From positions 1 through 60,435 of the forward strand of contig JASEER010000011.1 of the NCBI GenBank assembly GCA_030019475.1: DNA of 60,435 nt, in the 5' to 3' direction. Below, one piece after another: positions 1-60,435 of the stretch. This DNA comes from Thermoanaerobacterales bacterium (lineage in GTDB: Bacteria; Bacillota; Desulfotomaculia; Desulfotomaculales; JASEER01). Positions within the stretch are counted from its first letter, which is position 1, and every line of letters starts with the position of its first letter. The position numbers and the translations under genes were made by a program. Below the pieces are notes generated by a model. It was given only the letters and a program-made list of their open reading frames with translations, did no database searches and was not told the DNA's origin.

Positions 1-3
1 GGG

Positions 4-1308
4 ATGGCCCTGTTGGCCTCTAGAGAGGATAACAGGTCGCGTGAACTTTTTCGCCGGGCGCAGCAGGTAATCCCCGGCGGGGTAAACAGCCCGGTACGGG
101 CGTTCCGTGCCGTGCAGGGAAACCCGCCCTTCATCGCCCGCGCCGAGGGGGCCTGCATCTTCGATGTCGACGGCCGTCGCTACATTGACTATGTGAGTTC
201 CTGGGGGCCGATGATCCTGGGACACGCGCACCCGGAGGTCCTCGCCGCCATTAAGGCGGCGGCCGAGAGGGGAACGAGCTACGGGGCGCCGACGGCGTCC
301 GAGGTCGAGATGGCCGAGCTGATTGTCGACGCGCTCCCCGGCATGGAGATGGTGCGCCTGGTGAACTCCGGCACCGAGGCCACGATGAGCGCCATCCGCC
401 TGGCCCGTGCGGTCACCGGGCGGGAGAAGATCGTCAAGTTCGCGGGCTGCTATCACGGGCATGCCGACGCCATGCTGGTCGCCGCGGGTTCGGGCGCTCT
501 GACCCTCGGGGTGCCGTCAAGCCCGGGCGTGCCGGCCCAGACGGCCGCGCATACCATTGTGGTGGGCTACAACCACCTGGAAGACGTGGAGGAGACCCTG
601 CGTGCGAACCCCGGCCAGGTTGCGGCCGTCATCGTTGAGCCCGTGGCCGGCAACATGGGTGTTATCCCTCCTCAGTCCGGCTTTCTGGAAGGGCTGCGGC
701 GGCTGACGGCGGAATACGGCGCCCTGCTCATCTTCGACGAGGTCATTACCGGTTTTCGGCTCGCCTACGGCGGCGCGCAGACGCTATACGGCATCACGCC
801 GGACCTGACATGCCTGGGTAAAATTATCGGCGGCGGGCTGCCGGTAGGGGCTTACGGCGGCCGGCGGGAAATTATGGAGCGGGTCAGCCCGTCCGGGCCC
901 GTCTACCAGGCCGGAACCCTGTCGGGGAACCCCTTGGCCACGGCCGCCGGCATCGCCACGCTGCGCGCTCTGGAACGCCCGGGCGTCTACGAGGAACTGG
1001 AGCGCAAAGCGGCGCTCCTGGCCGACGGCATCGGGGATGCGGCCCGCGCCGCCGGGGTGCCCGTTACCCTGAACCGGGTGGGCTCGATGATGAGCACTTT
1101 CTTCACCGCCGTTCCGGTAACCGATTTCGCGAGCGCCTTGACCTCCGATACGGCGCGCTTCGCCCGCTTCTTCCACGCCCTGCTCGACCACGGAGTCTAC
1201 ATCGCTCCGGCCCAGTTCGAGGCGATGTTCGTCTCCCTGGCCCACACGGAGGAAGATATCGCCCGCACGGTGGAGGCCTTTGAGGCCGCCTTCCGCGCCG
1301 CGGCCTGA
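4..1308 (+). CDS. hemL: Glutamate-1-semialdehyde 2,1-aminomutase
   Basis: This PLP enzyme of the class III aminotransferase fold converts glutamate-1-semialdehyde to 5-aminolevulinate, the last step of the C5 route to haem, sirohaem and corrinoids. The 434-residue length is normal for the family. Seen in the sequence are [13 protein letters not shown] (20-32), the phosphate-binding block [12 protein letters not shown] (121-132), the cofactor Asp245 in [12 protein letters not shown] and the Schiff-base Lys273 in [13 protein letters not shown]. The ATG lies three bases from the window edge, so its ribosome binding site cannot be checked and any upstream hem genes are outside the window. Confidence 0.96.
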
Positions 1309-1317
1309 ACGCGGTAT

Positions 1318-1391
1318 TAGAAATAAGGAATTAGAAATTGGAAATTGGAGTTAGAGATTACAGGCCGGTTCCAATTACCGATTACCGATTT
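1318..1391. repeat. A/T-rich degenerate short tandem repeat, imperfect inverted
   Basis: Between hemL and the hsp20 terminator lies a strikingly AT-rich tract in a GC-rich chromosome. It is built of degenerate 6-8 base units of the form GAAATTGG / TTAGAAATT, and its right third (CCAATTACCGATTACC) is roughly their reverse complement, so the tract can fold back on itself. A tract of similar style, with a different unit, lies at 12413-12520. It shows no coding signal. Similar purine-rich intergenic repeats occur in other clostridial genomes, but the identity of this one was not checked. Confidence 0.55.
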
Positions 1392-1392
1392 C

Positions 1393-1420
1393 AAAAAAAG
1401 GGGGGCTGGTGAGGCCCCCT
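1393..1420 (-). terminator. Rho-independent terminator of the hsp20 gene at 1444-1869
   Basis: Read on the minus strand, AGGGGGC and GCCCCCCT pair around a short loop and run directly into a stretch of seven T. The hairpin begins 24 bases past the hsp20 stop codon. Confidence 0.8.
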
Positions 1421-1443
1421 GCTGCCGATACCGCGCTCGGCGG

Positions 1444-1869
1444 CTATTCGATCTTGATCTGGTGCTCCTTCTTGCGCCCTTCATCGTTTATGGGCACCCG
1501 CACCTCTAAGACGCCGTTTTTGTATGTGGCCTTCGCCTGCCCGGGCTTGACCTCCATCGGCAGGGGCACGGTCCGGGAAAAGCTGCCGAAGTACCGCTCG
1601 CTCAGGTAATAGTCTTCGTCTTTGACCTCCTTTTCCCGCTGGACGTCGCCCCGGAGCGTGATCGAGTCGGCGGTAAGTGTCACGTCAATATCGTCCTTGG
1701 AGGCGACGCCCGGTATTTCCGCCGTGACGACGACGTCGTTACCCTCCTGGGTGATGTCTATGCGCGGGATGCCGATGTCACGGCCCGGCCGCAAGAAGTC
1801 CCACATACGGTTCATCTGCTCGCGAAGGCTCTGAAGTTCGCCAAACGGGTCCCATCTTCTCACACTCAT
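1444..1869 (-). CDS. Hsp20 / alpha-crystallin small heat-shock protein (first copy)
   Basis: This is an ATP-independent holdase chaperone that forms oligomers and binds unfolding proteins. The 141-residue protein has the usual layout: an amino-terminal helix region starting MSVRRWDPFGELQSLREQ, an alpha-crystallin domain (about residues 38-130) with the conserved ending NGVLEVRVP, and a carboxy-terminal tail ending in the alternating hydrophobic HQIKIE that docks neighbouring subunits. The ATG at 1869 has AGGAGGTG upstream, which decides this start over longer in-frame options. A second hsp20 gene lies 184 bases upstream in the same orientation; the gap is large enough for a separate promoter. 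Confidence 0.93.
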   Translation of the reverse strand: MSVRRWDPFGELQSLREQMNRMWDFLRPGRDIGIPRIDITQEGNDVVVTAEIPGVASKDDIDVTLTADSITLRGDVQREKEVKDEDYYLSERYFGSFSRTVPLPMEVKPGQAKATYKNGVLEVRVPINDEGRKKEHQIKIE

Positions 1870-1915
1870 GTGGTGCACCTCCTGTTTTAGGATATGGGGA
1901 TTCATGGTTGCCAAT

Positions 1916-1967
1916 ATCGTAAGTAAATCCACCAATGCAGACAAGTTCTTGTGCGCTCAATCACAAG
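1916..1967 (-). promoter_or_regulatory. Candidate hsp20 promoter with overlapping inverted repeats
   Basis: On the minus strand TTGTCT (1944-1939), a 17-base spacer and TACGAT (1921-1916) resemble a sigma-A promoter 47 bases ahead of the hsp20 start. Just upstream are CTTGTG-N8-CACAAG (1948-1967) and the overlapping ACAAG-TT-CTTGT (1941-1952), a possible operator. Neither a CIRCE element nor a CtsR heptad repeat is present, so the regulator is unknown. Confidence 0.35.
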
Positions 1968-2053
1968 CTGCATACCCCGGCGTCATCTGTTGTACCAAAA
2001 AGGCTGTCGCCAGAAGCGCCGGGAAAAGCCGGGAGGCCGAAAGGCTGGTGTCG

Positions 2054-2488
2054 TTACTGGATGGGCACGCGGTAGGGCTGCCGTCCGCGGTTGACCTCGG
2101 TCTTGGGAAGATGGATCTCCAGCAGGCCGTTTTCGTAGGAAGCCCTGGCCTCCTCGGGCTTGACCTCCACCGGGAGAGGCAGGGTACGGGAGAACCGCCC
2201 AACAAAACGCTCGGCGTGGATGAAGTCCTCATCCCGGGCATCGTAGTTACGCTTCAATTCGCCTCGGATGGTGAGGGAGTCCGGGGTGACGTGGATCTCA
2301 ATGTCGTCCTTGGACGCCACCCCCGGCAGTTCCGCCGTGGCAATGAGTTCGTCGGGTGTTTGGTGCAGGTCGATACGGGGCGCCCCGCCGTCACGGAAGG
2401 TGACGGGGCGCAGGAAGTCCCACATGCGGTTCATCTGTTCGCGGATGCTTGAAAGCTCGCTAAGAGGATCCCAGCGTCTGATGCTCAA
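2054..2488 (-). CDS. Hsp20 / alpha-crystallin small heat-shock protein (second copy)
   Basis: This second small heat-shock protein has 144 residues. It begins MSIRRWDPLSELSSIREQ and shares the layout of its downstream neighbour: an alpha-crystallin domain with NGLLEIHLPK near the end, and a short tail (PYRVPIQ) with the VPI anchoring motif. The start codon is TTG at 2488, supported by GAGGGAGG upstream. The amino-terminal 25 residues are very similar to those of the first copy, which suggests tandem duplication followed by divergence. It acts in the cytosol as a holdase, and the two copies may form mixed oligomers. Confidence 0.92.
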   Translation of the reverse strand: MSIRRWDPLSELSSIREQMNRMWDFLRPVTFRDGGAPRIDLHQTPDELIATAELPGVASKDDIEIHVTPDSLTIRGELKRNYDARDEDFIHAERFVGRFSRTLPLPVEVKPEEARASYENGLLEIHLPKTEVNRGRQPYRVPIQ

Positions 2489-2626
2489 GAATAACGCCTC
2501 CCTCAGGGTTTGTTTGTGTCCTTAAGATTCCCCGCCGGCCGGAGTGTATACGCCAGGGGCAGGGCCTTGCTGGCGCGGGCGGCATGCATTGGGTAAAATA
2601 GTAGGGATTGATTAAGAGACGGGGGA

Positions 2627-3172
2627 GTGGCTGTGGATCTTACCGAGAAGCGCCTGGAAAGCTGTTATGTATACCGCGGCAAGGTCCTGAATATGCGGGT
2701 CGACACCGTCGAACTGCCCGGCGGGAGACGCGGCACGCGGGAGGTGGTGGAATACGCGGGGGCGGTGGCGGTCGTGGCTCTGGACAGAGACGGGCGGGTG
2801 CTGCTGGTACGGCAGTATCGTTACCCCGTGGGCCGAGAATTGATTGAGATCCCGGCGGGCAAGCTTGAACCGGGTGAAGATCCGGCGGCCGCGGCGCGGC
2901 GGGAACTCGCGGAGGAAACAGGATCCACCGCCGGGCGCCTGGAGAGGCTGCTGCGCTTTTTCTCGACACCGGGGTTTACTTCGGAGGAGATGCACCTTTA
3001 CCTGGCCACCGACCTTGAGCCGGGGCCGGCGGCGCCTGATGAGGATGAGTTCGTCGAGTTGGTCAGGGTGCCGCTGGATACAGCCCGGCGCATGGTGGAG
3101 CGGGGGGAGATCTGCGACGCGAAGTCCATCGTGGGTATTCTTACGGTCTGCGACCGCCTGCAAGACCGTTGA
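2627..3172 (+). CDS. NUDIX hydrolase, ADP-ribose pyrophosphatase type
   Basis: This enzyme probably hydrolyses ADP-ribose or a similar nucleoside diphosphate derivative to AMP and a sugar phosphate. The NUDIX box spans about residues 78-100, from GKLEPGE through RELAEETGS, with all consensus Gly, Glu and Arg positions present. The length (181 residues) and the IPAGKLEPGE lead-in are typical of the ADP-ribose pyrophosphatase branch. Two GTG starts are possible. The one at 2633 has a better spacing from GGGGGA than the one at 2627, which abuts it. The last codons lie inside the long hairpin at 3156-3201. Confidence 0.9.
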   Translation: MAVDLTEKRLESCYVYRGKVLNMRVDTVELPGGRRGTREVVEYAGAVAVVALDRDGRVLLVRQYRYPVGRELIEIPAGKLEPGEDPAAAARRELAEETGSTAGRLERLLRFFSTPGFTSEEMHLYLATDLEPGPAAPDEDEFVELVRVPLDTARRMVERGEICDAKSIVGILTVCDRLQDR

Positions 3173-3201
3173 AAAACGAAGTTTTCAACGGTCTTGCAGG
3201 C
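3156..3201. repeat. Hairpin repeat, core GACCGTTGAAAAACG (copy 1)
   Basis: A 20-bp perfect inverted repeat (3156-3175 with 3182-3201, six-base loop ACGAAG) overlaps the last codons of the NUDIX gene and lies before the convergent minC stop. It may act as a bidirectional terminator, since T-rich and A-rich tracts sit within the stem. A 15-base core, GACCGTTGAAAAACG, recurs as one arm of the hairpin at 16316-16354, so this is a repeat family and not only a local terminator. Confidence 0.75.
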
Positions 3202-3216
3202 CTCTAACGGGCTTCC

Positions 3217-3834
3217 TCAGCCCTCCAGTACCACCTTGCCGTCCTTAAGGCGGGCGGTGTGCAGGGTCTGGCTGCCGGGAGAGGTGTGCAGGTCGTCGGC
3301 CAGGACCCCGGCGATCGAGAGCATCGGGGATCCAAAGCCAAGGGCGACGACCACCGCCTCCGGGTCGCCAACGGTGCCGGCGCGGACCGTGCCGGTGCAA
3401 CGGCCCATAACGAGGATGCTGCCGGCTGCGTCGACCCTGGCTCCGGGGTGGATATCACCCAGGACGACAACGTGGCCGTGGTCGCAACGGACATCCTGCC
3501 CGGAACGCAGGCTCCGGTCCACGAGCACCGCGGGTTCAGCGTCGGGAAGGCCCGGGAAGGCCGGGGCCTTCCCGGCGACCGGAACCGGGCGCGCCACGGT
3601 CCGGGGTTTGTCCTTGATGGGGATAAGCCCGTAACGGCTCACCAGTTGCTCAAGTTCCTGCTGCTGTTCCACCGGAATAGGGGCTGCGGCGGGGCGAAAA
3701 GTGAACCGGGCGCCCCGGAAAAACCCTCGTGCCTGTTCTAGTTTTTGATGCAGGTTGGCCTTGATGTCTTCAAAGTCCGCCGGGGGCAGGTAGATGACCA
3801 GCCCCTGTCGCGTTCCCTTAATCTGCACTTCCAT
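3217..3834 (-). CDS. minC: Septum site-determining protein MinC
   Basis: MinC inhibits FtsZ ring assembly away from mid-cell. The 205-residue product has an amino-terminal MinC_N-like domain (from MEVQIKGTRQGLVIYLP) and a carboxy-terminal beta-helical domain (from about residue 107), recognisable by GHVVVLGDIHPGARV, GRCTGTVRAG and the following VVALGF. The chosen ATG at 3834 has only a weak Shine-Dalgarno sequence; an in-frame GTG or TTG a few codons upstream is also possible. No minD or minE lies next to it, which is unusual because minC and minD are commonly adjacent. It is divergent from the galT-glgA pair. Confidence 0.87.
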   Translation of the reverse strand: MEVQIKGTRQGLVIYLPPADFEDIKANLHQKLEQARGFFRGARFTFRPAAAPIPVEQQQELEQLVSRYGLIPIKDKPRTVARPVPVAGKAPAFPGLPDAEPAVLVDRSLRSGQDVRCDHGHVVVLGDIHPGARVDAAGSILVMGRCTGTVRAGTVGDPEAVVVALGFGSPMLSIAGVLADDLHTSPGSQTLHTARLKDGKVVLEG

Positions 3835-3983
3835 GGCCAAATCGACCACCCCGCCTAAGAACTGCCAATAGTAGTGGTTTTTCGATAGGGACAGACATTT
3901 TCCCTCCCCTTCTGCATAAAAAAAAATCATCCCGTGCACGCTCACCTTTAGGTGTTTGGAAATCGCGCGAAGGAGGTCCCCGC

Positions 3984-5036
3984 ATGCCGGAGTGGAGGAA
4001 GGATCCGGTTGTCAACCGCTGGGTGGTCATCGCCACGGAACGGGCCAAGCGGCCGACCGATTACCGCTGTACGGTTGACGAACTGAACCCCCAGGCCTGC
4101 CCGCTCTGTGTAGGGCACGAAGGTCAGACGCCACCCGAGATCCTGGCTTTCAGGGAGCCGGGAACGGCCGCCGACCGGGAAGGCTGGTGGGTCCGGGTGG
4201 TCCCCAACAAGTTCCCCGCGGTGCGGGCCGACGAAAGGCTTTTTTCCTGGTGGGACGGCGTTTACGAGGCGATGAACGGGGTCGGGGCGCATGAGGTAAT
4301 TGTCGAGACGACGGAGCACGTGAGCAGCCTGGCGACCCAAAGTGACAAGCAGGTTGAAGAAGTGGTCTGGGCCTGGCGTGCCCGGTTGCTTGACCTCCGG
4401 AAAGACAGCCGCTTGAAGTACATCCTCATTTTTAAAAATAAAGGCCGGGTTGGGGGGGCCTCCCTGGAACACGCCCACTCCCAGCTGATCGCCACCCCTA
4501 TGGTTCCGGTGGATATCGCCCAGGAGGTGACCGGCGCGGAGGAGTACCGCCGCCAGAAAGGCACCTGCGTGTACTGTGACGTTATCGCCCAGGAGACGGC
4601 ACAGGACCAGCGGGTGGTTATCGATGGGGAAAGGTTCATCAGCCTGGCGCCCTTCGCCTCCCGCTTCCCGTTTGAAATGTGGATCCTTCCGAAGCGCCAC
4701 CAGCCGGACTTCGGCCAGATCGTGGAGGAAGACGTCCGCGACCTGGCCCGTATTTTGCGGAGTTCTTTGGGCAAGCTGGCGGCCACGGTATGCGATCCGC
4801 CGTACAATATCCTCCTGCATACCGCACCGGTCAACGTGGAAGATGCCGGCCATTATCACTGGCACCTGGAGATACTCCCGCGTCTGACCGTCATGGCCGG
4901 CTTTGAACTGGGCACGGGGTACTTCATCAATCCCACACCGCCCGAACTCGCCGCGCGGGCGTTGCGGGATGCTTCGGCCGTGGCCCCGCACATGGCCGCG
5001 GCGGAAGCGGGAAGGGAGGCACGGCCGTATGTTTGA
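3984..5036 (+). CDS. galT: Galactose-1-phosphate uridylyltransferase family protein
   Basis: This is a nucleotidyltransferase of the HIT-like GalT fold (350 residues). Seen are a zinc-type CPLC pair (Cys39 and Cys42), a second CVYC pair, the catalytic HAHSQ motif (162-166, with His164 the expected nucleotidylated residue) and the late GHYHWHLE motif. The ATG at 3984 follows AAGGAGGTC. It overlaps glgA by 8 bases, so the two are co-translated. Family members of this length include true GalT and enzymes acting on other hexose-1-phosphates, such as ADP-glucose phosphorylase-like proteins. Coupling to glgA hints at glucose-1-phosphate / nucleotide-sugar exchange for glycogen, which is inference. 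Confidence 0.85.
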   Translation: MPEWRKDPVVNRWVVIATERAKRPTDYRCTVDELNPQACPLCVGHEGQTPPEILAFREPGTAADREGWWVRVVPNKFPAVRADERLFSWWDGVYEAMNGVGAHEVIVETTEHVSSLATQSDKQVEEVVWAWRARLLDLRKDSRLKYILIFKNKGRVGGASLEHAHSQLIATPMVPVDIAQEVTGAEEYRRQKGTCVYCDVIAQETAQDQRVVIDGERFISLAPFASRFPFEMWILPKRHQPDFGQIVEEDVRDLARILRSSLGKLAATVCDPPYNILLHTAPVNVEDAGHYHWHLEILPRLTVMAGFELGTGYFINPTPPELAARALRDASAVAPHMAAAEAGREARPYV

Positions 5037-6537
5037 TCGCCCGTTGAAAATCCTGCTGGTGGCCGCGGAGGTGGTACCCTTCGCCAAGACGGGGGGGCTG
5101 GCCGACGTCGCGGGCTCCCTTCCCAAGGCGCTGGCCACCGTGGTTGACCACGGTCTGCCGCGGAACGATGTCCGGGTGGCCATGCCGCGGTACAAGATGA
5201 TCGAGGGAGCACAATACGTCACCGACTTCCCGGTTCCCGTCGCCGATAGCCTGCGCACGGCGGTCGTGCGCAAGAAGGAGATCGACGCTCACTTCCAGGG
5301 CACGCACGCCGCGGTCCCGGTGTACATGATCGACAACTATCACTATTTTTACCGTGACGGCATCTACGCCTTCCAGGACGACGCCGAGCGGTACACCTTC
5401 TTCTGCCGCGCCGTCCTGGAGATGCTGCCGCGACTGAACTGGCAGCCGGACATCATCCACTGCAACGACTGGCAGACGGGGCTCGTCCCGCTTTACCTGC
5501 ACCATCTCTACGGCGACCGTCCCTTCTACCGGCGGATCGCCACCCTGTTCACCATCCACAACCTGCAGTACCAGGGGAATTTCCCGCGTGAGGTCCTGCA
5601 GGTGATCGGCCTGGGGCCGGAATTCTACCACCCCGACCGGCTGGAGTTTTACGGCACGGTGAGTTTTATGAAGGCCGGCCTGCTGTGGGCCGATGTCCTG
5701 AACACCGTGAGCCGGACCTACGCCCGGGAAATCCAGACCCCCGAGTTCGGCGAGAGGATGGACGGCATCCTGCGTCTGCGGGCCAAGGACCTGTACGGGA
5801 TCGTCAACGGGATCAACTACCACGAGTTCGACCCGAAATCCGATCCCCGCCTGCACCGTAACTACGACGCCGAGCACCTGGAACACAAGAAGGAGAACAA
5901 GTACACGCTGCAGCGGGAGATGGACCTGCCGATCAAGGACGTCCCGGTGCTGGGGATCATCTCCCGCCTGGTGAACCAGAAGGGCCTGGACCTGATCGGG
6001 GAAATCATCGATGAACTGATGCATCTGGACATCCAGGTTGTGGTCCTGGGGACAGGCGACCAGTATTACCACCAGCTCTTTTCCACCATTAAGGCCCGGT
6101 ACCCACAGAAAATGGGGCTGCACCTGGGCTTTAACGCCGTGCTGGCGCAGCGCATCTACGCCGGGGCGGACATGTTCCTGATGCCGTCCCGCTTCGAGCC
6201 CTGCGGGCTCGGCCAACTCATCGCCCTGCGTTACGGGACGATCCCCATCGTCCGCGAGACCGGCGGCCTGGCCGACACGGTGACGGAATACAACCCGGCG
6301 ACCCGGGTCGGGAACGGCTTCGCCTTCCACGAGTACAGCGGGCGCGCGCTCCATGACACGATCACCCGCGCCCTGCGGCTCTATCGGGAGGACGCCGGCG
6401 CCTGGCAGCAACTGGTGCGCAACGCCATGGAGATGGACTTCTCCTGGGCGCGTTCCGGCGTCGAGTACCTCCAACTCTACCGCACGGCCATTGAGAAGCA
6501 CATTGAGGAGCAGAAGAGGGCCGCCCGCATCGCGTAG
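5029..6537 (+). CDS. glgA: Glycogen synthase (ADP-glucose type, GT5)
   Basis: This enzyme transfers glucose from ADP-glucose to the non-reducing end of an alpha-1,4-glucan in the cytosol. The 502-residue protein is normal in size. It has the GT-B fold signatures of GT5: the ADP-glucose-binding KTGGLADV near residue 20, HCNDWQTGL in the amino-terminal domain, and the carboxy-terminal FEPCGLGQL followed by RETGGLADTV. The ATG at 5029 lies inside the end of galT, preceded by GGGAGG. No glgB, glgC or glgP lies in the immediate neighbourhood. The reverse strand stays open for about 580 codons here because of high GC, but shows no protein-like sequence. Confidence 0.95.
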   Translation: MFDRPLKILLVAAEVVPFAKTGGLADVAGSLPKALATVVDHGLPRNDVRVAMPRYKMIEGAQYVTDFPVPVADSLRTAVVRKKEIDAHFQGTHAAVPVYMIDNYHYFYRDGIYAFQDDAERYTFFCRAVLEMLPRLNWQPDIIHCNDWQTGLVPLYLHHLYGDRPFYRRIATLFTIHNLQYQGNFPREVLQVIGLGPEFYHPDRLEFYGTVSFMKAGLLWADVLNTVSRTYAREIQTPEFGERMDGILRLRAKDLYGIVNGINYHEFDPKSDPRLHRNYDAEHLEHKKENKYTLQREMDLPIKDVPVLGIISRLVNQKGLDLIGEIIDELMHLDIQVVVLGTGDQYYHQLFSTIKARYPQKMGLHLGFNAVLAQRIYAGADMFLMPSRFEPCGLGQLIALRYGTIPIVRETGGLADTVTEYNPATRVGNGFAFHEYSGRALHDTITRALRLYREDAGAWQQLVRNAMEMDFSWARSGVEYLQLYRTAIEKHIEEQKRAARIA

Positions 6538-6680
6538 CAGCCGGCGGACGATCTCTTGCGGACTGTTCATGGGCGCTTCTTCGGACCGGATGCCGCCTGG
6601 CCGGCATCGGGCAAGGTCCCGGGGAAGCGCCCCTTCACGTCCAGCCGGGCCGTTGGGTGAGGCCTGGAGGGGGTTCACGG

Positions 6681-6718
6681 CCGCCGGGCGACTTCTCGGC
6701 GGGCGTTTCTTTACGGTC
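6681..6718 (+). terminator. Possible weak terminator after glgA
   Basis: CCGCCG and CGGCGG can form a 6-bp stem, followed by a modest T-rich stretch (GTTTCTTT). It lies in the 226-base gap between glgA and the M24 peptidase; the rest of that gap holds nothing recognisable. Confidence 0.35.
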
Positions 6719-6763
6719 CGGCGCCGTCCCGGCTAGAATCGGGAAAACGAAGGAGGGGAAACG

Positions 6764-7954
6764 ATGACCGATACCGCTCAACGCCGTGCCGAGTACCGGC
6801 GCCGGCAGACGGCCTTCCAGCGCCTCCTGGCGGAGAACGGGCTGGACGGAGCGATGATCGTGGAGGCCGCGGACCTGGTCTACCTGACCGGCACCCATCA
6901 GAATATGCACCTCTACGTCCCGGCCGAAGGACAACCGCTGTTGATGGTCCGGCGCGACCTGAACGCGGCGCGGGAAGACGCACTGGTGGATAATATCGTG
7001 CCCCTGCGCAGCTTCCGCGACCTCCCGCGGCTGATGGCCGAGGCCGGGCTGCGCCCGCCGGCCCGCCTGGGCCTGGAGTTCGACATCCTGCCGGTGGCCT
7101 TTTTCCAGCAATACCAGCGGGTCTTCCCGGAAACCCGTTTCGCCGACTGCTCCGCTATCCTGCGCCGCCAGCGGGCGGTCAAGAGCGACTACGAGCGGAT
7201 GCTGCTGCGCGAGGCGGGCCGGCGCATGGACGCCCTCTACGCCCGCCTGCCCGAAGTGATCGCCGTCGGCCGCGGCGAGGCCGAAGCGGCCGGGCGCTTC
7301 GAGGCGCTCGCGCGGACGGCCGGGCACCAGGGGCTGGTGCGCATGCGGGGCTTCAACGCGGAGATCTTCTGGGGGCATTTCCTGGCCGGGGAGAGCGCGG
7401 CGCGGCCGGGACCCTTCGACGGCGCGGCCGGGGGGCCGGGACCGGGACCCGCGTTCCGCTTTGGCTCAAGCGGACGTCCGATCATGCGCGACGAGCCGAT
7501 CCTCGTGGACTATCCGGGGGTTTTCGACGGCTACCTTGTCGACATCACCCGCATCGTGGTCGTCGGCCGCCTGAGCGCGGAGCTGGTGAGGGCGCATGAA
7601 GTGGCGCTGGAGATCCAGGAGCATCTGGTGCGGGAGGCGCGGCCGGGAGCGACGGCGGGCGCCCTCTACGACCTGGCCCTCGGGATGGCCCGCGACGCGG
7701 GGCTGGATGCCTACTTTATGGGATACGGCAATCCCGTGCCGTTCGTCGGGCACGGGGTGGGGATCGAGCTGAACGAATGGCCGGTGATCGCCCGCGGCGC
7801 CGCGGACGTGCTGGAGGAGGGGCATGTCCTGGCCCTGGAGCCGAAGTTCGTTTTTCCCGGTCAGGGCATGGTGGGGATCGAGAACACCTTCATCGTTGGC
7901 GCGGCCGGCCTGGAGCGGATCACCAACTTCCCGGACGCCGTAATGGAGATCTAA
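6764..7954 (+). CDS. M24 family metallopeptidase (Xaa-Pro aminopeptidase-like)
   Basis: This is a pita-bread-fold peptidase of 396 residues with an amino-terminal creatinase-like domain (about 1-150) and a carboxy-terminal M24 domain. Expected metal ligands are visible: the first Asp in VDYPGVFDG, the second in YLVDITR, His in GHGVGIELNE, Glu in LALEPKFVFPG and Glu in GIENTF. Such proteins cleave amino-terminal residues ahead of proline, or act on related small substrates; the exact substrate is not readable. The ATG follows AAGGAGGGG. It differs clearly from the second M24 enzyme at 33930-35003, and contains a Gly/Pro-rich insert (about 221-236). Confidence 0.85.
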   Translation: MTDTAQRRAEYRRRQTAFQRLLAENGLDGAMIVEAADLVYLTGTHQNMHLYVPAEGQPLLMVRRDLNAAREDALVDNIVPLRSFRDLPRLMAEAGLRPPARLGLEFDILPVAFFQQYQRVFPETRFADCSAILRRQRAVKSDYERMLLREAGRRMDALYARLPEVIAVGRGEAEAAGRFEALARTAGHQGLVRMRGFNAEIFWGHFLAGESAARPGPFDGAAGGPGPGPAFRFGSSGRPIMRDEPILVDYPGVFDGYLVDITRIVVVGRLSAELVRAHEVALEIQEHLVREARPGATAGALYDLALGMARDAGLDAYFMGYGNPVPFVGHGVGIELNEWPVIARGAADVLEEGHVLALEPKFVFPGQGMVGIENTFIVGAAGLERITNFPDAVMEI

Positions 7955-7955
7955 C

Positions 7956-7973
7956 ACCCCGGCACGAAGGGGT
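7956..7973. terminator. Short hairpin between convergent genes
   Basis: ACCCC and GGGGT form a 5-bp stem with TTTCTC after it on the plus strand, in the 22-base gap between the M24 peptidase and the convergent membrane gene. It is a weak candidate terminator only. Confidence 0.3.
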
Positions 7974-7976
7974 TTC

Positions 7977-8369
7977 TCAGGCGGTTACCCCAAAGATGCC
8001 TCCCAGAACTCCTGCGGACGCGGTCAGGAGCAGCTTGGTTCCGATGCCGAGCAGGGTAAGCGGCTCGGAGAGGATGAAGGCGGATACGAACAAGGTGAGC
8101 AGGAAAAAGCCGAGGCCGACGGCAAGCCCGTGCCAGAGACCTTTGCCCCCCGCCTGGCGCGAAGCGGCCGAGGCGCCGAAGGCCACGCCGAAGAAGATGG
8201 CGAAGGACGTGGCCCAGGGAAGCAGGGCCTCCGAAAGGCTGGAAAAGTAAAAGACGACAGAGGCGAAAAGGCTCAGCGCAATCACGCCGAGCACGGCCAG
8301 GAGCAGGCCCCGTCCGACCGCTTGCCAGTTTAGGAGCCCCGCCCGCGGTGTTTCATTGTTAAAGGCCAT
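7977..8369 (-). CDS. TIGR04086-type small membrane protein
   Basis: This 130-residue protein has four predicted membrane segments: a first around AVGRGLLLAVLGVIALSLF, a second around LPWATSFAIFFGVAFGA, a third around GLAVGLGFFLLTLFVSAFI, and a last glycine-rich one ending GVLGGIFGVTA. The composition and spacing fit the TIGR04086 / YrzE-like membrane family of Firmicutes, whose function is unknown to me. The ATG at 8369 has GGGAGGAG upstream. The same reading frame stays open upstream to 8618 with GC-rich third positions, so a longer amino terminus cannot be excluded. Confidence 0.75.
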   Translation of the reverse strand: MAFNNETPRAGLLNWQAVGRGLLLAVLGVIALSLFASVVFYFSSLSEALLPWATSFAIFFGVAFGASAASRQAGGKGLWHGLAVGLGFFLLTLFVSAFILSEPLTLLGIGTKLLLTASAGVLGGIFGVTA

Positions 8370-8723
8370 AAAGCATTCTCCTCCCGGGCATTCGTCTGAC
8401 GCATTGTTATGCCGCGCGAGCCCGGGATATGTTTTCTTTTTGCCGCCCGGCACCGGCGCGGGAGGCCTGAATGGGACGGCCGCCTCGGTGGAGAGGCGGG
8501 ACAGCCGGACAAGGGGACCGAGGACGGACGTGAAGCGGTCCAGGACGTCGATATCCCTCAGGATCTCGATTCCCAGCATCCTTCCTTCCGCCCGGGCGAA
8601 CGCGGCGGCGATCCGCATAGGGAACCGGATACCTAGTTAAGAATGAGGTTGAGGCTGTGGGCGAGCGGGAGCACAAACATAAACACTAGCACCGCCCGAA
8701 CGGGGCGGCAAGGGGGAAAGGAA
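8370..8723. other. Intergenic stretch with one open but unsupported minus-strand frame
   Basis: Between the divergent TIGR04086-type gene and the P-loop gene there is no recognised gene. The minus-strand frame of the membrane protein continues open through 8618 and would encode a peptide containing RMLGIEILRDIDVLDRF and a Pro-rich part. GC-rich third codon positions make this look coding, but there is no strong ribosome binding site at either candidate ATG (8618 or 8579) and I do not recognise the peptide. The promoters of both flanking genes should also lie here. Confidence 0.4.
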
Positions 8724-9356
8724 GTGCGCGTGGGGCTGACCGGCGCGCAAGGGGTGGGAAAGACCACCTTGGCGCGGGAACTGGCTCGGATCCTGGGCTG
8801 GCGTTTGATCGAAGAGCAGGCGCGCGTCGTTTTCGCGCGCTGCCCGCAGACCAAGGGTAAGTTCAGCAGCGCCTTTCAGTGGCGTTGCCTTGCGGAGCAG
8901 ATCAGGCTGGAGGAGGATGGGGACGACTTCATCGCCGACCGGACGGTGATCGATAACGCCGCCTACTGGATCAAGTGGCGCATGGCGCACTCTTCGAGTG
9001 CCGAGAACCTCGCCTATTACCGGCGCTGCCAGGCCCAGGCCGCGAAATACGACCTCGTGATCTATGTGCCGCCGGAGATCCCCCTGGTCGCCGACGGCTT
9101 CCGCAGTACAAACACGGAATACCAGGCGGAGATGGACTGGCTGATCAGCACCCTGATGCGAGGCCTGGTGCCCCCGAAACGCCGCCTGACCGTTACCGGC
9201 TCCATGGACGAGCGGGCGGCCCGGGTACTGGAGCGCATCAAGAAGCTGGCATCGATGCCACAAGCTTCATATACTGGGTGGTATGAAGGACCGGGGGAGT
9301 GGGCCGATGCGCCTCCGCGTGATGACCTACAACATGCGCCACGGCCAGGGCATTGA
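8724..9356 (+). CDS. P-loop ATPase / NadR-like kinase domain protein
   Basis: This is a cytosolic nucleotide-binding protein of about 210 residues. The Walker A motif GAQGVGKTTL begins near residue 8. A later DRTVIDNAAYWIKW block and YDLVIYVPPEIP strand resemble the AAA_28 / NadR ribosylnicotinamide kinase-like fold, so it may phosphorylate a nucleoside or small metabolite; the substrate is unknown. The GTG at 8724 follows AGGGGGAAAGGA, which favours it over an upstream in-frame ATG. The last 50 bases overlap the next gene, and the carboxy-terminal tail is low in hydrophobic residues. Confidence 0.65.
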   Translation: MRVGLTGAQGVGKTTLARELARILGWRLIEEQARVVFARCPQTKGKFSSAFQWRCLAEQIRLEEDGDDFIADRTVIDNAAYWIKWRMAHSSSAENLAYYRRCQAQAAKYDLVIYVPPEIPLVADGFRSTNTEYQAEMDWLISTLMRGLVPPKRRLTVTGSMDERAARVLERIKKLASMPQASYTGWYEGPGEWADAPPRDDLQHAPRPGH

Positions 9357-10191
9357 TGGCCGGGTGTCGCTGAGGAGGGTACGCCGGACCATCGCCGGGG
9401 CGGTCCCCGACCTGGTAGCGCTGCAGGAGGTCGACCGCCTGGTATGGCGGTCGGGTTTCGTCCCCCAAGACGCTTGGCTGGGCCTGTCGCTGAAAATGTA
9501 CCGGGCTTTCGGCCCTGCCATCCGGTGGAGGGGGTTTACGGCTTTCGGGAACGCCATCCTCAGCGGCCGGCCTCTTCTGGGTGCGGTGAACTACTCCCTT
9601 CCCGGCAAAGGGGAAAGGCGGGGCCTCCTGGTGGCCCGCCGGCCGGACTTCACGCTGGCCTGTACCCATCTGGGGCTGGACGCCGGGGAGCGCCGGGAAC
9701 AGGTGGCGGCGATCCTCGAGATCCTCCGCCGCTACGACGGGCCGCTCATCCTGGCCGGAGATTTTAACTGCCGCAGGGAAGACCCCGAGCTGGAGGAACT
9801 GCATTCTTTCCTGCGGGATACGGCGCCGGACGCCCTACCCTACACCTACCCGGCCGAGCGCCCCTCGGTGAAGGCTGATTACATCTTTGTTTCCCCGCAT
9901 TTTACCTGCCATAGCCTTTACGCCCCTCATTCGCCCGCATCGGATCACCTCCCACTGTGCGCCGACCTCGAGGTCGTGCTCCTGGAAGACTGCGGGCTTA
10001 TTGGTCAGAAGGCGTCACTGGGCGCTTTCCAGACCGAATTCCCTGGTGAGCTTGGTGAGAGCGCGTTTTTCGATACGGGAGACATAGCTCCGGGAAATAC
10101 CCAGCTTGCGGGCTATTTCCTGTTGGGTACGCTTAGCACCGTCGACCAGGCCGAAACGCAGGGCGATGACTTTCTTCTCCCGCCGCGTTAG
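9307..10191 (+). CDS. Endonuclease/exonuclease/phosphatase family protein
   Basis: This is a metal-dependent phosphoesterase of the EEP fold. Motifs in order are MTYNMRHGQG, the catalytic Glu in LVALQEVDR, THLGLD, LAGDFNCRRED, and the closing SDHLPLCADLEV, after which the domain should end (about residue 226). The frame does not stop there: it runs about 60 more residues and crosses 177 bases antisense to the end of sigK before the TAG at 10191. That tail has no EEP character. The ATG at 9307 is preceded by GGGGGAG. The substrate could be DNA, a lipid or an inositol phosphate and is not decidable. Confidence 0.8.
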   Translation: MRLRVMTYNMRHGQGIDGRVSLRRVRRTIAGAVPDLVALQEVDRLVWRSGFVPQDAWLGLSLKMYRAFGPAIRWRGFTAFGNAILSGRPLLGAVNYSLPGKGERRGLLVARRPDFTLACTHLGLDAGERREQVAAILEILRRYDGPLILAGDFNCRREDPELEELHSFLRDTAPDALPYTYPAERPSVKADYIFVSPHFTCHSLYAPHSPASDHLPLCADLEVVLLEDCGLIGQKASLGAFQTEFPGELGESAFFDTGDIAPGNTQLAGYFLLGTLSTVDQAETQGDDFLLPPR

Positions 10192-10380
10192 GTGTTTGAG
10201 TTTATTCCGCAGGCGGTCCTGCTCGAAAATGGTCTCCACGTGGGCCTCGACCGCCTCCGGTGCGGTTCCCAGCACATCGCTGAGAGTGATCTCATTGCCT
10301 TCCTTGTCAACCCCGATCGGGTCCTGGAGGGAGACCTCCGCCCGCGTCTTTTTCACGGCACGCAGGTGCATCAGGATTTC
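10015..10380 (-). CDS. sigK: Sigma-K factor, carboxy-terminal part (3' half of split sigK)
   Basis: This half carries sigma regions 3 and 4 of the mother-cell sporulation sigma factor. From the attachment site the frame reads EILMHLRAVKKTRAEVSLQD, then IGVDKEGNEITLSDVLG and the region 4 helix-turn-helix TQQEIARKLGISRSYVSRIE, ending EFGLESAQ. It matches sigma-K as I know it from Bacillus. There is no proper start: the first codon (GAA) is shared with the amino-terminal half 2.9 kb upstream, and the two join only if the intervening element is removed. The first in-frame ATG (10371) has no ribosome binding site. The stop is overlapped by the convergent EEP gene. Confidence 0.93.
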   Translation of the reverse strand, partial: EILMHLRAVKKTRAEVSLQDPIGVDKEGNEITLSDVLGTAPEAVEAHVETIFEQDRLRNKLKHLTRREKKVIALRFGLVDGAKRTQQEIARKLGISRSYVSRIEKRALTKLTREFGLESAQ

Positions 10381-11893
10381 CTTCTCGCTGACACCAGGTA
10401 AAATCTCCGCCCCGGGAGACCCTGACGTGGATGGTGACCTCCTCTCCGGGACCGATCAGGACGGCGTCAACCATGCGCTCTACTAACCGCCGTCGGTTTT
10501 CGGTTTCAAGGTCGTCCATGGCGTCAAGTATTCGGCAGGCGGCGGCAATGAGTTCCCGGTTGTTCCGGTGCAGGTTAAGGAGCCTGGCCTCGAGCCTTTT
10601 ACGTTCCTCGGCCAGGGCCGCGGTCCGGACCGACGTCTGCCGCAGGACGGTCTCCCACTCCCGGCGGTCACACAGGCCGGCGGCGAAGGCCCGGCTGGCG
10701 GCGGCACGCCGCTCTCCCAGGCGGCCCGTCTCCTTCTCCAGACGGGCCAGGGCGGCCTCGGGGTCTTCCGCCGGGAGGTCCCGAGTATCGCGGAGGACCT
10801 CCGCCAGGCACTCCGGGGCGTAGAGGGTTTCCTTCGTCCAGGCCCAGACCGCCCCTTCCAACAGGCCGGCGGACCAGCGCACCTTTTCCGGATGGGTCCC
10901 GGGGCAAAAGTAGTAGGCGTAGGGATGAGGGCGGGCGCGGACCTGTTGGGCCCGGGCGGGGGCCCCGCAGACGGCGCAGCGGACCAGTCCCTTGAGGAGG
11001 TAGGCCCGCCGGCTGCGCGACCCCTGCCGCGCCAGGCCGGCCGCGACCCGCTCCTGGGCGGCCTGCCAGCGGGCGGGATCCACCAGGGGCGGGACGGGCA
11101 CCGCGATCCATTGGTCCCGGTCGCGCAGGAGCGGGCGCCGCCTTTCTTCGGGGGGGCGGTAACGGTTAAGGGCCAGATCCTTGCAGTCATAACGGTTGGC
11201 CCAGAAGATGCCGGTGTAAACGGGGTTGGTCAGGATTTGCCGGATAACCTGGCGGTGCCAGTGCGGGGCGCTGCGTGGGGGGATTCCGAGGGCGTCCAGA
11301 CGGCGGGCAATGGCGACGTAACTCAGTCCGTCCCTGACAAACAGGTCGTAGATCGTCCGCACCACCGCGGACTCCGCCGGGTGGGGGACAAGCGTCGCCG
11401 CTTCCGGGTCGTAGGCGTAGCCGTAGGGGCGGTGGGCCTGCGGCATCCGCCCGGCGCGAGCCTTCTGGATACGGCCCGCCATGGTCCGTTCGCGGATTTT
11501 CTCCTTCTCATACTGGGCCACGGCCCCGCGGATGGCATAGAAAAGCTGCCCCTCCGGCGTGTTCCGCCACTCGAAGTTAACAAACTCCAGGGTGGCCCCG
11601 GAGCGCTCTATCTCCTCGGTGATGAGGAGTTGGTGGACAACGTTGCGGGCAAAGCGGTCCGGATCCAGAACCACGATCAGGTCGACCCCGCCCTGCCTTA
11701 GCGTCTCACGCAACCGGGTGAGGCCGGGCCTGGCCAGTACCGCCCCGCTGACCCCTTCGTCCCGGTAGACGGCTACTTCGGTGGCCCCGAGCCGCCGCGC
11801 GCGCTCTTCACAGGCGGCCGCCTGGTAGTCCAGGCTGTAGCCGCATTTCGCCTGTTCTTCCGATGAGACGCGGACGTAGATCGCCGCCCGCAC
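10307..11893 (-). CDS. Large serine recombinase of the sigK intervening element (SpoIVCA-like)
   Basis: This is a site-specific DNA recombinase expected to excise the element. About 528 residues: a resolvase catalytic domain starting MRAAIYVRVSSEEQA with the nucleophile Ser10, the conserved LDPDRFARN, a recombinase domain with GYAYDPE and ARRLDALGIPP, a zinc-ribbon-like RCAVCGAP with a later YYFCPGTH, then a charged coiled-coil region and a final VDAVLIGPGEEVTIHV. The GTG at 11893 gives the usual amino terminus; an in-frame TTG at 11974 has no ribosome binding site. The 3' end crosses the attachment site at 10379-10380 and ends inside sigK in another frame, so its last residues come from outside the element. 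Confidence 0.93.
   Translation of the reverse strand: MRAAIYVRVSSEEQAKCGYSLDYQAAACEERARRLGATEVAVYRDEGVSGAVLARPGLTRLRETLRQGGVDLIVVLDPDRFARNVVHQLLITEEIERSGATLEFVNFEWRNTPEGQLFYAIRGAVAQYEKEKIRERTMAGRIQKARAGRMPQAHRPYGYAYDPEAATLVPHPAESAVVRTIYDLFVRDGLSYVAIARRLDALGIPPRSAPHWHRQVIRQILTNPVYTGIFWANRYDCKDLALNRYRPPEERRRPLLRDRDQWIAVPVPPLVDPARWQAAQERVAAGLARQGSRSRRAYLLKGLVRCAVCGAPARAQQVRARPHPYAYYFCPGTHPEKVRWSAGLLEGAVWAWTKETLYAPECLAEVLRDTRDLPAEDPEAALARLEKETGRLGERRAAASRAFAAGLCDRREWETVLRQTSVRTAALAEERKRLEARLLNLHRNNRELIAAACRILDAMDDLETENRRRLVERMVDAVLIGPGEEVTIHVRVSRGGDFTWCQREGNPDAPACREKDAGGGLPPGPDRG
10367..10403 (-). other. Attachment site at the sigK 3' half (attR-like)
   Basis: On the minus strand the order is GTAAAA's complement (10403-10398), five bases, GTCAGCGAGAA plus G (10392-10381), the shared GA (10380-10379), then host sequence AATCCT and GATGCA (10378-10367). 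The element-side arm is an 11-base exact inverted copy of the arm at 13262-13272, and the outer GTAAAA box lies at the same five-base distance. The host-side GATGCA is the inverted partner of TGCATC at the other end. Confidence 0.82.
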
Positions 11894-11916
11894 GGTCCGG
11901 CCGCCACCCTCCGCCT

Positions 11917-12132
11917 TTACCGCCGGGGCGCCCCTTTGCGCCGGTATAACCCCCGCCGAAGGATCGTCAGCCAACGGGCCAGGTCGCGCAGGCAGGCCAG
12001 CTTGTGCCGCCGCTCCTCGCCCGGAGTGGCGACGGGGACAAGTCGCAGCCTGGCTGCCCGCCGCTGGGCCTTGGCGGCTTTGCCCCGGGACTTGGCGGGC
12101 GCTTTATTTCCTTTTTTAGGCACTGTTTTCAC
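11917..12132 (-). CDS. Small basic protein upstream of the recombinase
   Basis: This is a 71-residue, strongly basic protein, beginning MKTVPKKGNKAPAKSRGKAA and ending with an Arg/Lys-rich RRGLYRRKGAPRR. The GTG at 12132 is preceded by GGGGAG at good spacing, which favours it over an ATG six codons upstream. It ends 23 bases before the recombinase GTG in the same direction, so the two are probably co-transcribed. I recognise no family. Small basic proteins next to large serine recombinases are sometimes recombination directionality factors, so this is a candidate excision factor; a simple DNA-binding or spurious frame is also possible. Confidence 0.55.
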   Translation of the reverse strand: MKTVPKKGNKAPAKSRGKAAKAQRRAARLRLVPVATPGEERRHKLACLRDLARWLTILRRGLYRRKGAPRR

Positions 12133-12295
12133 GGGATCTCCCCTCCCCATTCCCGATGTATGGTCCGAACCTCCGTGGCTGACCAGGGATTTCATGGCAT
12201 CATGCCGGGGCTGCTATTCTTAGCCGGCGGGCAGGGGAATATATCCAAAAAGGGAGGGAGAAGACGGCCAACAGGAAAAGGGGGGGACGGCGGGC

Positions 12296-12412
12296 ATGCT
12301 GATCATGTCCTTTGCGGGGAAGGCGCGGGAGTTCAGGGTTTGGCTGAGCGCATGGCGGAGAACGATCGATCCGGAGGGGCGCACGGCGCTCTTCCGGCGC
12401 TGGGTGCACTAA
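12296..12412 (+). CDS. Possible 38-residue protein, unknown function
   Basis: This short plus-strand frame inside the sigK element starts MLIMSFAGKAREFRVWLSAW and ends TALFRRWVH. It is amphipathic and rich in Arg and Trp. GGGGGGACGG lies just upstream and may serve as ribosome binding site. It is the only plus-strand candidate in the element. No family is recognised, and chance cannot be ruled out at this length. Confidence 0.35.
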   Translation: MLIMSFAGKAREFRVWLSAWRRTIDPEGRTALFRRWVH

Positions 12413-12520
12413 AATGCGAAGTGAGATGTGGGGTGTGAGATGTAAGAACAGCGGATGGGAATTCGCGAAGCGAATTCCTTCAAGCCTCTCACTTCTGACT
12501 TCTCACTTCCCACCTCTCTT
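12413..12520. repeat. Purine-rich degenerate repeat folded around GGAATTCGC / GCGAATTCC
   Basis: The left part is made of units like GAAGTGAGATGT and GTGAGATGTAAG. The right part (CTCACTTCTGACTTCTCAC) is approximately their reverse complement. The centre is a perfect 9-bp palindrome GGAATTCGC-GAA-GCGAATTCC at about 12459-12480. It forms one long imperfect stem-loop inside the sigK element. Its style resembles the tract at 1318-1391. Confidence 0.55.
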
Positions 12521-12612
12521 ATGGCGGGCTCGGCTGACGGGCGTTAGCCCGGGGGCACTTGAGGAGGCGGGGGAGCGGCATGAGCAAGGGCGCCGCTAGC
12601 CGGCGTCCTTGC

Positions 12613-12747
12613 TCATTTTCCCTTACGGGTCTTCCCACCGCGGCGGCGCTCCTGTCGTTCGGCCGCCTGGCGGTGCTTGAACTCCAGGATCTCCAGGAAC
12701 CCCATCGGGCTGTTGTTGATCTTCGTACCGCGAGCCTTCTCGTCCAA
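12613..12747 (-). CDS. Small highly charged protein, unknown function
   Basis: This 44-residue frame starts MDEKARGTKINNSPMGFLEI and is followed by a charged segment (EFKHRQAAERQERRRGG) and a KTRKGK tail. The TTG at 12747 has AAAGGGGG upstream at good distance. It begins 27 bases after the ferredoxin gene in the same direction, so it is probably the distal gene of that transcript. I do not recognise the family. Composition and signals look genuine; a nucleic-acid or protein partner role is only a guess. Confidence 0.5.
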   Translation of the reverse strand: MDEKARGTKINNSPMGFLEILEFKHRQAAERQERRRGGKTRKGK

Positions 12748-12774
12748 GGCCGATGCCCCCTTTGACTTTCAAGG

Positions 12775-13164
12775 TTAGTGACCGTGGATGAGCGCCGGCA
12801 GGCAGCGCACGCAGGTCCAGACGCTTTCCCCCTGGCGGCGGATGGGAAGCAGGGCGCGGTCGTTGTCGTCGGCGCCACAGAAGGAGCAGCGGATGCGTGA
12901 GTCGCCCACGGCGTGTTCCCGCCGTTCGGCGAGGTGGCGCTCCACGGCCTTCTCGTCAAAGGCCGGCGCCTCTCTTTCCTCGATACTCAGGGCGCCGGTG
13001 GGGCAGACCCCCAGGCAGAATCCCGCCCCGTCGCAGAGTTCCTCGCGAATGACCTTGGCTTTTCCACCCCGCATCTCGATCGCGCCCTCGGCGCACGGGA
13101 TGACACACCGCCCGCAGCCGTTACAGAGTTCCTCATCAATGCGGACGATCTTCCGGCGTGCCAT
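12775..13164 (-). CDS. 4Fe-4S ferredoxin with carboxy-terminal zinc-ribbon-like motif
   Basis: This is a 129-residue cytosolic electron-transfer protein. The first cluster motif is complete ([11 protein letters not shown], residues 14-24). The second reads [12 protein letters not shown], with Ala where the second Cys is expected, so it may hold a 3Fe-4S or an altered cluster; similar versions occur in other anaerobes. The carboxy-terminal half adds CSFCGADDN and [12 protein letters not shown], a possible zinc or iron knuckle. The ATG at 13164 follows GGAGGGG. It is cargo of the sigK element, and a CRP/FNR-like palindrome lies upstream. Confidence 0.85.
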
Positions 13165-13192
13165 AACAGCTCCCCTCCTCCGGGTCCTGATA

Positions 13193-13239
13193 TTTATACT
13201 TTACCGGGGCGGTGCGGGGGATACTGTGACCGCGGTCAC
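13193..13239 (-). promoter_or_regulatory. Candidate CRP/FNR-type operator and promoter of the ferredoxin
   Basis: GTGACCGCGGTCAC (13226-13239) is a perfect 14-base palindrome; with flanking bases it gives TGTGA-N6-TCAC, the CRP/FNR-superfamily pattern. On the minus strand TATAAA (13198-13193) follows, about 34 bases from the palindrome centre. That distance would suit an activator binding near -45. The regulator is unknown. Confidence 0.45.
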
Positions 13240-13617
13240 GGCGGCCCCGTTTTTACTTACGGTCAGCGAGAACTCGTTTTCGATGCAGCGTGCAGCGTAG
13301 GTAGCCAGGCGCGCCCCCCGGATGGGGTTGAAGGTGTTAATGGCTTTGATCAAACCGATGGTACCGATAGAAATGAGGTCGTCCAGGTCCTCACCCGTGT
13401 TATCATACTTTTTTATTATGTGGGCCACCAAACGGAGATTGTGTTCGGTGAGGATGTTGCGCGCCTCCTCATCGCCGGCCAGCATCCGTTCCAGGCATTC
13501 CTTTTCTTCCTCCGGCGAGAGGGGCTGGGGGAAAGTGTTGTTGGTGATATACGAGAGGAGCAGCAAAAGGCCATTGATAACCGAGAGCATACCCAGGCTA
13601 AGGATAGCCGGTAGCAT
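13201..13617 (-). CDS. sigK: Sigma-K factor, amino-terminal part (5' half of split sigK)
   Basis: This half carries the hydrophobic pro-sequence ([20 protein letters not shown]), region 2.1 ([20 protein letters not shown]), [20 protein letters not shown] and the core-binding [10 protein letters not shown]. At Glu115 (position 13275) the sigma frame leaves sigK and runs 24 unrelated codons into the element before stopping at 13201. The ATG at 13617 has GGGAGGTG upstream. Unrearranged, it would make a truncated 139-residue protein without promoter-recognition region 4. The pro-sequence predicts membrane association until processing, as known for pro-sigma-K. Confidence 0.94.
13251..13287 (-). 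other. Attachment site at the sigK 5' half (attL-like)
   Basis: On the minus strand host sequence TGCATC and GAAAAC (13287-13276) precede the shared GA (13275-13274), then come element bases G plus TTCTCGCTGAC (13273-13262), five bases, and GTAAAA (13256-13251). This mirrors the site at 10367-10403. Combined, the host halves form TGCATC-N6-GA-N6-GATGCA, exactly symmetric about GA. Confidence 0.82.
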
Positions 13618-13648
13618 CGACGCACCTCCCAGGTTAGGCTGCATGTAG

Positions 13649-13656
13649 ATTATATG
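13649..13656 (-). promoter_or_regulatory. Candidate sporulation-type -10 of sigK
   Basis: CATATAAT on the minus strand resembles the sigma-E -10 consensus CATACAAT with one difference and lies 31 bases before the sigK ATG. No convincing -35 is seen 14 bases further up. sigK is known to be transcribed by sigma-E and sigma-K in other spore formers. Confidence 0.35.
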
Positions 13657-13790
13657 ACGCTGTTCGACTCCTGGTGCCGGGGGGCGCGTCCTTTTCTGCG
13701 GCGGCGGGGAATCCTGGGAAGGGAAACATCCGGCCCTTGCCGAAGAATGGGGGAAAACGGCCGGGGTGTCCGGTTTGGGGGGAACGATGC

Positions 13791-14888
13791 TTGGAAGCGG
13801 CAGCTTCGGCGGCCATCCTGGCCGGGGGCAAAAGCACCAGAATGCGGACCGCCAAGGCCTTCCTGGAGGTTGGGGGGCAGGCGGTCATCTCCCGTATCGT
13901 GACCGAACTGGCCTGCAGGTTCGACGAGGTCCTGGTGGTAACGAACGAGCCGTCCCGGTATGAGGGTGTGGGCGGGCGCGTGGTGACCGACATTATCCCC
14001 GGCAGGGGCCCGCTGAGCGGCATCCACTCCGCCCTCCACCATGCCGCCCATCCCCTGGTTTTCGTTACCGCTTGTGACATGCCGTTTGTCAGCGGCATTC
14101 TGGCCCGCGGGCTGGTGGCCCTGATAGACGGCTACGACTGCGCGGTCCCTGTGGTGCACAACTACGTCGAGCCGCTGTTCGCCGTCTACCGCCGGTCCTG
14201 CCTGAAACCCATCGAGGATTGCCTGAATGAAGGCCGTCTGAAGGTGGTTGATTTATTTTCCCGGGTGCGGGTAAAGTATATCAAAGAGTCGGAGATCCCC
14301 GGGCCGGTAATGCCGGAGACCTTTTTCAACATCAATTATCCGCGGGACTGGGCGCGTGCCCGCGCCATGGTCCGCCACGGCGGGACGCCGCCTGAATTAC
14401 CCCCCTTTATCTGTATCGCGGGCACCTCGGGTGCCGGCAAGACCGTCCTGGTCACCAGACTGGTGCACGCCTTGCGGAGGCGGGGGCTGAGGGTGGGGAC
14501 GGTGAAGCACGCCCCGCACGGGGCCGAACTCCTGGTGGAGGGCACTGACTCTTGGCGGCACTTCCAGTCCGGCGCGGAGATGTCGGTGGTCGTTACCCCG
14601 GACGCGGTAGCCGCGGTACGGCGGACGGGGGAAGAAACGCCGTTGGAGGATGTTCTGGCCGGAATGACCGGGGTCGACCTCGTCCTGGTGGAAGGCTATA
14701 AGGGAAAGACCTATCCGAAGGTTATTGTGAATTCCGGCGACCCTGGACCGGTAGACACGGCCGGCGCGGTGACCGTGGCCGGGGCCGCCGTTCCCGGCCT
14801 GGCGGTGCCGACCTATGACCGCGACGACATAGCGGGCCTGGCGCGGGAGGTCCTGCGTTACTTGGGGCTGGAGCTAAACGAGGAGTGA
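13791..14888 (+). CDS. mobA-mobB: Molybdenum cofactor guanylyltransferase / MobB fusion
   Basis: This 365-residue protein joins two molybdenum cofactor enzymes. The amino-terminal MobA domain (about 1-195) attaches GMP to molybdopterin; [17 protein letters not shown] and FNINYP are visible. The carboxy-terminal MobB domain (about 204-365) is a GTP-binding adaptor with Walker A GTSGAGKT (211-218) and [13 protein letters not shown]. The TTG at 13791 follows GGGGGGAACG and gives the standard MobA amino terminus; upstream in-frame residues look noncoding. It implies the cell makes bis-MGD molybdo- or tungstoenzymes. It overlaps the region before yqeG closely, so the genes may be co-transcribed. 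Confidence 0.92.
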
Positions 14889-14896
14889 GGCGTTTC

Positions 14897-15427
14897 GTGT
14901 TGCGACTGCTGAATCCCGACCAGGTCGTATCCTCATTGTTCGACATCGACCTGGACGCCCTGGCGTGGCGGGGCATCAGGGGCTTGATCTTCGATCTGGA
15001 CAATACCATCGTCGAACGCGGCGCGCCGGCCTTCACCCCCGAGGTCCTGGACTGGCTGGAGAGCGCACGGCGGCGCGGGTTTGAGATCGCCATCGTTTCC
15101 AACAACCGCACCCGGCGCGCCGTGGCCATGGCCCGCGAGCACGGAATTCCCGCCGTGTTTCGTGCCGCCAAGCCCCGGCGCCGGCCCTTCCGGAAGGCCC
15201 TGCGCTTCCTCGGCCTGGCGCCGCACGAGACGGCGGTGGTAGGTGATCAGTTGTTTACCGATGTCTTCGGCGGCAACCGCCTGGGCATGTACACCATCCT
15301 GACGCGGCCCCTGCCGGGACCGGAGTTCATAGGCACTCGCCTGATTACCCGGAAGCTGGAGAAGCTGTTTTTGCCCAGGATCTGGCGCCGCCACGGCTTC
15401 GTGTCGGGAGAGCAGGGCCATGCCTGA
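14897..15427 (+). CDS. yqeG: YqeG family HAD-IIIA phosphatase
   Basis: This is a HAD superfamily phosphatase of about 176 residues. HAD motif I is in GLIFDLDNTIVE, motif II in AIVSNNRTRR, and motif III/IV in AVVGDQLFTDVFGGN. The family is widespread in Firmicutes and next to aroE in Bacillus; it resembles phosphatidylglycerophosphate phosphatases of mitochondria and plastids, but the bacterial substrate is not certain. The GTG at 14897 has GAGGAGTGAGG upstream and gives the standard MLRLLNPDQVV start. An earlier GTG at 14885 overlaps the mobA-mobB stop and is less well placed. Confidence 0.88.
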   Translation: MLRLLNPDQVVSSLFDIDLDALAWRGIRGLIFDLDNTIVERGAPAFTPEVLDWLESARRRGFEIAIVSNNRTRRAVAMAREHGIPAVFRAAKPRRRPFRKALRFLGLAPHETAVVGDQLFTDVFGGNRLGMYTILTRPLPGPEFIGTRLITRKLEKLFLPRIWRRHGFVSGEQGHA

Positions 15428-16313
15428 CGCCGCGACTAGGCTCTGCGGTCTGTTGGGCCATCCGGTACGTCATTCCCTTTCCCCCGCGATGCAGAACGCC
15501 GCCTTTCAGGCGGCGGGGCTGAATGTGGTGTACCTCGCCTTCGATGTGCTCCCATCGGAGCTGCCGGCTGCTGTGGCCGCCGTCCGCGCCCTGGGCCTGG
15601 CGGGGGTCAACGTCACGGTGCCGCACAAGGAAGCCTGTCTTCCGCTGTTGGACGAGCTGGACCCGGAGGCGTCGGCCGTCGGGGCCGTTAACGTGGTCGT
15701 GGTCCGTGACGCCCGGTTGGTGGGGTACAACACGGACGGGGACGGCTTCATCCGCGCCCTGCGGGAGGCCGGGGCCGAACCTCGCGGGCGGGCGGCGTTT
15801 ATTCTCGGGGCGGGAGGGGCGGCACGTGCCGTCGCCGTGGCCCTGGCCCTGGCGGGTGCGGCGCGGATCACCATCACCAACCGGACGCCCGAACGCGCGG
15901 CGCGACTCGCCGCCGACCTGACGGCCCTCGGCGCACAGGCCGGAACCCTGTCCTGGGAAGCCCTGGCCGAAGAGGCCCCGGAGGGAAAAACCGCCGTGGC
16001 CGCTTCCGAGTTGATCATTCAGACAACGACGCTCGGCATGCACCCCCGCGCGGACGCCGTCCCGCCGTTACCGGCGCGGTGGTTCAGTCCGCGCCACATC
16101 GCCTGCGATCTGGTCTACAATCCTCGGGAGACAAGGTTCCTGGCCGCGGCCCGCGCCCGGGGGGCGCGCGTTGTGGACGGTCTGGGGATGCTGCTGCACC
16201 AGGGGGCGGCCTCGTTCGAACTGTGGACGGGTCAGCCCGCGCCCCTGGAGGTCATGCGGCGTGCACTCGAGGCGGAGATCACATGTCGTCAAGGTAACTG
16301 CCACAAGACTTAA
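15420..16313 (+). CDS. aroE: Shikimate dehydrogenase
   Basis: This enzyme reduces 3-dehydroshikimate to shikimate with NADPH, in aromatic amino acid synthesis. The 297-residue length is normal. The amino-terminal substrate domain has HSLSPAMQNAAF and NVTVPHKE with catalytic Lys70; NTDGDG carries catalytic Asp106; the Rossmann motif is GAGGAARA (130-137), and NRT follows for NADPH. The ATG overlaps the end of yqeG, with GGAGAGCAGG upstream. It is followed by a 57-base gap containing a repeat hairpin and then aroC. Confidence 0.95.
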   Translation: MPDAATRLCGLLGHPVRHSLSPAMQNAAFQAAGLNVVYLAFDVLPSELPAAVAAVRALGLAGVNVTVPHKEACLPLLDELDPEASAVGAVNVVVVRDARLVGYNTDGDGFIRALREAGAEPRGRAAFILGAGGAARAVAVALALAGAARITITNRTPERAARLAADLTALGAQAGTLSWEALAEEAPEGKTAVAASELIIQTTTLGMHPRADAVPPLPARWFSPRHIACDLVYNPRETRFLAAARARGARVVDGLGMLLHQGAASFELWTGQPAPLEVMRRALEAEITCRQGNCHKT

Positions 16314-16315
16314 AG

Positions 16316-16354
16316 GACTGTTGAAAAAACGAGCATGCCGTTTTTCAACGGTCT
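16316..16354. repeat. Hairpin repeat, core GACCGTTGAAAAACG (copy 2)
   Basis: Between aroE and aroC, GACTGTTGAAAAAACG and CGTTTTTCAACGGTC pair as a stem of about 15 bp with one bulge and one G-T pair around AGCATGC. The right arm, read on the minus strand, is exactly the 15-base core found at 3156-3201. Confidence 0.7.
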
Positions 16355-16370
16355 GACGGGAGACTGATCA

Positions 16371-17537
16371 ATGTTACGCTATCTAACGGCCGGCGAGTCC
16401 CATGGCCGGGCCCTGGTCACCATTGTCGAGGGGCTGCCCGCGGGCCTCCCGGTCAGGGTGGAACAGATCGATGCCCAACTCGCCCGGCGCCAGGGCGGAT
16501 ACGGCCGTGGCGGGCGCATGCGGATTGAACAGGACCGGGCGCGGATCCTTTCCGGGGTCCGGGGGGGCCGGACCCTCGGCTCGCCGGTGGCCCTGTTGAT
16601 CGAGAACCGGGACTGGGCGAACTGGTCCGAGGTGATGGCTGCCGGCCCGGAGGCGCGGGTCGACGGGCGGGTCGTCACCCGGCCCCGCCCGGGGCACGCC
16701 GACCTGGCCGGGGCGCTGAAGTACGGGCACCGCGACCTGCGCAACGTGCTGGAGCGCGCCAGCGCGCGGGAGACGGCGGCGCGGGTGGCCGCCGGTTCCC
16801 TGGCGAGGCGGCTGCTGGAGGAACTGGGGATCGAAATCGTCGGGATGGTAGTGCGGGTCGGCACGGAGACGGCCCAGATGCCCGACAAGCGCCCGGACGA
16901 ACTGCGGGCGCGGGCGGCGGCCTCGGCGGTGATGTGCCCGGACCAGGTCGCATCCCAGCATATGATGGAGGCCATCGACCGTGCCCGGGACACCGGCGAT
17001 ACCCTGGGCGGGGTCTTCGAGGTCCACGCCTACGGCGTCCCGCCGGGCCTGGGCAGCCACGTTCACTGGGACCGTAAACTGGACGGTCGGCTGGCACGGG
17101 CATTAATGAGCATCCAGGCCGTCAAGGGGGTGGAGATCGGGGACGGCTTCGCGGCCGCCGCCAGCCCCGGCTCCGCCGTCGGTGATGAGATCTACTACAG
17201 CAGAGAACGCGGGTTATACCGGATGACCAACCGTGCCGGAGGCATCGAGGGCGGGATGACCAACGGGCAGCCGGTGGTTGTGCGGGCGGCGATGAAGCCC
17301 ATCCCCACTCTGCGCCGCCCGCTGGCGAGCGTCGACCTGGCGACGAAGGAACCGGTGGCCGCGGCCTACGAGCGTTCCGATATCTGCGCCGTACCCGCGG
17401 CCTGCGTCATAGGGGAGGCGGTCATGGCCTGGGAACTGGCTGCGGCCTGCCTGGAGAAGTTCGGCGGCGACACCCTGGACGAGGTGCGCGAGGCTCTTGT
17501 CCGCTACCGGGAGCGTCTTGGGGCGTTCGAATCGTGA
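16371..17537 (+). CDS. aroC: Chorismate synthase
   Basis: This enzyme converts 5-enolpyruvylshikimate-3-phosphate to chorismate using reduced FMN. The 388-residue protein has the family start [12 protein letters not shown], the signature [18 protein letters not shown], and late blocks [16 protein letters not shown] and the ending of the family. The ATG at 16371 lies after GGGAGAC. The end overlaps aroK by 4 bases. Function depends on a supply of reduced flavin; whether it is bifunctional is not readable. Confidence 0.97.
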
Positions 17538-18082
17538 AGAACATCGTTCTGATCGGCTTCATGGGCACCGGGAAGAGTTCGATCGGGCGCCGGCTGGCGC
17601 GACGCCTGGGACGGCCCTTCCTGGACACCGACGCCGAGATCGAGCGCCTGACCGGTAAGACGGTGGACCGCATCTTCGCCGAGGACGGCGAGGTCCGTTT
17701 TCGTTCCGAAGAGAGGCTCCTGTGCGCCAAGCTGTCCCGGCCGCAGGGCCTGGTCGTCGCCACCGGCGGCGGTATGGTCCTCAACCCGGAGAACGTGCGG
17801 TTGCTGCAGGCGGGAGGGGTCCTGATCGCCCTGCGCGCCGACCCGGAGACGATTTACCGGCGGGTACGGCGCAAGAGAACCCGCCCCCTTCTCCGGGGGG
17901 ACCTGAGAGAGCGGATCGCCGTCCTGCTCCGCCAGCGGCAGGGCGTTTACGCGGTCGCCGAGTTTTCCGTGGACACCGGGCTCCTGACCATTGACCATGC
18001 AGTGGGGCGTATCCTGGGCTACCTGAAGGAGAGACATGGGATTGAAGACGCGGGAACTGATTGTACCGCTGGGCCGTCGTAG
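17534..18082 (+). CDS. aroK: Shikimate kinase
   Basis: This P-loop kinase phosphorylates shikimate at the 3-hydroxyl with ATP. The 182-residue protein has Walker [10 protein letters not shown] (8-16), the shikimate-binding DTDAEIE and the VATGGGMV block, and the lid arginines in KRTRPLL. The start is GTG at 17534, overlapping the aroC stop in GTGA. The last 47 bases overlap the start of aroB, so translation is tightly coupled. Confidence 0.95.
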
Positions 18083-19142
18083 TTATCCGGTAATCATCGG
18101 CGCCGGTATCCTTGACCTGGCGGGGCTGCAGTCGGCCGCGGCCGCCCAGGGCGAGAAGGTGATGGTGATCACCAACTCCACGGTGGGGGGCCTGTACGGC
18201 CGTCCGGTCCGGGAGAGCCTTGAACGGGCCGGGCGTACCGTCGTGTGGGCCGAGATGCCGGACGGCGAGGAATACAAAACGCTGGAGACCGTCGCCGCCC
18301 TCTATGACCAGGCTTTCTCCGCGGGACTGGACCGCGGCGGCCTGGTCGTCGCCCTGGGCGGGGGCGTGGTCGGGGACGTGGCCGGATTCGCGGCCGCGAC
18401 CTACATGCGGGGAGTGGCCTTCGCCCAAGTTCCCACGACCCTGCTGGCCCAGGTGGACAGCAGCGTCGGGGGCAAGGTGGGGGTGAACCACCCCAAGGGC
18501 AAGAACATCATCGGCGCCTTCTACCAGCCCCGCTTTGTCCTGGCCGATGTCCGCACGTTATGCACTTTGCCGGCGCGGGAGATCCGTGCCGGCCTCGCCG
18601 AGGTCATCAAGTACGGCGTCATTCGCGACGCCGCTTTCTTCGCCTGGCTGGAAGAAAACCTGGACCGGCTCCTGGGGCTGCGTGAGGACGCGCTCGCCGA
18701 GGCCGTATACCACTCCTGCCGCATTAAGGCCGAGGTCGTGGCCGCGGACGAGACAGAACAAGGGCTGCGGGAGGTCCTGAACTTCGGGCACACGGTGGGC
18801 CATGCCCTGGAAAGCCTGACCTCTTACAGGGCCTATCGCCACGGCGAGGCCGTCGCCGCCGGGATGGTGGCGGAGGCCCGCCTGGCGATGGCCGAAGGGA
18901 TGCTGAGCGAAGCGGACTACCGCCGCCTGTGCGCCCTGGTGGCGCGCGCCGGGCTGCCGGTTGAACTGCCGGACCGCTGGGGGCCGGAGGAGTGGCTGGA
19001 GCATTTCACCCGGGACAAGAAGACCAGGGATGGGCGGGTGGCCTTTGTTCTCCCGACGGCCATCGGGCGGGTGGTGGTCCGCCAGGATCTGCCTTCGTAC
19101 GCGGTTGTGTCCGGTTTGTTCGGGACGGCAAAAGGTGGGTGA
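18036..19142 (+). CDS. aroB: 3-dehydroquinate synthase
   Basis: This NAD and metal-dependent enzyme converts DAHP to 3-dehydroquinate, the second shikimate step. The 368-residue protein shows VALGGGVVGDVAGF, the substrate block VDSSVGGKVGVNHP, EVIKYGVI and the metal-binding FGHTVGHALE and RHGEAVAAGM. The ATG at 18036 sits within aroK behind AAGGAGAG. aroB ends only 5 bases before the pilB start, which places the aro genes and the pilus genes on one probable transcript. Confidence 0.96.
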   Translation: MGLKTRELIVPLGRRSYPVIIGAGILDLAGLQSAAAAQGEKVMVITNSTVGGLYGRPVRESLERAGRTVVWAEMPDGEEYKTLETVAALYDQAFSAGLDRGGLVVALGGGVVGDVAGFAAATYMRGVAFAQVPTTLLAQVDSSVGGKVGVNHPKGKNIIGAFYQPRFVLADVRTLCTLPAREIRAGLAEVIKYGVIRDAAFFAWLEENLDRLLGLREDALAEAVYHSCRIKAEVVAADETEQGLREVLNFGHTVGHALESLTSYRAYRHGEAVAAGMVAEARLAMAEGMLSEADYRRLCALVARAGLPVELPDRWGPEEWLEHFTRDKKTRDGRVAFVLPTAIGRVVVRQDLPSYAVVSGLFGTAKGG

Positions 19143-19147
19143 GGCGG

Positions 19148-20851
19148 GTGCCTGAGGAGATGGAAAGCCACGCTAAAAAACTGCTGGGGGAACTCTTGGT
19201 CGAGGCCGGGGTGATCACCGTCGATCAGTTGCGGCGTGCCCTGGAAGAGCAGGCACGCAACGGCGAGCGCCTGGGAAGGGTGCTGGTGCGAATGGGTTTC
19301 GCCAGGGAGGAGGACATCACCACCGTCCTGGGGGAGCAGTTGGGCTTCGGACAGGCCGGGCAACTGCAGCCGGACGACCTTGGCCTCCTGGATCTGTTGC
19401 CGGAACAGGTAGTGAAACGCTATCGAGTCTTTCCTCTCCGGCGGGAGTCGGACCGCCTGACGGTGGCCATGGCCGACCCCACGAACCTGATGGCCATCGA
19501 CGATCTGCGCCTGCTCACCGGCCTCGAAATCAGGCCGGTACTGGCCGGCGAGTGGCAGATCGACGGGGCCATTAAGAAATATTACGGAATGTCCGAACTG
19601 GAAAAGGCCTTCAGGGAGATCCAGATTGTCGAGGACGAAACCCTGTCCTTGGACCAGGGAGAGGCGGCCAACCCCGACGAGCCGCCCATCGTCCGCCTGA
19701 TCAACGGGATTATCGTGCAGGCCGTGGAGCAGGGAGCCAGCGATGTCCACATCGAACCGGGCCCGAAGGATGTGCGCGTGCGCTTCCGCATCGACGGGAT
19801 GCTGCGCGAGGCAATGCAATTGCCACTGAAGGCACGTGCCTCCCTGGCGGCCAGGGTGAAGATAATGGCGCAACTGAATATTGCGGAACGCCGCCTCCCC
19901 CAGGAGGGGAGGATCCACATCAGGTACCGCGGCCGGGAGATCGACCTGCGTGTTTCCCTTCTTCCGACCATCTTTGGCGAAAAGGCGGTTATTAGGCTCC
20001 TGGACCGTAACCAGTTAGTGACCGACATTGCGCGGCTGGGTTTTGCGCCGGCCAACCTGGAGAAGTTTTGCCGCCTCCTTCAGGCCGGTCACGGAATGAT
20101 CCTGGTTACTGGTCCCACCGGCAGCGGGAAAACCACCACCCTTTACGCCGCGCTCAAGGAAATCTGCGTGCCGGAGCGGAACATCGTTACTGTCGAAGAC
20201 CCGGTGGAGTACGTCCTGGATGGCATTACGCAGTGCCAGGTCCGGCCCGGGATCGGCTACACTTTCGCGGTCGCGCTGCGGGCCTTGCTGCGGCAGGACC
20301 CGGACGTGATCATGATCGGAGAGGTACGCGACTCCGAGACCGCCCAGATCGCCGTCCGAGCGGCGACCACCGGCCACTTGGTCCTTTCCACCCTGCATAC
20401 GAACAACGCCGTGGGGGCGGTGGTGCGCCTGGCGGATATGGGTATTGAACCCTATCTTGTGGCCTCGTCCGTCCTGGGTGTCGTCGCTCAGCGGCTGGTG
20501 CGGGTGATCTGCCCCCGGTGCCGCGAGCCTTACCCCCTTGAAGCTTTCTCCCCGGAGCGCGCCTTTCTCGGATTGGGACCGGATGAGCCAGCGATGTTGT
20601 ACCGCGGCCGGGGCTGCGGGCACTGTGGGCAGACGGGCTACCGCGGCCGCACGGCGGTCCAGGAGTTGCTCCTTCTCGACCGGGCACTTCGCGCCCTGAT
20701 TACCGAAGGCCCCCCGGCGCATGAGATCTGGCAGGCGGCTCGTGAGAGGGGCCTTATCAGCCTGCGTGACGATGCCGTGGGCAAGGTCCGGGACGGCATT
20801 ACCACGGTGTCCGAAGCCGTGCGGGCCGTATTGATAGACGAGGAGGATTAG
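19148..20851 (+). CDS. pilB: Type IV pilus assembly ATPase PilB / GspE
   Basis: This hexameric ATPase powers pilus extension at the cytoplasmic face. The 567-residue protein has an amino-terminal MshEN domain (about 10-150), then the catalytic core with Walker A GPTGSGKTT, an Asp box around VTVEDPVEY, Walker B in DPDVIMIGEVRD and the His box in STLHTNNA. A zinc-type tetracysteine (ICPRC and CGHCGQTGYRGR) follows. The GTG at 19148 has the best ribosome binding site; an ATG four codons later is too close to GAGGAG. MshEN domains in PilB-type ATPases can bind c-di-GMP, which fits the riboswitch candidate downstream. Confidence 0.94.
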   Translation: MPEEMESHAKKLLGELLVEAGVITVDQLRRALEEQARNGERLGRVLVRMGFAREEDITTVLGEQLGFGQAGQLQPDDLGLLDLLPEQVVKRYRVFPLRRESDRLTVAMADPTNLMAIDDLRLLTGLEIRPVLAGEWQIDGAIKKYYGMSELEKAFREIQIVEDETLSLDQGEAANPDEPPIVRLINGIIVQAVEQGASDVHIEPGPKDVRVRFRIDGMLREAMQLPLKARASLAARVKIMAQLNIAERRLPQEGRIHIRYRGREIDLRVSLLPTIFGEKAVIRLLDRNQLVTDIARLGFAPANLEKFCRLLQAGHGMILVTGPTGSGKTTTLYAALKEICVPERNIVTVEDPVEYVLDGITQCQVRPGIGYTFAVALRALLRQDPDVIMIGEVRDSETAQIAVRAATTGHLVLSTLHTNNAVGAVVRLADMGIEPYLVASSVLGVVAQRLVRVICPRCREPYPLEAFSPERAFLGLGPDEPAMLYRGRGCGHCGQTGYRGRTAVQELLLLDRALRALITEGPPAHEIWQAARERGLISLRDDAVGKVRDGITTVSEAVRAVLIDEED

Positions 20852-20858
20852 GGAGCCG

Positions 20859-21953
20859 ATGAGAATGGAATCCCTCTTGAAGCTGGCCGTCGAAACGGGG
20901 GCTTCGGATCTGCACCTTACGGTAGGCAGCCTGCCGGTCCTGCGCCTTGACGGGCGCCTTACCCCCCTGGACGACCCCGCCCTTGGCGCCGCGGGCGTCA
21001 TGCCCGACCTGACGCACAGCCTGACCCCGGAGGACACCGAAGACCTGGCCAGACAGGTGATGGACGAGAGGCAGCGCCGGGAATTCTCAGCACGGGGGGA
21101 GATCGACTTTTCTTTTTCCCTGCCTGGGAAAGGGCGCTTCAGGGTCAATGCCTACCGGCAGCGCGGCAGCGTTGCCATGGCGATACGCCCTGTGAAAATG
21201 GAAATCCCTTCTGTGGCCGAACTCGGGCTGCCGTCGGTGGTCACGCAGCTGGCCCTGTTGCAGCGGGGATTGGTCCTGGTCACGGGTCCGACCGGCAGTG
21301 GCAAGTCGACCACCCTTGCGGCTATGATTGACCTTCTGAACAGTGAGAGGCGCTTGCATATCATCACCATCGAGGACCCCATCGAGTATATTCACCGCCA
21401 CCGCCGCTGCCTGATCAACCAGCGGGAGATCGGGCTGGACAGTGAGTCGTTTGCCTCCGCCTTGCGGGCGGCGATGCGCGAGGATCCGGACGTTATCCTG
21501 GTCGGCGAGATGCGCGACCTCGAAACGATCAGCACCGCGATTACCGCCGCCGAGACCGGCCACCTGGTCCTGGCCACTCTTCACACCCTGAACGCCGTCC
21601 AAACCATCGATCGTATTGTTGATGTTTTCCCTCCGCACCAGCAGCAGCAAATCCGGTACCAACTCGCCCTTGTGTTGCAGGGGGTCATCTCCCAGCAGCT
21701 CATCCCGCGCCAGGACAGCCGGGGGCGCGTACCGGCCGTCGAAGTGATGATCGTTACTCCCGCCATCCGCAATTTGATCCGGGAAAATAAGACGCACCAG
21801 ATCGCCAGCCATATCCAGACCGGCGCCCGGAGCGGGATGCAGACCATGGAAAGTTCACTTGCGCATCTCTATCGGCAGGGGCTGATCAGCCTGCAGGAGG
21901 CCCTGGATCGTGCCCCCGATCCGGAGACATTGAGGCGGTTGCTAAATATGTAA
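20859..21953 (+). CDS. pilT: Twitching motility / pilus retraction ATPase PilT
   Basis: This hexameric ATPase depolymerises type IV pili. The 364-residue length is typical. The amino-terminal domain starts LLKLAVETGASDLHL; the core has Walker A GPTGSGKST, Walker B in DPDVILVGEMRD and the His box ATLHTLNA, and the retraction-specific AIRNLIRE motif is present near the carboxy terminus. The ATG at 20859 follows GAGGAGG; a second ATG two codons later is possible. Presence of PilT suggests dynamic pili used for twitching, adhesion or DNA uptake, and not only a secretion pseudopilus. Confidence 0.95.
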   Translation: MRMESLLKLAVETGASDLHLTVGSLPVLRLDGRLTPLDDPALGAAGVMPDLTHSLTPEDTEDLARQVMDERQRREFSARGEIDFSFSLPGKGRFRVNAYRQRGSVAMAIRPVKMEIPSVAELGLPSVVTQLALLQRGLVLVTGPTGSGKSTTLAAMIDLLNSERRLHIITIEDPIEYIHRHRRCLINQREIGLDSESFASALRAAMREDPDVILVGEMRDLETISTAITAAETGHLVLATLHTLNAVQTIDRIVDVFPPHQQQQIRYQLALVLQGVISQQLIPRQDSRGRVPAVEVMIVTPAIRNLIRENKTHQIASHIQTGARSGMQTMESSLAHLYRQGLISLQEALDRAPDPETLRRLLNM

Positions 21954-21983
21954 CAATACTGAATGCTTTTATTTAAATCTTTG

Positions 21984-22013
21984 TTGAATAACCCATTAAT
22001 CGTCGATTATAAT
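21984..22013 (+). promoter_or_regulatory. Sigma-A-like promoter ahead of pilC
   Basis: TTGAAT (21984-21989), an 18-base spacer and a perfect TATAAT (22008-22013) lie in an AT-rich island after pilT. The predicted start, near 22020, falls just before the candidate riboswitch. Confidence 0.65.
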
Positions 22014-22025
22014 CATAAAAAACAT

Positions 22026-22107
22026 GTCTTAGGGCAATTTCTCTAAGACCAGAAATATGCAAAACCACGGATCCCCGGAAAGTGTTTTCCAGTGCAGCCG
22101 GGCTGCC
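22026..22107 (+). promoter_or_regulatory. Candidate c-di-GMP-I (GEMM-family) riboswitch
   Basis: The leader of pilC contains elements in GEMM order: GGCA (22033-22036) able to pair with TGCC (22104-22107), a P1b-like hairpin ATTTCT/AGAAAT (22037-22056), then ATGCAAAACCACGG, a GGAAA/TTTCC hairpin (22077-22090) and AGCCGGGCTGCC. This matches, by memory, the family blocks ACGCAAAGCCACGG and AGCCGGGTTGCC. The GAAA tetraloop is replaced by a longer loop. An alternative hairpin GTCTTAG/CTAAGAC (22026-22049) is mutually exclusive with P1b. No terminator with a U-run follows, so control may act on translation. GEMM elements ahead of pilus genes are known in clostridia and Geobacter. Confidence 0.58.
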
Positions 22108-22147
22108 AAAAAAATTGAGCCAACTGTCGAATGAGCCGGAGGGCAGG

Positions 22148-23380
22148 ATGCCGCAGACCTATCTTTACAGGGCCCGTGACATTCACGGCCGGCTGTTCAG
22201 GGGCCGGATCGAAGCGGAGACGTCCCTTGCGGCGGCAGCCACCTTGCGTTCCCGCCATTACTTCGTCACGGAAATGCGCCCGGCGCCCGACACCAGCCGC
22301 GAACTTGCAATGCGCATACCGTGGGTGGGAAAAGTCGGCGTACGAGAGATGGCCGTTTTCTGCCGCCAGTTTGCGACCATGATTGAGGCCGGAGTGCCTA
22401 TCCTCGGGGTCCTGGAGATCCTGGTTCGCCAGACCGACAACGTTGCGCTGCGAAAGGCGTTGATCGCGGTAATCGCCGACCTGCGGGGCGGGCGTACTCT
22501 TGCGCAGGCCCTGGAAGCACAGCCTTGCGTTTTTCCGCCCCTCCTCGTGAGCATGGTTAAGGCCGGCGAGGTAGGCGGCGTGCTCGATACCGCTCTCACC
22601 CGCATGGCCGAACACTTCGAGCGGGAACACGACCTGCTGGAGAAGGTAAAGTCGGCCATGACTTACCCCTTGATACTGCTTGTCGTGGGCTTTCTAGCGG
22701 TCGGTTTCCTGGTTACGTTTGTTCTGCCAAGTTTTATTGACATCCTGGCGAACGTGGGCGTTCCACTGCCCCTGCCGACGCGCGTGTTGATGGCCATGAG
22801 CGGGTATTCGCACCAATACTGGTACCTGGTCCTGGCCGTTACCATCGGCGGGTTCCTTGCCTTGGGCCAGGCCTTGCGGCAGCCCAGGGTACGCGAAGCC
22901 CTGGACGGTTTATCCCTGCGCCTGCCTGTTTTCGGACCTCTTCTGACCAAGGTGGGTGTTTCCCGCTTCTGCCGGATGCTGGCCACCCTCCTGGGAGCCG
23001 GTGTCCCGCTCCTGCAGGCACTGGAGATTGTGAAGGGCACCGCTGGCAACGCCGTTCTGGCCCGGGTCGCTGCGGCCGCCCGGCAGGCCGCCAGCGAGGG
23101 CCGGGAGCTGGCCGCGGTTCTGGCCGAAAGCCCGATCATCCCGCCGCTGGTCGGGCGTATGGCGGCAGTCGGGGAGGAGACCGGCGCGCTGGACCGGATG
23201 CTGGAGAAAGCCGCCGACTTCTATGACCGGGAGACCAACGCTACCGTGTCCCGCCTGTCGTCTCTGCTTGAGCCCGCGCTGCTGGTCTTTATGGGGGTGG
23301 TGGTAGGGACGGTGGTCATAGCCATCCTTTGGCCGATGTTCAGGGTCATCAGCGGCGCCGGGCTGATGGCGGGGATGTAA
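22148..23380 (+). CDS. pilC: Type IV pilus inner-membrane platform protein PilC / GspF
   Basis: PilC forms the membrane platform that couples PilB/PilT to the growing pilus. The 410-residue protein has two repeated T2SSF domains (about 70-195 and 272-395) with FCRQFATMIEAGVPILGVLE and FCRMLATLLGAGVPLLQALE as their matching starts, and three main membrane segments including LILLVVGFLAVGFLVTFVLP and the last near VVVGTVVIAILWPMF. The ATG at 22148 has GGAGGG upstream and gives the standard MPQTYLYRARD start. It heads the part of the operon behind the new promoter. Confidence 0.94.
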   Translation: MPQTYLYRARDIHGRLFRGRIEAETSLAAAATLRSRHYFVTEMRPAPDTSRELAMRIPWVGKVGVREMAVFCRQFATMIEAGVPILGVLEILVRQTDNVALRKALIAVIADLRGGRTLAQALEAQPCVFPPLLVSMVKAGEVGGVLDTALTRMAEHFEREHDLLEKVKSAMTYPLILLVVGFLAVGFLVTFVLPSFIDILANVGVPLPLPTRVLMAMSGYSHQYWYLVLAVTIGGFLALGQALRQPRVREALDGLSLRLPVFGPLLTKVGVSRFCRMLATLLGAGVPLLQALEIVKGTAGNAVLARVAAAARQAASEGRELAAVLAESPIIPPLVGRMAAVGEETGALDRMLEKAADFYDRETNATVSRLSSLLEPALLVFMGVVVGTVVIAILWPMFRVISGAGLMAGM

Positions 23381-23489
23381 AGTTCCGCAGTAAGATGCCT
23401 CAGGCGAGGAGGGGTGATGAGGGCTTTCGGGGAGGGGAAACCTTTCGACCCCAGGATTCTTGAAAACCGTTGAGGAGGTTGGAAAAAAG

Positions 23490-23996
23490 ATGCATACATG
23501 GATTAAACGGTATGCCGGCAACGAGAAAGGCTTCACGCTCATTGAACTCATGGTTGTGGTGATTATTCTGGGCGTATTGGCGGCCATTGCCGTCCCGAAC
23601 TTCACGGGCCAGACCGACCGGGCCAAAAAGGGCCGGGCCATTACCGAACTGAAAAGCATGAAGACCATCATTGATCTCTACAAGATGGACAATAATGAGT
23701 TTCCCGAGGTAGGCAATACAGTTGCGGACGAAGTGAATACCATTGCGGAGGTCCTTCAGAAGGATGGCATCAATTGGACCGGAGACAGCGACGGCATCAA
23801 GGACCCGTGGGGCAATCCTTACACGTATGCCGTAAATGATGATAAGGATAAGTATGTCGTATTCTCCATGGGCCCCGACGGAGACGCCGGTGATAATGAT
23901 TCGAACAAAGACAACATTTATGTGACAAAGGATAAGAACCCGACGGAAGGTGCACATGACATTGCCTATAGTGAAGATGTTGAATCGGCCGACTGA
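23490..23996 (+). CDS. GspG-like major pilin / pseudopilin
   Basis: This is the probable main structural subunit. The 168-residue prepilin has a short basic leader (MHTWIKRYAGNEKG) cleaved before FTLIELMVVVIILGVLAAIA. The carboxy-terminal domain has DPWGNPYTY and MGPDGDAGDND, the calcium-binding loop typical of GspG major pseudopilins. The protein is rich in Asp, Lys and Asn, and lower in GC than its neighbours. The ATG at 23490 follows GAGGAGG. It overlaps pilD by one base (TGATG). Whether it forms a long pilus or a short pseudopilus cannot be read; PilT favours a dynamic fibre. Confidence 0.9.
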   Translation: MHTWIKRYAGNEKGFTLIELMVVVIILGVLAAIAVPNFTGQTDRAKKGRAITELKSMKTIIDLYKMDNNEFPEVGNTVADEVNTIAEVLQKDGINWTGDSDGIKDPWGNPYTYAVNDDKDKYVVFSMGPDGDAGDNDSNKDNIYVTKDKNPTEGAHDIAYSEDVESAD

Positions 23997-24748
23997 TGCT
24001 TCTCCTGTTTATTTTCGGCCTGCTGGTCGGCAGCTTTCTTAATGTTATTATCCACCGCCTGCCGCGGGGCGAGTCCATCGTCCTTCCCCCGTCCCGCTGT
24101 CCGCACTGCGGGGGAAGGCTTTCCATTTCGGACCTGGTGCCGCTCTTCAGTTACCTCTGGTTACGGGGGCGATGCCGTCGCTGCGGAACCGGGATCAGCC
24201 TCCGCTACCCGTTGGTGGAACTCCTGACCGGGGTGCTCTTCGTGTCGCTCTATGCCCAATTTGGGCTGCAGCCGCTGCTGGCCAAACACCTCTTCCTGGC
24301 CTCGCTTCTGGTAGCGGTAGCCTTTATCGATATGGAGCATTACCTTATTCCCAACCGCGTGGTCCTGGTCGGTCTGGCGGGGGGAGTGCCGCTGAACCTC
24401 TGGGTACGGGACCTGACCTTCCTTTCGGCCGTCCTGGGGGCGCTGGTCCCGGCGGCCTTTTTCTTCCTGCTGGCCCTGGCAACGCGGGGCGGGGTGGGCG
24501 GCGGAGACATCAAGCTCGCTGCTGTCATCGGCCTTTTTTTGGGCTGGCCCTGGGGGTTGCTGGCGGTCTTCCTCGGCGCCCTGGCCGGGGGTATCCTGGG
24601 ACTGGCTCTGCTCCTCACCGGGCGGAAGAAGCGGAAGGACCCTCTTCCCTTCGGTCCCTTCATAGCCCTGGGGGCGATAGTCACCGTCTTTGCCGGGGAG
24701 CCTCTGGTCTGCTGGTATCTGTCCCTTACAGGGCTCACGGCCGGGTAG
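23996..24748 (+). CDS. pilD: Prepilin leader peptidase / N-methyltransferase PilD
   Basis: This membrane aspartyl peptidase cleaves prepilin leaders and methylates the new amino terminus. The 250-residue protein has the GSFLNVIIHRLPRGES start, zinc-type cysteine pairs CPHC and CRRC in the cytoplasmic loop, about seven membrane segments, and catalytic aspartates in FIDMEHYLIPN and GGGDIKL. Start and stop are coupled to the preceding pilin. All prepilins in this operon with the G-FTLxE motif are its expected substrates. Confidence 0.95.
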   Translation: MLLLFIFGLLVGSFLNVIIHRLPRGESIVLPPSRCPHCGGRLSISDLVPLFSYLWLRGRCRRCGTGISLRYPLVELLTGVLFVSLYAQFGLQPLLAKHLFLASLLVAVAFIDMEHYLIPNRVVLVGLAGGVPLNLWVRDLTFLSAVLGALVPAAFFFLLALATRGGVGGGDIKLAAVIGLFLGWPWGLLAVFLGALAGGILGLALLLTGRKKRKDPLPFGPFIALGAIVTVFAGEPLVCWYLSLTGLTAG

Positions 24749-24786
24749 GAAACGCAGGTTTATGGCCCCCCGGGGGAGTTATTGAA

Positions 24787-25305
24787 ATGAAGCGCTCCAT
24801 AACAAGACTCGTCCCGGCCCCTGAAGGTTTTACCCTGGTGGAACTGGCCGTTGTACTGGTCCTGATGGGCTTAATGGCCGCCGTTGCCGTGCCCGGCCTG
24901 CACGACTTCCACGCCCGTTACGCTCTACGAACGGCGGCCTACCAGATGGCGGCGGACATCCGCGGCCTGCAGGGCGAGGCTGCCGGCTGCCGGAGCAAGG
25001 GATTGACCAGTGAAGGCACGATATTCCTGGTCTGTTTCTATCCCGAGGCCGAGAGCTACAAGCTCCAACGTACTGGTGGCGGTAGTTGGTCGCGCACCGT
25101 GACTCTTAATCCGGGGATTGACCTTTTGGGCAGTACTTTCACGGGCGGTAGACTGGTGATAGGTCTGAGCGGCGTCCCGTCCGCCGGGGGGACGGTTTCC
25201 CTGCGGAGCACGGCAACGGGTGATGTTTTGTACGTTATCGTGACTTCACTTACCGGCCGGGTGCGGGTCAGCCGGACCCCGCCCGAAAGCTGGGAGGTCG
25301 GCTGA
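24787..25305 (+). CDS. GspH / FimT-like minor pseudopilin
   Basis: This is a minor pilin of 172 residues. The leader ends APEG and is followed by FTLVELAVVLVLMGLMAAVA, a type IV prepilin signal with Glu5. The rest matches the GspH/FimT pattern: AAYQMAADIRGLQGEAAGCR followed by a beta-rich domain. The ATG at 24787 has GGGGGAG upstream. It stands between pilD and the other minor pilins and may help initiate the fibre. Confidence 0.83.
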   Translation: MKRSITRLVPAPEGFTLVELAVVLVLMGLMAAVAVPGLHDFHARYALRTAAYQMAADIRGLQGEAAGCRSKGLTSEGTIFLVCFYPEAESYKLQRTGGGSWSRTVTLNPGIDLLGSTFTGGRLVIGLSGVPSAGGTVSLRSTATGDVLYVIVTSLTGRVRVSRTPPESWEVG

Positions 25306-25309
25306 GGTT

Positions 25310-25699
25310 ATGCGTGCCGTTCGCCTTGCCCGGGAATGTTCGAGAGACCGGCGCGGGTTCACCCTGATAGAGGTGATGCTCGCCCTGGTCATCATCGGGG
25401 TCGCCCTGATCCCGGTTCTGAACCTCTTTCAGACGGCAACCGGGAATGTGGTGACCGCGCAGCGGGAAACGCGCGCGACCTTTTTGGCCCAGGCCCGGCT
25501 GGACGAAGTCAAGGGCCTTGGTTATGAGGCCATCAATAACGTGTCAAGGACAACATGTCCGGAGGATCCCGATTACGAATATGCCGTCGCGGTCGAACTA
25601 CAGGGAGTCGCTAAGAAGATAGCGGTGACGGTCTATTATACCGGGGGAGACGGCGGGGAGCGGACGGTCGTCCTGACCACGGTGCGGGCGGCACGATGA
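25310..25699 (+). CDS. PilV / GspI-like minor pilin
   Basis: This is a minor pilin of 129 residues. The leader MRAVRLARECSRDRRG precedes FTLIEVMLALVIIGVALIPV, the class of GspI/PilV minor pilins with the E-V-M-L-A-L pattern. The globular part is short and beta-rich with two Cys-poor strands. It starts 4 bases after the GspH-like gene and overlaps the next gene by 4 bases (ATGA), so the block is translationally coupled. Confidence 0.85.
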   Translation: MRAVRLARECSRDRRGFTLIEVMLALVIIGVALIPVLNLFQTATGNVVTAQRETRATFLAQARLDEVKGLGYEAINNVSRTTCPEDPDYEYAVAVELQGVAKKIAVTVYYTGGDGGERTVVLTTVRAAR

Positions 25700-26220
25700 G
25701 CGGGTGGGGCCGGTTCCGGCGTGACCAGGGGGGATTCACCCTGTTTGAGATGGTACTGGCCACCGTGCTGGCGGGGCTTCTTCTGGCGGCCGTCCTGCAG
25801 TTCTGGCAGACCGGGGTGAAGGGCTGGCTGCGGGTGGAAAGGCAGGCGGACACCGCGGAGGGAGTGCAGATGGCCCTGGACCGGATGGGGCGTGAAGTCC
25901 GGGAAGCCAGGCAGGTGCTCGAACCGGCGCCGGGAGATCCCCCTGGTAATCGCCTGCGGTTCATCAGCGGCCGCGACGGGACAACCGTCATTACCTATTA
26001 CACCGATGCATTGCATTCCGGTTGGCTCTATCGGCGGTCGGGAAGTTATCCCGGCAGGCCCGTTGCCGAGAAAGTTAAGGAGTTCCGGGTTGCGTCCTAC
26101 GCTGACGGCGGAGTGCCCGGTACGCCGCGCCGGGTGACAATCACCTTGGTCGGGGAGGCGCCGGGTTTCCCGGACCTTGTTTTCCAAACCTCGGTGCGGT
26201 TGCAGGTGGATTCTCCCTGA
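25696..26220 (+). CDS. PilW / GspJ-like minor pilin
   Basis: This is a minor pilin of 174 residues. The prepilin signal is G-FTLFEMVLATVLAGLLLAAV after the leader MSGWGRFRRDQG. The body includes ALDRMGREVREARQVLEP, typical of GspJ/PilW, and a beta-rich tail ending QLQVDSP-like. The start overlaps the previous stop. In other systems GspI, GspJ and GspK form a tip complex; here the next gene may take the GspK/PilX place. Confidence 0.84.
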   Translation: MSGWGRFRRDQGGFTLFEMVLATVLAGLLLAAVLQFWQTGVKGWLRVERQADTAEGVQMALDRMGREVREARQVLEPAPGDPPGNRLRFISGRDGTTVITYYTDALHSGWLYRRSGSYPGRPVAEKVKEFRVASYADGGVPGTPRRVTITLVGEAPGFPDLVFQTSVRLQVDSP

Positions 26221-26240
26221 CAACGACGCCTGGATCTCGG

Positions 26241-27587
26241 GTGGTGAGAAGGTTGCTCTGGCGGGATGAACGGGGCTATATCGGCGCCGTGGCCGTAATG
26301 GTGCTGGTGGTGTTGATGCTGCTCGCTTCGGCCGCGGTCACTCTCGCCGCGCAATACCGGACCCTGGCGGCGCACCAGTACCGGCAGACACGTGCTTACT
26401 ACATCGCCGAGGCGGGGGTTGAGAAGGCTCTGGCCGACCCGGCTTTCCTCTACGGCTTGGCGGTTGATTCCGGCGGCACGTTGGATGACGACTACGCGGA
26501 CGCCACCGTTTACCTTAACGATGCGGAATTTGCCGGCGGAACCCTTACCGTCGCCGTAACACGCAAGGCTGACGACCGGGGTATGGGTGTCTTTCGCATT
26601 TATGCCACCGGGCGGGTGGGGAATGACGCGCGGGTACTCAAAGCCGAGGTACGCATGCCGTTGTTTGCTTTCTATCACGGCCTGCTTTCTGGTAAGCAAA
26701 TTAAAATTACTCTCTCTGAAGTTGCAGGGAATGTAAACGCCGAGCAGGACATTGACGTCTTGGCGTCTAGGGTTACAGGGGATGTCTCCGCGGGGAGGCA
26801 GGCTGACGTCAACTCTCTGGCCTTGATTTCGGGCGATGTTGGTGCCGGTCAGGACGTTAAGATTCACGATCTTTGCGTAGTGGCCGGTAGCGTTTGGGCG
26901 GAGCAGGATGTTGAAGTGAGAGACCTGAGTCTCATAACGGGAGACGCAAGGGCCAACAAGGAGGTTAAGGTGCTTGACGGCGGGTGGATAGACGGTATTG
27001 TTTATGCGCCCAAACTCGTTACGCGGTGGCCCGAGGGGATGCTGGACTGGCAGGAAGTTGACCCGGGTGTCAGTGTCAGGATACCCCGGGTCCCCGACCT
27101 GAATGTTGAGTATCTTAAACAAATTGCCGATTTCATTTATGCCCCTTCAGGGAAAAACTCTCATTTTAAAAAGACTTTTACAACGGCGGAGCTTACGGGG
27201 ATCACTGGCGTGTACTTCGTGGATGGCGATGTCGAGATCCTAGGGAGATACTCCGGCCAAGCGACCATCGTCTGTACCGGCGAGGCCGTCATCCGTGATC
27301 TTACCCGTGACGGGGAAGACGATGTTCTGGCGGTTATCGCCGCCCGGAACGTAACCCTTGATGGTAGCGCGCAGGCCCTCATTTTCGCGGGCGGGACCGT
27401 ATCTCTAAGCTTTATGGACAGCCTTGGCGGGGCCATTATCGCCGGTGGGGACGTGAAGGTTGAGAACGGGTCCAGGTTCTTATATGAGCAAGAGATGGCG
27501 GAGAACCCTCCGCCTGGGCTGGCGGGCAAACCGGTGATTACCACCTGGCAGGAGAAGTATCCGCCCTTCCCCGAAAAAGAAAAGTAG
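26241..27587 (+). CDS. PilX-like protein with bactofilin-like beta-repeat domain
   Basis: This 448-residue protein joins two modules. The amino terminus is PilX-like: a single membrane helix (YIGAVAVMVLVVLMLLASAA) followed by QTRAYYIAEAGVEKAL, as in PilX pilus-assembly proteins. Residues about 150-250 form five or six repeats of roughly 18 residues with the pattern (V)xGDVxAxQDVxV, such as VTGDVSAGRQADV and ISGDVGAGQDVKI, which suggests a right-handed beta-helix as in bactofilins. A second beta-rich part follows (GVYFVDGDVEILG, AALIFAGGTVSLS-like). The GTG start is at 26241. It may be a surface or tip component; the function is unknown. Confidence 0.75.
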   Translation: MVRRLLWRDERGYIGAVAVMVLVVLMLLASAAVTLAAQYRTLAAHQYRQTRAYYIAEAGVEKALADPAFLYGLAVDSGGTLDDDYADATVYLNDAEFAGGTLTVAVTRKADDRGMGVFRIYATGRVGNDARVLKAEVRMPLFAFYHGLLSGKQIKITLSEVAGNVNAEQDIDVLASRVTGDVSAGRQADVNSLALISGDVGAGQDVKIHDLCVVAGSVWAEQDVEVRDLSLITGDARANKEVKVLDGGWIDGIVYAPKLVTRWPEGMLDWQEVDPGVSVRIPRVPDLNVEYLKQIADFIYAPSGKNSHFKKTFTTAELTGITGVYFVDGDVEILGRYSGQATIVCTGEAVIRDLTRDGEDDVLAVIAARNVTLDGSAQALIFAGGTVSLSFMDSLGGAIIAGGDVKVENGSRFLYEQEMAENPPPGLAGKPVITTWQEKYPPFPEKEK

Positions 27588-27601
27588 TATCGCCTGAAAG
27601 G

Positions 27602-28633
27602 TTGCGAATTAAGATTCAAAAAGCAACGGCGAAGCTTAAGAATCTCTTCCGAAGGCACAGGCCGTACCTAGGTGTGTCCATCGTCGGCTCCGAGGTTCGG
27701 GCGGCTATGGTCGCGTTTGTTGCCCGCCGGCCGCAGGTGGCATGGTGCCGCCGACTGCCAGTTCCGGTAGCGCCGGATGCGAACCCCGGCGCGCGGGAAC
27801 AGGCCCTGGTCGACGTTTTGGTGTCCCTTGCCGGTATGGTGCCGCGCTGCCGGGTGGTCACGGCGCTCCCCGGCGCGGCCGGTATCGAGCGCCTCCTGCG
27901 CCTTCCGGCGATGCCGGAACGGGAGATGGAGGGGGCCGTGCGGTGGGAGGCCGAGCAGCAGATCCCGGTGCCCCTGGAAGGGATGCTCCTGCGCCACGTG
28001 GTCCTGGGCCCGGCCGACGGCGAGGGCAACCAGGCCAACGTCCTTATTGTGGCGGCCCCTGAACAGCGGGTGCGGGACTGGCAGATGCTCTTCGCCCGCG
28101 CCGGGCTGGTGCTGGCGGCGATAGATCTGCCGGCCCTGGCCCTCTGGCGTATTGTTTTCGGTGTGCCCGGCACCGTCCCCGGAGACGGAGTGGTCGCCGT
28201 GGCCGACCTGGAGCCCGGCCTAGTACACCTGCTCGTCGCGGACGAGGGAACCATCCTGGTCACCCGCAACGCGGCGGTGAATGGTTCGTTGGAGTCCGAA
28301 ACGTCGCTTTTACACCTGGATGTGGCTGCAGCGGCTGAAGGACGGGGTGAACCGGTTTTGGATGCGGCTGCCTACGGGTATGCGCTGGCGGAACTCCGCC
28401 GGTTCCTGGAATACGTTCAAAGTGCTTACCGGCAGCGGCCGGTGGAACGGCTGTTGTTGACCGGGTCCGGCGCCGGGGTACCGGGGATCGCGGAACGGCT
28501 TGCCGGTGAGCTTGGTCTTTCTGTAGAGGTGGCCCGGCTGCCGTTAACCGTCGCCGAGCCGGAGGGGGAAGCGGATCTGGGCCCGGCCTTCGCCATCTCC
28601 GCCGGACTGGCGCTCTGGGGGGTGGAAGGCTGA
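27602..28633 (+). CDS. pilM: PilM, actin-like cytoplasmic pilus assembly protein
   Basis: PilM is an actin/FtsA-like protein that binds the amino terminus of PilN and links the alignment complex to the platform. The 343-residue protein has YLGVSIVGSEVRAAMV at the front and TALPGAAGIERLLRLP, WEAEQQIPVPLEGM and VERLLLTGSGAGVPGIAERL further on, typical PilM blocks. The TTG start at 27602 has its purine-rich stretch immediately adjacent, so the start is uncertain. It overlaps pilN by one base. Confidence 0.85.
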   Translation: MRIKIQKATAKLKNLFRRHRPYLGVSIVGSEVRAAMVAFVARRPQVAWCRRLPVPVAPDANPGAREQALVDVLVSLAGMVPRCRVVTALPGAAGIERLLRLPAMPEREMEGAVRWEAEQQIPVPLEGMLLRHVVLGPADGEGNQANVLIVAAPEQRVRDWQMLFARAGLVLAAIDLPALALWRIVFGVPGTVPGDGVVAVADLEPGLVHLLVADEGTILVTRNAAVNGSLESETSLLHLDVAAAAEGRGEPVLDAAAYGYALAELRRFLEYVQSAYRQRPVERLLLTGSGAGVPGIAERLAGELGLSVEVARLPLTVAEPEGEADLGPAFAISAGLALWGVEG

Positions 28634-29328
28634 TGTACCGGGTAAACCTCCTGCCCCCGGACCTCTTACCCGGCCCGCACGTAGACCGGCGACGGCTGGC
28701 GTTGGTCGCCGCCGTGACCCTGACCCTTGGCCTGGTCGTTGTCTTCGGGGCCGTCTGGGCATCACGTTTTGTCATGGCACGGCAGGAACTGGCCTGGACA
28801 CGAGCCGAACTGGCGGCGCTGCAGGAGACCGTGACGCGGGCGCGTGAGGTGATCAATGAGCGGCGCAGCCTAGAGGAGGCGACCGAGGTCCTGAACGGCC
28901 TCAAGGCCGGTGTAAGACCATACAAACCCCTGTTGGACCGGATCGGCGAAAAGATGCCGGTGGACCTCTGGTTCACCTCGATTGAGATTTGCTACGACGA
29001 AAAGCGGGCCGAAAAAAAAGGGGAGGCCCGGCAGCCGGGGAACACGCCACCCTCAAGGGTGGATGAGAGTAATAATCCCCTGGCGGAGGGGGATGTCGCG
29101 GGGGCGGCCCTGCCTCCGGCACCGGATACGATCCTGATCAAGGGGCGGTCCCGCTCGGTGCCCTCGATCGGCGTCCTGGCGCGCTACCTGAGCGGAAACC
29201 CGGCCCTGGCCGCCGTGAGCCTCGGCGAGATCCAGGAACGGAAAGAGGACCAGACTTTCTCCTTTGTCATCACCTGCCGGCTGGCGGGGACGGAAGGGGG
29301 TGCGCCCGTTGTGGTCCCGTCTGAGTAG
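28633..29328 (+). CDS. pilN: PilN, type IV pilus alignment membrane protein
   Basis: PilN is a bitopic membrane protein. The amino terminus MYRVNLLPPDLLP is the PilM-binding motif (INLLP type). One membrane segment (LALVAAVTLTLGLVVVFGAV) and a coiled-coil region (ELAWTRAELAALQETVTRA) follow, then a ferredoxin-like outer domain with a Pro/Asn-rich insertion around residues 130-155. The length, 231 residues, is slightly long because of that insertion. It starts in the stop of pilM. Confidence 0.86.
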   Translation: MYRVNLLPPDLLPGPHVDRRRLALVAAVTLTLGLVVVFGAVWASRFVMARQELAWTRAELAALQETVTRAREVINERRSLEEATEVLNGLKAGVRPYKPLLDRIGEKMPVDLWFTSIEICYDEKRAEKKGEARQPGNTPPSRVDESNNPLAEGDVAGAALPPAPDTILIKGRSRSVPSIGVLARYLSGNPALAAVSLGEIQERKEDQTFSFVITCRLAGTEGGAPVVVPSE

Positions 29329-30088
29329 GCGCGAGCGGGTCCTTGTCGTCCTGGCGGTGGCGGTATTGGTGGGCTTCCTGGGCTACCGCTGCCTGTGCAC
29401 GGGGTTAGCCGCTCAATGGAACGGCACCTTTGCCGAATTGGCCCAGGCGCGCAAGGAACTTGCGGCGGCGCGGGCGGCACAAGACGGCCTGCCCGCCGAA
29501 AAGGAACGGCTGGCGGGGGCGCGGGAGACCTACCAGCGTGCCCGCGCGGATTTCCGGAATAATGTCGCCGACGGCGGGGCGGTCGTGAAGCTGGGACTGG
29601 CGGCCATCGAAACCGGGGTGACCATCACCGGCTACCACGCGATGGGTCTCGTCGCGGACAAGCATTACCTCGCTCTGCCCGTAGTCCTGGAAGTGCGCGG
29701 GCCATATCCCGATGTTCTGGCCTTTCTGGCACGGATCGAGGAAAGGCGTGACGTGCCTGCCCTGGTGGCCGTGCGCCGCTTGGCGATCGAACAGAACAAG
29801 GATGATACGGGGAATGCCGCCGGAACAGTAGACGGGCGGTTTACACTGGTCTTCTACGCCGAGCGGACCGCCGGGGGGCGGCTGGCCCTGGCCGAGATCG
29901 CGGGCTGGAAGGTTGGGCGGCCTGACGGCTTCGCCCCCGCCGGGGCGGAGTCCCCTTATCCGGGGGTGCCCGTAACGATCCCCCCGCCGCCTGTTCAACA
30001 ACCCGCGGGTGGCGACAGTTCCGGTACCGAAGGCCATCTGTTGCCGGGCGCAACGGGGGGAAGCATACCATCTTTGCCGGTGCCTTAG
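29309..30088 (+). CDS. pilO: PilO, type IV pilus alignment membrane protein
   Basis: PilO partners PilN on the outer face of the membrane. It has a short cytoplasmic start, one membrane segment (VLVVLAVAVLVGFLGYRCLC), a coiled coil (AELAQARKELAAARAAQDG) and a PilO-type domain with VTITGYHAMG and GPYPDVLAFLARIE. The carboxy-terminal 50 residues are Pro/Gly-rich (TIPPPPVQQPAGG) and probably unstructured. TTG 29309 is well spaced from GGAAGGGGG; an in-frame GTG at 29300 is too close to it. The gene ends the pil operon; no secretin gene is found, as expected of a monoderm. Confidence 0.82.
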   Translation: MWSRLSRRERVLVVLAVAVLVGFLGYRCLCTGLAAQWNGTFAELAQARKELAAARAAQDGLPAEKERLAGARETYQRARADFRNNVADGGAVVKLGLAAIETGVTITGYHAMGLVADKHYLALPVVLEVRGPYPDVLAFLARIEERRDVPALVAVRRLAIEQNKDDTGNAAGTVDGRFTLVFYAERTAGGRLALAEIAGWKVGRPDGFAPAGAESPYPGVPVTIPPPPVQQPAGGDSSGTEGHLLPGATGGSIPSLPVP

Positions 30089-30282
30089 ATCACCGGAGCT
30101 TGCCCGATGACGACTCTCCGGGGGAGCCGTATCAAAAAACACCGGGGCGCGTAAACTTAAGCTTGGCCGGGAATTCACTTTGCGCAGCCGATTGATGGCA
30201 CTGCGACCATGAAGCGGCAGGAAAAGGCACGCGTTACCGCGAAGGTTAAAGATCGGCATTATTAGCTGGGGGATGAATCCGC

Positions 30283-31734
30283 GTGCTCGAAAAGGACCTT
30301 TTGCAGGATGTGCTCCGTACCGCCCTGTCCCGCGGCGGGGATTTCGCGGATATCTACCTGGAGCAGCGCCGGGTTACCGGGGTCGGCTTCGAGGATGACC
30401 GTATCGAGCGGGTGCAGTCGGGTTTGGACGCCGGGGCCGGGATCCGGGTCGTGGCCGGGGAGGCTACGGCTTACGCCTACACCAACCAGCTCGACCGCCG
30501 GGGGTTTCTGGACGCGGCCGAGGTCGTGGCCCGCGCCGCGGCCGGGGGGAACGGGAAGGACGTCAGCATCGACCTGCGGCGCCTGGCTCCCACGGTGAGC
30601 TTCGATATCGAGAAAATGCCGGATGAAATCCCGACGGCGGAAAAGGTGGACCGCGTTGAGCGGGCCAACCGCGCGGCGCGGGCCGTGGACGGGGAGAAGA
30701 TCAAGCAGGTCATCGTCGGGTACGGTGACGTGGTCCAGCAGGTGACGATCGCCAACAGCGACGGCACCCTGGTCGAAGACGAACGGGTGCGGACGCGTCT
30801 GGTCGTGCACGCCATCGCCGCCGCCGGGGACGTCATCCAGACCGGTTACGAGGCCCTGGGCGGCGTTAAGGGCTTTGAGCTTCTGGACGGCGGGCAGCCC
30901 GAGGAGATAGCCCGCCGGGCCGCCAGGCGGGCCTGCGACCTCCTGGAGGCGCAGCCCGCCCCGTCAGGCCGTATGGCCGTTGTTCTTTCGGGGGAGGCCG
31001 GCGGCACCATGGTCCACGAGGCCTGCGGGCACGGGCTGGAGGCCGACCTGGTACAGAAGGGGGTCTCGGTATACGCCGGCAAGCGGGGTGAGACGGTCGC
31101 CTCTCCCGCGGTATCGGTGATCGATGACGCCACCCTGCCCGGCCGCTACGGATCCTATACTTTTGACGACGAGGGGGTTCCGGCGCGGAAGGTCACCCTG
31201 ATTGAGAACGGTGTCCTGACCGATTACCTCTACGATACGCTCACGGCCCGCAAGGATGGGCGAGCCTCAAACGGCCACGGGCGCCGGGAGTCTTACCAAT
31301 ACAAGCCGATCCCGCGGATGGGCAACACCTTCATCGCCCCCGGCAAGGACGACCCGGAGGGGATTATCCGCGAGGTGCGTGACGGCCTGCTGGTCCGGAA
31401 GATGGGCGGGGGTCAGGTCAATACGACCACCGGTGACTTCGTGTTTGAGGTTGCCGAGGGCTATCTCATCGAGGACGGCCAAATCGGCCCGTTGGTACGC
31501 GGTGCCACCCTTGCGGGTAACGGGCCCGAGGTCTTGCGGAAGGTGGACCGGGTCGGGCGTGACCTGGGGTTCACCATCGGCACCTGTGGGAAGGACGGCC
31601 AGGGGGTGCCGGTGAGCGACGCCCAGCCGACTCTCCTGCTTGGGCAGCGGCCAGGGGATGACCCGCCGATCATCGTGGGCGGTACCGGGAAGGCCAGAAT
31701 GAACAAGAAGGCTCCCCGGATTGTAAGGCTCTGA
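30283..31734 (+). CDS. tldD: TldD metalloprotease subunit
   Basis: TldD is the catalytic half of the TldD/TldE heterodimer, which degrades unfolded peptides and in other bacteria matures microcins or clears toxin-antitoxin proteins. The 483-residue length is typical. The zinc motif HEACGHGLEADL is clearly present in the middle, and late blocks GGGQVNTTTGDFVFEV and IGTCGKDGQGVPVS are TldD-specific. The start is GTG at 30283 behind GGGGGATG. The 194-base gap before it holds no convincing gene. tldE follows but is separated by a divergent small gene. Confidence 0.94.
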   Translation: MLEKDLLQDVLRTALSRGGDFADIYLEQRRVTGVGFEDDRIERVQSGLDAGAGIRVVAGEATAYAYTNQLDRRGFLDAAEVVARAAAGGNGKDVSIDLRRLAPTVSFDIEKMPDEIPTAEKVDRVERANRAARAVDGEKIKQVIVGYGDVVQQVTIANSDGTLVEDERVRTRLVVHAIAAAGDVIQTGYEALGGVKGFELLDGGQPEEIARRAARRACDLLEAQPAPSGRMAVVLSGEAGGTMVHEACGHGLEADLVQKGVSVYAGKRGETVASPAVSVIDDATLPGRYGSYTFDDEGVPARKVTLIENGVLTDYLYDTLTARKDGRASNGHGRRESYQYKPIPRMGNTFIAPGKDDPEGIIREVRDGLLVRKMGGGQVNTTTGDFVFEVAEGYLIEDGQIGPLVRGATLAGNGPEVLRKVDRVGRDLGFTIGTCGKDGQGVPVSDAQPTLLLGQRPGDDPPIIVGGTGKARMNKKAPRIVRL

Positions 31735-31741
31735 CCAATGG

Positions 31742-31775
31742 CCGGGCTGCGCGGGCAGCCCGGTTCCGTTTTCTT
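31742..31775 (+). terminator. Rho-independent terminator of tldD
   Basis: CCGGGCTG and CAGCCCGG form an 8-bp stem with a six-base loop, followed by TTCCGTTTTCTT. It ends next to the stop of the convergent small gene, which may use the same hairpin in reverse. Confidence 0.75.
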
Positions 31776-31930
31776 CACTCCTTGTCCGCCAAGATATCGG
31801 TCAGGTAGGCGCGGTCGCCGACTTCCTCGCCGGCCACTGCGTCCTCATTGAGGAGTTCGAGGCCCGGGTCCAGGTCCTCGTTAACGGGGCGGGCCGTTTT
31901 CTTTTTGTCCGGATTTTCCTCGGGTTTCAT
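31775..31930 (-). CDS. Small acidic protein between tldD and tldE
   Basis: This 51-residue protein is strongly charged: a basic start (MKPEENPDKKKTARP) and an acidic remainder with LDPGLELLNEDAVAGEEV and a final YLTDILADKE. The ATG at 31930 has GGAGG upstream at good spacing, and the frame has coding-like composition. It is transcribed against tldD and away from tldE. I recognise no family. It could be a small regulator or substrate of TldD/TldE, which is only positional inference. Confidence 0.55.
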   Translation of the reverse strand: MKPEENPDKKKTARPVNEDLDPGLELLNEDAVAGEEVGDRAYLTDILADKE

Positions 31931-32036
31931 GGGTGTAGCCTCCTGTCTGAGTGATGGTGCTATTCTTCCCGTCCTCAAGGCTTCTATGAATGTCTTGTCC
32001 TGAAACAGCAGGGTTTTCCATTCCGGCGGCGAACAA

Positions 32037-32066
32037 TTGTAAGCGGTTTTTCGCGAGGCATACTAT
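32037..32066 (+). promoter_or_regulatory. Candidate promoter of tldE
   Basis: TTGTAA, an 18-base spacer and TACTAT resemble a sigma-A promoter 37 bases ahead of the tldE ATG, within the gap between the divergent small gene and tldE. Confidence 0.5.
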
Positions 32067-32102
32067 AGGTATTAACGTCACGGAAAGGATGCTGGCCCAG
32101 GC

Positions 32103-33455
32103 ATGTCTGCAAACGAGTTCTTGAATTTGGCCCGCGCGGGGATGGAAAAGGCCGGCGCACAGGGAGTGGAGTCGGCCGAGTCTTACCTCAGCCACAGCCG
32201 CGAAATCGAAATCGAGGTGCGGGACGGCCGTATCGAAACTATTAAAAGCGCTGAGGAACGGGGCCTTGGATTAAGAGTCTTCCGGGAAAAACGGATCGGG
32301 TTCGCCTACACCACCGACCTTTCGCCGGGGGGGCTGGACCGCCTGGCCCGGGATGCTGCGGCCAATGCCTCGCAAACCGCCGAGGACCGTTTTCACCGCC
32401 TGCCCAAGCCGTCCGCTTCATACCCGGAGTTGGAGCTGTTTGATCCCGCCATTCCCCAAACGGCCATCGAAGCCAAGGTGGAACTGGCCCGGCGGATGGA
32501 AAAGGCCGCGCGCGCCTATGACCCGCGGATTAAGATCATCGAAAGCGCAACGTACCAGGACGGTGAAGTGGAAGTCGGCCTGGTCAATACGGAGGGACTG
32601 GCCAGCCATTACCGGGCCGCGATATGCGGCCTCTACATTTCACTGACTGCGCAGGACGGTGACGGGGACAGCCAGACAGGTTTCGCCATGGATTTCCGCC
32701 GCCGCCTGGGCGAACTGGCTCCCGAAGCTGTTGGGCGCGAGGCGGCGGAGCGCGCTGTACGCATGCTCGGGGCCCGCACGCCGGGCGGCGGCGAGGTGCC
32801 GGCCGTTCTCGACCCCTTTGTGGTGGTGAGCCTCCTCGGAGTCCTGGCCCCCTCCCTGACCGGCGAGGCGGTGCAGAAGGGCCGCTCGCTGTTCGCCGGG
32901 AGAATCGGCCAGCCGGTGGCCTCTTCCCTGGTGACGGTCGTTGACGACGGCGCCCACCCGTCCGGTATCCGTTCCGCTCCCTGTGACGGGGAGGGAGTGC
33001 CCACCGGTCGCACGGTCTTAATCGAAAACGGAGTGTTAAAGGGTTTCCTGCACAACACCTATACCGCGGCCAAGGACGGCTCCGCCAGGTCGACCGGCAA
33101 CGGGGTGCGGGGCTCCTTCAAGGGGACGCCGGAGGTGGGGACGACGAACTTCTTCCTCCAGCCGGGGGACGCCGATCCGCAGGAGATCGTCGCCGACACG
33201 CCGCGGGGTTTTTATGTGACGGAAGTGATGGGGATGCACACGGCCAACCCCATCTCAGGGGACTTTTCGGTCGGGGCCTCGGGCCTCTGGATCGAGGACG
33301 GACGCCTGGCCTACCCGGTACGCGGGGCGGCCATTGCCGGCAATATTCGCGACCTGCTGGCCGCCATCGACGCCGTGGGGCGTGACCTGAGGTTCTTCGG
33401 CGGCACCGGGGCGCCGACGGTGAGGGTGAGCAAACTGGCCGTCAGCGGAAGCTAG
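32103..33455 (+). CDS. tldE: TldE / PmbA subunit
   Basis: This is the non-catalytic partner of TldD. The 450-residue protein shares the fold but lacks the HExxxH zinc motif. The start [20 protein letters not shown], the middle [20 protein letters not shown] and the late [19 protein letters not shown] are family blocks. The ATG at 32103 follows GGAAAGGA at a longer distance. It is separated from tldD by 368 bases with its own candidate promoter, so the two subunits may be produced independently. Confidence 0.93.
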
Positions 33456-33480
33456 ACAGGTCGCCGGGGAGTTGAAGCGA

Positions 33481-33933
33481 TTGAAAATCCTGGTCTTGCA
33501 CGGACCAAACCTGAACCTCGTGGGGACGCGGGAACCCGAGATCTACGGTTCGGTTTCCCTGGAGACGATTAATAGAGAGCTTGTTGACTTAGGCGGCCAG
33601 CTCGGGGTGGAGGTGGAGTGCCACCAGTCCAACAGCGAGGGGGAACTGGTCGACCGGTTGCAGGCTGCGCGTACCGATTACGCCGCCGTGGTCTTTAACC
33701 CCGGGGCCTATACCCACTACAGCCTGGCCCTGCGGGATGCGGTGGCGGCCATCGGCCGGCCGGTGGTCGAGGTCCACCTTTCCAACATCCACGCACGGGA
33801 GGAGTTCCGCTCCCGCTCGGTGATCGCCCCCGTGGCGGCGGGCCAGATCAGCGGCCTGGGCCCCTTGAGCTACCTCCTTGGCCTGCACGCCGCCGTCGCC
33901 CTGGCCCGGGGAAGGGAGTGCCGCGACCGGTGA
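33481..33933 (+). CDS. aroQ: 3-dehydroquinate dehydratase, type II
   Basis: This dodecameric enzyme dehydrates 3-dehydroquinate to 3-dehydroshikimate, filling the step missing between aroB and aroE in the cluster at 15-19 kb. The 150-residue protein has [17 protein letters not shown] with the catalytic Tyr, the [11 protein letters not shown] block with catalytic His region, [12 protein letters not shown] and [17 protein letters not shown] at 33481 is well spaced from GGGGAG; a TTG three codons earlier is too close. It is coupled to the next gene by GTGA. Confidence 0.95.
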
Positions 33934-35003
33934 ACGGACGCCTGGCAGCCGTGCGGGAGAAAATGGACGAGGCCGGCCATGCGGCCCTGCTGGTCACCGG
34001 AGAGCACAACCGCCGCTACCTTGCCGGTTTCACGGGTACCACGGGGGTTCTCCTGATCACCGCGGCGCAGGCCTATTTCCTCACGGATTTTCGTTACCTC
34101 GAACAGGCGCGTGCCGAGAGCCCGGACTTCGAACTGGTACGGGTGGAACGGACCTGGGTGGAGTCCCTTGCACAGCTTGCAGCGGACCTGGGACTGTCCG
34201 AACTGGCCTTTGAAAGCGACCATCTCACGTATTACCAGCATGCCTCCCTCCAGGAGAAGCTGCCCGGGGTTTCTTTGTCCCCCACCCGGGGCCTGGTGGA
34301 ACAGATGCGGGCGGCGAAGGACGAGGATGAAATCGCCGCCATCCGCCGGGCGGTGGGGATTGTGGACGAGGTCTTTGCGGATGTGGTACGGGAATTCGCC
34401 GCCGGCCCGTCCGAGAGGGAACTGGCGGCGGAACTGGAGTACCGTTTCCGGAAGGCCGGAGCGGACGGCAGTTCTTTTGCCACCATTGTGGCTTCCGGGG
34501 CCCGGTCCGCCCTGCCGCACGGGGTAGCCTCGGAGAAGCCGCCCGCCCCCGGCGATCTGGTGATCATCGACTGTGGTTGCGTTCACCGGGGTTATTGCTC
34601 TGATTTTACCCGCACCCTGCACTTGGGGCCGCGGCCCGCCGACTGGCAGGAAGAAATCTACCGCATCGTCCTCGAGGCCCAGCAGGCGGCCATCGCCGCC
34701 ATCCGCCCCGGCGTCCCATGCCGCGAAGTGGACGCCGCGGCCCGCGAGGTCATCACCCGCTACGGCTACGGGGATTACTTCGGGCACAGTACGGGCCACG
34801 GTCTGGGGCTGGAAATCCACGAGGAGCCCCGGCTGTCGGCCCTAGAGGAGCGCCTCCTGGCCGAGGGCAACGTGGTCACCGTTGAGCCCGGGATTTACCT
34901 GCCGGGCAAGGGCGGGGTGCGTATTGAAGATGTGGTGGTGGTACGGGAAGACGCGGCCGAGATCCTCACCCGGACGCCCAAAAACGGTCTGATTTTGGTA
35001 TAA
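33930..35003 (+). CDS. pepQ: Xaa-Pro aminopeptidase / dipeptidase, M24 family
   Basis: This metallopeptidase has about 357 residues with a creatinase-like amino-terminal domain (1-125) and an M24 catalytic domain. Metal ligands are visible in [43 protein letters not shown] and [10 protein letters not shown]. In Bacillus the same gene (yqhT) sits between aroQ and efp, exactly as here. The GTG at 33930 overlaps the aroQ stop; a GTG at 33918 directly abuts GGGAAGGGA. A TATAAT box overlaps the stop codon and might help drive efp. Confidence 0.93.
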
Positions 35004-35046
35004 TTTTGGACGGAGTGTGGCAAAAACCGGTAAGGAGGCGGAGGAC

Positions 35047-35604
35047 TTGATCTCAACCAACGATTTTCGCACGGGCCTGACCATCGAACTCGACGGTGAG
35101 GTCTACCAGGTGGTGGACTTCCTGCACGTCAAGCCGGGCAAGGGCTCGCCCTTCGTGCGGTCGAAACTCCGGAACATGCGGACCGGGGCCGTTGTCGAAC
35201 GGACCTTCAACGCCGGGGAAAAAGTGCCGCGGGCCCGCCTGGATAAGCGTGAAGTCCAGTACCTTTACAACGACGGCGAGAACTATAACTTCATGGATAC
35301 CGAAACCTATGAGCAATTCGCCCTCGGGGGGGATATCCTCGGGGACGCCGTCAAGTACCTGAAGGACAATATGAACCTGTTCCTCCTGTTCCATAACGGG
35401 AAGGTGCTGGACATCGAACTCCCCAACACGGTGGAGCTGACCGTTGTTGAGACAACCCCGGGCATCAAAGGGGATACCGCCTCCGGAGGTTCCAAGCCGG
35501 CTACCCTTGAGACCGGCCTGGTGGTGCAGGTACCGTTCTTCGTCGAGGAGGGGGATGTCCTGCAAATCGACACCCGCACGGGCCAGTATATTAAACGCGC
35601 CTAA
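35047..35604 (+). CDS. efp: Translation elongation factor P
   Basis: EF-P enters the ribosomal E site to relieve stalling at polyproline. The 185-residue length and three OB-like domains are standard: [39 protein letters not shown] with the modifiable Lys in the PGKG loop, and the ending [16 protein letters not shown]. The TTG at 35047 follows AAGGAGG. Several proline-rich proteins in the window (PilO tail, SpoIIIAH) would be plausible clients. The gene is followed by the CD1247-domain gene and the spoIIIA operon. Confidence 0.97.
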
Positions 35605-35646
35605 AAAGGTCTTCACCTATAACAAACCGGCTGACGTTTAGAACCC

Positions 35647-35699
35647 CCCTGACAGAGAGATAATATGAGCGTCAGGGCCGTGTGGAACCTCTTTCCACA
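35647..35699 (+). promoter_or_regulatory. Two hairpins in the leader of the CD1247-domain gene
   Basis: CCCTGAC/GTCAGGG (35647-35653 with 35671-35677) encloses an AT-rich loop containing GATAATATG, which resembles a -10. TGTGGAA/TTCCACA (35681-35687 with 35693-35699) follows. They may be an operator-promoter and a leader hairpin. No U-run is present, so they are not simple terminators. Confidence 0.4.
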
Positions 35700-35726
35700 A
35701 CGGCAAACAAGAGGGGGTGTTCCTGC

Positions 35727-36137
35727 GTGAGCGATCTCAAGAGCCGGGTGGCCTACCTGCAAGGATTGGCAGCGGGTCTCGACCTGCCCGAGGATGACAA
35801 GCAGGCCCGGCTGCTCCACGGCATTGTCGAGGTGCTGGGCGAATTTGCCGGCAACGTGGAGGACCTGGAGGAGGCCCAAGACAATCTGGAGGACTATCTG
35901 GAGAGCATTGACGAGGACCTGTACACCCTGGAGAACAGGATTTACCAGGACGGCGGCGAGGACGCGCTGGCCGACGACTACGTCGAAATCGAGTGCCCGG
36001 AATGTCACAGCCTGGTCGCCGTCGACTCCGACCTGGTGGATGACGGGGATTTGAGCGACATTCAGTGCCCGAACTGTGAGGCGGTCATCGACCTCGACAC
36101 AGGGGCCGACGAAGTGCCGAGCAACGATGTCGTTTAG
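35727..36137 (+). CDS. CD1247 N-terminal domain-containing protein
   Basis: This 136-residue protein is found in spore-forming Firmicutes. The amino-terminal part (VAYLQGLAAGLDLPEDDKQ through GEFAGNVEDLEEAQDNLED) is an acidic helical region typical of the CD1247 domain. The second half has a zinc-ribbon-like arrangement, IECPECHSLVAVD and IQCPNCEAVIDLD. The GTG at 35727 has GAGGGGGTG upstream. The function is unknown. Its place directly before spoIIIAA, with its own terminator, suggests a separate unit. Confidence 0.75.
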   Translation: MSDLKSRVAYLQGLAAGLDLPEDDKQARLLHGIVEVLGEFAGNVEDLEEAQDNLEDYLESIDEDLYTLENRIYQDGGEDALADDYVEIECPECHSLVAVDSDLVDDGDLSDIQCPNCEAVIDLDTGADEVPSNDVV

Positions 36138-36160
36138 ACCGCATCGCACTAACGCCTAAG

Positions 36161-36190
36161 GGGGCGCCATAACCGGCGCCCTTTTCGTTT
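36161..36190 (+). terminator. Rho-independent terminator after the CD1247-domain gene
   Basis: GGGCGCC and GGCGCCC form a perfect 7-bp stem with a six-base loop, followed by TTTTCGTTTTC. It insulates the spoIIIA operon from upstream transcription. Confidence 0.85.
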
Positions 36191-36223
36191 TCGGGTAAAG
36201 GAAGTGGGGGCCCGGGTTTGCTG

Positions 36224-36253
36224 GCATAAAGTGGGAGGAAAGCCCATAGGCAT
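36224..36253 (+). promoter_or_regulatory. Candidate sigma-E promoter of the spoIIIA operon
   Basis: GCATAAA, a 14-base spacer and CATAGGCAT approximate the sigma-E pattern (ATA-type -35, CATA-type -10) 24 bases before the spoIIIAA start. spoIIIA is known to be sigma-E dependent in Bacillus; the match here is moderate. Confidence 0.4.
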
Positions 36254-36276
36254 TAACGTAAGAGGGGGGACAAACC

Positions 36277-37272
36277 GTGCGACGGGAGCTGCCAACGGGC
36301 ACATTGGAAACTCTGCGGGATGATGTGTCATCTTTCTTCCCGCCCCGCCTGCGGTCCATTCTCCTGGGCCTTTCCCTTGATGTATGGGGGAGAGTGGAGG
36401 AGATCCGCCTGCGCCTGGGGCGCCCCCTGGCGCTCAACCTTGGCGAGGGGGAGGTCTTCGTCGACGCCCGGGGCCGGGCGGTTGACGCCCGCGCCGCCTG
36501 CGCCGTTTCGGCGGATGACCTTCAGCGGACGGTGCAGCTGGTTACCGGCGCCTCCCTTTACGCCGTCGAGGACGAACTGCGGCAGGGCTTCGTGACCGTG
36601 GCCGGCGGCCACCGGGTGGGCTTCGCCGGGCGGGTGATCCTGGACGGCCGGAAGGTCCGGACCATTAAGCACCTGGCCGCCCTCAACTTCCGTATTTCCC
36701 GCGAAGTGCGGGGCGCGGCGGACGCCGTTATGCCGCTCCTGATTGACGGGAGCACGGTCCGTCACACCCTGATTATCTCGCCCCCGCGGTCCGGCAAGAC
36801 GACCCTGCTCCGCGACGCGGTGCGCCAGCTTTCCGACGGCATACCGGCCCTCGGTTTCCCGGGGGTTACCGTCGGCCTGGTGGACGAGCGCTCCGAGGTG
36901 GCCGGCTGCTTCCGGGGTGTGCCCCAGCGCGATGTCGGAATGCGGACCGACGTCCTGGATGCCTGCCCCAAGGCCGAGGGGATGATGATGCTCCTGCGCG
37001 CCCTATCCCCGCAGGTCATTGCCACCGATGAGATCGGCCGGCGGGAGGACGTGGGGGCTTTGGAAGAGGTCCTGAACGCCGGGGTAAGCATCCTGGCGAC
37101 GGCCCACGCCGCTTCGGTCGACGAACTCCGGCGGCGGCCGGTGTTTCGCGACCTCCTCGCCCTGGGGATTATCGAGCGCTTCATCGTCCTCGGCCGCGCG
37201 CGCGGTCCCGGGACGGTGGAGGCCGTGATCGAGGGGCGGGCCCTGCGAAGGGAGGCGGCGGCGGCATGCTGA
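36277..37272 (+). CDS. spoIIIAA: Stage III sporulation protein AA (ATPase)
   Basis: This is a secretion-type AAA ATPase of the channel between mother cell and forespore. The 331-residue protein has Walker A SPPRSGKTTLLRD, Walker B in SPQVIATDEIGRREDV and the family start FFPPRLRSILLGL. It is soluble in the mother-cell cytosol and is thought to power or gate the SpoIIIA complex. The start is GTG 36277 behind AGAGGGGGGA. It overlaps spoIIIAB by 7 bases. Confidence 0.96.
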   Translation: MRRELPTGTLETLRDDVSSFFPPRLRSILLGLSLDVWGRVEEIRLRLGRPLALNLGEGEVFVDARGRAVDARAACAVSADDLQRTVQLVTGASLYAVEDELRQGFVTVAGGHRVGFAGRVILDGRKVRTIKHLAALNFRISREVRGAADAVMPLLIDGSTVRHTLIISPPRSGKTTLLRDAVRQLSDGIPALGFPGVTVGLVDERSEVAGCFRGVPQRDVGMRTDVLDACPKAEGMMMLLRALSPQVIATDEIGRREDVGALEEVLNAGVSILATAHAASVDELRRRPVFRDLLALGIIERFIVLGRARGPGTVEAVIEGRALRREAAAAC

Positions 37273-37784
37273 AGGCCGTTGGAGCGCTGTGTGTCATCGC
37301 GGCCGCCGGGTCATACGGCGTCGTCGTGGCCCGGGATTACGCGCGCCGGCCGAGGGAGTTGCGGGAGGCGCGGGCGGCCCTGTCGATGCTGGAAACCGAA
37401 ATTGCTTACGGCGCGACGCCCCTGCCCGAGGCCCTGGAAACGGTGGGCCGGCGTTGCGACGGGGCGCTGGCCCGTTTCTTCACCGGCGCCGCGGAGGCGC
37501 TGGCGGTACGGGACGGCACGACGGCGGGGGAGGCCTGGGAACACTCCCTGGCGCGTTACAGCGCCCATGCCCCTTTACGACCGGAGGACCTGGCAGCCCT
37601 GGGCAGCCTGGGGGCGGTACTCGGCAATTCCGACCGCGAGGACCAGACGCGTCACCTGCGTTTGGCGGGCGAGCGGCTGAAGATCCTGGCGGCCCGCGCC
37701 GACGACGAGGCACGCCGTAACGTGCGCCTGTGGCGATACCTGGGGTTCCTGGCCGGGGCGGCCGTGGCCCTGGTCATCTGCTGA
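37266..37784 (+). CDS. spoIIIAB: Stage III sporulation protein AB
   Basis: This is a GspF-like membrane protein of the SpoIIIA channel, 172 residues. There is a hydrophobic start (LKAVGALCVIAAAGSYGVVV), a central helical region with RELREARAALSMLETEIAYG, and a carboxy-terminal membrane helix (YLGFLAGAAVALVIC). It overlaps spoIIIAA and is in the expected operon position. Some codon frames here also stay open because of high GC, but only this one gives the family sequence. Confidence 0.93.
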   Translation: MLKAVGALCVIAAAGSYGVVVARDYARRPRELREARAALSMLETEIAYGATPLPEALETVGRRCDGALARFFTGAAEALAVRDGTTAGEAWEHSLARYSAHAPLRPEDLAALGSLGAVLGNSDREDQTRHLRLAGERLKILAARADDEARRNVRLWRYLGFLAGAAVALVIC

Positions 37785-37815
37785 TACGGGCGGTCTTATG
37801 CGAGGAGGGAAGGCC

Positions 37816-38019
37816 TTGGACACCAGCGTGGACCTGATCTTTAAAATCGCCGGGGTGGGCATTCTCACCGCCGTCCTGCACTCAACCCTGAAGCTTGCGG
37901 GAAAGGAAGACCTGGCCCAGCTTTCAACGCTGGCCGGAGTGGCCATTGTCCTCTTCTGGATCGTCGGGCTGATCGCCGACCTGTTCGGGCAGGTGAAGAC
38001 GGTGTTCCGTCTCTTCTGA
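37816..38019 (+). CDS. spoIIIAC: Stage III sporulation protein AC
   Basis: This is a 67-residue membrane protein with two helices, around DLIFKIAGVGILTAVLHSTL and TLAGVAIVLFWIVGLIADLF, the standard SpoIIIAC pattern. TTG at 37816 follows GAGGAGGGAAGG; the frame is open upstream to 37798, but that start has no ribosome binding site. It is part of the mother-cell half of the channel. Confidence 0.93.
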   Translation: MDTSVDLIFKIAGVGILTAVLHSTLKLAGKEDLAQLSTLAGVAIVLFWIVGLIADLFGQVKTVFRLF

Positions 38020-38050
38020 CCGCTTCACTTTCGCCTTAGGGGTGAGCCGC

Positions 38051-38437
38051 TTGGAAATCGTGCAGTACGTGGGGTTCGGCCTGATCGCCGCCGTCCTGAT
38101 CGTTCTCATCCGGCAGCACAAACCCGAACTGGCCCTGCTGCTGAGTATCGGGGCCGGGGCCGTCCTGTTCCTCCTCGTACTGGGCAAGGTCGGGGCGGTG
38201 ATCGACGTCCTGCGAGACCTGGCGGCCCGCGCCAACGTCAACATGGTCTACCTGGGAGTGGTGCTGAAGATCGTAGGCATTGCCTACATCGGGGATTTCG
38301 GCGCCCAACTCTGCCGTGACGCCGGGGAAGGGGCCCTGGCGTCCAAGATCGAGTTCGCGGCCAAGGTCCTGATCCTGGTGCTGGCGGTCCCGATCGTGCT
38401 GGCTGTGATGGAGTCGTTGCTGAAGATCCTGTCCTGA
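38051..38437 (+). CDS. spoIIIAD: Stage III sporulation protein AD
   Basis: This is a polytopic membrane protein of 128 residues with four hydrophobic segments: the first around VGFGLIAAVLIVLI, a second ALLLSIGAGAVLFLLVLG, a third VYLGVVLKIVGIAYIGDFGA and a last VLILVLAVPIVLAVMESL. The KIVGIAYIGDFGAQLCRDAG block is characteristic. TTG 38051 is better spaced from AGGGGTGAG than GTG 38042. Confidence 0.93.
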   Translation: MEIVQYVGFGLIAAVLIVLIRQHKPELALLLSIGAGAVLFLLVLGKVGAVIDVLRDLAARANVNMVYLGVVLKIVGIAYIGDFGAQLCRDAGEGALASKIEFAAKVLILVLAVPIVLAVMESLLKILS

Positions 38438-38451
38438 GGCGGGGGCCTGCA

Positions 38452-39642
38452 ATGCATAAAAGATGTTTTTTCCCGGTCCTTCTCTTGCTGGTCTGGCTCT
38501 TCCTGCCACCCGCTTCCTGGGCGGCCGGGGCCGAAAACACGGGCCGGCAGCCCGCGGCGGCGGCCGACGGAATGCTCAGTGAACTCGACCTCGGGAAGGT
38601 GGACGGGGCGGCGAAGATCCTGGAAAAGGAACTGTCCCCCGCCGTGCCCGAGGTGAGTTTCACCGGCCTGGTCCGTTCCCTGGTCCGCGGAGAAGGAGGG
38701 ATGGGGGCCGGCGATATCCTGGACGCGGTTCTCCGTTATCTCTTCGGCGAAGTGGCCGGCAGCGCCGTGCTTTTGGGGAAGCTGGTCGTCCTGGCGGTGA
38801 TCGGCGCCGTCTTGCAGAACGTCAGCTCGTCCTTTGAAAAGGCCACCGCCGGCCGGATGGCCCAGGCCGCGGTCTACCTGGTGCTCATCGTGATCGCCCT
38901 CGGCTCCTTTACCGCCGCGCTGCGGATCGGCCGGGAGGTTATCGACGGCATGGTCTCCTTTATGCACGCCCTGCTCCCGGTGATGATCACCCTGCTCTGC
39001 GCCGTCGGCGGACTGACCACGGCGGCCCTGTTTCATCCCGCAGTGGTGGCGGCGGTAAACGTCACCGCCACCCTGGTGAAGAACATCGTGTTCCCGCTTA
39101 TCTTCTTTTCGGCCATCCTGACGATGGCGAGCTACCTGGCCTCCGGGTTTTCGGTGACTCGCCTGGCGGACTTCTTCCGGTTCGTGGGGCTGGGCCTGAT
39201 GGGACTTTTGACCACAGTCTTCCTGGGGGTGTTGGCCATCCAGGGGGTGGCGGGCGCCGTTACCGAGGGTATCGCCTTCCGCACCGCCAAGCTGGCCACC
39301 AGCACCTTCATCCCCGTGGTGGGCAGGGTCTTTGCCGACGCCATGGACGCCATGGTCAGCTCATCGCTCCTGGTGAAGAACGCGGTGGGAATGGCGGGGC
39401 TGCTGATCGTTTTCCTGATGGTTGTGTTTCCGTTGCTCAAGATCCTGAGCCTTGTGGTTGTCTACAAGCTGGCCGCAGCCCTGGTTCAGCCCTTGGGGGA
39501 GAAGAACCTGGCCGATCTGATGAACGCCCTGGGGAACGCCATCGTTTCGATCTTCGCCGTGGTGGGGACGGCCGGCATCCTGTTTTTCTTCGCCCTGGCC
39601 ATCGTGACCGGCCTGGGGAATATCAACGTTATGCTGCGCTGA
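38452..39642 (+). CDS. spoIIIAE: Stage III sporulation protein AE
   Basis: This is the largest membrane subunit of the channel (396 residues). A cleavable signal peptide is visible (CFFPVLLLLVWLFLPPASWA), then an extracellular segment, then about six or seven membrane helices in the last 300 residues. It is next to AD and AF in the canonical order. The family is proposed to form a membrane pore or anchor. Confidence 0.94.
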   Translation: MHKRCFFPVLLLLVWLFLPPASWAAGAENTGRQPAAAADGMLSELDLGKVDGAAKILEKELSPAVPEVSFTGLVRSLVRGEGGMGAGDILDAVLRYLFGEVAGSAVLLGKLVVLAVIGAVLQNVSSSFEKATAGRMAQAAVYLVLIVIALGSFTAALRIGREVIDGMVSFMHALLPVMITLLCAVGGLTTAALFHPAVVAAVNVTATLVKNIVFPLIFFSAILTMASYLASGFSVTRLADFFRFVGLGLMGLLTTVFLGVLAIQGVAGAVTEGIAFRTAKLATSTFIPVVGRVFADAMDAMVSSSLLVKNAVGMAGLLIVFLMVVFPLLKILSLVVVYKLAAALVQPLGEKNLADLMNALGNAIVSIFAVVGTAGILFFFALAIVTGLGNINVMLR

Positions 39643-39667
39643 GGGCGCCGGCTGCGGGGAGGGAGGG

Positions 39668-40249
39668 ATGGACCTGGAAGCCCTGCACGTGCTGGTTCGG
39701 GAACTGGTGGTGCTGGCGGTGTTGGCCCTCTTCTTAGAACTCCTGCTGCCCGCCGGTGATATGCGCCGTTACGTGCGGATGGTTTTCGGGCTGCTGGTTA
39801 TCGTCGCCGTGGTGCAGGCGGCTGCCGGTCCCTGGCGGGGGCTGGCACAGGAGTTTTCGGCCCTTTCGGTGCAGAGCGTTCCGGCGGCGGGGGACGCCCT
39901 GGATGATGGCCGACGATTGTGGGAGGAGAACCAGGCGCGGGCCCAGGCGGGATACCGCGACGGCCTGGCCAAGCAGATTAAGGCCCTGGCGGCCTTCAAT
40001 CCGCACCTGGAAGTGCGGCACGTGGAGGTCCGCCTGGCGGAAGGAGCAGAAGCCGACCCGGGGGCGATCGAGGAGGTCCTGCTGACCGTGGCCGGGAAGA
40101 GCAGGCCCGTCGAGGAGGTCCGGATCGGCGAAGGAGATACGGGGGGCGCGTTTGCGAAGCAGGAAGAAGAGGGCGAACGTCTGCGAACGGTCATCGCCGG
40201 CTTCTATAACCTGCGGCTGGAGCAGGTCGTGATAAGTTACGAGCGGTAA
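39668..40249 (+). CDS. spoIIIAF: Stage III sporulation protein AF
   Basis: This 193-residue protein has two amino-terminal membrane helices (VLVRELVVLAVLALFLELLL and YVRMVFGLLVIVAVVQAAAG) and a soluble carboxy-terminal domain with a ring-building-motif-like fold, ending FYNLRLEQVVISYER. The ATG at 39668 follows GGGGAGGGAGGG. It is in the expected place before spoIIIAG. Confidence 0.92.
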   Translation: MDLEALHVLVRELVVLAVLALFLELLLPAGDMRRYVRMVFGLLVIVAVVQAAAGPWRGLAQEFSALSVQSVPAAGDALDDGRRLWEENQARAQAGYRDGLAKQIKALAAFNPHLEVRHVEVRLAEGAEADPGAIEEVLLTVAGKSRPVEEVRIGEGDTGGAFAKQEEEGERLRTVIAGFYNLRLEQVVISYER

Positions 40250-40260
40250 CACCAAGGGGG

Positions 40261-40887
40261 ATGATGACAATGCCGAAGCTGAACGAGATACTGGCGCGGT
40301 TGCTGGGCGAGGGACAACGGCGCCAGCAGATTTTGGTCCTGCTGGCGCTGGGCGTCCTGGGCCTGGTACTGCTTTCGGTGGGATCGGCGGGAGGGGGTGG
40401 AGGGGGACAGCCAGGGGCGGACGCGGGGACACCGCGCCCGGAAGAAGGAATGCCGGTTACCCGGAGCGCAGCGCTCAAAACGAGAGCCGAAGAAGAGTAC
40501 CTGGCGGCCCGCCTGGAGTCCATGCTCTCCCAGGTGGCCGGGGCCGGGGCCGTGGACGTGACGGTCAAGCTGGAAGGGTCGAGCGTCCTCGAGTATGCCA
40601 CCAGCGGTTCGGTAAACCGCCGGGTTACCGAGGAAACGGACCGGGACGGCGGGCGGCGGGTGATCACCGAGGACAACCTGGACGACCAGGTCGTGGTCGT
40701 CCAGGCCGGCGGGGGACAGCAGCAGCAGGCGGTCGTCGAGCGCGAGGTCGCTCCCCGGGTGACCGGGGTACTGGTGGTGGCCGAAGGGGCCCGCGATCCG
40801 CAGGTGAGGATGGAACTCTTCCGGGCGACGCGTGCCGCACTGGGCGTGGAACCGCACTTGATCGAGATTATGCCGCGGAAGTTTTAG
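40261..40887 (+). CDS. spoIIIAG: Stage III sporulation protein AG
   Basis: This is a ring-forming component of the channel, 208 residues: a short cytoplasmic part, one membrane helix (ILVLLALGVLGLVLLSVG), a Gly/Pro-rich linker and an extracellular ring-building domain (YLAARLESMLSQVAGAGAVD onward) with the late GVLVVAEGARDPQVR block. The start has two nearby ATG codons (40261 and 40264). In Bacillus SpoIIIAG forms a large oligomeric ring between the two membranes. Confidence 0.94.
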   Translation: MMTMPKLNEILARLLGEGQRRQQILVLLALGVLGLVLLSVGSAGGGGGGQPGADAGTPRPEEGMPVTRSAALKTRAEEEYLAARLESMLSQVAGAGAVDVTVKLEGSSVLEYATSGSVNRRVTEETDRDGGRRVITEDNLDDQVVVVQAGGGQQQQAVVEREVAPRVTGVLVVAEGARDPQVRMELFRATRAALGVEPHLIEIMPRKF

Positions 40888-40940
40888 GGCTGAAACATTG
40901 GGCGGGGCACCGCGAAACTGGTGGAGGGGGATGAAGATCC

Positions 40941-41486
40941 ATGCGCCTGGTGTTGGTGAGGCGGCAATGGATAGTACCGGTGATGTTCATTCTCGCCCTG
41001 ATCACGGCTGCCGTGGCCGGATGGCAGGCGACCGACGGGTCGCGGCGGCCGGCGCCGGCGCCCCCGCCGGCCGCGCCGGCCGCCGGGATCGTCCAAGACC
41101 GCGCGGCGGCGGCCGGCGACGCCTTCTACGTCGACTGCCGCCTCGACCGGGAACGGTCCCGCGGGCGGCAGGTGGAGTACCTGCGGGAGATCATCAACGA
41201 TACCAAAGCGGCGGCCGAGGAACGCAAAGAGGCGCAAAACGAACTCCTGCGCATCACGCGCGAGATTGAACGGGAAACGAGCACGGAGAACATCCTGCGC
41301 GCGCGGGGCTTTCCCGACGTCGCGGTCCTCTTCCAGGGCCGGACGGTAACGGTGGTCCTCCCGCAAAGCCTGAACGCGGACGAGCGTACGAGCGTCATTA
41401 CGCTGGTCGCGCGGGGGACAGGGGTGGCGCCGGAGGACGTGATGGTCATCGACCGGGCCGGCGAGGGGACGGGGACACCCCGTTAA
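40941..41486 (+). CDS. spoIIIAH: Stage III sporulation protein AH
   Basis: This is the mother-cell component that binds SpoIIQ across the intermembrane space. The 181-residue protein has a short start, a membrane helix (IVPVMFILALITAAVAGWQA), an Ala/Pro-rich linker (APAPPPAAPAAG) and a YscJ/FliF-like ring-building domain with AAEERKEAQNELLRITREIE and TLVARGTGVAPEDVMVIDR. The ATG at 40941 has GGAGGGGGATG at a somewhat long distance. It ends the operon. Confidence 0.94.
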   Translation: MRLVLVRRQWIVPVMFILALITAAVAGWQATDGSRRPAPAPPPAAPAAGIVQDRAAAAGDAFYVDCRLDRERSRGRQVEYLREIINDTKAAAEERKEAQNELLRITREIERETSTENILRARGFPDVAVLFQGRTVTVVLPQSLNADERTSVITLVARGTGVAPEDVMVIDRAGEGTGTPR

Positions 41487-41542
41487 CCCGCAAGAGATGA
41501 ACCCCGGCGGACATGTGTGGCCGTTCGGTCTTGAAAGTGTAT

Positions 41543-41648
41543 TGTATACTTTTTGGGGGCTATATTCCCAATCTACGGCCCCCCAATTATAATAAGGAGC
41601 GTATTCCGCTTGTTTTGTACGTTGGGTTGTCAGGTTTGACAACCCAAC
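41543..41648 (+). promoter_or_regulatory. Structured leader ahead of the carboxylase operon
   Basis: Two hairpins lie between spoIIIAH and the carboxylase gene. The first pairs TTGGGGGC with GCCCCCCAA (41543-41587, one bulge). A TATAAT (41588-41593) follows without a good -35. The second is a perfect 12-bp stem GTTGGGTTGTCA/TGACAACCCAAC with loop GGTT (41621-41648), ending shortly before the ribosome binding site. The first may terminate the spoIIIA transcript; the second may be an operator or RNA switch. Confidence 0.45.
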
Positions 41649-41669
41649 TTTAATCGGGAGGGGAAGTCT

Positions 41670-43559
41670 TTGCCGCCGGTCAGGATCACCGACACTACGC
41701 TTCGTGACGGCCACCAGAGTTTATGGGCGACTCGTATGCGCACAAAGGAAATGCTCCCTATCGTGGAGAAGTTAGATCAGGTAGGGTATTTTTCCCTGGA
41801 GGTCTGGGGTGGGGCGACGTTCGACGTCTGCCTGCGTTACCTGGGGGAGGACCCCTGGGAGCGCCTGCGGCTCCTCAAGAAGGCTGCGCAACGCACCCCG
41901 CTGCAGATGCTCCTGCGGGGGCAATCCCTGGTCGGTTATGCCCACTACCCGGACGACGTGGTCGAGGCCTTCGTGGACCGGGCGGTGGCCAACGGCATCG
42001 ACATCATCCGCATCTTCGACGCCCTTAACGACGTACGCAACATGACCACGGCGATAAGGGCGGCGAAACGCGCCGGGGCGCACGTTCAGGCGACCGTCGT
42101 TTACACCCTGAGTCCGGTGCACACCGTCGAGCACTACGTGGCCACGGCGGTGGAACTGGCCGATCTGGGCGCGGACTCGATCTGCATCAAGGACATGGCC
42201 GGAATGCTTGCCCCCTACCGGGCCTTCGAGCTGGTCAGCACCCTGAAGCGGAAGCTGTCGATCCCCGTGCAACTGCACTGTCACTACATCGGCGGTATGG
42301 CCGTGGGCGCCTATCTTAAGGCGGCCGAGGCGGGGGTCGATGTGATCGACACGGCCTCCGTACCGCTGGCCTTCGGCGCTTCCCAGCCGCCGGCGGAAAC
42401 CGTAGTCCGTGCCCTGCGGGAGACGCCCTACGATACCGGACTCGACATTCGCCTGTTGTTCGAGATCGCCCAGTACTTTGAGGATCTGCGGAAAGAGCGC
42501 GGTTTTGAGCGGGGCGTGACCCGTATCCACGATATGCGCGTCTTTGACCATCAGGTGCCCGGCGGGATGATATCCAACCTGGTCAGCCAGCTGAACGAGC
42601 AGCGTGCCCTGCACAGGCTCGAAGAGGTCCTGGCGGAGATCCCCCGGGTACGGGCGGAACTGGGTTATCCGCCGCTGGTCACCCCCACCAGCCAGATCGT
42701 CGGCACGCAGGCGGTGCTTAATGTTCTGACCGGACAGCGCTATAAGCTGATCCCGGGGGAGGTCAAGAACTACGTCGCCGGGCTTTACGGGCGTCCGCCC
42801 GGGGCTCTTGACCCGGAGATCGCCCGGAAAGTGCTTGGGGACCGCGAACCGGTAACCTGCCGGCCGGCCGACTTGTTGGAACCGCGAATGGAAAAAATGA
42901 GGGAAGAAATAGGGGACCTGGCGCAGTCCGAGGAAGATATCCTTTCCTACGTCCTCTTCCCCCAGGTTGCCCGGAAGTTCCTTGAGGCGCGCGCGGTCGG
43001 ACAGGCGCCGTCCCTGGCGGACGGTGAAAAGCTCCGGCCCGGCTCCGGCCAAAAAACCGCCGGTCCGCCGAACGCTAAGGAGGAAGGCAGGAAGAAAATG
43101 AATTTAGAGGAGATCAGGGAACTGATCCGGCTCCTTGACGAGACGGACATCACGGAGTTCTCCCTGGAGAGCCAGGGCATGCGCATCGCCATCAAGAAGG
43201 GCGTGCTGCGCGAGGCCGTCCCGCCGTCCCAGGCCGAGGTCCAATCCGGCGGTCCGCCTATAGCCCCGGCGGATACCGGGGAAGAGGCGCCGGATGGTGC
43301 GCCCGTGGTCGAAACGTTCACCGTGGTGGCGCCGATGGTGGGCACGTTTTACCGCGCCCCGGCCCCGGACGCTCCTCCGTATGTGGATGCGGGGGATATG
43401 GTGCGCGAGGGTCAGGTGCTTTGCATCATTGAGGCCATGAAGCTAATGAACGAGATAGAGGCCGAGGTCGCCGGCGAAGTGCTCGAGATCCTGGCCGACA
43501 ACGGCCAGACGGTGGAATACGGCCAGCCGCTTTTCGTCATCGCCAAGAAACAGGGTTAG
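41670..43559 (+). CDS. Pyruvate/oxaloacetate carboxyltransferase fused to AccB-type biotin carrier
   Basis: This biotin-dependent enzyme has 629 residues. Residues about 1-460 are a PycB/OadA carboxyltransferase: TTLRDGHQS, SICIKDMAGMLAP with the catalytic Lys, and QLHCHYIGGM with metal-binding His. Residues 477-629 look like a whole AccB protein: MNLEEIRELIRLLDETDITE, a Pro/Ala linker and a biotinyl domain with the modified Lys in IIEAMKLMNEI. An AAGGAGG and ATG lie exactly at the junction. With accC downstream it could act as two-subunit pyruvate carboxylase and also supply BCCP for acetyl-CoA carboxylase. Reversal as oxaloacetate decarboxylase is less likely without membrane subunits nearby. 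Confidence 0.92.
   Translation: MPPVRITDTTLRDGHQSLWATRMRTKEMLPIVEKLDQVGYFSLEVWGGATFDVCLRYLGEDPWERLRLLKKAAQRTPLQMLLRGQSLVGYAHYPDDVVEAFVDRAVANGIDIIRIFDALNDVRNMTTAIRAAKRAGAHVQATVVYTLSPVHTVEHYVATAVELADLGADSICIKDMAGMLAPYRAFELVSTLKRKLSIPVQLHCHYIGGMAVGAYLKAAEAGVDVIDTASVPLAFGASQPPAETVVRALRETPYDTGLDIRLLFEIAQYFEDLRKERGFERGVTRIHDMRVFDHQVPGGMISNLVSQLNEQRALHRLEEVLAEIPRVRAELGYPPLVTPTSQIVGTQAVLNVLTGQRYKLIPGEVKNYVAGLYGRPPGALDPEIARKVLGDREPVTCRPADLLEPRMEKMREEIGDLAQSEEDILSYVLFPQVARKFLEARAVGQAPSLADGEKLRPGSGQKTAGPPNAKEEGRKKMNLEEIRELIRLLDETDITEFSLESQGMRIAIKKGVLREAVPPSQAEVQSGGPPIAPADTGEEAPDGAPVVETFTVVAPMVGTFYRAPAPDAPPYVDAGDMVREGQVLCIIEAMKLMNEIEAEVAGEVLEILADNGQTVEYGQPLFVIAKKQG
43077..43100 (+). promoter_or_regulatory. 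accB: Internal ribosome binding site and ATG for a separate AccB
   Basis: Inside the carboxyltransferase gene, AAGGAGGAAGG (43077-43087) precedes an in-frame ATG (43098-43100). Translation from this ATG would give a 153-residue protein with the standard AccB amino terminus. This suggests that free biotin carrier protein is made from the same mRNA. Confidence 0.6.
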
Positions 43560-43588
43560 CATTGAGACTACGGTGATGGGAGCCATTC

Positions 43589-44935
<1,347 letters not shown>

Positions 44936-44944
44936 GTTGCCGGG

Positions 44945-44974
44945 TTGCGCCGGGGGACAGGCCTCGGGTATAAT
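44945..44974 (+). promoter_or_regulatory. Promoter-like sequence ahead of gls24
   Basis: TTGCGC, an 18-base spacer and a perfect TATAAT (44969-44974) lie 30 bases before the gls24 start. Confidence 0.5.
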
Positions 44975-45004
44975 CGATAATAGAAAAATATGGAGGTGAC
45001 TCTA

Positions 45005-45412
45005 ATGGAGTCAAGAACCCCTACCATTCCTGAACTCAAGGGCGAATTAGGGGCGGTCCGGATCGCCAACGAAGTTGTGGCCATTATCGCCGGCCTGGCG
45101 GCGACCGAGGTCCCGGGCATCGCGGGCATGAGCGGGGGCCTTGCCGGCGGCATCGCGGAGATGCTTGGCCGGAAGAACCTTTCCAAAGGGGTCAAGGTCG
45201 AAGTCGGTGAGAAGGAGGCCGCCGTTGACCTGTTCATCATTGTTGACTACGGCGTGCGCATTCCGGACGTTGCGATTCAGGCCCAGAGCGCGGTGAAGAG
45301 GGCCATCGAGGCCATGACCGGGCTCAACGTCGTGGAAGTGAACATCCACGTCCAGGGGGTCATCTTCTCCCGCGAGGAGGCTCGGGAGGAAGAAATGCCG
45401 CGGGTGCGCTAG
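45005..45412 (+). CDS. Asp23/Gls24 family envelope stress protein
   Basis: This is a 135-residue protein of the alkaline-shock family (YqhY in Bacillus, found at the same place after accC). Family blocks are ELGAVRIANEVVAIIAGLAA, VEVGEKEAAVDLFIIVDYG, and VVEVNIHVQGVIF. Such proteins attach to the membrane through AmaP, encoded next, and are linked to envelope homeostasis and acetyl-CoA carboxylase balance. The ATG at 45005 follows TGGAGGTGAC. Confidence 0.93.
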   Translation: MESRTPTIPELKGELGAVRIANEVVAIIAGLAATEVPGIAGMSGGLAGGIAEMLGRKNLSKGVKVEVGEKEAAVDLFIIVDYGVRIPDVAIQAQSAVKRAIEAMTGLNVVEVNIHVQGVIFSREEAREEEMPRVR

Positions 45413-45430
45413 CCCCAAGGAGGTAAGGAG

Positions 45431-45961
45431 ATGGGTCCTTTTGACCGGGGCCTGACGGCACTCTACAGCCTGGTTGTTTCCGCCTTCGCCGTCGCGGCCC
45501 TGTTGGAGCTTTTCGGTTATTTGCCCCCAATGGACGGCCTGCACGCCCTGCCGGCGAAATCCCGGGACGCTGTGGCTGCCGGGTTGGGGGTTTTACTTCT
45601 GGTCGGGTTGAGGCTGCTCTGGGCCGGCGTCCGCCGAAGCCACAGGGAACGGCAGGCTGTGGTTGAGGATAACTCCCTGGGCCAGGTCCGCGTCGCCTTA
45701 ACGGCCATCGAGAACCTTATCAACAAGGTCGTGTCCCAGGTGCCCGGGGTAAGGGATGTCCATTCGCGGGTGGTCGGTGACCCTAACGGCATAGCCATAC
45801 GGATCAAGGCGACCGTCACCCCCGAGATCAACATCCCCGAAATCTCAAAGGAGATCCAGCAGCAGGTCCAGGATCGCGTAAAGGACGTTACCGGCATTAA
45901 CACGGCCAGTGTGAGGATCCTGATTAACAATATCGCTACCGTTAAACCACGTGTGGAATAG
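45431..45961 (+). CDS. amaP: Alkaline shock response membrane anchor protein AmaP
   Basis: This is a membrane protein of 176 residues with two amino-terminal helices (ALYSLVVSAFAVAALLELFG and AVAAGLGVLLLVGLRLLWAG) and a soluble domain with Asp23-like features, including ALTAIENLINKVVSQVPGVR and SVRILINNIA. It anchors Gls24/Asp23 proteins at the membrane in staphylococci. The gene order gls24-amaP-DUF2273 is a recurrent module. GGAGGTAAGGAG lies before the ATG. Confidence 0.88.
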   Translation: MGPFDRGLTALYSLVVSAFAVAALLELFGYLPPMDGLHALPAKSRDAVAAGLGVLLLVGLRLLWAGVRRSHRERQAVVEDNSLGQVRVALTAIENLINKVVSQVPGVRDVHSRVVGDPNGIAIRIKATVTPEINIPEISKEIQQQVQDRVKDVTGINTASVRILINNIATVKPRVE

Positions 45962-45973
45962 TGAGGTGTAACC

Positions 45974-46189
45974 TTGCCACCGCGCTGGATTGAAATTCTG
46001 GAACAGCACTGGGGCAAGATTTTGGGGATTTTCCTCGGTCTTGTCTTTGGTTTGATCGCCATTGTCTGGGGTTTCCTGAAGGCCCTCTTCGTGGCGATCT
46101 GTATCGCCGTGGGCTTCTACATTGGAAAGCGCATCGATGAGCGCACCGACTGGAGCCGGTTATGGGAACGGCTCTTCGGGGAAAAATAA
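45974..46189 (+). CDS. DUF2273 small membrane protein
   Basis: This 71-residue protein has two hydrophobic stretches (ILGIFLGLVFGLIAIVWGFL and LFVAICIAVGFYIGKRIDE), which is the DUF2273 pattern. It belongs to the Asp23/AmaP envelope-stress module. The TTG at 45974 follows GTGAGGTG. The exact role is unknown; it is probably a partner in the membrane complex. Confidence 0.85.
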   Translation: MPPRWIEILEQHWGKILGIFLGLVFGLIAIVWGFLKALFVAICIAVGFYIGKRIDERTDWSRLWERLFGEK

Positions 46190-46193
46190 CAAG

Positions 46194-46637
46194 ATGATGG
46201 AAATGAGCCGCCGGCGGGCGCGCGAGCTGGCCTTGCAGGTCCTTTACCAGGTCGACATCGGGCAGGCCGAGGCGGACCAGGCCCTGGCGTGCACCATTGA
46301 GATCCTCGGCCTTGAAAGTCGCGGCGACCCGGGTTTCGCGCGTGACCTGATTCTGGGCGTACGGCAGCACGGCCCGTACCTGGACGGCGTGATCGCCCGG
46401 CTGAGCAAAGACTGGCGCCTGGAGCGCATCACCTATGTCGACCGTAACATCCTGCGCTTGGGGCTGTATGAAATCCTTTTCCGGGCGGCGCAGGTCCCGC
46501 CGAACGTAGCCGTCAACGAGGCCGTTGAACTGGCGAAGAAGTACGGGACCGAAGAGTCGAGCCGGTTTGTGAACGGCATCCTGGGCCGCGTGGTGGAAAA
46601 CCCCGAGTCGTTCGCCCCGGAAAAGGGAGAAACCTAG
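46194..46637 (+). CDS. nusB: Transcription antitermination factor NusB
   Basis: NusB, with NusE/S10, binds boxA RNA for rRNA antitermination. The all-helical 147-residue protein has RRRARELALQVLYQVDI, DRNILRLGLYEILF and VNEAVELAKKYGTEESSRFV NGILG-type blocks of the family. Three clustered ATG codons (46194, 46197, 46203) are possible starts behind GGGGAAAA. It follows the envelope-stress module closely, as in other Firmicutes. Confidence 0.95.
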   Translation: MMEMSRRRARELALQVLYQVDIGQAEADQALACTIEILGLESRGDPGFARDLILGVRQHGPYLDGVIARLSKDWRLERITYVDRNILRLGLYEILFRAAQVPPNVAVNEAVELAKKYGTEESSRFVNGILGRVVENPESFAPEKGET

Positions 46638-46749
46638 AGGGATTACCGGCGGGAAGCGGCCGGTAACGGAGGCTCGTAAAAAGGCGGGGCCGCCTTGGAT
46701 GGGGCGCGGCCGGCGGGCGGCAAGCCGGAAGGGGTTTCGGCAGAGAGTT

Positions 46750-46799
46750 CCCCGGGGTCAGGGAGGCGGGAGAGGTATGCCGGCCCTCTGACCCCGGGG
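46750..46799. repeat. Strong GC-rich hairpin upstream of xseA
   Basis: CCCCGGGGTCAG and CTGACCCCGGGG form a perfect 12-bp stem with a 26-base loop in the 204-base gap between nusB and xseA. A second small inverted repeat, TTACCGGC/GCCGGTAA, lies at the gap start. There is no U-run. It may be a regulatory or repeat element. Confidence 0.5.
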
Positions 46800-46841
46800 C
46801 CTTTACGGAAAGACGCGAGTGGAGGGGAGGTCGGGCAGCGG

Positions 46842-48071
46842 GTGCGGATCGTTGGGGTCTCCGAATTGACGGCGTATCTGAAAGAGCGCCTTGAGGGGGA
46901 TCCCTTTCTGGCCAACGTCTGGGTCCGGGGAGAAGTTTGCAACTGCCATTATCATTCCTCGGGACACGTGTACTTTGCCCTCCGGGAGAAAGGAGCTTTA
47001 TTGCGGGCGGTGATGTTCCGCTCCCGGGCCGGCCGTCACAGCTTCAGGCTGCAGAACGGGCTGGCGGTGGTCGCCCGGGGGGCGATCGGCCTTTACGAGC
47101 GGGACGGTCAGTACCAGCTGTACGTGGAGGAGGTCGAGCCGGAGGGGGTCGGGGCCTATTACGCCGCTCTCGAACAACTCAAGGCGCGCCTTCAGGCCGA
47201 GGGGCTCTTTGACGAGCGGCGGAAACGCCCGCTTCCGGCACTGCCGTTAAGGATCGGGCTGGTGACCTCACCCGTAGGGGCCGCGGTACGGGATGTGATC
47301 ACTATTGCCGCCAAGCGCTGGCCTCTGGCGGAGATCGTTCTGGCACCGGTGAGCGTTCAGGGCGATTCGGCTCCTTATGAGATTGCCCGCGGCATCAGGA
47401 TGTTAAACGGTGTGGACGGCATCGACGTTATCGTCGTCGGACGGGGCGGCGGGGCGCCGGAGGAGTTGTGGGCCTTCAATACGGAGATGGTGGCCCGCGC
47501 CATCTTCCATTCCAGGGTTCCGGTGGTATCGGCTGTCGGCCACGAGAAAGACGTTACCATCGCCGACCTGGTCGCCGACCGGCGGGCGGCGACGCCGTCG
47601 GCCGCGGCGGAGCTTCTCTGTCCGGACCGGATGGATGTCGCCCGGTACCTTACGGGTCTCGCGCACCGCCTGGCCAGGGCCGTTAACGCCCGTCTGGACC
47701 GCGGACAGCACCGGCTTTCCGCCCTGCTGCGCAGCCGGGCGCTGGCCCGGCCGGTTGAAACAGTGTGCGGGCAACGACACCGGGCCGTCGACCTCCTGGC
47801 GGTTCGCCTGCGCCGCGGGGCGGAGGCTGTTATCAGCCGGCGGAGCGCGGATCTGGGCCAAGCGGCCGCGCGCCTGGATCCTTTAAGCCCCCTGGCCACC
47901 CTGGCCCGCGGCTACAGTATTTGCCGCCGTGAGGCTGACGGAGCCATCCTGAGGGATGCGGCGATGGTAGGGGTCGGGGAGAAGGTCGGTGTGCTACTGC
48001 ACTCCGGGCGTCTCCGCTGCACCGTATCGGCGGTGGAAACAGAGCAGCCGGTCCCCGGACCCGGGCTGTGA
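46842..48071 (+). CDS. xseA: Exodeoxyribonuclease VII large subunit
   Basis: This is the catalytic subunit of the single-strand-specific exonuclease VII. The 409-residue protein has an OB-fold at the front (VWVRGEVCNCHYHSSGHVYF), the nuclease domain with RIGLVTSPVGAAVRDVI, DVIVVGRGGGAPEELWAFN and VSAVGHEKDVTIADLVADRR, then a helical region. GTG 46842 matches the family start (VRIVGVSELTAYLKERLE); the frame is open further upstream through noncoding-looking Gly/Pro-rich sequence. xseB lies three genes downstream, separated by folD and fchA. Confidence 0.94.
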   Translation: MRIVGVSELTAYLKERLEGDPFLANVWVRGEVCNCHYHSSGHVYFALREKGALLRAVMFRSRAGRHSFRLQNGLAVVARGAIGLYERDGQYQLYVEEVEPEGVGAYYAALEQLKARLQAEGLFDERRKRPLPALPLRIGLVTSPVGAAVRDVITIAAKRWPLAEIVLAPVSVQGDSAPYEIARGIRMLNGVDGIDVIVVGRGGGAPEELWAFNTEMVARAIFHSRVPVVSAVGHEKDVTIADLVADRRAATPSAAAELLCPDRMDVARYLTGLAHRLARAVNARLDRGQHRLSALLRSRALARPVETVCGQRHRAVDLLAVRLRRGAEAVISRRSADLGQAAARLDPLSPLATLARGYSICRREADGAILRDAAMVGVGEKVGVLLHSGRLRCTVSAVETEQPVPGPGL

Positions 48072-48137
48072 CCGCCGGCGGGCCGGGGTGCCTGCATCCG
48101 ATGGCCACCCGGGAATGCGGGAATTGGAGGTGGAGGA

Positions 48138-49010
48138 TTGGCCCGGTTACTGGACGGCAAGAAAACTGCGGCAGCGATCAAGGATGAACTGAGGGAGGAC
48201 ACCGCCCGCTGGGTGCGACGCGGGGTTCAGCCGAAACTGGCCGCGCTGTTGGCCGGCGATGACCCGGCAGCGCTCGCCTACGCCCGCTCCAAAGAAAAGG
48301 TCTGTGCCGGCCTGGGAATGGACTATGAGATGCATCATCTGCCGGGGGAGACGCGTGAAGAGGCCGTACTTGACCGGATCAGGAGCCTTAACGGTGATCC
48401 GGCGGTCCACGGGATTATCCTGGAGATGCCCCTGCCGCCGCAGATCGACCGCCGGCGGGCCATGGAGGCCATTGACCCCCTCAAGGACGTGGACGGAGTC
48501 CACCCTTTGAACAGGGGGCGCCTGATGGCCGGAGACCGGGGCCTGTTCCCCGCGACGCCGCTGGCCTGCGTGGAAATCCTGCGCCGCCACGACGTCCCCC
48601 TTGCCGGGCGGGACGTGGTCCTGGTCGGCCGCGGCGAGACCGTCGGCAAGCCCCTGATTTTTCTGCTCTTGCAGGAAAACGCCACGGTCACGGTCTGCCA
48701 TACCCGTACCGCCGACCTGGCCTCGCATACGCGCCGGGCCGAGGTCTTGATTGTTGCGGCGGGGAGGCGTGGGTTGGTGACGGGTGATATGGTCCGGGAA
48801 GGGGTGACTGTGGTCGACGCCGGGATCAACCCGTCCCCGGAGGGCAGGCTCTGCGGGGACGTGGACTTCGAAGGTGTGGCGGCGAAGGCGGCGGCGATTA
48901 CGCCTGTGCCGGGCGGGGTGGGAAGCCTGACCACGGTTCTCCTCTTAAGAAACGTGTTAAAGGCCGTAGCCCTCCAGGCCGGCGGGGAGGGAACATCGTG
49001 GAAAGCCTGA
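48138..49010 (+). CDS. folD: Methylenetetrahydrofolate dehydrogenase / methenyltetrahydrofolate cyclohydrolase
   Basis: FolD interconverts methylene-, methenyl- and formyl-tetrahydrofolate. The 290-residue protein has the catalytic Tyr48 and Lys52 in YARSKEKV, GIILEMPLPPQID, DVDGVHPLNRG, the nucleotide-binding VLVGRGETVGKP and the ending ITPVPGGVGSLTTVLLLRN. The TTG at 48138 follows GGAGGTGGAGGA. Adjacent fchA suggests folate one-carbon flow is important, as in acetogens or amino acid fermenters, but no other Wood-Ljungdahl genes are in the window. Confidence 0.95.
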   Translation: MARLLDGKKTAAAIKDELREDTARWVRRGVQPKLAALLAGDDPAALAYARSKEKVCAGLGMDYEMHHLPGETREEAVLDRIRSLNGDPAVHGIILEMPLPPQIDRRRAMEAIDPLKDVDGVHPLNRGRLMAGDRGLFPATPLACVEILRRHDVPLAGRDVVLVGRGETVGKPLIFLLLQENATVTVCHTRTADLASHTRRAEVLIVAAGRRGLVTGDMVREGVTVVDAGINPSPEGRLCGDVDFEGVAAKAAAITPVPGGVGSLTTVLLLRNVLKAVALQAGGEGTSWKA

Positions 49011-49633
49011 GCCACTGGACATTACAGGACTTTCTCGCCCGTGCCGCGTCCCGCGAGGCCACTCCGGGAGGAGGCAGCGTGGCCGCCCTGGCGGGCGCTC
49101 TGGCAGCGGCTATGGCGGCGATGGTGGCCAACCTGACCGTGGGGCGGCCGCGGTATGCCGCGGTGGAGAGCGAGTGCCGGGAGGCGATCGCGCAAGCCGA
49201 GAACCGGCGCGCGGTCCTGCAGCGGCTGATCGATGAGGACGTGCGGGCCTTCGAGGCCCTCATGGCGGCATACCGCATGCCGCAGGACGGCCCGGAACAA
49301 CAGGTACAAAGAGGCAAGGCTATTCAAGAAGCCCTTGGCGACGCCATCAGGATCCCCCTTGAGACGGCGCGTGCCGCGCTGGATGTCCTGAGGCTGGCCC
49401 GGCGCCTGGCGGAGATCGGCAATGCCAACGCTGTAAGCGACGCCGGCGTGGCGGCCTGCCTTGCGGAAGCGGCCGTGGCGGCCGCCCTGCGGAACGTGGA
49501 CATCAACCTGCGGGGCCTGGCGGACGGTGCCCGCGCGGCGACCCTTGTTGCCGAGCGGGAGGCGCTGGCGGAAGAGGCCCGGCGCTTGGGTGAAGAAGCG
49601 GATCGTATATTGGATGCACGCCTGGACCGATGA
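48998..49633 (+). CDS. fchA: Cyclodeaminase / methenyltetrahydrofolate cyclohydrolase family protein
   Basis: This belongs to the FTCD_C family (formiminotetrahydrofolate cyclodeaminase and FchA cyclohydrolase), 211 residues. The start LQDFLARAASREATPGGGSV and the AALAGALAAAMAAMVANLT helix are diagnostic, with late VDINLRGL. It overlaps folD by 13 bases, and GTG 48998 lies after GGCGGGGAGGG. It may act with FolD on folate C1 units. Such a gene is not present between folD and xseB in Bacillus, so this is a lineage-specific insertion. Confidence 0.88.
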   Translation: MESLSHWTLQDFLARAASREATPGGGSVAALAGALAAAMAAMVANLTVGRPRYAAVESECREAIAQAENRRAVLQRLIDEDVRAFEALMAAYRMPQDGPEQQVQRGKAIQEALGDAIRIPLETARAALDVLRLARRLAEIGNANAVSDAGVAACLAEAAVAAALRNVDINLRGLADGARAATLVAEREALAEEARRLGEEADRILDARLDR

Positions 49634-49689
49634 ACGCAGTGCGTGACCGTGCATCGTGTGCATGGCGGGAGGAGGCTGGGACAAAGAAC

Positions 49690-49914
49690 ATGGCTGCGGA
49701 GGCCACTTTCGAAGAATCCCTGGGGCGTCTGGAGGAAGTTGTGCGGCAGCTGGAGGACGGTGACCTCCCCCTGGAGAAGGCATTGGATCTTTACGCCGAA
49801 GGCGTTGCCCTGGCCAGGTACTGTCACGGTTTGCTGGAACGGGCCGAGCAGCAGGTCCGGGAGCTTTCGCTCGCCGGTGATGGTGATGACCAGCAGGGCG
49901 GGAAGCCGGAATGA
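49690..49914 (+). CDS. xseB: Exodeoxyribonuclease VII small subunit
   Basis: This is a small helical subunit of exonuclease VII, about 74 residues. The block FEESLGRLEEVVRQLEDGDL and PLEKALDLYAEGVALARYC are typical. ATG 49690 lies after GGAGGAGG at a long distance; the frame is open upstream to 49630, but that sequence is not family-like. It overlaps ispA by 4 bases (ATGA). Confidence 0.92.
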   Translation: MAAEATFEESLGRLEEVVRQLEDGDLPLEKALDLYAEGVALARYCHGLLERAEQQVRELSLAGDGDDQQGGKPE

Positions 49915-50810
49915 CGGGCCGGGATTACTTGGCGGATCTGAGCGCCAGGGCACGGCTGGTCGACACCGCTTTGGACCGCTATCTTCCGCCGGAGGACGCC
50001 CCTCCGGCGGTTATCCACCGGGCGATGCGTTACAGCGTTTTCGCCGGGGGGAAGCGCCTGCGGCCCGTCCTGTGCCTGGCCGCCTGCGAGGCTTCCGGGG
50101 GAGATCCGGCGGATGCGATGCCGGCGGCGTGCGCCTTCGAGCTGATTCATACCTATTCGTTGATTCACGACGACCTGCCGGCGATGGATAATGACGACCT
50201 GCGGCGGGGACGGCCCACGAGCCACCGGGTGTTCGGCGAGGCCATCGCCATCCTGGCGGGGGACGCCCTGCTCACCCTGGGTTTCAGCCTGTTGGGGGCC
50301 TGCGTGCGGAAGGGTGCCCCGGAAAGGCCCGGGCTCCTGTCCCTGGTCGAGGAAACAGCGCAAGCCTGCGGCACGGCGGGCTTGATCGGGGGGCAGGTGG
50401 CCGACCTGCAGGCCCCGGGAAGGATGACCAGTCTGGCTGAACTGGAGGCCGTCCACCGGGCCAAGACCGGCGCTCTTTTCCGGGCCGCCGTACGGGCCGG
50501 CGCGCTGATGGCGGGGGCCGGCACGGATGTCTTGGAGACCCTTACCGCGTTTGCGGAACGTTTTGGGTTGGCCTTCCAGATCACAGACGATATCCTGGAT
50601 ATTGCCGGCGATGAGGAGAAGCTGGGCAAGCCCGTGGGCAGCGATAGGCGCAACGAGAAAGTGACCTTTGTCTCGCTCCTCGGCCTGGACGAGGCGCGGC
50701 GGCGGGCCCGGATCGCCGTGGAAACCGCCGTCAGCGCCCTGGACGGTTTCGGCCGGGAAGCCGATTTTCTGCGCCGTACGGCGCTATTCGTCCTGGCGCG
50801 TGAGTTTTAA
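49911..50810 (+). CDS. ispA: Farnesyl/geranylgeranyl diphosphate synthase
   Basis: This is a short-chain polyprenyl diphosphate synthase of 299 residues. The first aspartate-rich motif is IHDDLPAMDNDD (Asp87, 88 and 93), the second ITDDILDIAGD, and the family blocks GGKRLRPVL and GGQVADLQ are present. It condenses IPP with DMAPP/GPP in the cytosol for quinone, undecaprenyl or carotenoid precursors. The start overlaps xseB. It is separated from dxs, the first step of the same pathway, by the OLE RNA and oapA. Confidence 0.95.
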   Translation: MTGRDYLADLSARARLVDTALDRYLPPEDAPPAVIHRAMRYSVFAGGKRLRPVLCLAACEASGGDPADAMPAACAFELIHTYSLIHDDLPAMDNDDLRRGRPTSHRVFGEAIAILAGDALLTLGFSLLGACVRKGAPERPGLLSLVEETAQACGTAGLIGGQVADLQAPGRMTSLAELEAVHRAKTGALFRAAVRAGALMAGAGTDVLETLTAFAERFGLAFQITDDILDIAGDEEKLGKPVGSDRRNEKVTFVSLLGLDEARRRARIAVETAVSALDGFGREADFLRRTALFVLAREF

Positions 50811-50875
50811 GGCCTGGGAAGGGTGCGGCGGGGCTCGCCTGTATCCGGCCGCGTCAGGGCGGGGGATGGCGATGT

Positions 50876-50904
50876 TTGAAGGGGCGTTTGCGGTATGTTA
50901 TGAT
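50876..50904 (+). promoter_or_regulatory. Promoter of OLE RNA
   Basis: TTGAAG (50876-50881), a 17-base spacer and TATGAT (50899-50904) form a good sigma-A-like promoter. The predicted start near 50911 matches the expected 5' end of the RNA. Confidence 0.6.
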
Positions 50905-50910
50905 AGATAC

Positions 50911-51510
50911 GCAGTCTTTGAAAACTGAATATCTGGGTAAGTGACGCAGTATCCTAGTCAGGCACTCTCTTTTCGAGGGCGGGCCTAAAAATCCGCCAAG
51001 GGCACATCGATGAAGTTCCTGGTGCCGGCTTGCAACGCCCAGTTGCGGGCTGGTACTGGGAGTTAAGGTTGCGGGGCGACCCACAACGGCATGTGGGCGT
51101 TGACCCTGCTTCCGCGGAGACCCAAGTACGTGGGGAGCGGCGCGAACTATGGCTTGGGGTAGAACCTGTATGTGGTGAAAGCTGCGTGCAGCGTAGCCTG
51201 CCTTGAGTGGCGATGGTGGATACCGTTCGATGCGCCTGGGGGCGGGGGGCCCTTCGCCTCCCGGCGCGGGTCGAAACCATCACTGCAAAAGAGGCTAGGA
51301 AAGGGAGCCGCCTGTCAAGGAAAACTTCTAGGCTGTCCGCATTGCGGGGCAGGCCGGGGATTACAGTGTAGACTGAGTGGCAATCCAGTCCCGGTACCGG
51401 TAACGGTCCGGAGACGGCCTTAAAGGGAAACCGCCGGGACGGCGACGCCCGGTGACCGTCTGGGAAAGCCTACTGGACCTAAGCTACAATGTTTATCCGG
51501 TCTGTTGTCA
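50911..51510 (+). ncRNA. ole: OLE RNA (ornate large extremophilic RNA)
   Basis: About 600 bases between ispA and oapA carry no protein-like frame but abundant local pairing, such as CCCACA/TGTGGG (51080-51097) and GCTGC/GCAGC near 51180. Position and partner are diagnostic: OLE RNAs are about 600 bases, occur in anaerobic or extremophilic Firmicutes, lie in the ispA-dxs neighbourhood and are followed by the OapA gene, which is exactly the case here. OLE forms a membrane-bound ribonucleoprotein with OapA and is linked in Bacillus halodurans to cold and alcohol tolerance. Ends are approximate; no alignment could be run. Confidence 0.82.
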
Positions 51511-51547
51511 CTTACCTCCATTAACTTATATTATTTTGTCAGACGTA

Positions 51548-51569
51548 CCCCCTTCAGGGGGGAGAGGTG
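51548..51569 (+). promoter_or_regulatory. Hairpin overlapping the oapA ribosome binding site
   Basis: CCCCC and GGGGG form a stem with loop TTCA (51548-51561), followed directly by GAGAGGTG. The purine-rich Shine-Dalgarno region of oapA is partly inside the stem, so folding could lower translation. Confidence 0.5.
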
Positions 51570-51577
51570 CAGGCCTT

Positions 51578-52171
51578 TTGGCTAACGGCCGATCACGGTC
51601 TTTTCTTCGTTATGTATTACTGGTTACACTGGCTTCCTTTACAGTAACCATCCTGCTCAGCTTCTTCAGCGAATTCGCCACACGCCGTCTGGCCAGTATC
51701 GCACTTGCGATCGCGATGCTGGTGGTAATAATTGCGATCAACGTTATCGCCGACATCCTTGGCACCGCGGCAACGGCGGCGCGGGAAACACCCTTTCACG
51801 CGAAGGCGGCGAAGAAGGTCTTCGGCGCCCAGCAGGGGGTCTACCTGCTGCGCAACGCCGATAAGGTAGCGAACTTCGCCAATGACTTCATCGGTGACAT
51901 CGCGGGCACTCTTGCCGGCGCTCTTGGCATTTCACTTATGGTTCAGGTTTCCCGGGGACTTCCCGCTGCCGATGTCGTGACGCTGAATGTCCTGATTACG
52001 GCGCTGATCGCCGGCCTGACGGTCGGTGGTAAAGCTCTGGGCAAATACATTGCCGTCGGACATGCAAACGAGGTCATCTTCCTCGCGGGACGGGTCTTGG
52101 CGATCCTTCAAAGGCTTGCGTCCTGGCGGGGCGGCAACCGTAACAGCCGAAACCGAAAAGGCGGGAAGTAA
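51578..52171 (+). CDS. oapA: OLE-associated protein A
   Basis: This is the membrane partner of OLE RNA. The 197-residue protein has membrane segments around FLRYVLLVTLASFTVTILLS, LASIALAIAMLVVIIAINVI, the region of DFIGDIAGTLAGALGISLMV and VLITALIAGLTVGGKALGKY, joined by basic loops (AARETPFHAKAAKKVFGAQQ), and a basic tail (RNSRNRKGGK). The TTG at 51578 has GGGGGGAGAGGTG upstream. It resembles the DUF21/CNNM-type membrane domain. Gene position directly after the RNA supports the identification. Confidence 0.87.
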   Translation: MANGRSRSFLRYVLLVTLASFTVTILLSFFSEFATRRLASIALAIAMLVVIIAINVIADILGTAATAARETPFHAKAAKKVFGAQQGVYLLRNADKVANFANDFIGDIAGTLAGALGISLMVQVSRGLPAADVVTLNVLITALIAGLTVGGKALGKYIAVGHANEVIFLAGRVLAILQRLASWRGGNRNSRNRKGGK

Positions 52172-52228
52172 GCCCCCTTCCGCTTGCCCGCCCCCAGGAA
52201 GTTGTGTGGACCGGGGAGTGTGCATCGC

Positions 52229-54130
52229 TTGAAGTTATTAGATGGAATCGATTCCTCGCAGGACCTTCGGCCCCTTTCCTACGAACAGTTGGATCAATTA
52301 GCGGCAGAGATCCGGGAGTCGATGGTGCAGACGGTCGCCCAAACCGGCGGCCACCTGGCCCCAAACCTGGGGGTTGTCGAGTTGGCTCTCGCTATTCACC
52401 GCGTCTTTTCGGTGCCCCAGGACCGCATCATCTGGGATGTTGGCCACCAGTGTTACATCCATAAACTTCTGACCGGGCGCCGCGAGCGTTTTTCCACCTT
52501 GCGGCAGTTCGGGGGCCTTAGCGGCTTCCCGTCCCGGGCGGAGAGCGAATGTGACGCCTTCGGCACCGGGCACAGCAGTACGTCCATTTCGGCCGCCCTG
52601 GGGATGGCCCTGGCCCGTGATTACGGCGGGGACGACCATGCCGTGGTCGCCGTTATCGGCGATGGAGCATTGACTGCCGGCATGGCTTTCGAGGCCTTGA
52701 ACCATGCCGGCCATCTGCAACGGCGCCTGATCGTTATTCTCAACGACAACGAAATGTCCATCTCCCATAACGTCGGCGCCCTTTCAGGGTACCTTTCCCG
52801 CCTGCGCACCGATCCCATGTATACCCGCGGGCGGGCGGAGTTCGAGGAACTCCTGCGCCGCATTCCGGCCATCGGCCCCCGTGTGCTGAAGTGGGCGCTG
52901 CGTGTTAAGGACAGCCTCAAGTACCTCATCGTGCCGGGAATGATCTTTGAGGAGCTTGGTTTCACCTATCTCGGCCCGGTGGACGGTCACAACATCCGCA
53001 CCCTGACGGAGGTCTTGCGGCAGGCCCGGGCCGCCGGGGGCCCGGTGCTCGTACACGTCCTGACGAAGAAGGGTAAAGGCTACCGGCCGGCGGAGGTCAA
53101 CCCTGACAAATTCCACGGTATCGGGCCTTTCGATCCGGCGACGGGGAGGACGAAGCCGGCGCAGCGCGTCACTTATACGGAGGTTTTCGGGCGCACCCTG
53201 GTCAACCTGGCACAGGAAAACGATCGTATCGTCGCCATTACGGCGGCCATGACAAGCGGGACCGGCCTGAGGGAATTTGCCAGACTCTTCCCCGACCGGT
53301 TTTTTGACGTCGGCATCGCCGAGCAGCATGCCGTGACCCTGGCGGCCGGAATGGCTGCGGAAGGCTACCGCCCCGTTGTGGCCGTATATTCGACCTTTTT
53401 GCAACGGGCCTTCGACCAGGTGATTCACGATGTTTGCCTGCAGAACCTGCCGGTCGTCCTGGCTCTGGACCGCGGCGGTATTGTCGGCGACGACGGCGCC
53501 ACGCACCAGGGAATCTTCGACCTCTCCTATCTGCGCATGATCCCAAATCTGGTGGTAATGGCGCCGAAGGACGAAAACGAACTGCAACACATGCTCCGGA
53601 CCGCGATGACCCACCCTGGTCCCATCGCCGTGCGTTACCCGCGCGGCACCGGCACCGGCTGCGCGCTGGACCAGGAAACCCATGAACTGCAGGTGGGGCG
53701 GGCGGAGGTGCTTCGCCAGGGGAACGACACGACCCTGCTGGCGATAGGGAACATGGTCCCCGTCGCCCGGGAAGCGGCGGAACTCCTTGCCGCGAGGGAC
53801 TACGACGTTACGGTCATCAACGCCCGGTTTGCAAAGCCGCTGGATGAGGAGTGTATCATCCGCTTTGCCCGCCGTACGCGTCGCCTGTTTACGCTGGAAG
53901 AGAACGTTCTGGCGGGAGGTTTCGGGGCCGGGGTTCTGGAGATGCTTTCGGGGCGCGGTGTAGCCGACGTCCGGACGACGCTTCTGGGCTTGCCGGATTC
54001 GTTCATAGAACATGGCGCCCCGGCCGTCCTGCGCGAAAAGTATGGTTTGACCGCCCGCGCCGTGGCCGAAAAAGTGGAACGCGAGCTGCAAAAGGTGGGC
54101 CGGTTACGCCTCGCCGGCAAGCAACGTTAA
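52229..54130 (+). CDS. dxs: 1-deoxy-D-xylulose-5-phosphate synthase
   Basis: This thiamine diphosphate enzyme condenses pyruvate and glyceraldehyde-3-phosphate, the entry step of the MEP isoprenoid pathway. The 633-residue length is normal. Seen are [16 protein letters not shown], the ThDP-binding [18 protein letters not shown] followed by ILNDNEMS, the transketolase pyrimidine-domain blocks [17 protein letters not shown] and YPRGTG, and the carboxy-terminal domain. TTG 52229 is best spaced from GGGGAG; a GTG at 52220 directly abuts it. It follows oapA and precedes tlyA, the Bacillus order. Confidence 0.96.
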
Positions 54131-54141
54131 GGGTTTCAGCG

Positions 54142-54954
54142 ATGGAACGGCGGCGCCTTGACGTGTATCTGGTGCAGAAAGGCTTTTTCCCGTCCCGTGA
54201 ACGGGCCCGGTCGGCGGTCATGGCCGGGCATGTTTATGTGTCCGGGCGGTGCGTGGATAAGCCCGGTACCCCTGTCCCGCCGGACGCGGTTGTGGAGGTA
54301 CGGGGCACCGACCGTCCTTACGTCAGCCGCGGCGGGCTTAAGCTGGAAGGCGCCATCACCGCCTTCGGTATCGACCTCCGGGGAAAGGTCGTCCTCGATG
54401 CCGGAGCATCGACCGGCGGGTTCACCGACTGCGCCCTGCAACACGGGGCACGGCGTGTTTACGCCGTGGATGTCGGCTATGGCCAGCTGGACTGGTCCCT
54501 GCGTACCGACCCGCGGGTCACCGTTCTGGAGCGCGCCAACATCCGCTACCTGGACTCCGAGGCGTTGGATGAAAGTCCGGACTTCGTTACCGTTGACCTT
54601 TCGTTTATCTCGCTGGGCAAGGTTCTCCCGAATATCGACCGCCTGGTGGCGGCTGATGCCGAGGCTATGCTGCTGGTGAAGCCCCAGTTCGAGGCCGGGC
54701 CGGAGAAGGTGGGGAAAAAGGGCGTCGTACGCGATCCCGCCGTGCACGCCGAGGTCCTCGGCCGGGTGCTGGATACCGTCCGGGGTCTCGGGTGGCAGGT
54801 CCGGGGAGTCGCCTTTTCGCCCATCCGCGGGCCGGAGGGGAACATCGAATACCTGGTCTACGCCACGAAGCGGCACGATCCGGAGCGGGAATGGCGGGGC
54901 ACGGTGGGCGCCGTGGTAGAGAAGGCCCATGCCGCCCTGGGAAGCGGGAAGTGA
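54142..54954 (+). CDS. tlyA: TlyA family rRNA methyltransferase / hemolysin-like protein
   Basis: This is a 270-residue protein with an amino-terminal S4 RNA-binding domain (about 4-64; RLDVYLVQKGFFPSRERARS) and a FtsJ/RrmJ-type SAM-dependent methyltransferase domain (VLDAGASTGGFTDCALQ, VYAVDVGYGQLDW, VKPQFEAG). Homologues methylate ribose in 16S and 23S rRNA; in Bacillus it is yqxC, at the same place between dxs and argR. The ATG at 54142 follows AAGGG at modest spacing. Confidence 0.94.
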   Translation: MERRRLDVYLVQKGFFPSRERARSAVMAGHVYVSGRCVDKPGTPVPPDAVVEVRGTDRPYVSRGGLKLEGAITAFGIDLRGKVVLDAGASTGGFTDCALQHGARRVYAVDVGYGQLDWSLRTDPRVTVLERANIRYLDSEALDESPDFVTVDLSFISLGKVLPNIDRLVAADAEAMLLVKPQFEAGPEKVGKKGVVRDPAVHAEVLGRVLDTVRGLGWQVRGVAFSPIRGPEGNIEYLVYATKRHDPEREWRGTVGAVVEKAHAALGSGK

Positions 54955-54976
54955 GTCAGTCAAGAGGGGAGAAGGC

Positions 54977-55828
54977 TTGAGAACATTCGGCCTGGTGGTC
55001 AACCGACATCTTGCGGCGCCCGTGGTCCGGCCGGTGGTCGAGGAGATGCTGGCGCGCCTGGATCCGGCCGGGGTACGGCTGGTGATGCTCGGGAACGGCG
55101 CCGACCTGGCGTTGCCGGTAGAGGCGGCGACCGACGCGGAACGGGTGGAAATGGTCATTGCGCTCGGGGGCGACGGCACCGTCCTCAGCGCCGCGCGCTG
55201 GGCGGCGCCGAGAGAAGTGCCGGTGCTGGGCATCCGGATGGGACGCCTGGGCTTTCTGAGTGAGGTCGAGCCCTCGGGTATTTCAACCGCCCTTGGAAAA
55301 TGCCTGTGCGGCGATTATGTCCTGGAACCGCGGGCGATGCTGGAGGCCGCTATCATTCGTGAAACCGGCCGGGTCGAGGCCGGGGTCGCCCTGAACGACC
55401 TGGTGATCACCAAGGGCACCCTCCTGCGCCCGGTCAGCACCGAAGTGCGGGTTAATGATGAGCCTGTCGCCAGTTTCCTCGGCGACGGGGTCATTTTGGC
55501 CACCCCGACCGGGTCAACAGCCTATTCCCTCTCCGCCGGCGGACCGATCCTGACTCCCGACGTCCAGGGCATCATTATCACTCCCCTTTGTGCGCACAGC
55601 ATCGTGGCCCGGACGGTGGTCGTGGGTCCGAACAACGTTGTCCGGGTAACCCTGCTTTCGGCACGGAAGGGGGCGATCCTGGTCCTTGACGGCCAGGAAA
55701 GCCACAATCTTGCCCACGGGGAGGCCGTAGTGGCACGGCAGGCGGCGCGTCCGGCGCTGCTCATCCGCCTGCGTCCTTGGAGCTTCTTTGAGGTGCTCCG
55801 CGAGCGCCTGGAGAAAAGGGGAAGTTAG
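54977..55828 (+). CDS. nadK: NAD kinase
   Basis: This enzyme phosphorylates NAD to NADP using ATP or polyphosphate. The 283-residue protein has the ATP-binding ALGGDGTVLSAAR (GGDG 64-67), GFLSEV, LNDLVI and the substrate loop ATPTGSTAYSLSAGGPI. TTG at 54977 follows AGGGGAGAAGG; the frame is open upstream but overlaps tlyA. nadK between tlyA and argR is frequent in clostridia. Confidence 0.95.
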   Translation: MRTFGLVVNRHLAAPVVRPVVEEMLARLDPAGVRLVMLGNGADLALPVEAATDAERVEMVIALGGDGTVLSAARWAAPREVPVLGIRMGRLGFLSEVEPSGISTALGKCLCGDYVLEPRAMLEAAIIRETGRVEAGVALNDLVITKGTLLRPVSTEVRVNDEPVASFLGDGVILATPTGSTAYSLSAGGPILTPDVQGIIITPLCAHSIVARTVVVGPNNVVRVTLLSARKGAILVLDGQESHNLAHGEAVVARQAARPALLIRLRPWSFFEVLRERLEKRGS

Positions 55829-55834
55829 ATAGAC

Positions 55835-56299
55835 TTGAAGATGCGAAGGCAGAGACAAATACTGGAGATTATCCGCCAGCAGCCGATCGGCACGCAGCTG
55901 GAACTGGCCGAGGCTTTGCGCCGGGCCGGTTTCAAGGTTACCCAGGCCACCGTCTCCCGGGACATCCGGGAACTGGGGCTGGTCAAGTCCAGCGCCGGCC
56001 CGGTGGCGCGCTACCTGGCCCCCGGCGAGGAACCGCCGGCCCCGTCCGACGACCGGCTGCGGCGGTTCTTTCGCGATTACGTGACGGACGTCGACCACAA
56101 CGAGAGCCTGGTCGTGGTCAAAACTCTTCCGGGAGCCGCGCACGGGGTGGCCGAGGCCATCGACCAGGCGCGTCTGCCCGGAATCCTGGGGAGCGTGGCC
56201 GGGGACAATACCATCTTCATTGCGGCTCGCACCCGGGAACAGGTGCGCAGGATGGTGCGCACGCTTACCGGGTTCCTGGATGGAAAGCGCAAAGGGTAA
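55835..56299 (+). CDS. argR: Arginine repressor
   Basis: ArgR (AhrC) is an arginine-sensing hexameric regulator of arginine synthesis and catabolism. The 154-residue protein has an amino-terminal winged helix-turn-helix (RRQRQILEIIRQQPIGTQLE, VSRDIRELGLVK) and a carboxy-terminal hexamer/arginine domain with VGDNTIFIAAR-like AGDNTIFIAA and the GAAHGVAEAID block. The start may be TTG 55835 or ATG 55841 two codons later. It precedes recN, as in Bacillus. Confidence 0.95.
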   Translation: MKMRRQRQILEIIRQQPIGTQLELAEALRRAGFKVTQATVSRDIRELGLVKSSAGPVARYLAPGEEPPAPSDDRLRRFFRDYVTDVDHNESLVVVKTLPGAAHGVAEAIDQARLPGILGSVAGDNTIFIAARTREQVRRMVRTLTGFLDGKRKG

Positions 56300-56321
56300 C
56301 CGTGGCGGGTGAGGCAAAAGC

Positions 56322-58010
56322 ATGTTATATCGTCTGACAATAAAGAACTTTGCCCTCATCGACGACCAGGACATTACATTCGGACCCGGTTTGAATGTCC
56401 TGACCGGGGAAACGGGAGCCGGAAAGTCGCTGGTTCTGGACGCGATTCAGGCAGTCCTGGGATGGCGGGCCTCCGCCGGTATCGTCCGTGCCGGTGCCGA
56501 GCGGGCCGTCGTGGAGGGCATCTTTGACCTGCAGGAACGGCCGGGCCTCGTCGAGGACATTCCCCTGGAGGACGGTTACCTGATCCTGGAGCGCGAGGTC
56601 CATGCCGGCGGGCGGGGCCTCTACCGGGTAAATGGAAGAGTGGTGCCGGCCGCCTTTTACCGTGACATCGGTCGCCGGTTGGTTGACTTCCACGGGCAGG
56701 GGGAACAGCAGGGACTGCTGCGTGAAAACCGGCACCGGGCCCTGCTCGACGCATTTGGCGGCAAGGAACTGGCCCCCCTTACGGGGAAGGTGCGGAGCCT
56801 TTACCAGGAGTGGAATGAGGTCCGGAAGGAACTGGACGAGATCCGGGAACAGGGCATGGAGAGGGCGCGCCGCCAGGACATGCTGACCTTTCAGGTTAAG
56901 GAGATAGACGCCGCCCGTCCCCGGCCCGGGGAGGACGACGAGCTGGAGCAGGAAAGGGGGCGCCTCGTCCATGCCGCCCGGATCGCCGAGCTGGCCGACC
57001 GGGTCTACGTCACCCTCTACCGGGGCGACGGGCGGCAGCGGGCGGCGGGGGATTTAATCGCCGAGGCGATAGCCGCCCTGAAAGAGCTGGTTACGCTGGA
57101 CCCCGGCGCCGGGGCCCTGGTCGCAACCCTGGAACCGGTGCTCTACCAGGTACAGGATCTGGCGCACGATCTGGCACCTTACCGTGATCTGGCCGACCTT
57201 GACCCCAGGCGGCTGGAGGCCGTGGAGGATCGCCTGGCGGTACTCAGGCGCCTTAAACAAAAGTACGGGCCGACGCTGGATGCGGTTCTGGCTTTCCGGG
57301 AGCAGGCGGCCGCCGAGTTATCAAAACTGGCCGGCGGGGAGGAGCGGGCGGCCGTCCTTGGTTCCGCCCTGCGTGACCTGGAACAGCGATGGCACGAGGC
57401 GGCGCAGGCCCTGAGCAAGGCCCGCGCGGCCGTGGCCAGGCGCTTTGAGGATTCTGTGGCGCGTGAACTGCGCGAACTCGAGGTGGGGGAGGCGGCTTTT
57501 CAGGTGGTGTTCAGGCCGGTGGAAGGACTTACGGCTTTCGGTGCGGAAGACGTGGCTTTCTACCTGGCACCGAACCCCGGGGAGCCGGCCCAGCCGTTGG
57601 CGAAGGCCGCCTCCGGTGGCGAGCTTTCCCGGGTAATGCTCGTCCTGAAGGACGTCCTGGCTGCCGGAGACGAGATCCCGACCATGGTTTTTGACGAGGC
57701 CGACGCCGGCGTCGGCGGCCGCGCGCTTGACGCCGTGGCAAAAAAACTGGCCGAGATCGGGCACCATCACCAGGTGTTGTGCGTCACGCATGCCGCCCAA
57801 GTGGCCAGCCTGGCGCGCCGCCACTTCCAGATCTCCAAGGAGACCGTGGACGGGCGTACGCGAACCCGGATCACTGTCCTGGAGGGGGAGGCGCGTATTG
57901 AAGAACTGGCGCGCATGCTGGCGGGGCGCAAGGTGAGTGATCTGGTCCGGCGGCACGCCGTCGAACTCCTGGGACGGACCGGGGATTCCCGGGAAGGCGC
58001 CCGCGGTTGA
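56322..58010 (+). CDS. recN: DNA repair protein RecN
   Basis: This SMC-like ATPase of double-strand break repair has 562 residues. Walker A is TGETGAGKS (28-36), followed by coiled-coil arms (WNEVRKELDEIREQGMERAR), the signature ASGGELSRVMLVLKDVL, and Walker B TMVFDEADAGVGGRALDAV with the VTHAAQVASLA His loop. The ATG at 56322 follows GGTGAGG at long spacing. It ends the Bacillus-like gene order: spoIVB and spo0A, usual next genes in Bacillus, are not here. Confidence 0.96.
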   Translation: MLYRLTIKNFALIDDQDITFGPGLNVLTGETGAGKSLVLDAIQAVLGWRASAGIVRAGAERAVVEGIFDLQERPGLVEDIPLEDGYLILEREVHAGGRGLYRVNGRVVPAAFYRDIGRRLVDFHGQGEQQGLLRENRHRALLDAFGGKELAPLTGKVRSLYQEWNEVRKELDEIREQGMERARRQDMLTFQVKEIDAARPRPGEDDELEQERGRLVHAARIAELADRVYVTLYRGDGRQRAAGDLIAEAIAALKELVTLDPGAGALVATLEPVLYQVQDLAHDLAPYRDLADLDPRRLEAVEDRLAVLRRLKQKYGPTLDAVLAFREQAAAELSKLAGGEERAAVLGSALRDLEQRWHEAAQALSKARAAVARRFEDSVARELRELEVGEAAFQVVFRPVEGLTAFGAEDVAFYLAPNPGEPAQPLAKAASGGELSRVMLVLKDVLAAGDEIPTMVFDEADAGVGGRALDAVAKKLAEIGHHHQVLCVTHAAQVASLARRHFQISKETVDGRTRTRITVLEGEARIEELARMLAGRKVSDLVRRHAVELLGRTGDSREGARG

Positions 58011-58043
58011 GATAAGTTGCAGGAAACTGTATATTTATGCACT

Positions 58044-58070
58044 AAAACCTCCCCGGTGGAGGTTTTATTC
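58044..58070 (+). terminator. Rho-independent terminator of recN
   Basis: AAAACCTCC and GGAGGTTTT form a perfect 9-bp stem with a five-base loop, followed by ATTCTCG. The A- and T-tracts make it potentially bidirectional. Confidence 0.8.
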
Positions 58071-58121
58071 TCGCTTTATTAAACTGTCATGTCTTGCCCA
58101 TCCTGCAGGGAACAGGGGGAC

Positions 58122-58151
58122 TTGCTTGAAAACTGCCGGCGCTGGTATAAT
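58122..58151 (+). promoter_or_regulatory. Promoter of the gatCAB operon
   Basis: TTGCTT, an 18-base spacer and TATAAT (58146-58151) with TGG just before it give an extended -10 promoter 41 bases before gatC. Confidence 0.65.
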
Positions 58152-58192
58152 AACCTGTATGTTTAAACCATTAACGCAAGGCAGGTGAAAGA

Positions 58193-58474
58193 ATGCTCAC
58201 GCAGGCCGATGTCGAACACGTCGCCTTGCTGGCACGCTTGGAATTGAGCCAGGAAGAAAAGGAACTCTACACGTCGCAACTGGGTAAAATCCTGGAATAC
58301 GCCAGGGTTCTTCAAGAACTGGACACCACCGAAATCCCCCCGACGGCCCATGTCCTGCCGCTCCAGAACGTTTTCCGCGAGGATCTGGTGGGGGAACACC
58401 TGCCCATCGGGGATGTTCTGGCGAACGCCCCCGAACCCGAAGGGCATTTCTTTAAGGTGCCCCGCATCATCTAA
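58193..58474 (+). CDS. gatC: Asp-tRNA(Asn)/Glu-tRNA(Gln) amidotransferase subunit C
   Basis: GatC stabilises the GatA-GatB complex. The 93-residue protein has [39 protein letters not shown] and the late [10 protein letters not shown] and [10 protein letters not shown] blocks of the family. The ATG at 58193 follows GGCAGGTGAAAG. It is the first gene of a gatCAB operon. Confidence 0.96.
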
Positions 58475-58488
58475 GGAGTGAAACGCCC

Positions 58489-59961
58489 TTGGATCTTCAT
58501 GAGCTTACCGCCCATGAACTCCACGACCTATTAGCGGCCGGCAAGGTCTCGGCCGTGGAGATCTGTGAGGCGGTGTATGCGCGCATCGCGGCGGTCGAGG
58601 AAACCATCGCCGCCTACCTGACCCTGGCCCGGGAGGAAGCTCTTTCCCGGGCGCGGGAAGTCGACGCCCGCATCGCTGCGGGTGAAAAACCGGCACCGCT
58701 CGCCGGTATTCCCGTGGCCCTGAAGGACAACCTCTGTACCAAAGGTTTGCGCACGACCTGCGCTTCCAAGATTCTATATAACTTTATCCCTCCTTATAAC
58801 GCTACGGTAGTGGATCGTCTCTACAACCTGGGCGCGGTACCGGTCGGGAAAACAAACATGGACGAGTTCGCCATGGGCTCGTCCACCGAAAACTCAGGCT
58901 TCTTCCCGACACGCAACCCGTGGGACCCGGGGCGGGTGCCGGGCGGTTCGAGCGGCGGTTCGGCCGCGGCCGTGGCCGCGGGCGAGGCCGTCTATGCCCT
59001 GGGTTCGGATACCGGCGGCTCCATCCGCCAGCCGGCTGCCTTTTGCGGGGTGGTGGGGATGAAGCCGACTTACGGAACGGTCTCGCGTTTCGGCCTCATC
59101 GCCTTCGCCTCGTCCCTGGACCAGATCGGGCCGTTGACCAAGGACGTGACCGACTGTGCGCTGGTCCTGAACGCCATCTGCGGTCATGACCCGCTCGACG
59201 CCACCTCCGTCCAGAACTCCTATCCGGACTTCACGGAATTCCTGGTCGACGATATCGCCCGACTCAAGGTCGGGGTGCCCAGGGAATACCTGGCGGCCGG
59301 CCTGGATGACAGGATGCGGGCTGTGTTTGACGAGGCCATCCGGGTCCTGGAGGCAAAGGGCGCCCATGTCGGGGAGACCACGCTGCCGCATACGGCTTAT
59401 GCCCTGCCCACCTATTACCTCATTGCTCCCGGTGAGGCGAGTTCGAACCTGGCCCGCTACGACGGGGTACGGTACGGTTACCGTGTTCCCGACGCCGAAG
59501 ACGTTGTCGATATGTTCAGCCGGACCCGTAGCCGTGGCTTCGGGCCGGAGGTCAAGCGCAGAATTATGCTGGGCACTTACGCTCTTTCAGCCGGTTACTA
59601 CGACGCCTATTACCTGAAGGCCTTGAAAGTGCGGACCCTCATCCGCCGGGACTTCGAGCGGGCTTTCGAGGAGTTTGACGTCCTGCTCTGCCCGACCACC
59701 CCCAGTCCCGCCTTCCGGCTCGGAGAAAAGACGGATGATCCTCTGCAAATGTACCTTTCCGATATTTACACCCTGGCCGTTAACCTGGCAGGCCTCCCGG
59801 GCATTTCAGTGCCGGGCGGGTTCGTGGACGGACTGCCGGTCGGGGTTCAATTCATCGGGCGGCCGCTGGGAGAGGGTACTCTCCTGCGCGCGGCCTACGC
59901 CTTTGAACAGGGTGCAGACCACCACAAGCGGCGTCCGCCGCTTTCCGGGGGGGTGCGTTAA
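58489..59961 (+). CDS. gatA: Asp-tRNA(Asn)/Glu-tRNA(Gln) amidotransferase subunit A
   Basis: GatA releases ammonia from glutamine for transamidation of misacylated tRNA. The 490-residue protein is an amidase-signature enzyme with the Ser-cisSer-Lys triad: Lys79 in [11 protein letters not shown], Ser154 in [10 protein letters not shown] and Ser178 in [11 protein letters not shown]. The start is TTG 58489 behind AAGGAG. Presence of gatCAB implies Gln-tRNA (and possibly Asn-tRNA) is made indirectly. Confidence 0.97.
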
Positions 59962-59963
59962 TC

Positions 59964-60435
59964 TTGCCCGGTTACGAACCGGTCATCGGCCTTGAGGTAC
60001 ACGTCGAGCTCAGGACAGCCAGTAAGATCTTTTGTTCCTCAACAACGGCTTTCGGGGGGGACCCCAACCACCATACCTGCCCCGTTTGCCTGGGCCTGCC
60101 GGGTGTCCTGCCCGTTCTCAATAAGAAAGTGGTCGATTACGGGATCCGGGTGGGCCTGGCCCTGAATTGCAGCATCGCCCGTTTTTCGAAGTTTGACCGG
60201 AAGAACTACTATTACCCCGACCTGCCGAAGAACTACCAGATTTCCCAGTACGACCTGCCCCTGGCCGAGAACGGTTACCTGGAGATCGAAGGCCGGCAAG
60301 GCCGGAAGCGGGTGGGGATCATCCGTGTGCACATGGAGGAGGATGCCGGGAAGCTGGTACACCAGGGGAGTATCGCCGCCACGCCCTATTCCCTGGTCGA
60401 CTACAACCGGACGGGGGTGCCACTCCTGGAAATCG
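59964..60435 (+). CDS. gatB: Asp-tRNA(Asn)/Glu-tRNA(Gln) amidotransferase subunit B (partial)
   Basis: This is the first 157 codons of GatB, cut by the window end. The start TTG CCC gives [16 protein letters not shown], preceded by [26 protein letters not shown], the metal-binding cysteine region (KIFCSS plus CPVC), [20 protein letters not shown] and HMEEDAGKL are all GatB blocks. GatB binds and phosphorylates Glu-tRNA(Gln) or Asp-tRNA(Asn) and receives ammonia from GatA. The carboxy-terminal YqeY-like domain lies outside the window. Confidence 0.96.

Follow-up and report, generated by a model that had tools for sequence, protein, structure and literature searches.

A compact skin-like element splits sigK in a Thermoanaerobacterales bacterium

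Introduction

The sigK gene is required to complete spore formation, and the known skin elements inside it are excised during sporulation. In Bacillus subtilis it is split by skin, a 48-kb element with the gene pair skr-spoIVCA, in which skr overlaps spoIVCA by 101 nt and is needed for excision (PMC6957869), and sigK is rejoined at a five-nucleotide core (PMC6957869; PMC13141910). In Clostridioides difficile, skinCd (CD1231/CD1234) is excised only with the help of a small directionality factor controlled by sigma-E and SpoIIID (PMC5025042), and its attB is placed in a different region of sigK from that of B. subtilis (PMC6957869). In Bacillus amyloliquefaciens, spsM holds reduced SP-beta-like elements that keep their recombinase; the one tested, in strain FZB42, is described as excised only in sporulation (PMC4191935). 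sigK is also the integration site of Alicyclobacillus phage MMB025 (PMC13141910).

Each sigK element in the literature that we found is either prophage-like or rich in genes, and this masks what excision needs. We found no papers on sigK elements in the group studied here within the literature searched, a body outside which most subscription papers lie. Here we describe a 2.9-kb insert in sigK of a Thermoanaerobacterales bacterium. The window analysed is a stretch of 60,435 nucleotides (contig JASEER010000011.1, assembly GCA_030019475.1), part of a draft genome of 87 contigs.

The insert looks like a stripped-down relative of known skin elements. Like B. subtilis skin as described, it splits sigK, has a large serine recombinase (LSR) inside and a small ORF directly upstream of the LSR, in the position of a directionality factor; unlike skin, it is only 2.9 kb long and has no recognised phage genes among the ORFs scanned. 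The small ORF resembles Skr in position and layout, ending 24 nt before the LSR, whereas the reported skr/spoIVCA overlap is 101 nt. In skinCd, too, the sigK 3′ part directly follows the LSR, but that element is reported to be prophage-like, with 19 genes. The gin intervening element of Bacillus cereus ATCC10987 is also reported to be non-phage and to encode an LSR plus a directionality factor, although with 31 genes, three recombinases and a different host gene, gerE (PMC5595907). The spsM elements are similarly remnants retaining a recombinase, but occupy another gene and derive from SP-beta. MMB025 shares the sigK site and a related integrase, whose start is overlapped by an unannotated small ORF (likened by eye; HMM score −0.4 bits), but is an infectious 105-kb phage.

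The split sigK gene and its att sites

The two parts of sigK lie on the minus strand, interrupted by an insert of exactly 2,895 bp with GA common to both ends.

13649–13656, minus strand: sigma-E-like −10 box, CATATAAT, 39 nt before the sigK start
13276–13617, minus strand: sigK 5′ part, 114 codons from the ATG start at 13617 to the crossover
13274–13275, minus strand: GA crossover dinucleotide of attL, from palindrome and in-frame join analysis
13248–13273, minus strand: P′ arm of attP, 19/26 inverted match, independently recovered as inverted repeat I3
10381–10406, minus strand: P arm of attP, 19/26 inverted match, from an inverted-repeat search
10379–10380, minus strand: GA crossover dinucleotide of attR, from palindrome and in-frame join analysis
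10015–10378, minus strand: sigK 3′ part including the stop codon, the gene ending at 10015

The frame of the N-terminal half stays open for 24 codons beyond the crossover and then meets a stop, giving a 138-aa ORF; the C-terminal half restarts as ...GA/A ATC CTG ATG, the slash marking the crossover. Joining at GA (13275-13274 to 10380-10379, a GA-to-GA distance of 2,895 bp) yields a 235-codon sigK containing RCIENEILMHLRA. The joined 235-aa protein scores 348.6 bits against TIGR02846, for which the curated SigK cut-off is 298.65, whereas the unjoined halves score 173.5 and 163.6 bits, both below it. As in skin-type elements, the frame is interrupted by the insert and the remainder of the gene is intact. 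Two halves in the same orientation, a join at a shared GA, 235 codons and a 2,895-bp insert had all been proposed in the original prediction, and all were confirmed on the sequence.

The inner 26-nt flanks are inverted copies of each other about the central GA at 19 of 26 positions, forming a palindromic attP. No pair among 200,000 random site pairs reached 19/26. A score of 19 is attained by three of the 961 placements of the junction within 15 nt, but GA alone keeps both a shared dinucleotide and the frame; we therefore do not regard the split as a product of chance. The attL and attR half-sites thus share a core limited to GA and rejoin in frame; in relative G001 the sequence common to both is AACGA. 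The crossover core presumably occupies the same position in B. subtilis skin.

Most differences of both sigK halves from eight relatives fall at third codon positions. Each half reads cleanly, and both look conserved. A search for a second intact sigK found none elsewhere in the draft genome. The next-best match, C7, was rejected as a second sigK because NCBIfam identifies it as SigE; the remaining matches are weaker. The source bacterium carries spore-forming genes, and its draft genome contains SigE and SpoIIID genes and further sigma-factor matches. Of the 31 sigK loci listed, 27 have a match to CATA--AT in the 110 nt that precede the gene; CATATAAT is read as a −10 box by its likeness to the sigma-E consensus.

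Gene content of the insert

The original prediction spoke of five or six small genes. Instead we count one large gene, that of the LSR, together with a ferredoxin of 129 aa and a pair of small ORFs (71 and 44 aa) that are likely to be genes.

12775–13164, minus strand: 4Fe-4S ferredoxin, 129 aa, with no other match in the draft genome at E<=1e-18
12613–12747, minus strand: small ORF, 44 aa, with a TTG start codon chosen by inspection
12412–12520, no strand assigned: dispersed palindromic repeat of the host, inserted within the element, 26 matches in its own genome including itself
11917–12132, minus strand: skr-like small ORF, 71 aa, candidate directionality factor, GTG start at 12132, ending 24 nt short of the LSR start codon
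10307–11893, minus strand: LSR, 528 aa from GTG 11893 (longest ORF from TTG 11974), last 72 nt within the sigK 3′ half

No phage structural, lysis or replication genes were found among the ORFs scanned with PHROGs (LSR, ferredoxin and 71-aa ORF) or Pfam (92-, 49- and 44-aa ORFs); the remaining ORFs were checked by reading. The PHROG scan returned integrase and invertase families for the LSR, a ferredoxin family for the ferredoxin and otherwise weak matches; the ORFs compared with Pfam gave no match. A single scan of viral contigs gave three pattern matches, and none of them was a relative.

The 71-aa ORF had no convincing match in Pfam, NCBIfam or PHROG (best E-values 0.5 and 0.3). In a leave-one-out comparison with the whole family of partner ORFs it failed, with 4.6 bits, a value equalled or exceeded by 2 of 200 shuffles; it passed only against 12 partners of related LSRs, a set chosen afterwards, with 11.6 bits (0 of 1,000 shuffles). 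Its predicted structure (mean pLDDT 66) has one confident helix and is too weak for a fold search. Similar small ORFs also lie upstream of LSRs distant from sigK, so such partners are no mark of sigK elements.

The large serine recombinase

The LSR has Resolvase, Recombinase and zinc-ribbon domains (PF00239, PF07508 and PF13408), all above cut-off, and its frame crosses the crossover by 72 nt into the sigK 3′ half. Its PF07508 match is the only one in the whole draft genome, which sets the locus apart from gin-type elements with their three recombinase genes. With the att sites and the split frame, the LSR upholds the predicted serine-recombinase skin-type element in sigK.

The fourth zinc-ribbon cysteine is absent from the window LSR and kept in all 18 other loci with a readable ribbon (30 loci were compared, 11 of them without a readable motif). 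This missing residue is a point of doubt. It would fit a dead insertion, with the recombinase inactive, sigK broken for good and the lineage either sporulating in its absence or not sporulating, as would the host repeat inside the element, the ferredoxin of G001, which is read in two frames, and the full-length sigK-like genes of four split-sigK relatives described below. We consider this quite improbable: the LSR frame is open over 528 codons with its N-terminal VRVS motif present, the att arms are well preserved, and the sigK halves are open, differing from relatives mostly at third positions.

On the LSR tree the window protein pairs with the sigK LSR of a relative (SH-aLRT 96), and the pair is nested in a nine-row set made up entirely of sigK LSRs (SH-aLRT 97). 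Two clades hold most sigK LSRs, and sigK association requires 3 changes on the tree compared with 18.4 in shuffles. PHROG matches of the LSR are to integrase and invertase families, and its top phage match is the MMB025 integrase (37% identity, 74% covered). The reported use of sigK by a phage with a related integrase (PMC13141910) could point to a selfish mobile element for which sigK is merely a safe harbour, excising at a low constant level outside developmental control. Related LSRs with similar partner ORFs do occur elsewhere, seemingly splitting a non-sigK gene, and a sigma-70 promoter scan found no LSR promoter. Yet sigK LSRs cluster on the tree and the scanned ORFs include no recognised gene for transfer or phage functions, and we judge a selfish element very improbable.

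Split and intact sigK in relatives

Both sigK halves, split at the same codon, were found in 23 of the 150 genomes searched, the window genome included, and this frequency suggests that these bacteria commonly repair sigK by excision. Four of the 23 also have a full-length sigK-like gene (58–64% identical to the query), and some split copies may therefore be dispensable. Of 22 split loci tested, 20 have palindromic P and P′ arms (shuffle P<0.01). Relative G001 carries the element twice, as exact tandem copies, and the junction between them is the predicted attP; in G011 the contigs on either side end at the core, and the LSR lies on a 4.9-kb contig. The window genome showed no junction of an excised form. 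Relatives also keep an intact sigK at this locus, a comparison proposed at the outset: it adjoins the MobAB-HAD-aroE block in 10 of the 12 intact loci read.

Although the draft genome is in 87 contigs, an assembly artefact or chimera is barely credible: other assemblies show the same codon split, with an LSR, among them those of the single-contig genomes G006 and G133 with their palindromic att arms.

Inserts on single contigs range from 2.4 to ~79 kb, which makes the 2.9-kb element a small one, though not the smallest. The suggestion that this element is possibly close to the smallest does not hold for it as a unique case: G135 has a 2.37-kb element with a different LSR at the same sigK codon, and two further genomes have sigK elements of 3.2 and 3.3 kb.

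Proposed mechanism

The anatomy of the locus, its att sites, the clean halves, the lack of another sigK in the genome searched and the relatives with and without inserts can all be read from the DNA. We infer excision, its direction and its timing. It is highly probable, in our view, that this is a compact skin-type element whose LSR and small ORF excise it at GA and restore sigK in the mother cell. The LSR would recombine attL with attR at the central GA, assisted by the small ORF upstream as a Skr-like directionality factor; excision would release a circle with the palindromic attP and leave the 235-codon sigK. The analogous systems of B. subtilis and C. difficile lead us to expect this in the mother cell, controlled by sigma-E and SpoIIID, with the spore lineage retaining the element. 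The sigma-E-like box before sigK and the SpoIIID gene make such confinement plausible.

The smallest working unit is likely to be attL, the small ORF, the LSR and attR. Natural versions of 2.4–3.3 kb point to a similar minimal set of two att sites, an LSR and, mostly, a partner of ~50–70 aa. The partner sequences tried had no convincing family match in Pfam, NCBIfam or PHROG, and annotation may therefore miss them.

A bolder reading, conceivable and in our estimate unlikely, is that the locus is a domesticated developmental DNA switch, not a mobile element, with a self-rewriting LSR and two specialised recombinase lineages. In this part of the Bacillota, a single sigK codon would then have been the long-standing target of two LSR lineages, whose partners would be very small directionality proteins of a family not yet catalogued. 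The LSR gene of the window's element straddles attR: when integrated, it ends in sigK DNA and encodes 528 aa, and on the circle that end would be replaced, giving 511 aa. On this reading, excision would rewrite the C terminus of the LSR itself and could thereby become one-way.

Under the preferred skin-type reading, the ferredoxin and the 44-aa ORF are probably passengers. A peptide like the 44-aa ORF adjoins the ferredoxin in loci L069/L082 and L101, and small peptides of a similar kind lie near sigK in other relatives. The ferredoxin might also be a sign of host capture: in L101 its gene closely follows an intact sigK, but the ferredoxin tree has no starred branch. A search for an RNA element inside the insert gave no Rfam match up to E 0.5. 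The stretch around the host dispersed repeat (12400–12530) has a folding z of −4.8, and some genomic places of this repeat match on both strands.

A compact element divides sigK

In the window, sigK is divided by a skin-type element of 2,895 bp, measured between two GA dinucleotides, with the following organisation.

13617-13276, minus strand: sigK 5' part
13164-12775, minus strand: ferredoxin
12747-12613, minus strand: ORF, 44 aa
about 12520-12412, within the element: palindromic, dispersed host repeat
12132-11917, minus strand: ORF, 71 aa
11893-10307, minus strand: large serine recombinase (LSR)
10378-10015, minus strand: sigK 3' part

Fusing the halves at GA gives 235 codons, and the product scores 348.6 bits with the curated SigK profile TIGR02846 (cut-off 298.65); both separate halves fall below the cut-off. 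Compared as inverted repeats, the 26 nt after GA at one element end (attL) and the 26 nt before GA at the other (attR) agree at 19 of 26 positions, and a repeat finder returned this arm pair unprompted (I3 in its output). None of 200,000 random site pairs reached 19. Three of 961 junction placements scored 19, and only at GA is a dinucleotide shared and the frame kept. Palindromic arms about GA were detected at 20 of 22 split loci, window included (shuffle P <0.01); G135, whose recombinase is of another lineage, and G052 did not reach this level. Joining yields ENEILM in 22/22 loci, partly by construction, as the junction was set at that codon. This set leaves out loci with a single half, G011 with its broken locus, and G112, where the sigK 5' part has the same reading as in G076.

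Of the 31 sigK loci listed, 27 have a CATA--AT box, reflecting the sigma-E consensus, in their upstream 110 nt; in the window it sits at -39. The genome encodes SigE and a SpoIIID above cut-off. A scan demonstrated no LSR promoter in the window. The LSR lies in the same orientation as sigK, the ferredoxin and the two small ORFs, from which we infer that transcription continuing from the sigK promoter could drive it.

Across the draft genome the host repeat is matched 26 times, with some places counted on both strands; one copy lies directly 3' of sigE (contig C7).

Distribution among relatives

A sigK match (E ≤ 1e-40) was found in 139 of the 150 genomes searched, own included. In at least 23 of the 150, a lower bound, both halves are present and separated at this codon; extra split copies were sought in 48 re-searched genomes (42 besides the own genome without a full-length sigK among the matches listed, and six with one). 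The halves share a contig in 15 of the 23, with element sizes between 2.37 kb in G135 and about 79 kb in G052. Twenty-one, own included, belong to the same order as the window's genome; G133 and G135 share only its phylum. Four more genomes yielded the 5' part only (G004, G074, G087, G112), and G043 was left out of the count, its partial 3' match lying about 100 kb away.

In four of the 23 (G009, G019, G030, G057) a full-length gene resembling sigK, with 58-64% identity to the query, is present as well, which counts against a simple story. Six family f11 genomes with split or partly matched sigK (G010, G023, G043, G052, G061, G070) give two matches, one at 49-51% and a further one at 43-48% over nearly the whole length. 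Intact sigK adjoins a MobAB-HAD-aroE block at 10 of 12 intact loci read, including L124, where MobAB is a short match only.

Two side observations concern gene content and size. At loci L101 and L122, the ferredoxin and/or small peptide of the window's element lies just outside intact sigK. The G135 element (L092, contig C4), with its LSR of another lineage, occupies the same sigK codon in 2.37 kb, less than the 2,895 bp of the window.

Elements of this kind are described as skin of B. subtilis (PMC6957869, PMC13141910), skinCd (PMC5025042), gin (PMC5595907) and reduced SP-beta elements (PMC4191935). The present case departs from these in its compactness, the lack of recognised phage genes, a partner-ORF family without a convincing database match, and the breadth among relatives. 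No publication dealing with sigK elements of this group surfaced in the literature search, most subscription papers being beyond its reach.

The recombinase

The window LSR has all three LSR domains and is the only match to PF07508 (Recombinase) in the draft genome. It lacks the fourth zinc-ribbon cysteine, kept in 18/18 other readable ribbons, which counts against function; at a guess, a nearby histidine might replace it. Since the LSR frame runs 72 nt beyond the core into sigK, excision would give the protein a different C terminus and reduce it from 528 residues to 511. G001 is arranged likewise (526 aa, reduced to 521 aa at the inner junction), the LSR frame of locus L070 extends into sigK too, and the arrangement may be a simple economy of space.

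We placed the LSRs in a tree of 54 rows, of which 28 carry the label sigK, assigned from the presence of a sigK half at the locus, from its contigs for G011, and from its paper (PMC13141910) for MMB025, an Alicyclobacillus phage integrating in sigK. The label required 3 changes compared with 18.4 in shuffles (0/500 as low), on a tree from a quick search with two very long phage rows and 15 rows of odd composition. Within an all-sigK set of nine rows (support 97), the window LSR pairs with that of G001 (96); a further all-sigK set comprises 18 rows (95), and the MMB025 integrase stands outside both.

Possible traces of excision in relatives

In G001 (JACDOK010000012.1; L082/L069), the sigK element is an exact tandem copy with a period of 4,478 bp. 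The inner junction equals the attP, or circle junction, predicted from attL and attR (shared core AACGA), and the outer flanks rejoin to give IENEILM. The tandem is either genuine or reflects how the assembler read a circle, and in each case recombination at the core would be required. The element carries an SNF transporter gene as cargo.

The G011 assembly has one contig ending ...ATTGAAAAC and another starting GAAATTCTC; joined without overlap they give full sigK. A 4,902-bp contig, numbered between these two, contains the LSR. This pattern suggests that more than one form was present in the DNA sequenced, though other causes could apply.

A small partner ORF

We inspected the region upstream of the LSR at 28 sigK loci and aligned 20 small ORFs. 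In leave-one-out HMM searches 19 of the 20 beat all 200 shuffles, the sole failure being the 71-aa ORF of the window (4.6 bits, 2/200 shuffles as high). Against a profile of 12 related-LSR partners, window left out and the set picked after that result, the same ORF scored 11.6 bits (0/1,000 shuffles as high). Among 11 sigK-labelled loci outside the alignment, seven exceeded 30 bits, L073 reached 15.5, and L074, L078 and MMB025 each stayed below 8; no clear partner was found upstream of the LSR in the G135 element. Because the HMM also matches at LSRs away from sigK (e.g. L046, 47.7 bits; L059, 27.4; L042, 24.2), the partner is tied to this LSR family, not to sigK alone. Searches of Pfam, NCBIfam and PHROGs with the sequences tried brought no convincing hit. 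B. subtilis skr, the skin directionality factor gene, is described in PMC6957869 as encoding 64 aa, overlapping the LSR gene spoIVCA by 101 nt and being required for excision; the resemblance of the window ORF to it is one of place and size.

Possible other insertion sites

Sister-clade LSRs, likewise accompanied by a small partner ORF of this type (L164, L165, L166; genomes G006, G032, G031), directly precede the final 618-642 codons of a hexapeptide/phosphomannomutase-domain gene, apparently a second gene split by this recombinase family; the missing 5' portion did not turn up within about 7 kb. Among the other relatives listed, nearly all have this gene as an open frame of about 780-910 codons, and an intact copy starts with a nucleotidyltransferase-like part.

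Within sigK itself, matches on four contigs (G118:C22, G101:C18, G066:C5, G139:C107) end near residue 148-158, perhaps a second insertion site. The G139 match ends at the contig end, and in G118 the 3' part lies about 43 kb from the truncated match.

Follow-up and report, generated by a model that had tools for sequence, protein, structure and literature searches.

By examining a 60,435-nucleotide stretch of a Thermoanaerobacterales genome (the window), we found that the leader of its OLE RNA gene carries a 15-mer boxA (TCTTTGAAAACTGAA, 50915–50929, forward strand) that matches, base for base, the boxA in front of both 16S rRNA genes of the same genome. The site lies between an extended –10 promoter and the helix that joins the 5′ and 3′ ends of OLE, and begins 10 nt past the –10 hexamer of the predicted promoter. 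OLE, which is bound to the membrane, is one of the largest bacterial RNAs whose function is not known, and its making and folding in cells have been little studied. In other bacteria the rRNA boxA is an antitermination site that binds NusB-S10, and the likeliest reading of the arrangement, judged from sequence, is that an rRNA-type Nus complex transcribes the OLE RNA here and helps to close it. No mention of OLE RNA and boxA together was found in the literature searched, which took in few subscription papers, and we regard the boxA leader on OLE as a new detail, drawn from one exact case. The OLE/OapA locus is otherwise ordinary and conventional; its unusual feature is the rRNA boxA, which the original prediction for this region had missed.

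The exact 15-mer occurs three times in the 2.28 Mb genome, a draft assembly of 87 contigs: once before OLE and once before each of two 16S rRNA genes. One of these 16S genes was confirmed after its boxA by an SSU model; the other has the same leader but is truncated by a contig end just where 16S begins. Allowing up to two mismatches adds one further genome site, in the 16S–23S spacer about 17 nt before the 23S rRNA, which is the second standard position of boxA. At that threshold the genome holds no non-rRNA site other than the OLE leader, and the motif is unique in the window. Since the genome matches fall only at rRNA and OLE, a reversed-pattern control gave 0 matches in the genome, and the exact 15-mer would turn up by chance in 100 positions of this composition with a probability of about 1e-8, we identify the OLE-leader 15-mer as rRNA boxA.

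The RNA that follows is a full-length OLE. The original prediction had proposed a search with the Rfam OLE covariance model as its check, expecting a hit over about 50910–51510, and the search (RF01071, gathering score 50 bits) returned a match at 50925–51527 on the forward strand that covers model positions 1–616 with 521.2 bits (E 5e-150). This is the single OLE copy in the 2.28 Mb genome; it has a GC content of 60% and folds more stably than its dinucleotide shuffles (z –4.8), bearing out the structured noncoding RNA of about 600 bases that had been proposed. The promoter that had been credited to it is also present, a sigma-A-type element with TTGAAG at 50876–50881, a 17-nt spacer ending in TGT and TATGAT at 50899–50904 on the forward strand, the TG making an extended –10. 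Such an extended –10 stands upstream of 82 of the 117 OLE loci examined, mostly 18–50 nt before the start of the OLE model, so a promoter of its own is a widely conserved property of OLE. The locus had been placed at 50876–52171, of which the end at 52171 stands and the RNA start does not, the predicted 5′ end lying near 50911–50925 instead. Two other descriptions were not upheld: OLE is not rare, since of 299 genomes sampled across the phylum 217 carry it, as do 101 of 113 in the order, and the RNA itself is an ordinary full-length OLE, not a variant. One could still regard the region as nothing more than a long 5′ untranslated region of oapA with no independent OLE RNA, given that oapA follows OLE on the same strand after about 50 nt and that the two may share a transcript, but the full-length 521-bit match, the conserved promoter and a conserved closing helix make this very improbable.

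Directly downstream lies oapA (51578–52171, forward strand; 197 aa), which starts at TTG and has GGGGGGAGAGG upstream as its ribosome-binding site. A longer ORF beginning with GTG at 51452 starts inside OLE; the aligned N-termini (LGNNKSTVS...RY) place the oapA start at TTG 51578 and its coding region at 51578–52171. The protein aligns end to end with genes 3′ of OLE in 31 other genomes, and its invariant residues include D73, G76, N107, N116, D117 and D121 (numbering of the 31-genome alignment). Because no Pfam or NCBIfam model matches OapA, homology rests on this OLE-adjacent alignment and on the fold; no sequence relative was found in the PDB either. An AlphaFold model built from 19 sequences (pLDDT 78) is all helical, and in structural comparison CNNM/CorC magnesium transporters take the first four places (Z 12.1–13.2, the next family reaching 7.9); Foldseek gives an E value of only 0.2, and we therefore treat the OapA-CNNM relation as a fold-level match. 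By position, family alignment and CNNM-like predicted fold, the downstream gene is OapA, as originally proposed, and the model predicts a multi-pass membrane protein. The CNNM-like fold agrees with the published relation of OapA to MpfA (PMC11332333). The nearest named relatives are from UBA3572 and a Desulforudis MAG (53–54%), followed by Sporotomaculum and Desulfoscipio among others, which points to a host family among Desulfotomaculum-like bacteria. Between OLE and oapA, a hairpin at 51548–51564 (CCCCC-TTCA-GGGGG) overlaps the ribosome-binding site of oapA and could hide it.

The other particle proteins are encoded elsewhere in the genome. The OapB gene lies between map and infA (G000:C15:6566-6850, equal to L171 6566-6850) and matches PDB 7k9b, 'OLE-associated protein B', with E 6.2e-13; a KOW search of the same genome did not list it among its matches, and it was recognised from the map-infA interval. 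OapC/YbxF, an L7Ae-type k-turn protein, is encoded between rpoC and rpsL (C44:10905-11153; E about 2e-15 against 3v7e and 4lck). The genome also encodes bS21, and no CNNM/MpfA family protein was found in it, an absence that fits the reported anticorrelation of OLE and CNNM/MpfA across genomes (PMC11332333). With the RNA, OapA, OapB, OapC and bS21 encoded and a CNNM-family protein absent, this is a complete, conventional OLE system.

The boxA stands immediately before a helix that closes the RNA. Its 5′ strand, GGTAAGTGAC (50936–50945, forward strand), pairs with GTCACTTACC (51507–51516, same strand), and the pairing covaries in relatives: 9 or 10 of the 10 positions are paired in 78 of 84 loci and all ten in 67 of 84, with many compensatory versions, whereas swapping OLE ends between loci leaves all ten pairs in only 27%. 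The structure line of the Rfam model shows these positions as unpaired; since the published OLE model numbers its stems from P1, we do not claim the helix as new. The rRNA leader of this genome is built in the same order, with CAGTGGCGTTT, which pairs with the 16S trailer, directly after boxA, as GGTAAGTGAC comes after boxA at OLE. In both leaders, then, the same 15-nt boxA directly precedes the helix that closes a long noncoding RNA. They differ in that the rRNA boxA itself pairs into the leader-trailer helix, whereas the OLE boxA lies outside the helix. We rejected an rRNA-like pairing of the OLE boxA with the OLE 3′ flank, 47% of shuffles being as good. Antitermination of CRISPR arrays is reportedly boxA-dependent as well (Stringer et al. 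2020, as cited in PMC12691694). There, too, boxA stands ahead of a long non-rRNA noncoding RNA, but OLE differs in being one structured RNA, followed by the gene of its partner, and in belonging to Bacillota.

A model that joins these features, and that we consider fairly probable, is an OLE RNP locus with its own sigma-A promoter in which a boxA-bound, rRNA-type Nus complex antiterminates transcription and aids the closing helix. From the identity of the motif and its placement we infer Nus binding, antitermination and a role in folding. The transcript would start with the rRNA-type boxA, the 5′ strand of the closing helix following 6 nt later, and NusB-S10 would bind boxA as it emerges and turn RNA polymerase into an rRNA-type antitermination complex. 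This complex could then cross about 600 nt of untranslated structured RNA into oapA without Rho termination, and would hold the 5′ end at the polymerase for as long as it takes the 3′ strand to be transcribed and to pair in the closing helix, in the way suggested for pre-16S rRNA. Rho and NusB are encoded in the genome, and S10 was assumed to be present, being essential. In E. coli the boxA complex raises elongation processivity and keeps Rho from acting in long noncoding leaders, boxA having rescued Rho termination in one of 567 bp (PMC4807359), and the tethering of boxA has been suggested to favour pairing of the 16S leader with the trailer (PMC10250234).

The same placement could also mean that boxA is mainly a chaperone or processing signal, holding the OLE ends for the closing helix and not acting against Rho. 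The closing helix does follow directly after boxA, and maturation, not antitermination, has been argued to be the main rRNA role of the E. coli Nus complex (PMC4807359). However, the helix also forms in OLE RNAs that have no boxA, and in vitro the OLE of C. acetobutylicum needs no protein to fold or to dimerise (PMC12286853); on balance we think this explanation unlikely.

A search of 398 genomes of the phylum for boxA followed by the OLE 5′ end found no OLE case beyond this genome, and the exact boxA core precedes OLE at 0 of the non-order loci tested and at none of 36 further named loci. We therefore reject boxA as a general OLE feature, the exact motif occurring only here among the loci and genomes examined. 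In the OLE tree, the group sister to the window's OLE also has no boxA, so OLE does not in general depend on it. Degenerate copies do occur at a few other OLE loci, while most OLE genes have none. Within the order, five loci have a boxA-like site (up to three mismatches) close to the 5′ end of OLE, where 0.31 would be expected on the basis of upstream sequence; reversed and complemented motifs give 0. The best of these boxA-like sites belongs to the relative L159, which has the near copy GTTTGAAAACTGTATAT at the same place. In that relative a small UPF0150/HicB-like gene (2894–3079) is inserted between ispA and OLE, and its stop codon, the TGA in TTTGAAAACTGTATATGGGTAAGTGACGCAG, overlaps the boxA-like sequence. 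The pattern marks boxA as lineage-specific, with two candidate histories on this sequence comparison: a gain here, or a motif common to the L159 family and lost elsewhere. The Thermoanaerobacter-like OLE leaders of L011 and L012 carry TTCTGAAAACTGAATAA or TTCTGAAAACTAAATAA a few bases past the –10; these are suggestively boxA-like and possibly represent a second origin of such a leader.

The locus could, on these data, be an ordinary OLE/oapA locus whose boxA is real and has no effect on OLE, being a chance match or a relic copy of an rRNA leader. That most OLE genes manage without boxA, and that a single exact case was found, both favour such a view. It has to accommodate, however, a chance match of about 1e-8, a placement that falls precisely between –10 hexamer and closing helix, a near copy in the related L159 family and the enrichment of boxA-like sites near OLE 5′ ends in the order, and we hold it to be possible but rather doubtful.

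OLE and oapA lie between ispA (farnesyl diphosphate synthase, 49911–50810) and dxs (1-deoxy-D-xylulose-5-phosphate synthase, 52184–54130), as the original prediction stated, and all genes of this cluster whose positions we give are on the forward strand. The order is nusB (46122–46637, start codon not settled; Pfam NusB E 3.4e-37), xseA (exonuclease VII large subunit, 46695–48071), folD-like and cyclodeaminase genes, xseB (exonuclease VII small subunit, 49630–49914), ispA, OLE, oapA, dxs, an S4-FtsJ methyltransferase gene of tlyA/yqxC type (54136–54954), nadK, argR and recN, and OLE is thus linked here to ispA, dxs, xseA/B and nusB. The OLE RNA-OapA locus of Halalkalibacterium halodurans and other Bacillota has in common with this one a full-length RNA with oapA directly downstream, the neighbours xseA/xseB, ispA, dxs, nusB, tlyA, argR and recN, the encoding of OapB and OapC elsewhere and the lack of MpfA; the copy described here differs in its high GC content (60%) and in its leader with an exact rRNA boxA. 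The H. halodurans cluster is reported to be polycistronic (PMC12265935), which can be reconciled with an OLE promoter of its own.

The linkage of nusB and ole has been noted without explanation (PMC12054373), and the OLE boxA offers a possible reason for this frequent neighbourhood, turning a linkage into a testable mechanism. We see about even chances that OLE is here a client of the rRNA transcription machinery, its boxA, borrowed from the rRNA leader or common to both, recruiting NusB-S10, tying OLE output to rRNA synthesis and explaining the nusB-ole linkage. If this is true, OLE would join rRNA, phage and CRISPR arrays among the known clients of this antitermination system.

The survey of OLE genes also yielded observations on their distribution. 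Four related genomes more than 90% complete (G363-G366; family f132, genus g246) gave no OLE match, most of the order having OLE, and a clade-level loss is possible. Another genome of the same order has two full-length OLE genes (G328:C13:45699-46312 and G328:C26:6893-7488; 518 and 407 bits). Finally, six MAGs labelled Candidatus Atribacteria/Atribacterota (L088, L089, L092, L095, L098, L101) carry full-length OLE (466–491 bits), followed in each case by a gene for an OapA relative. Occurrences beyond Bacillota have been put down to transfer or assembly error (PMC11332333), but the presence of OLE in six separate assemblies suggests that the Atribacterota OLE is real.
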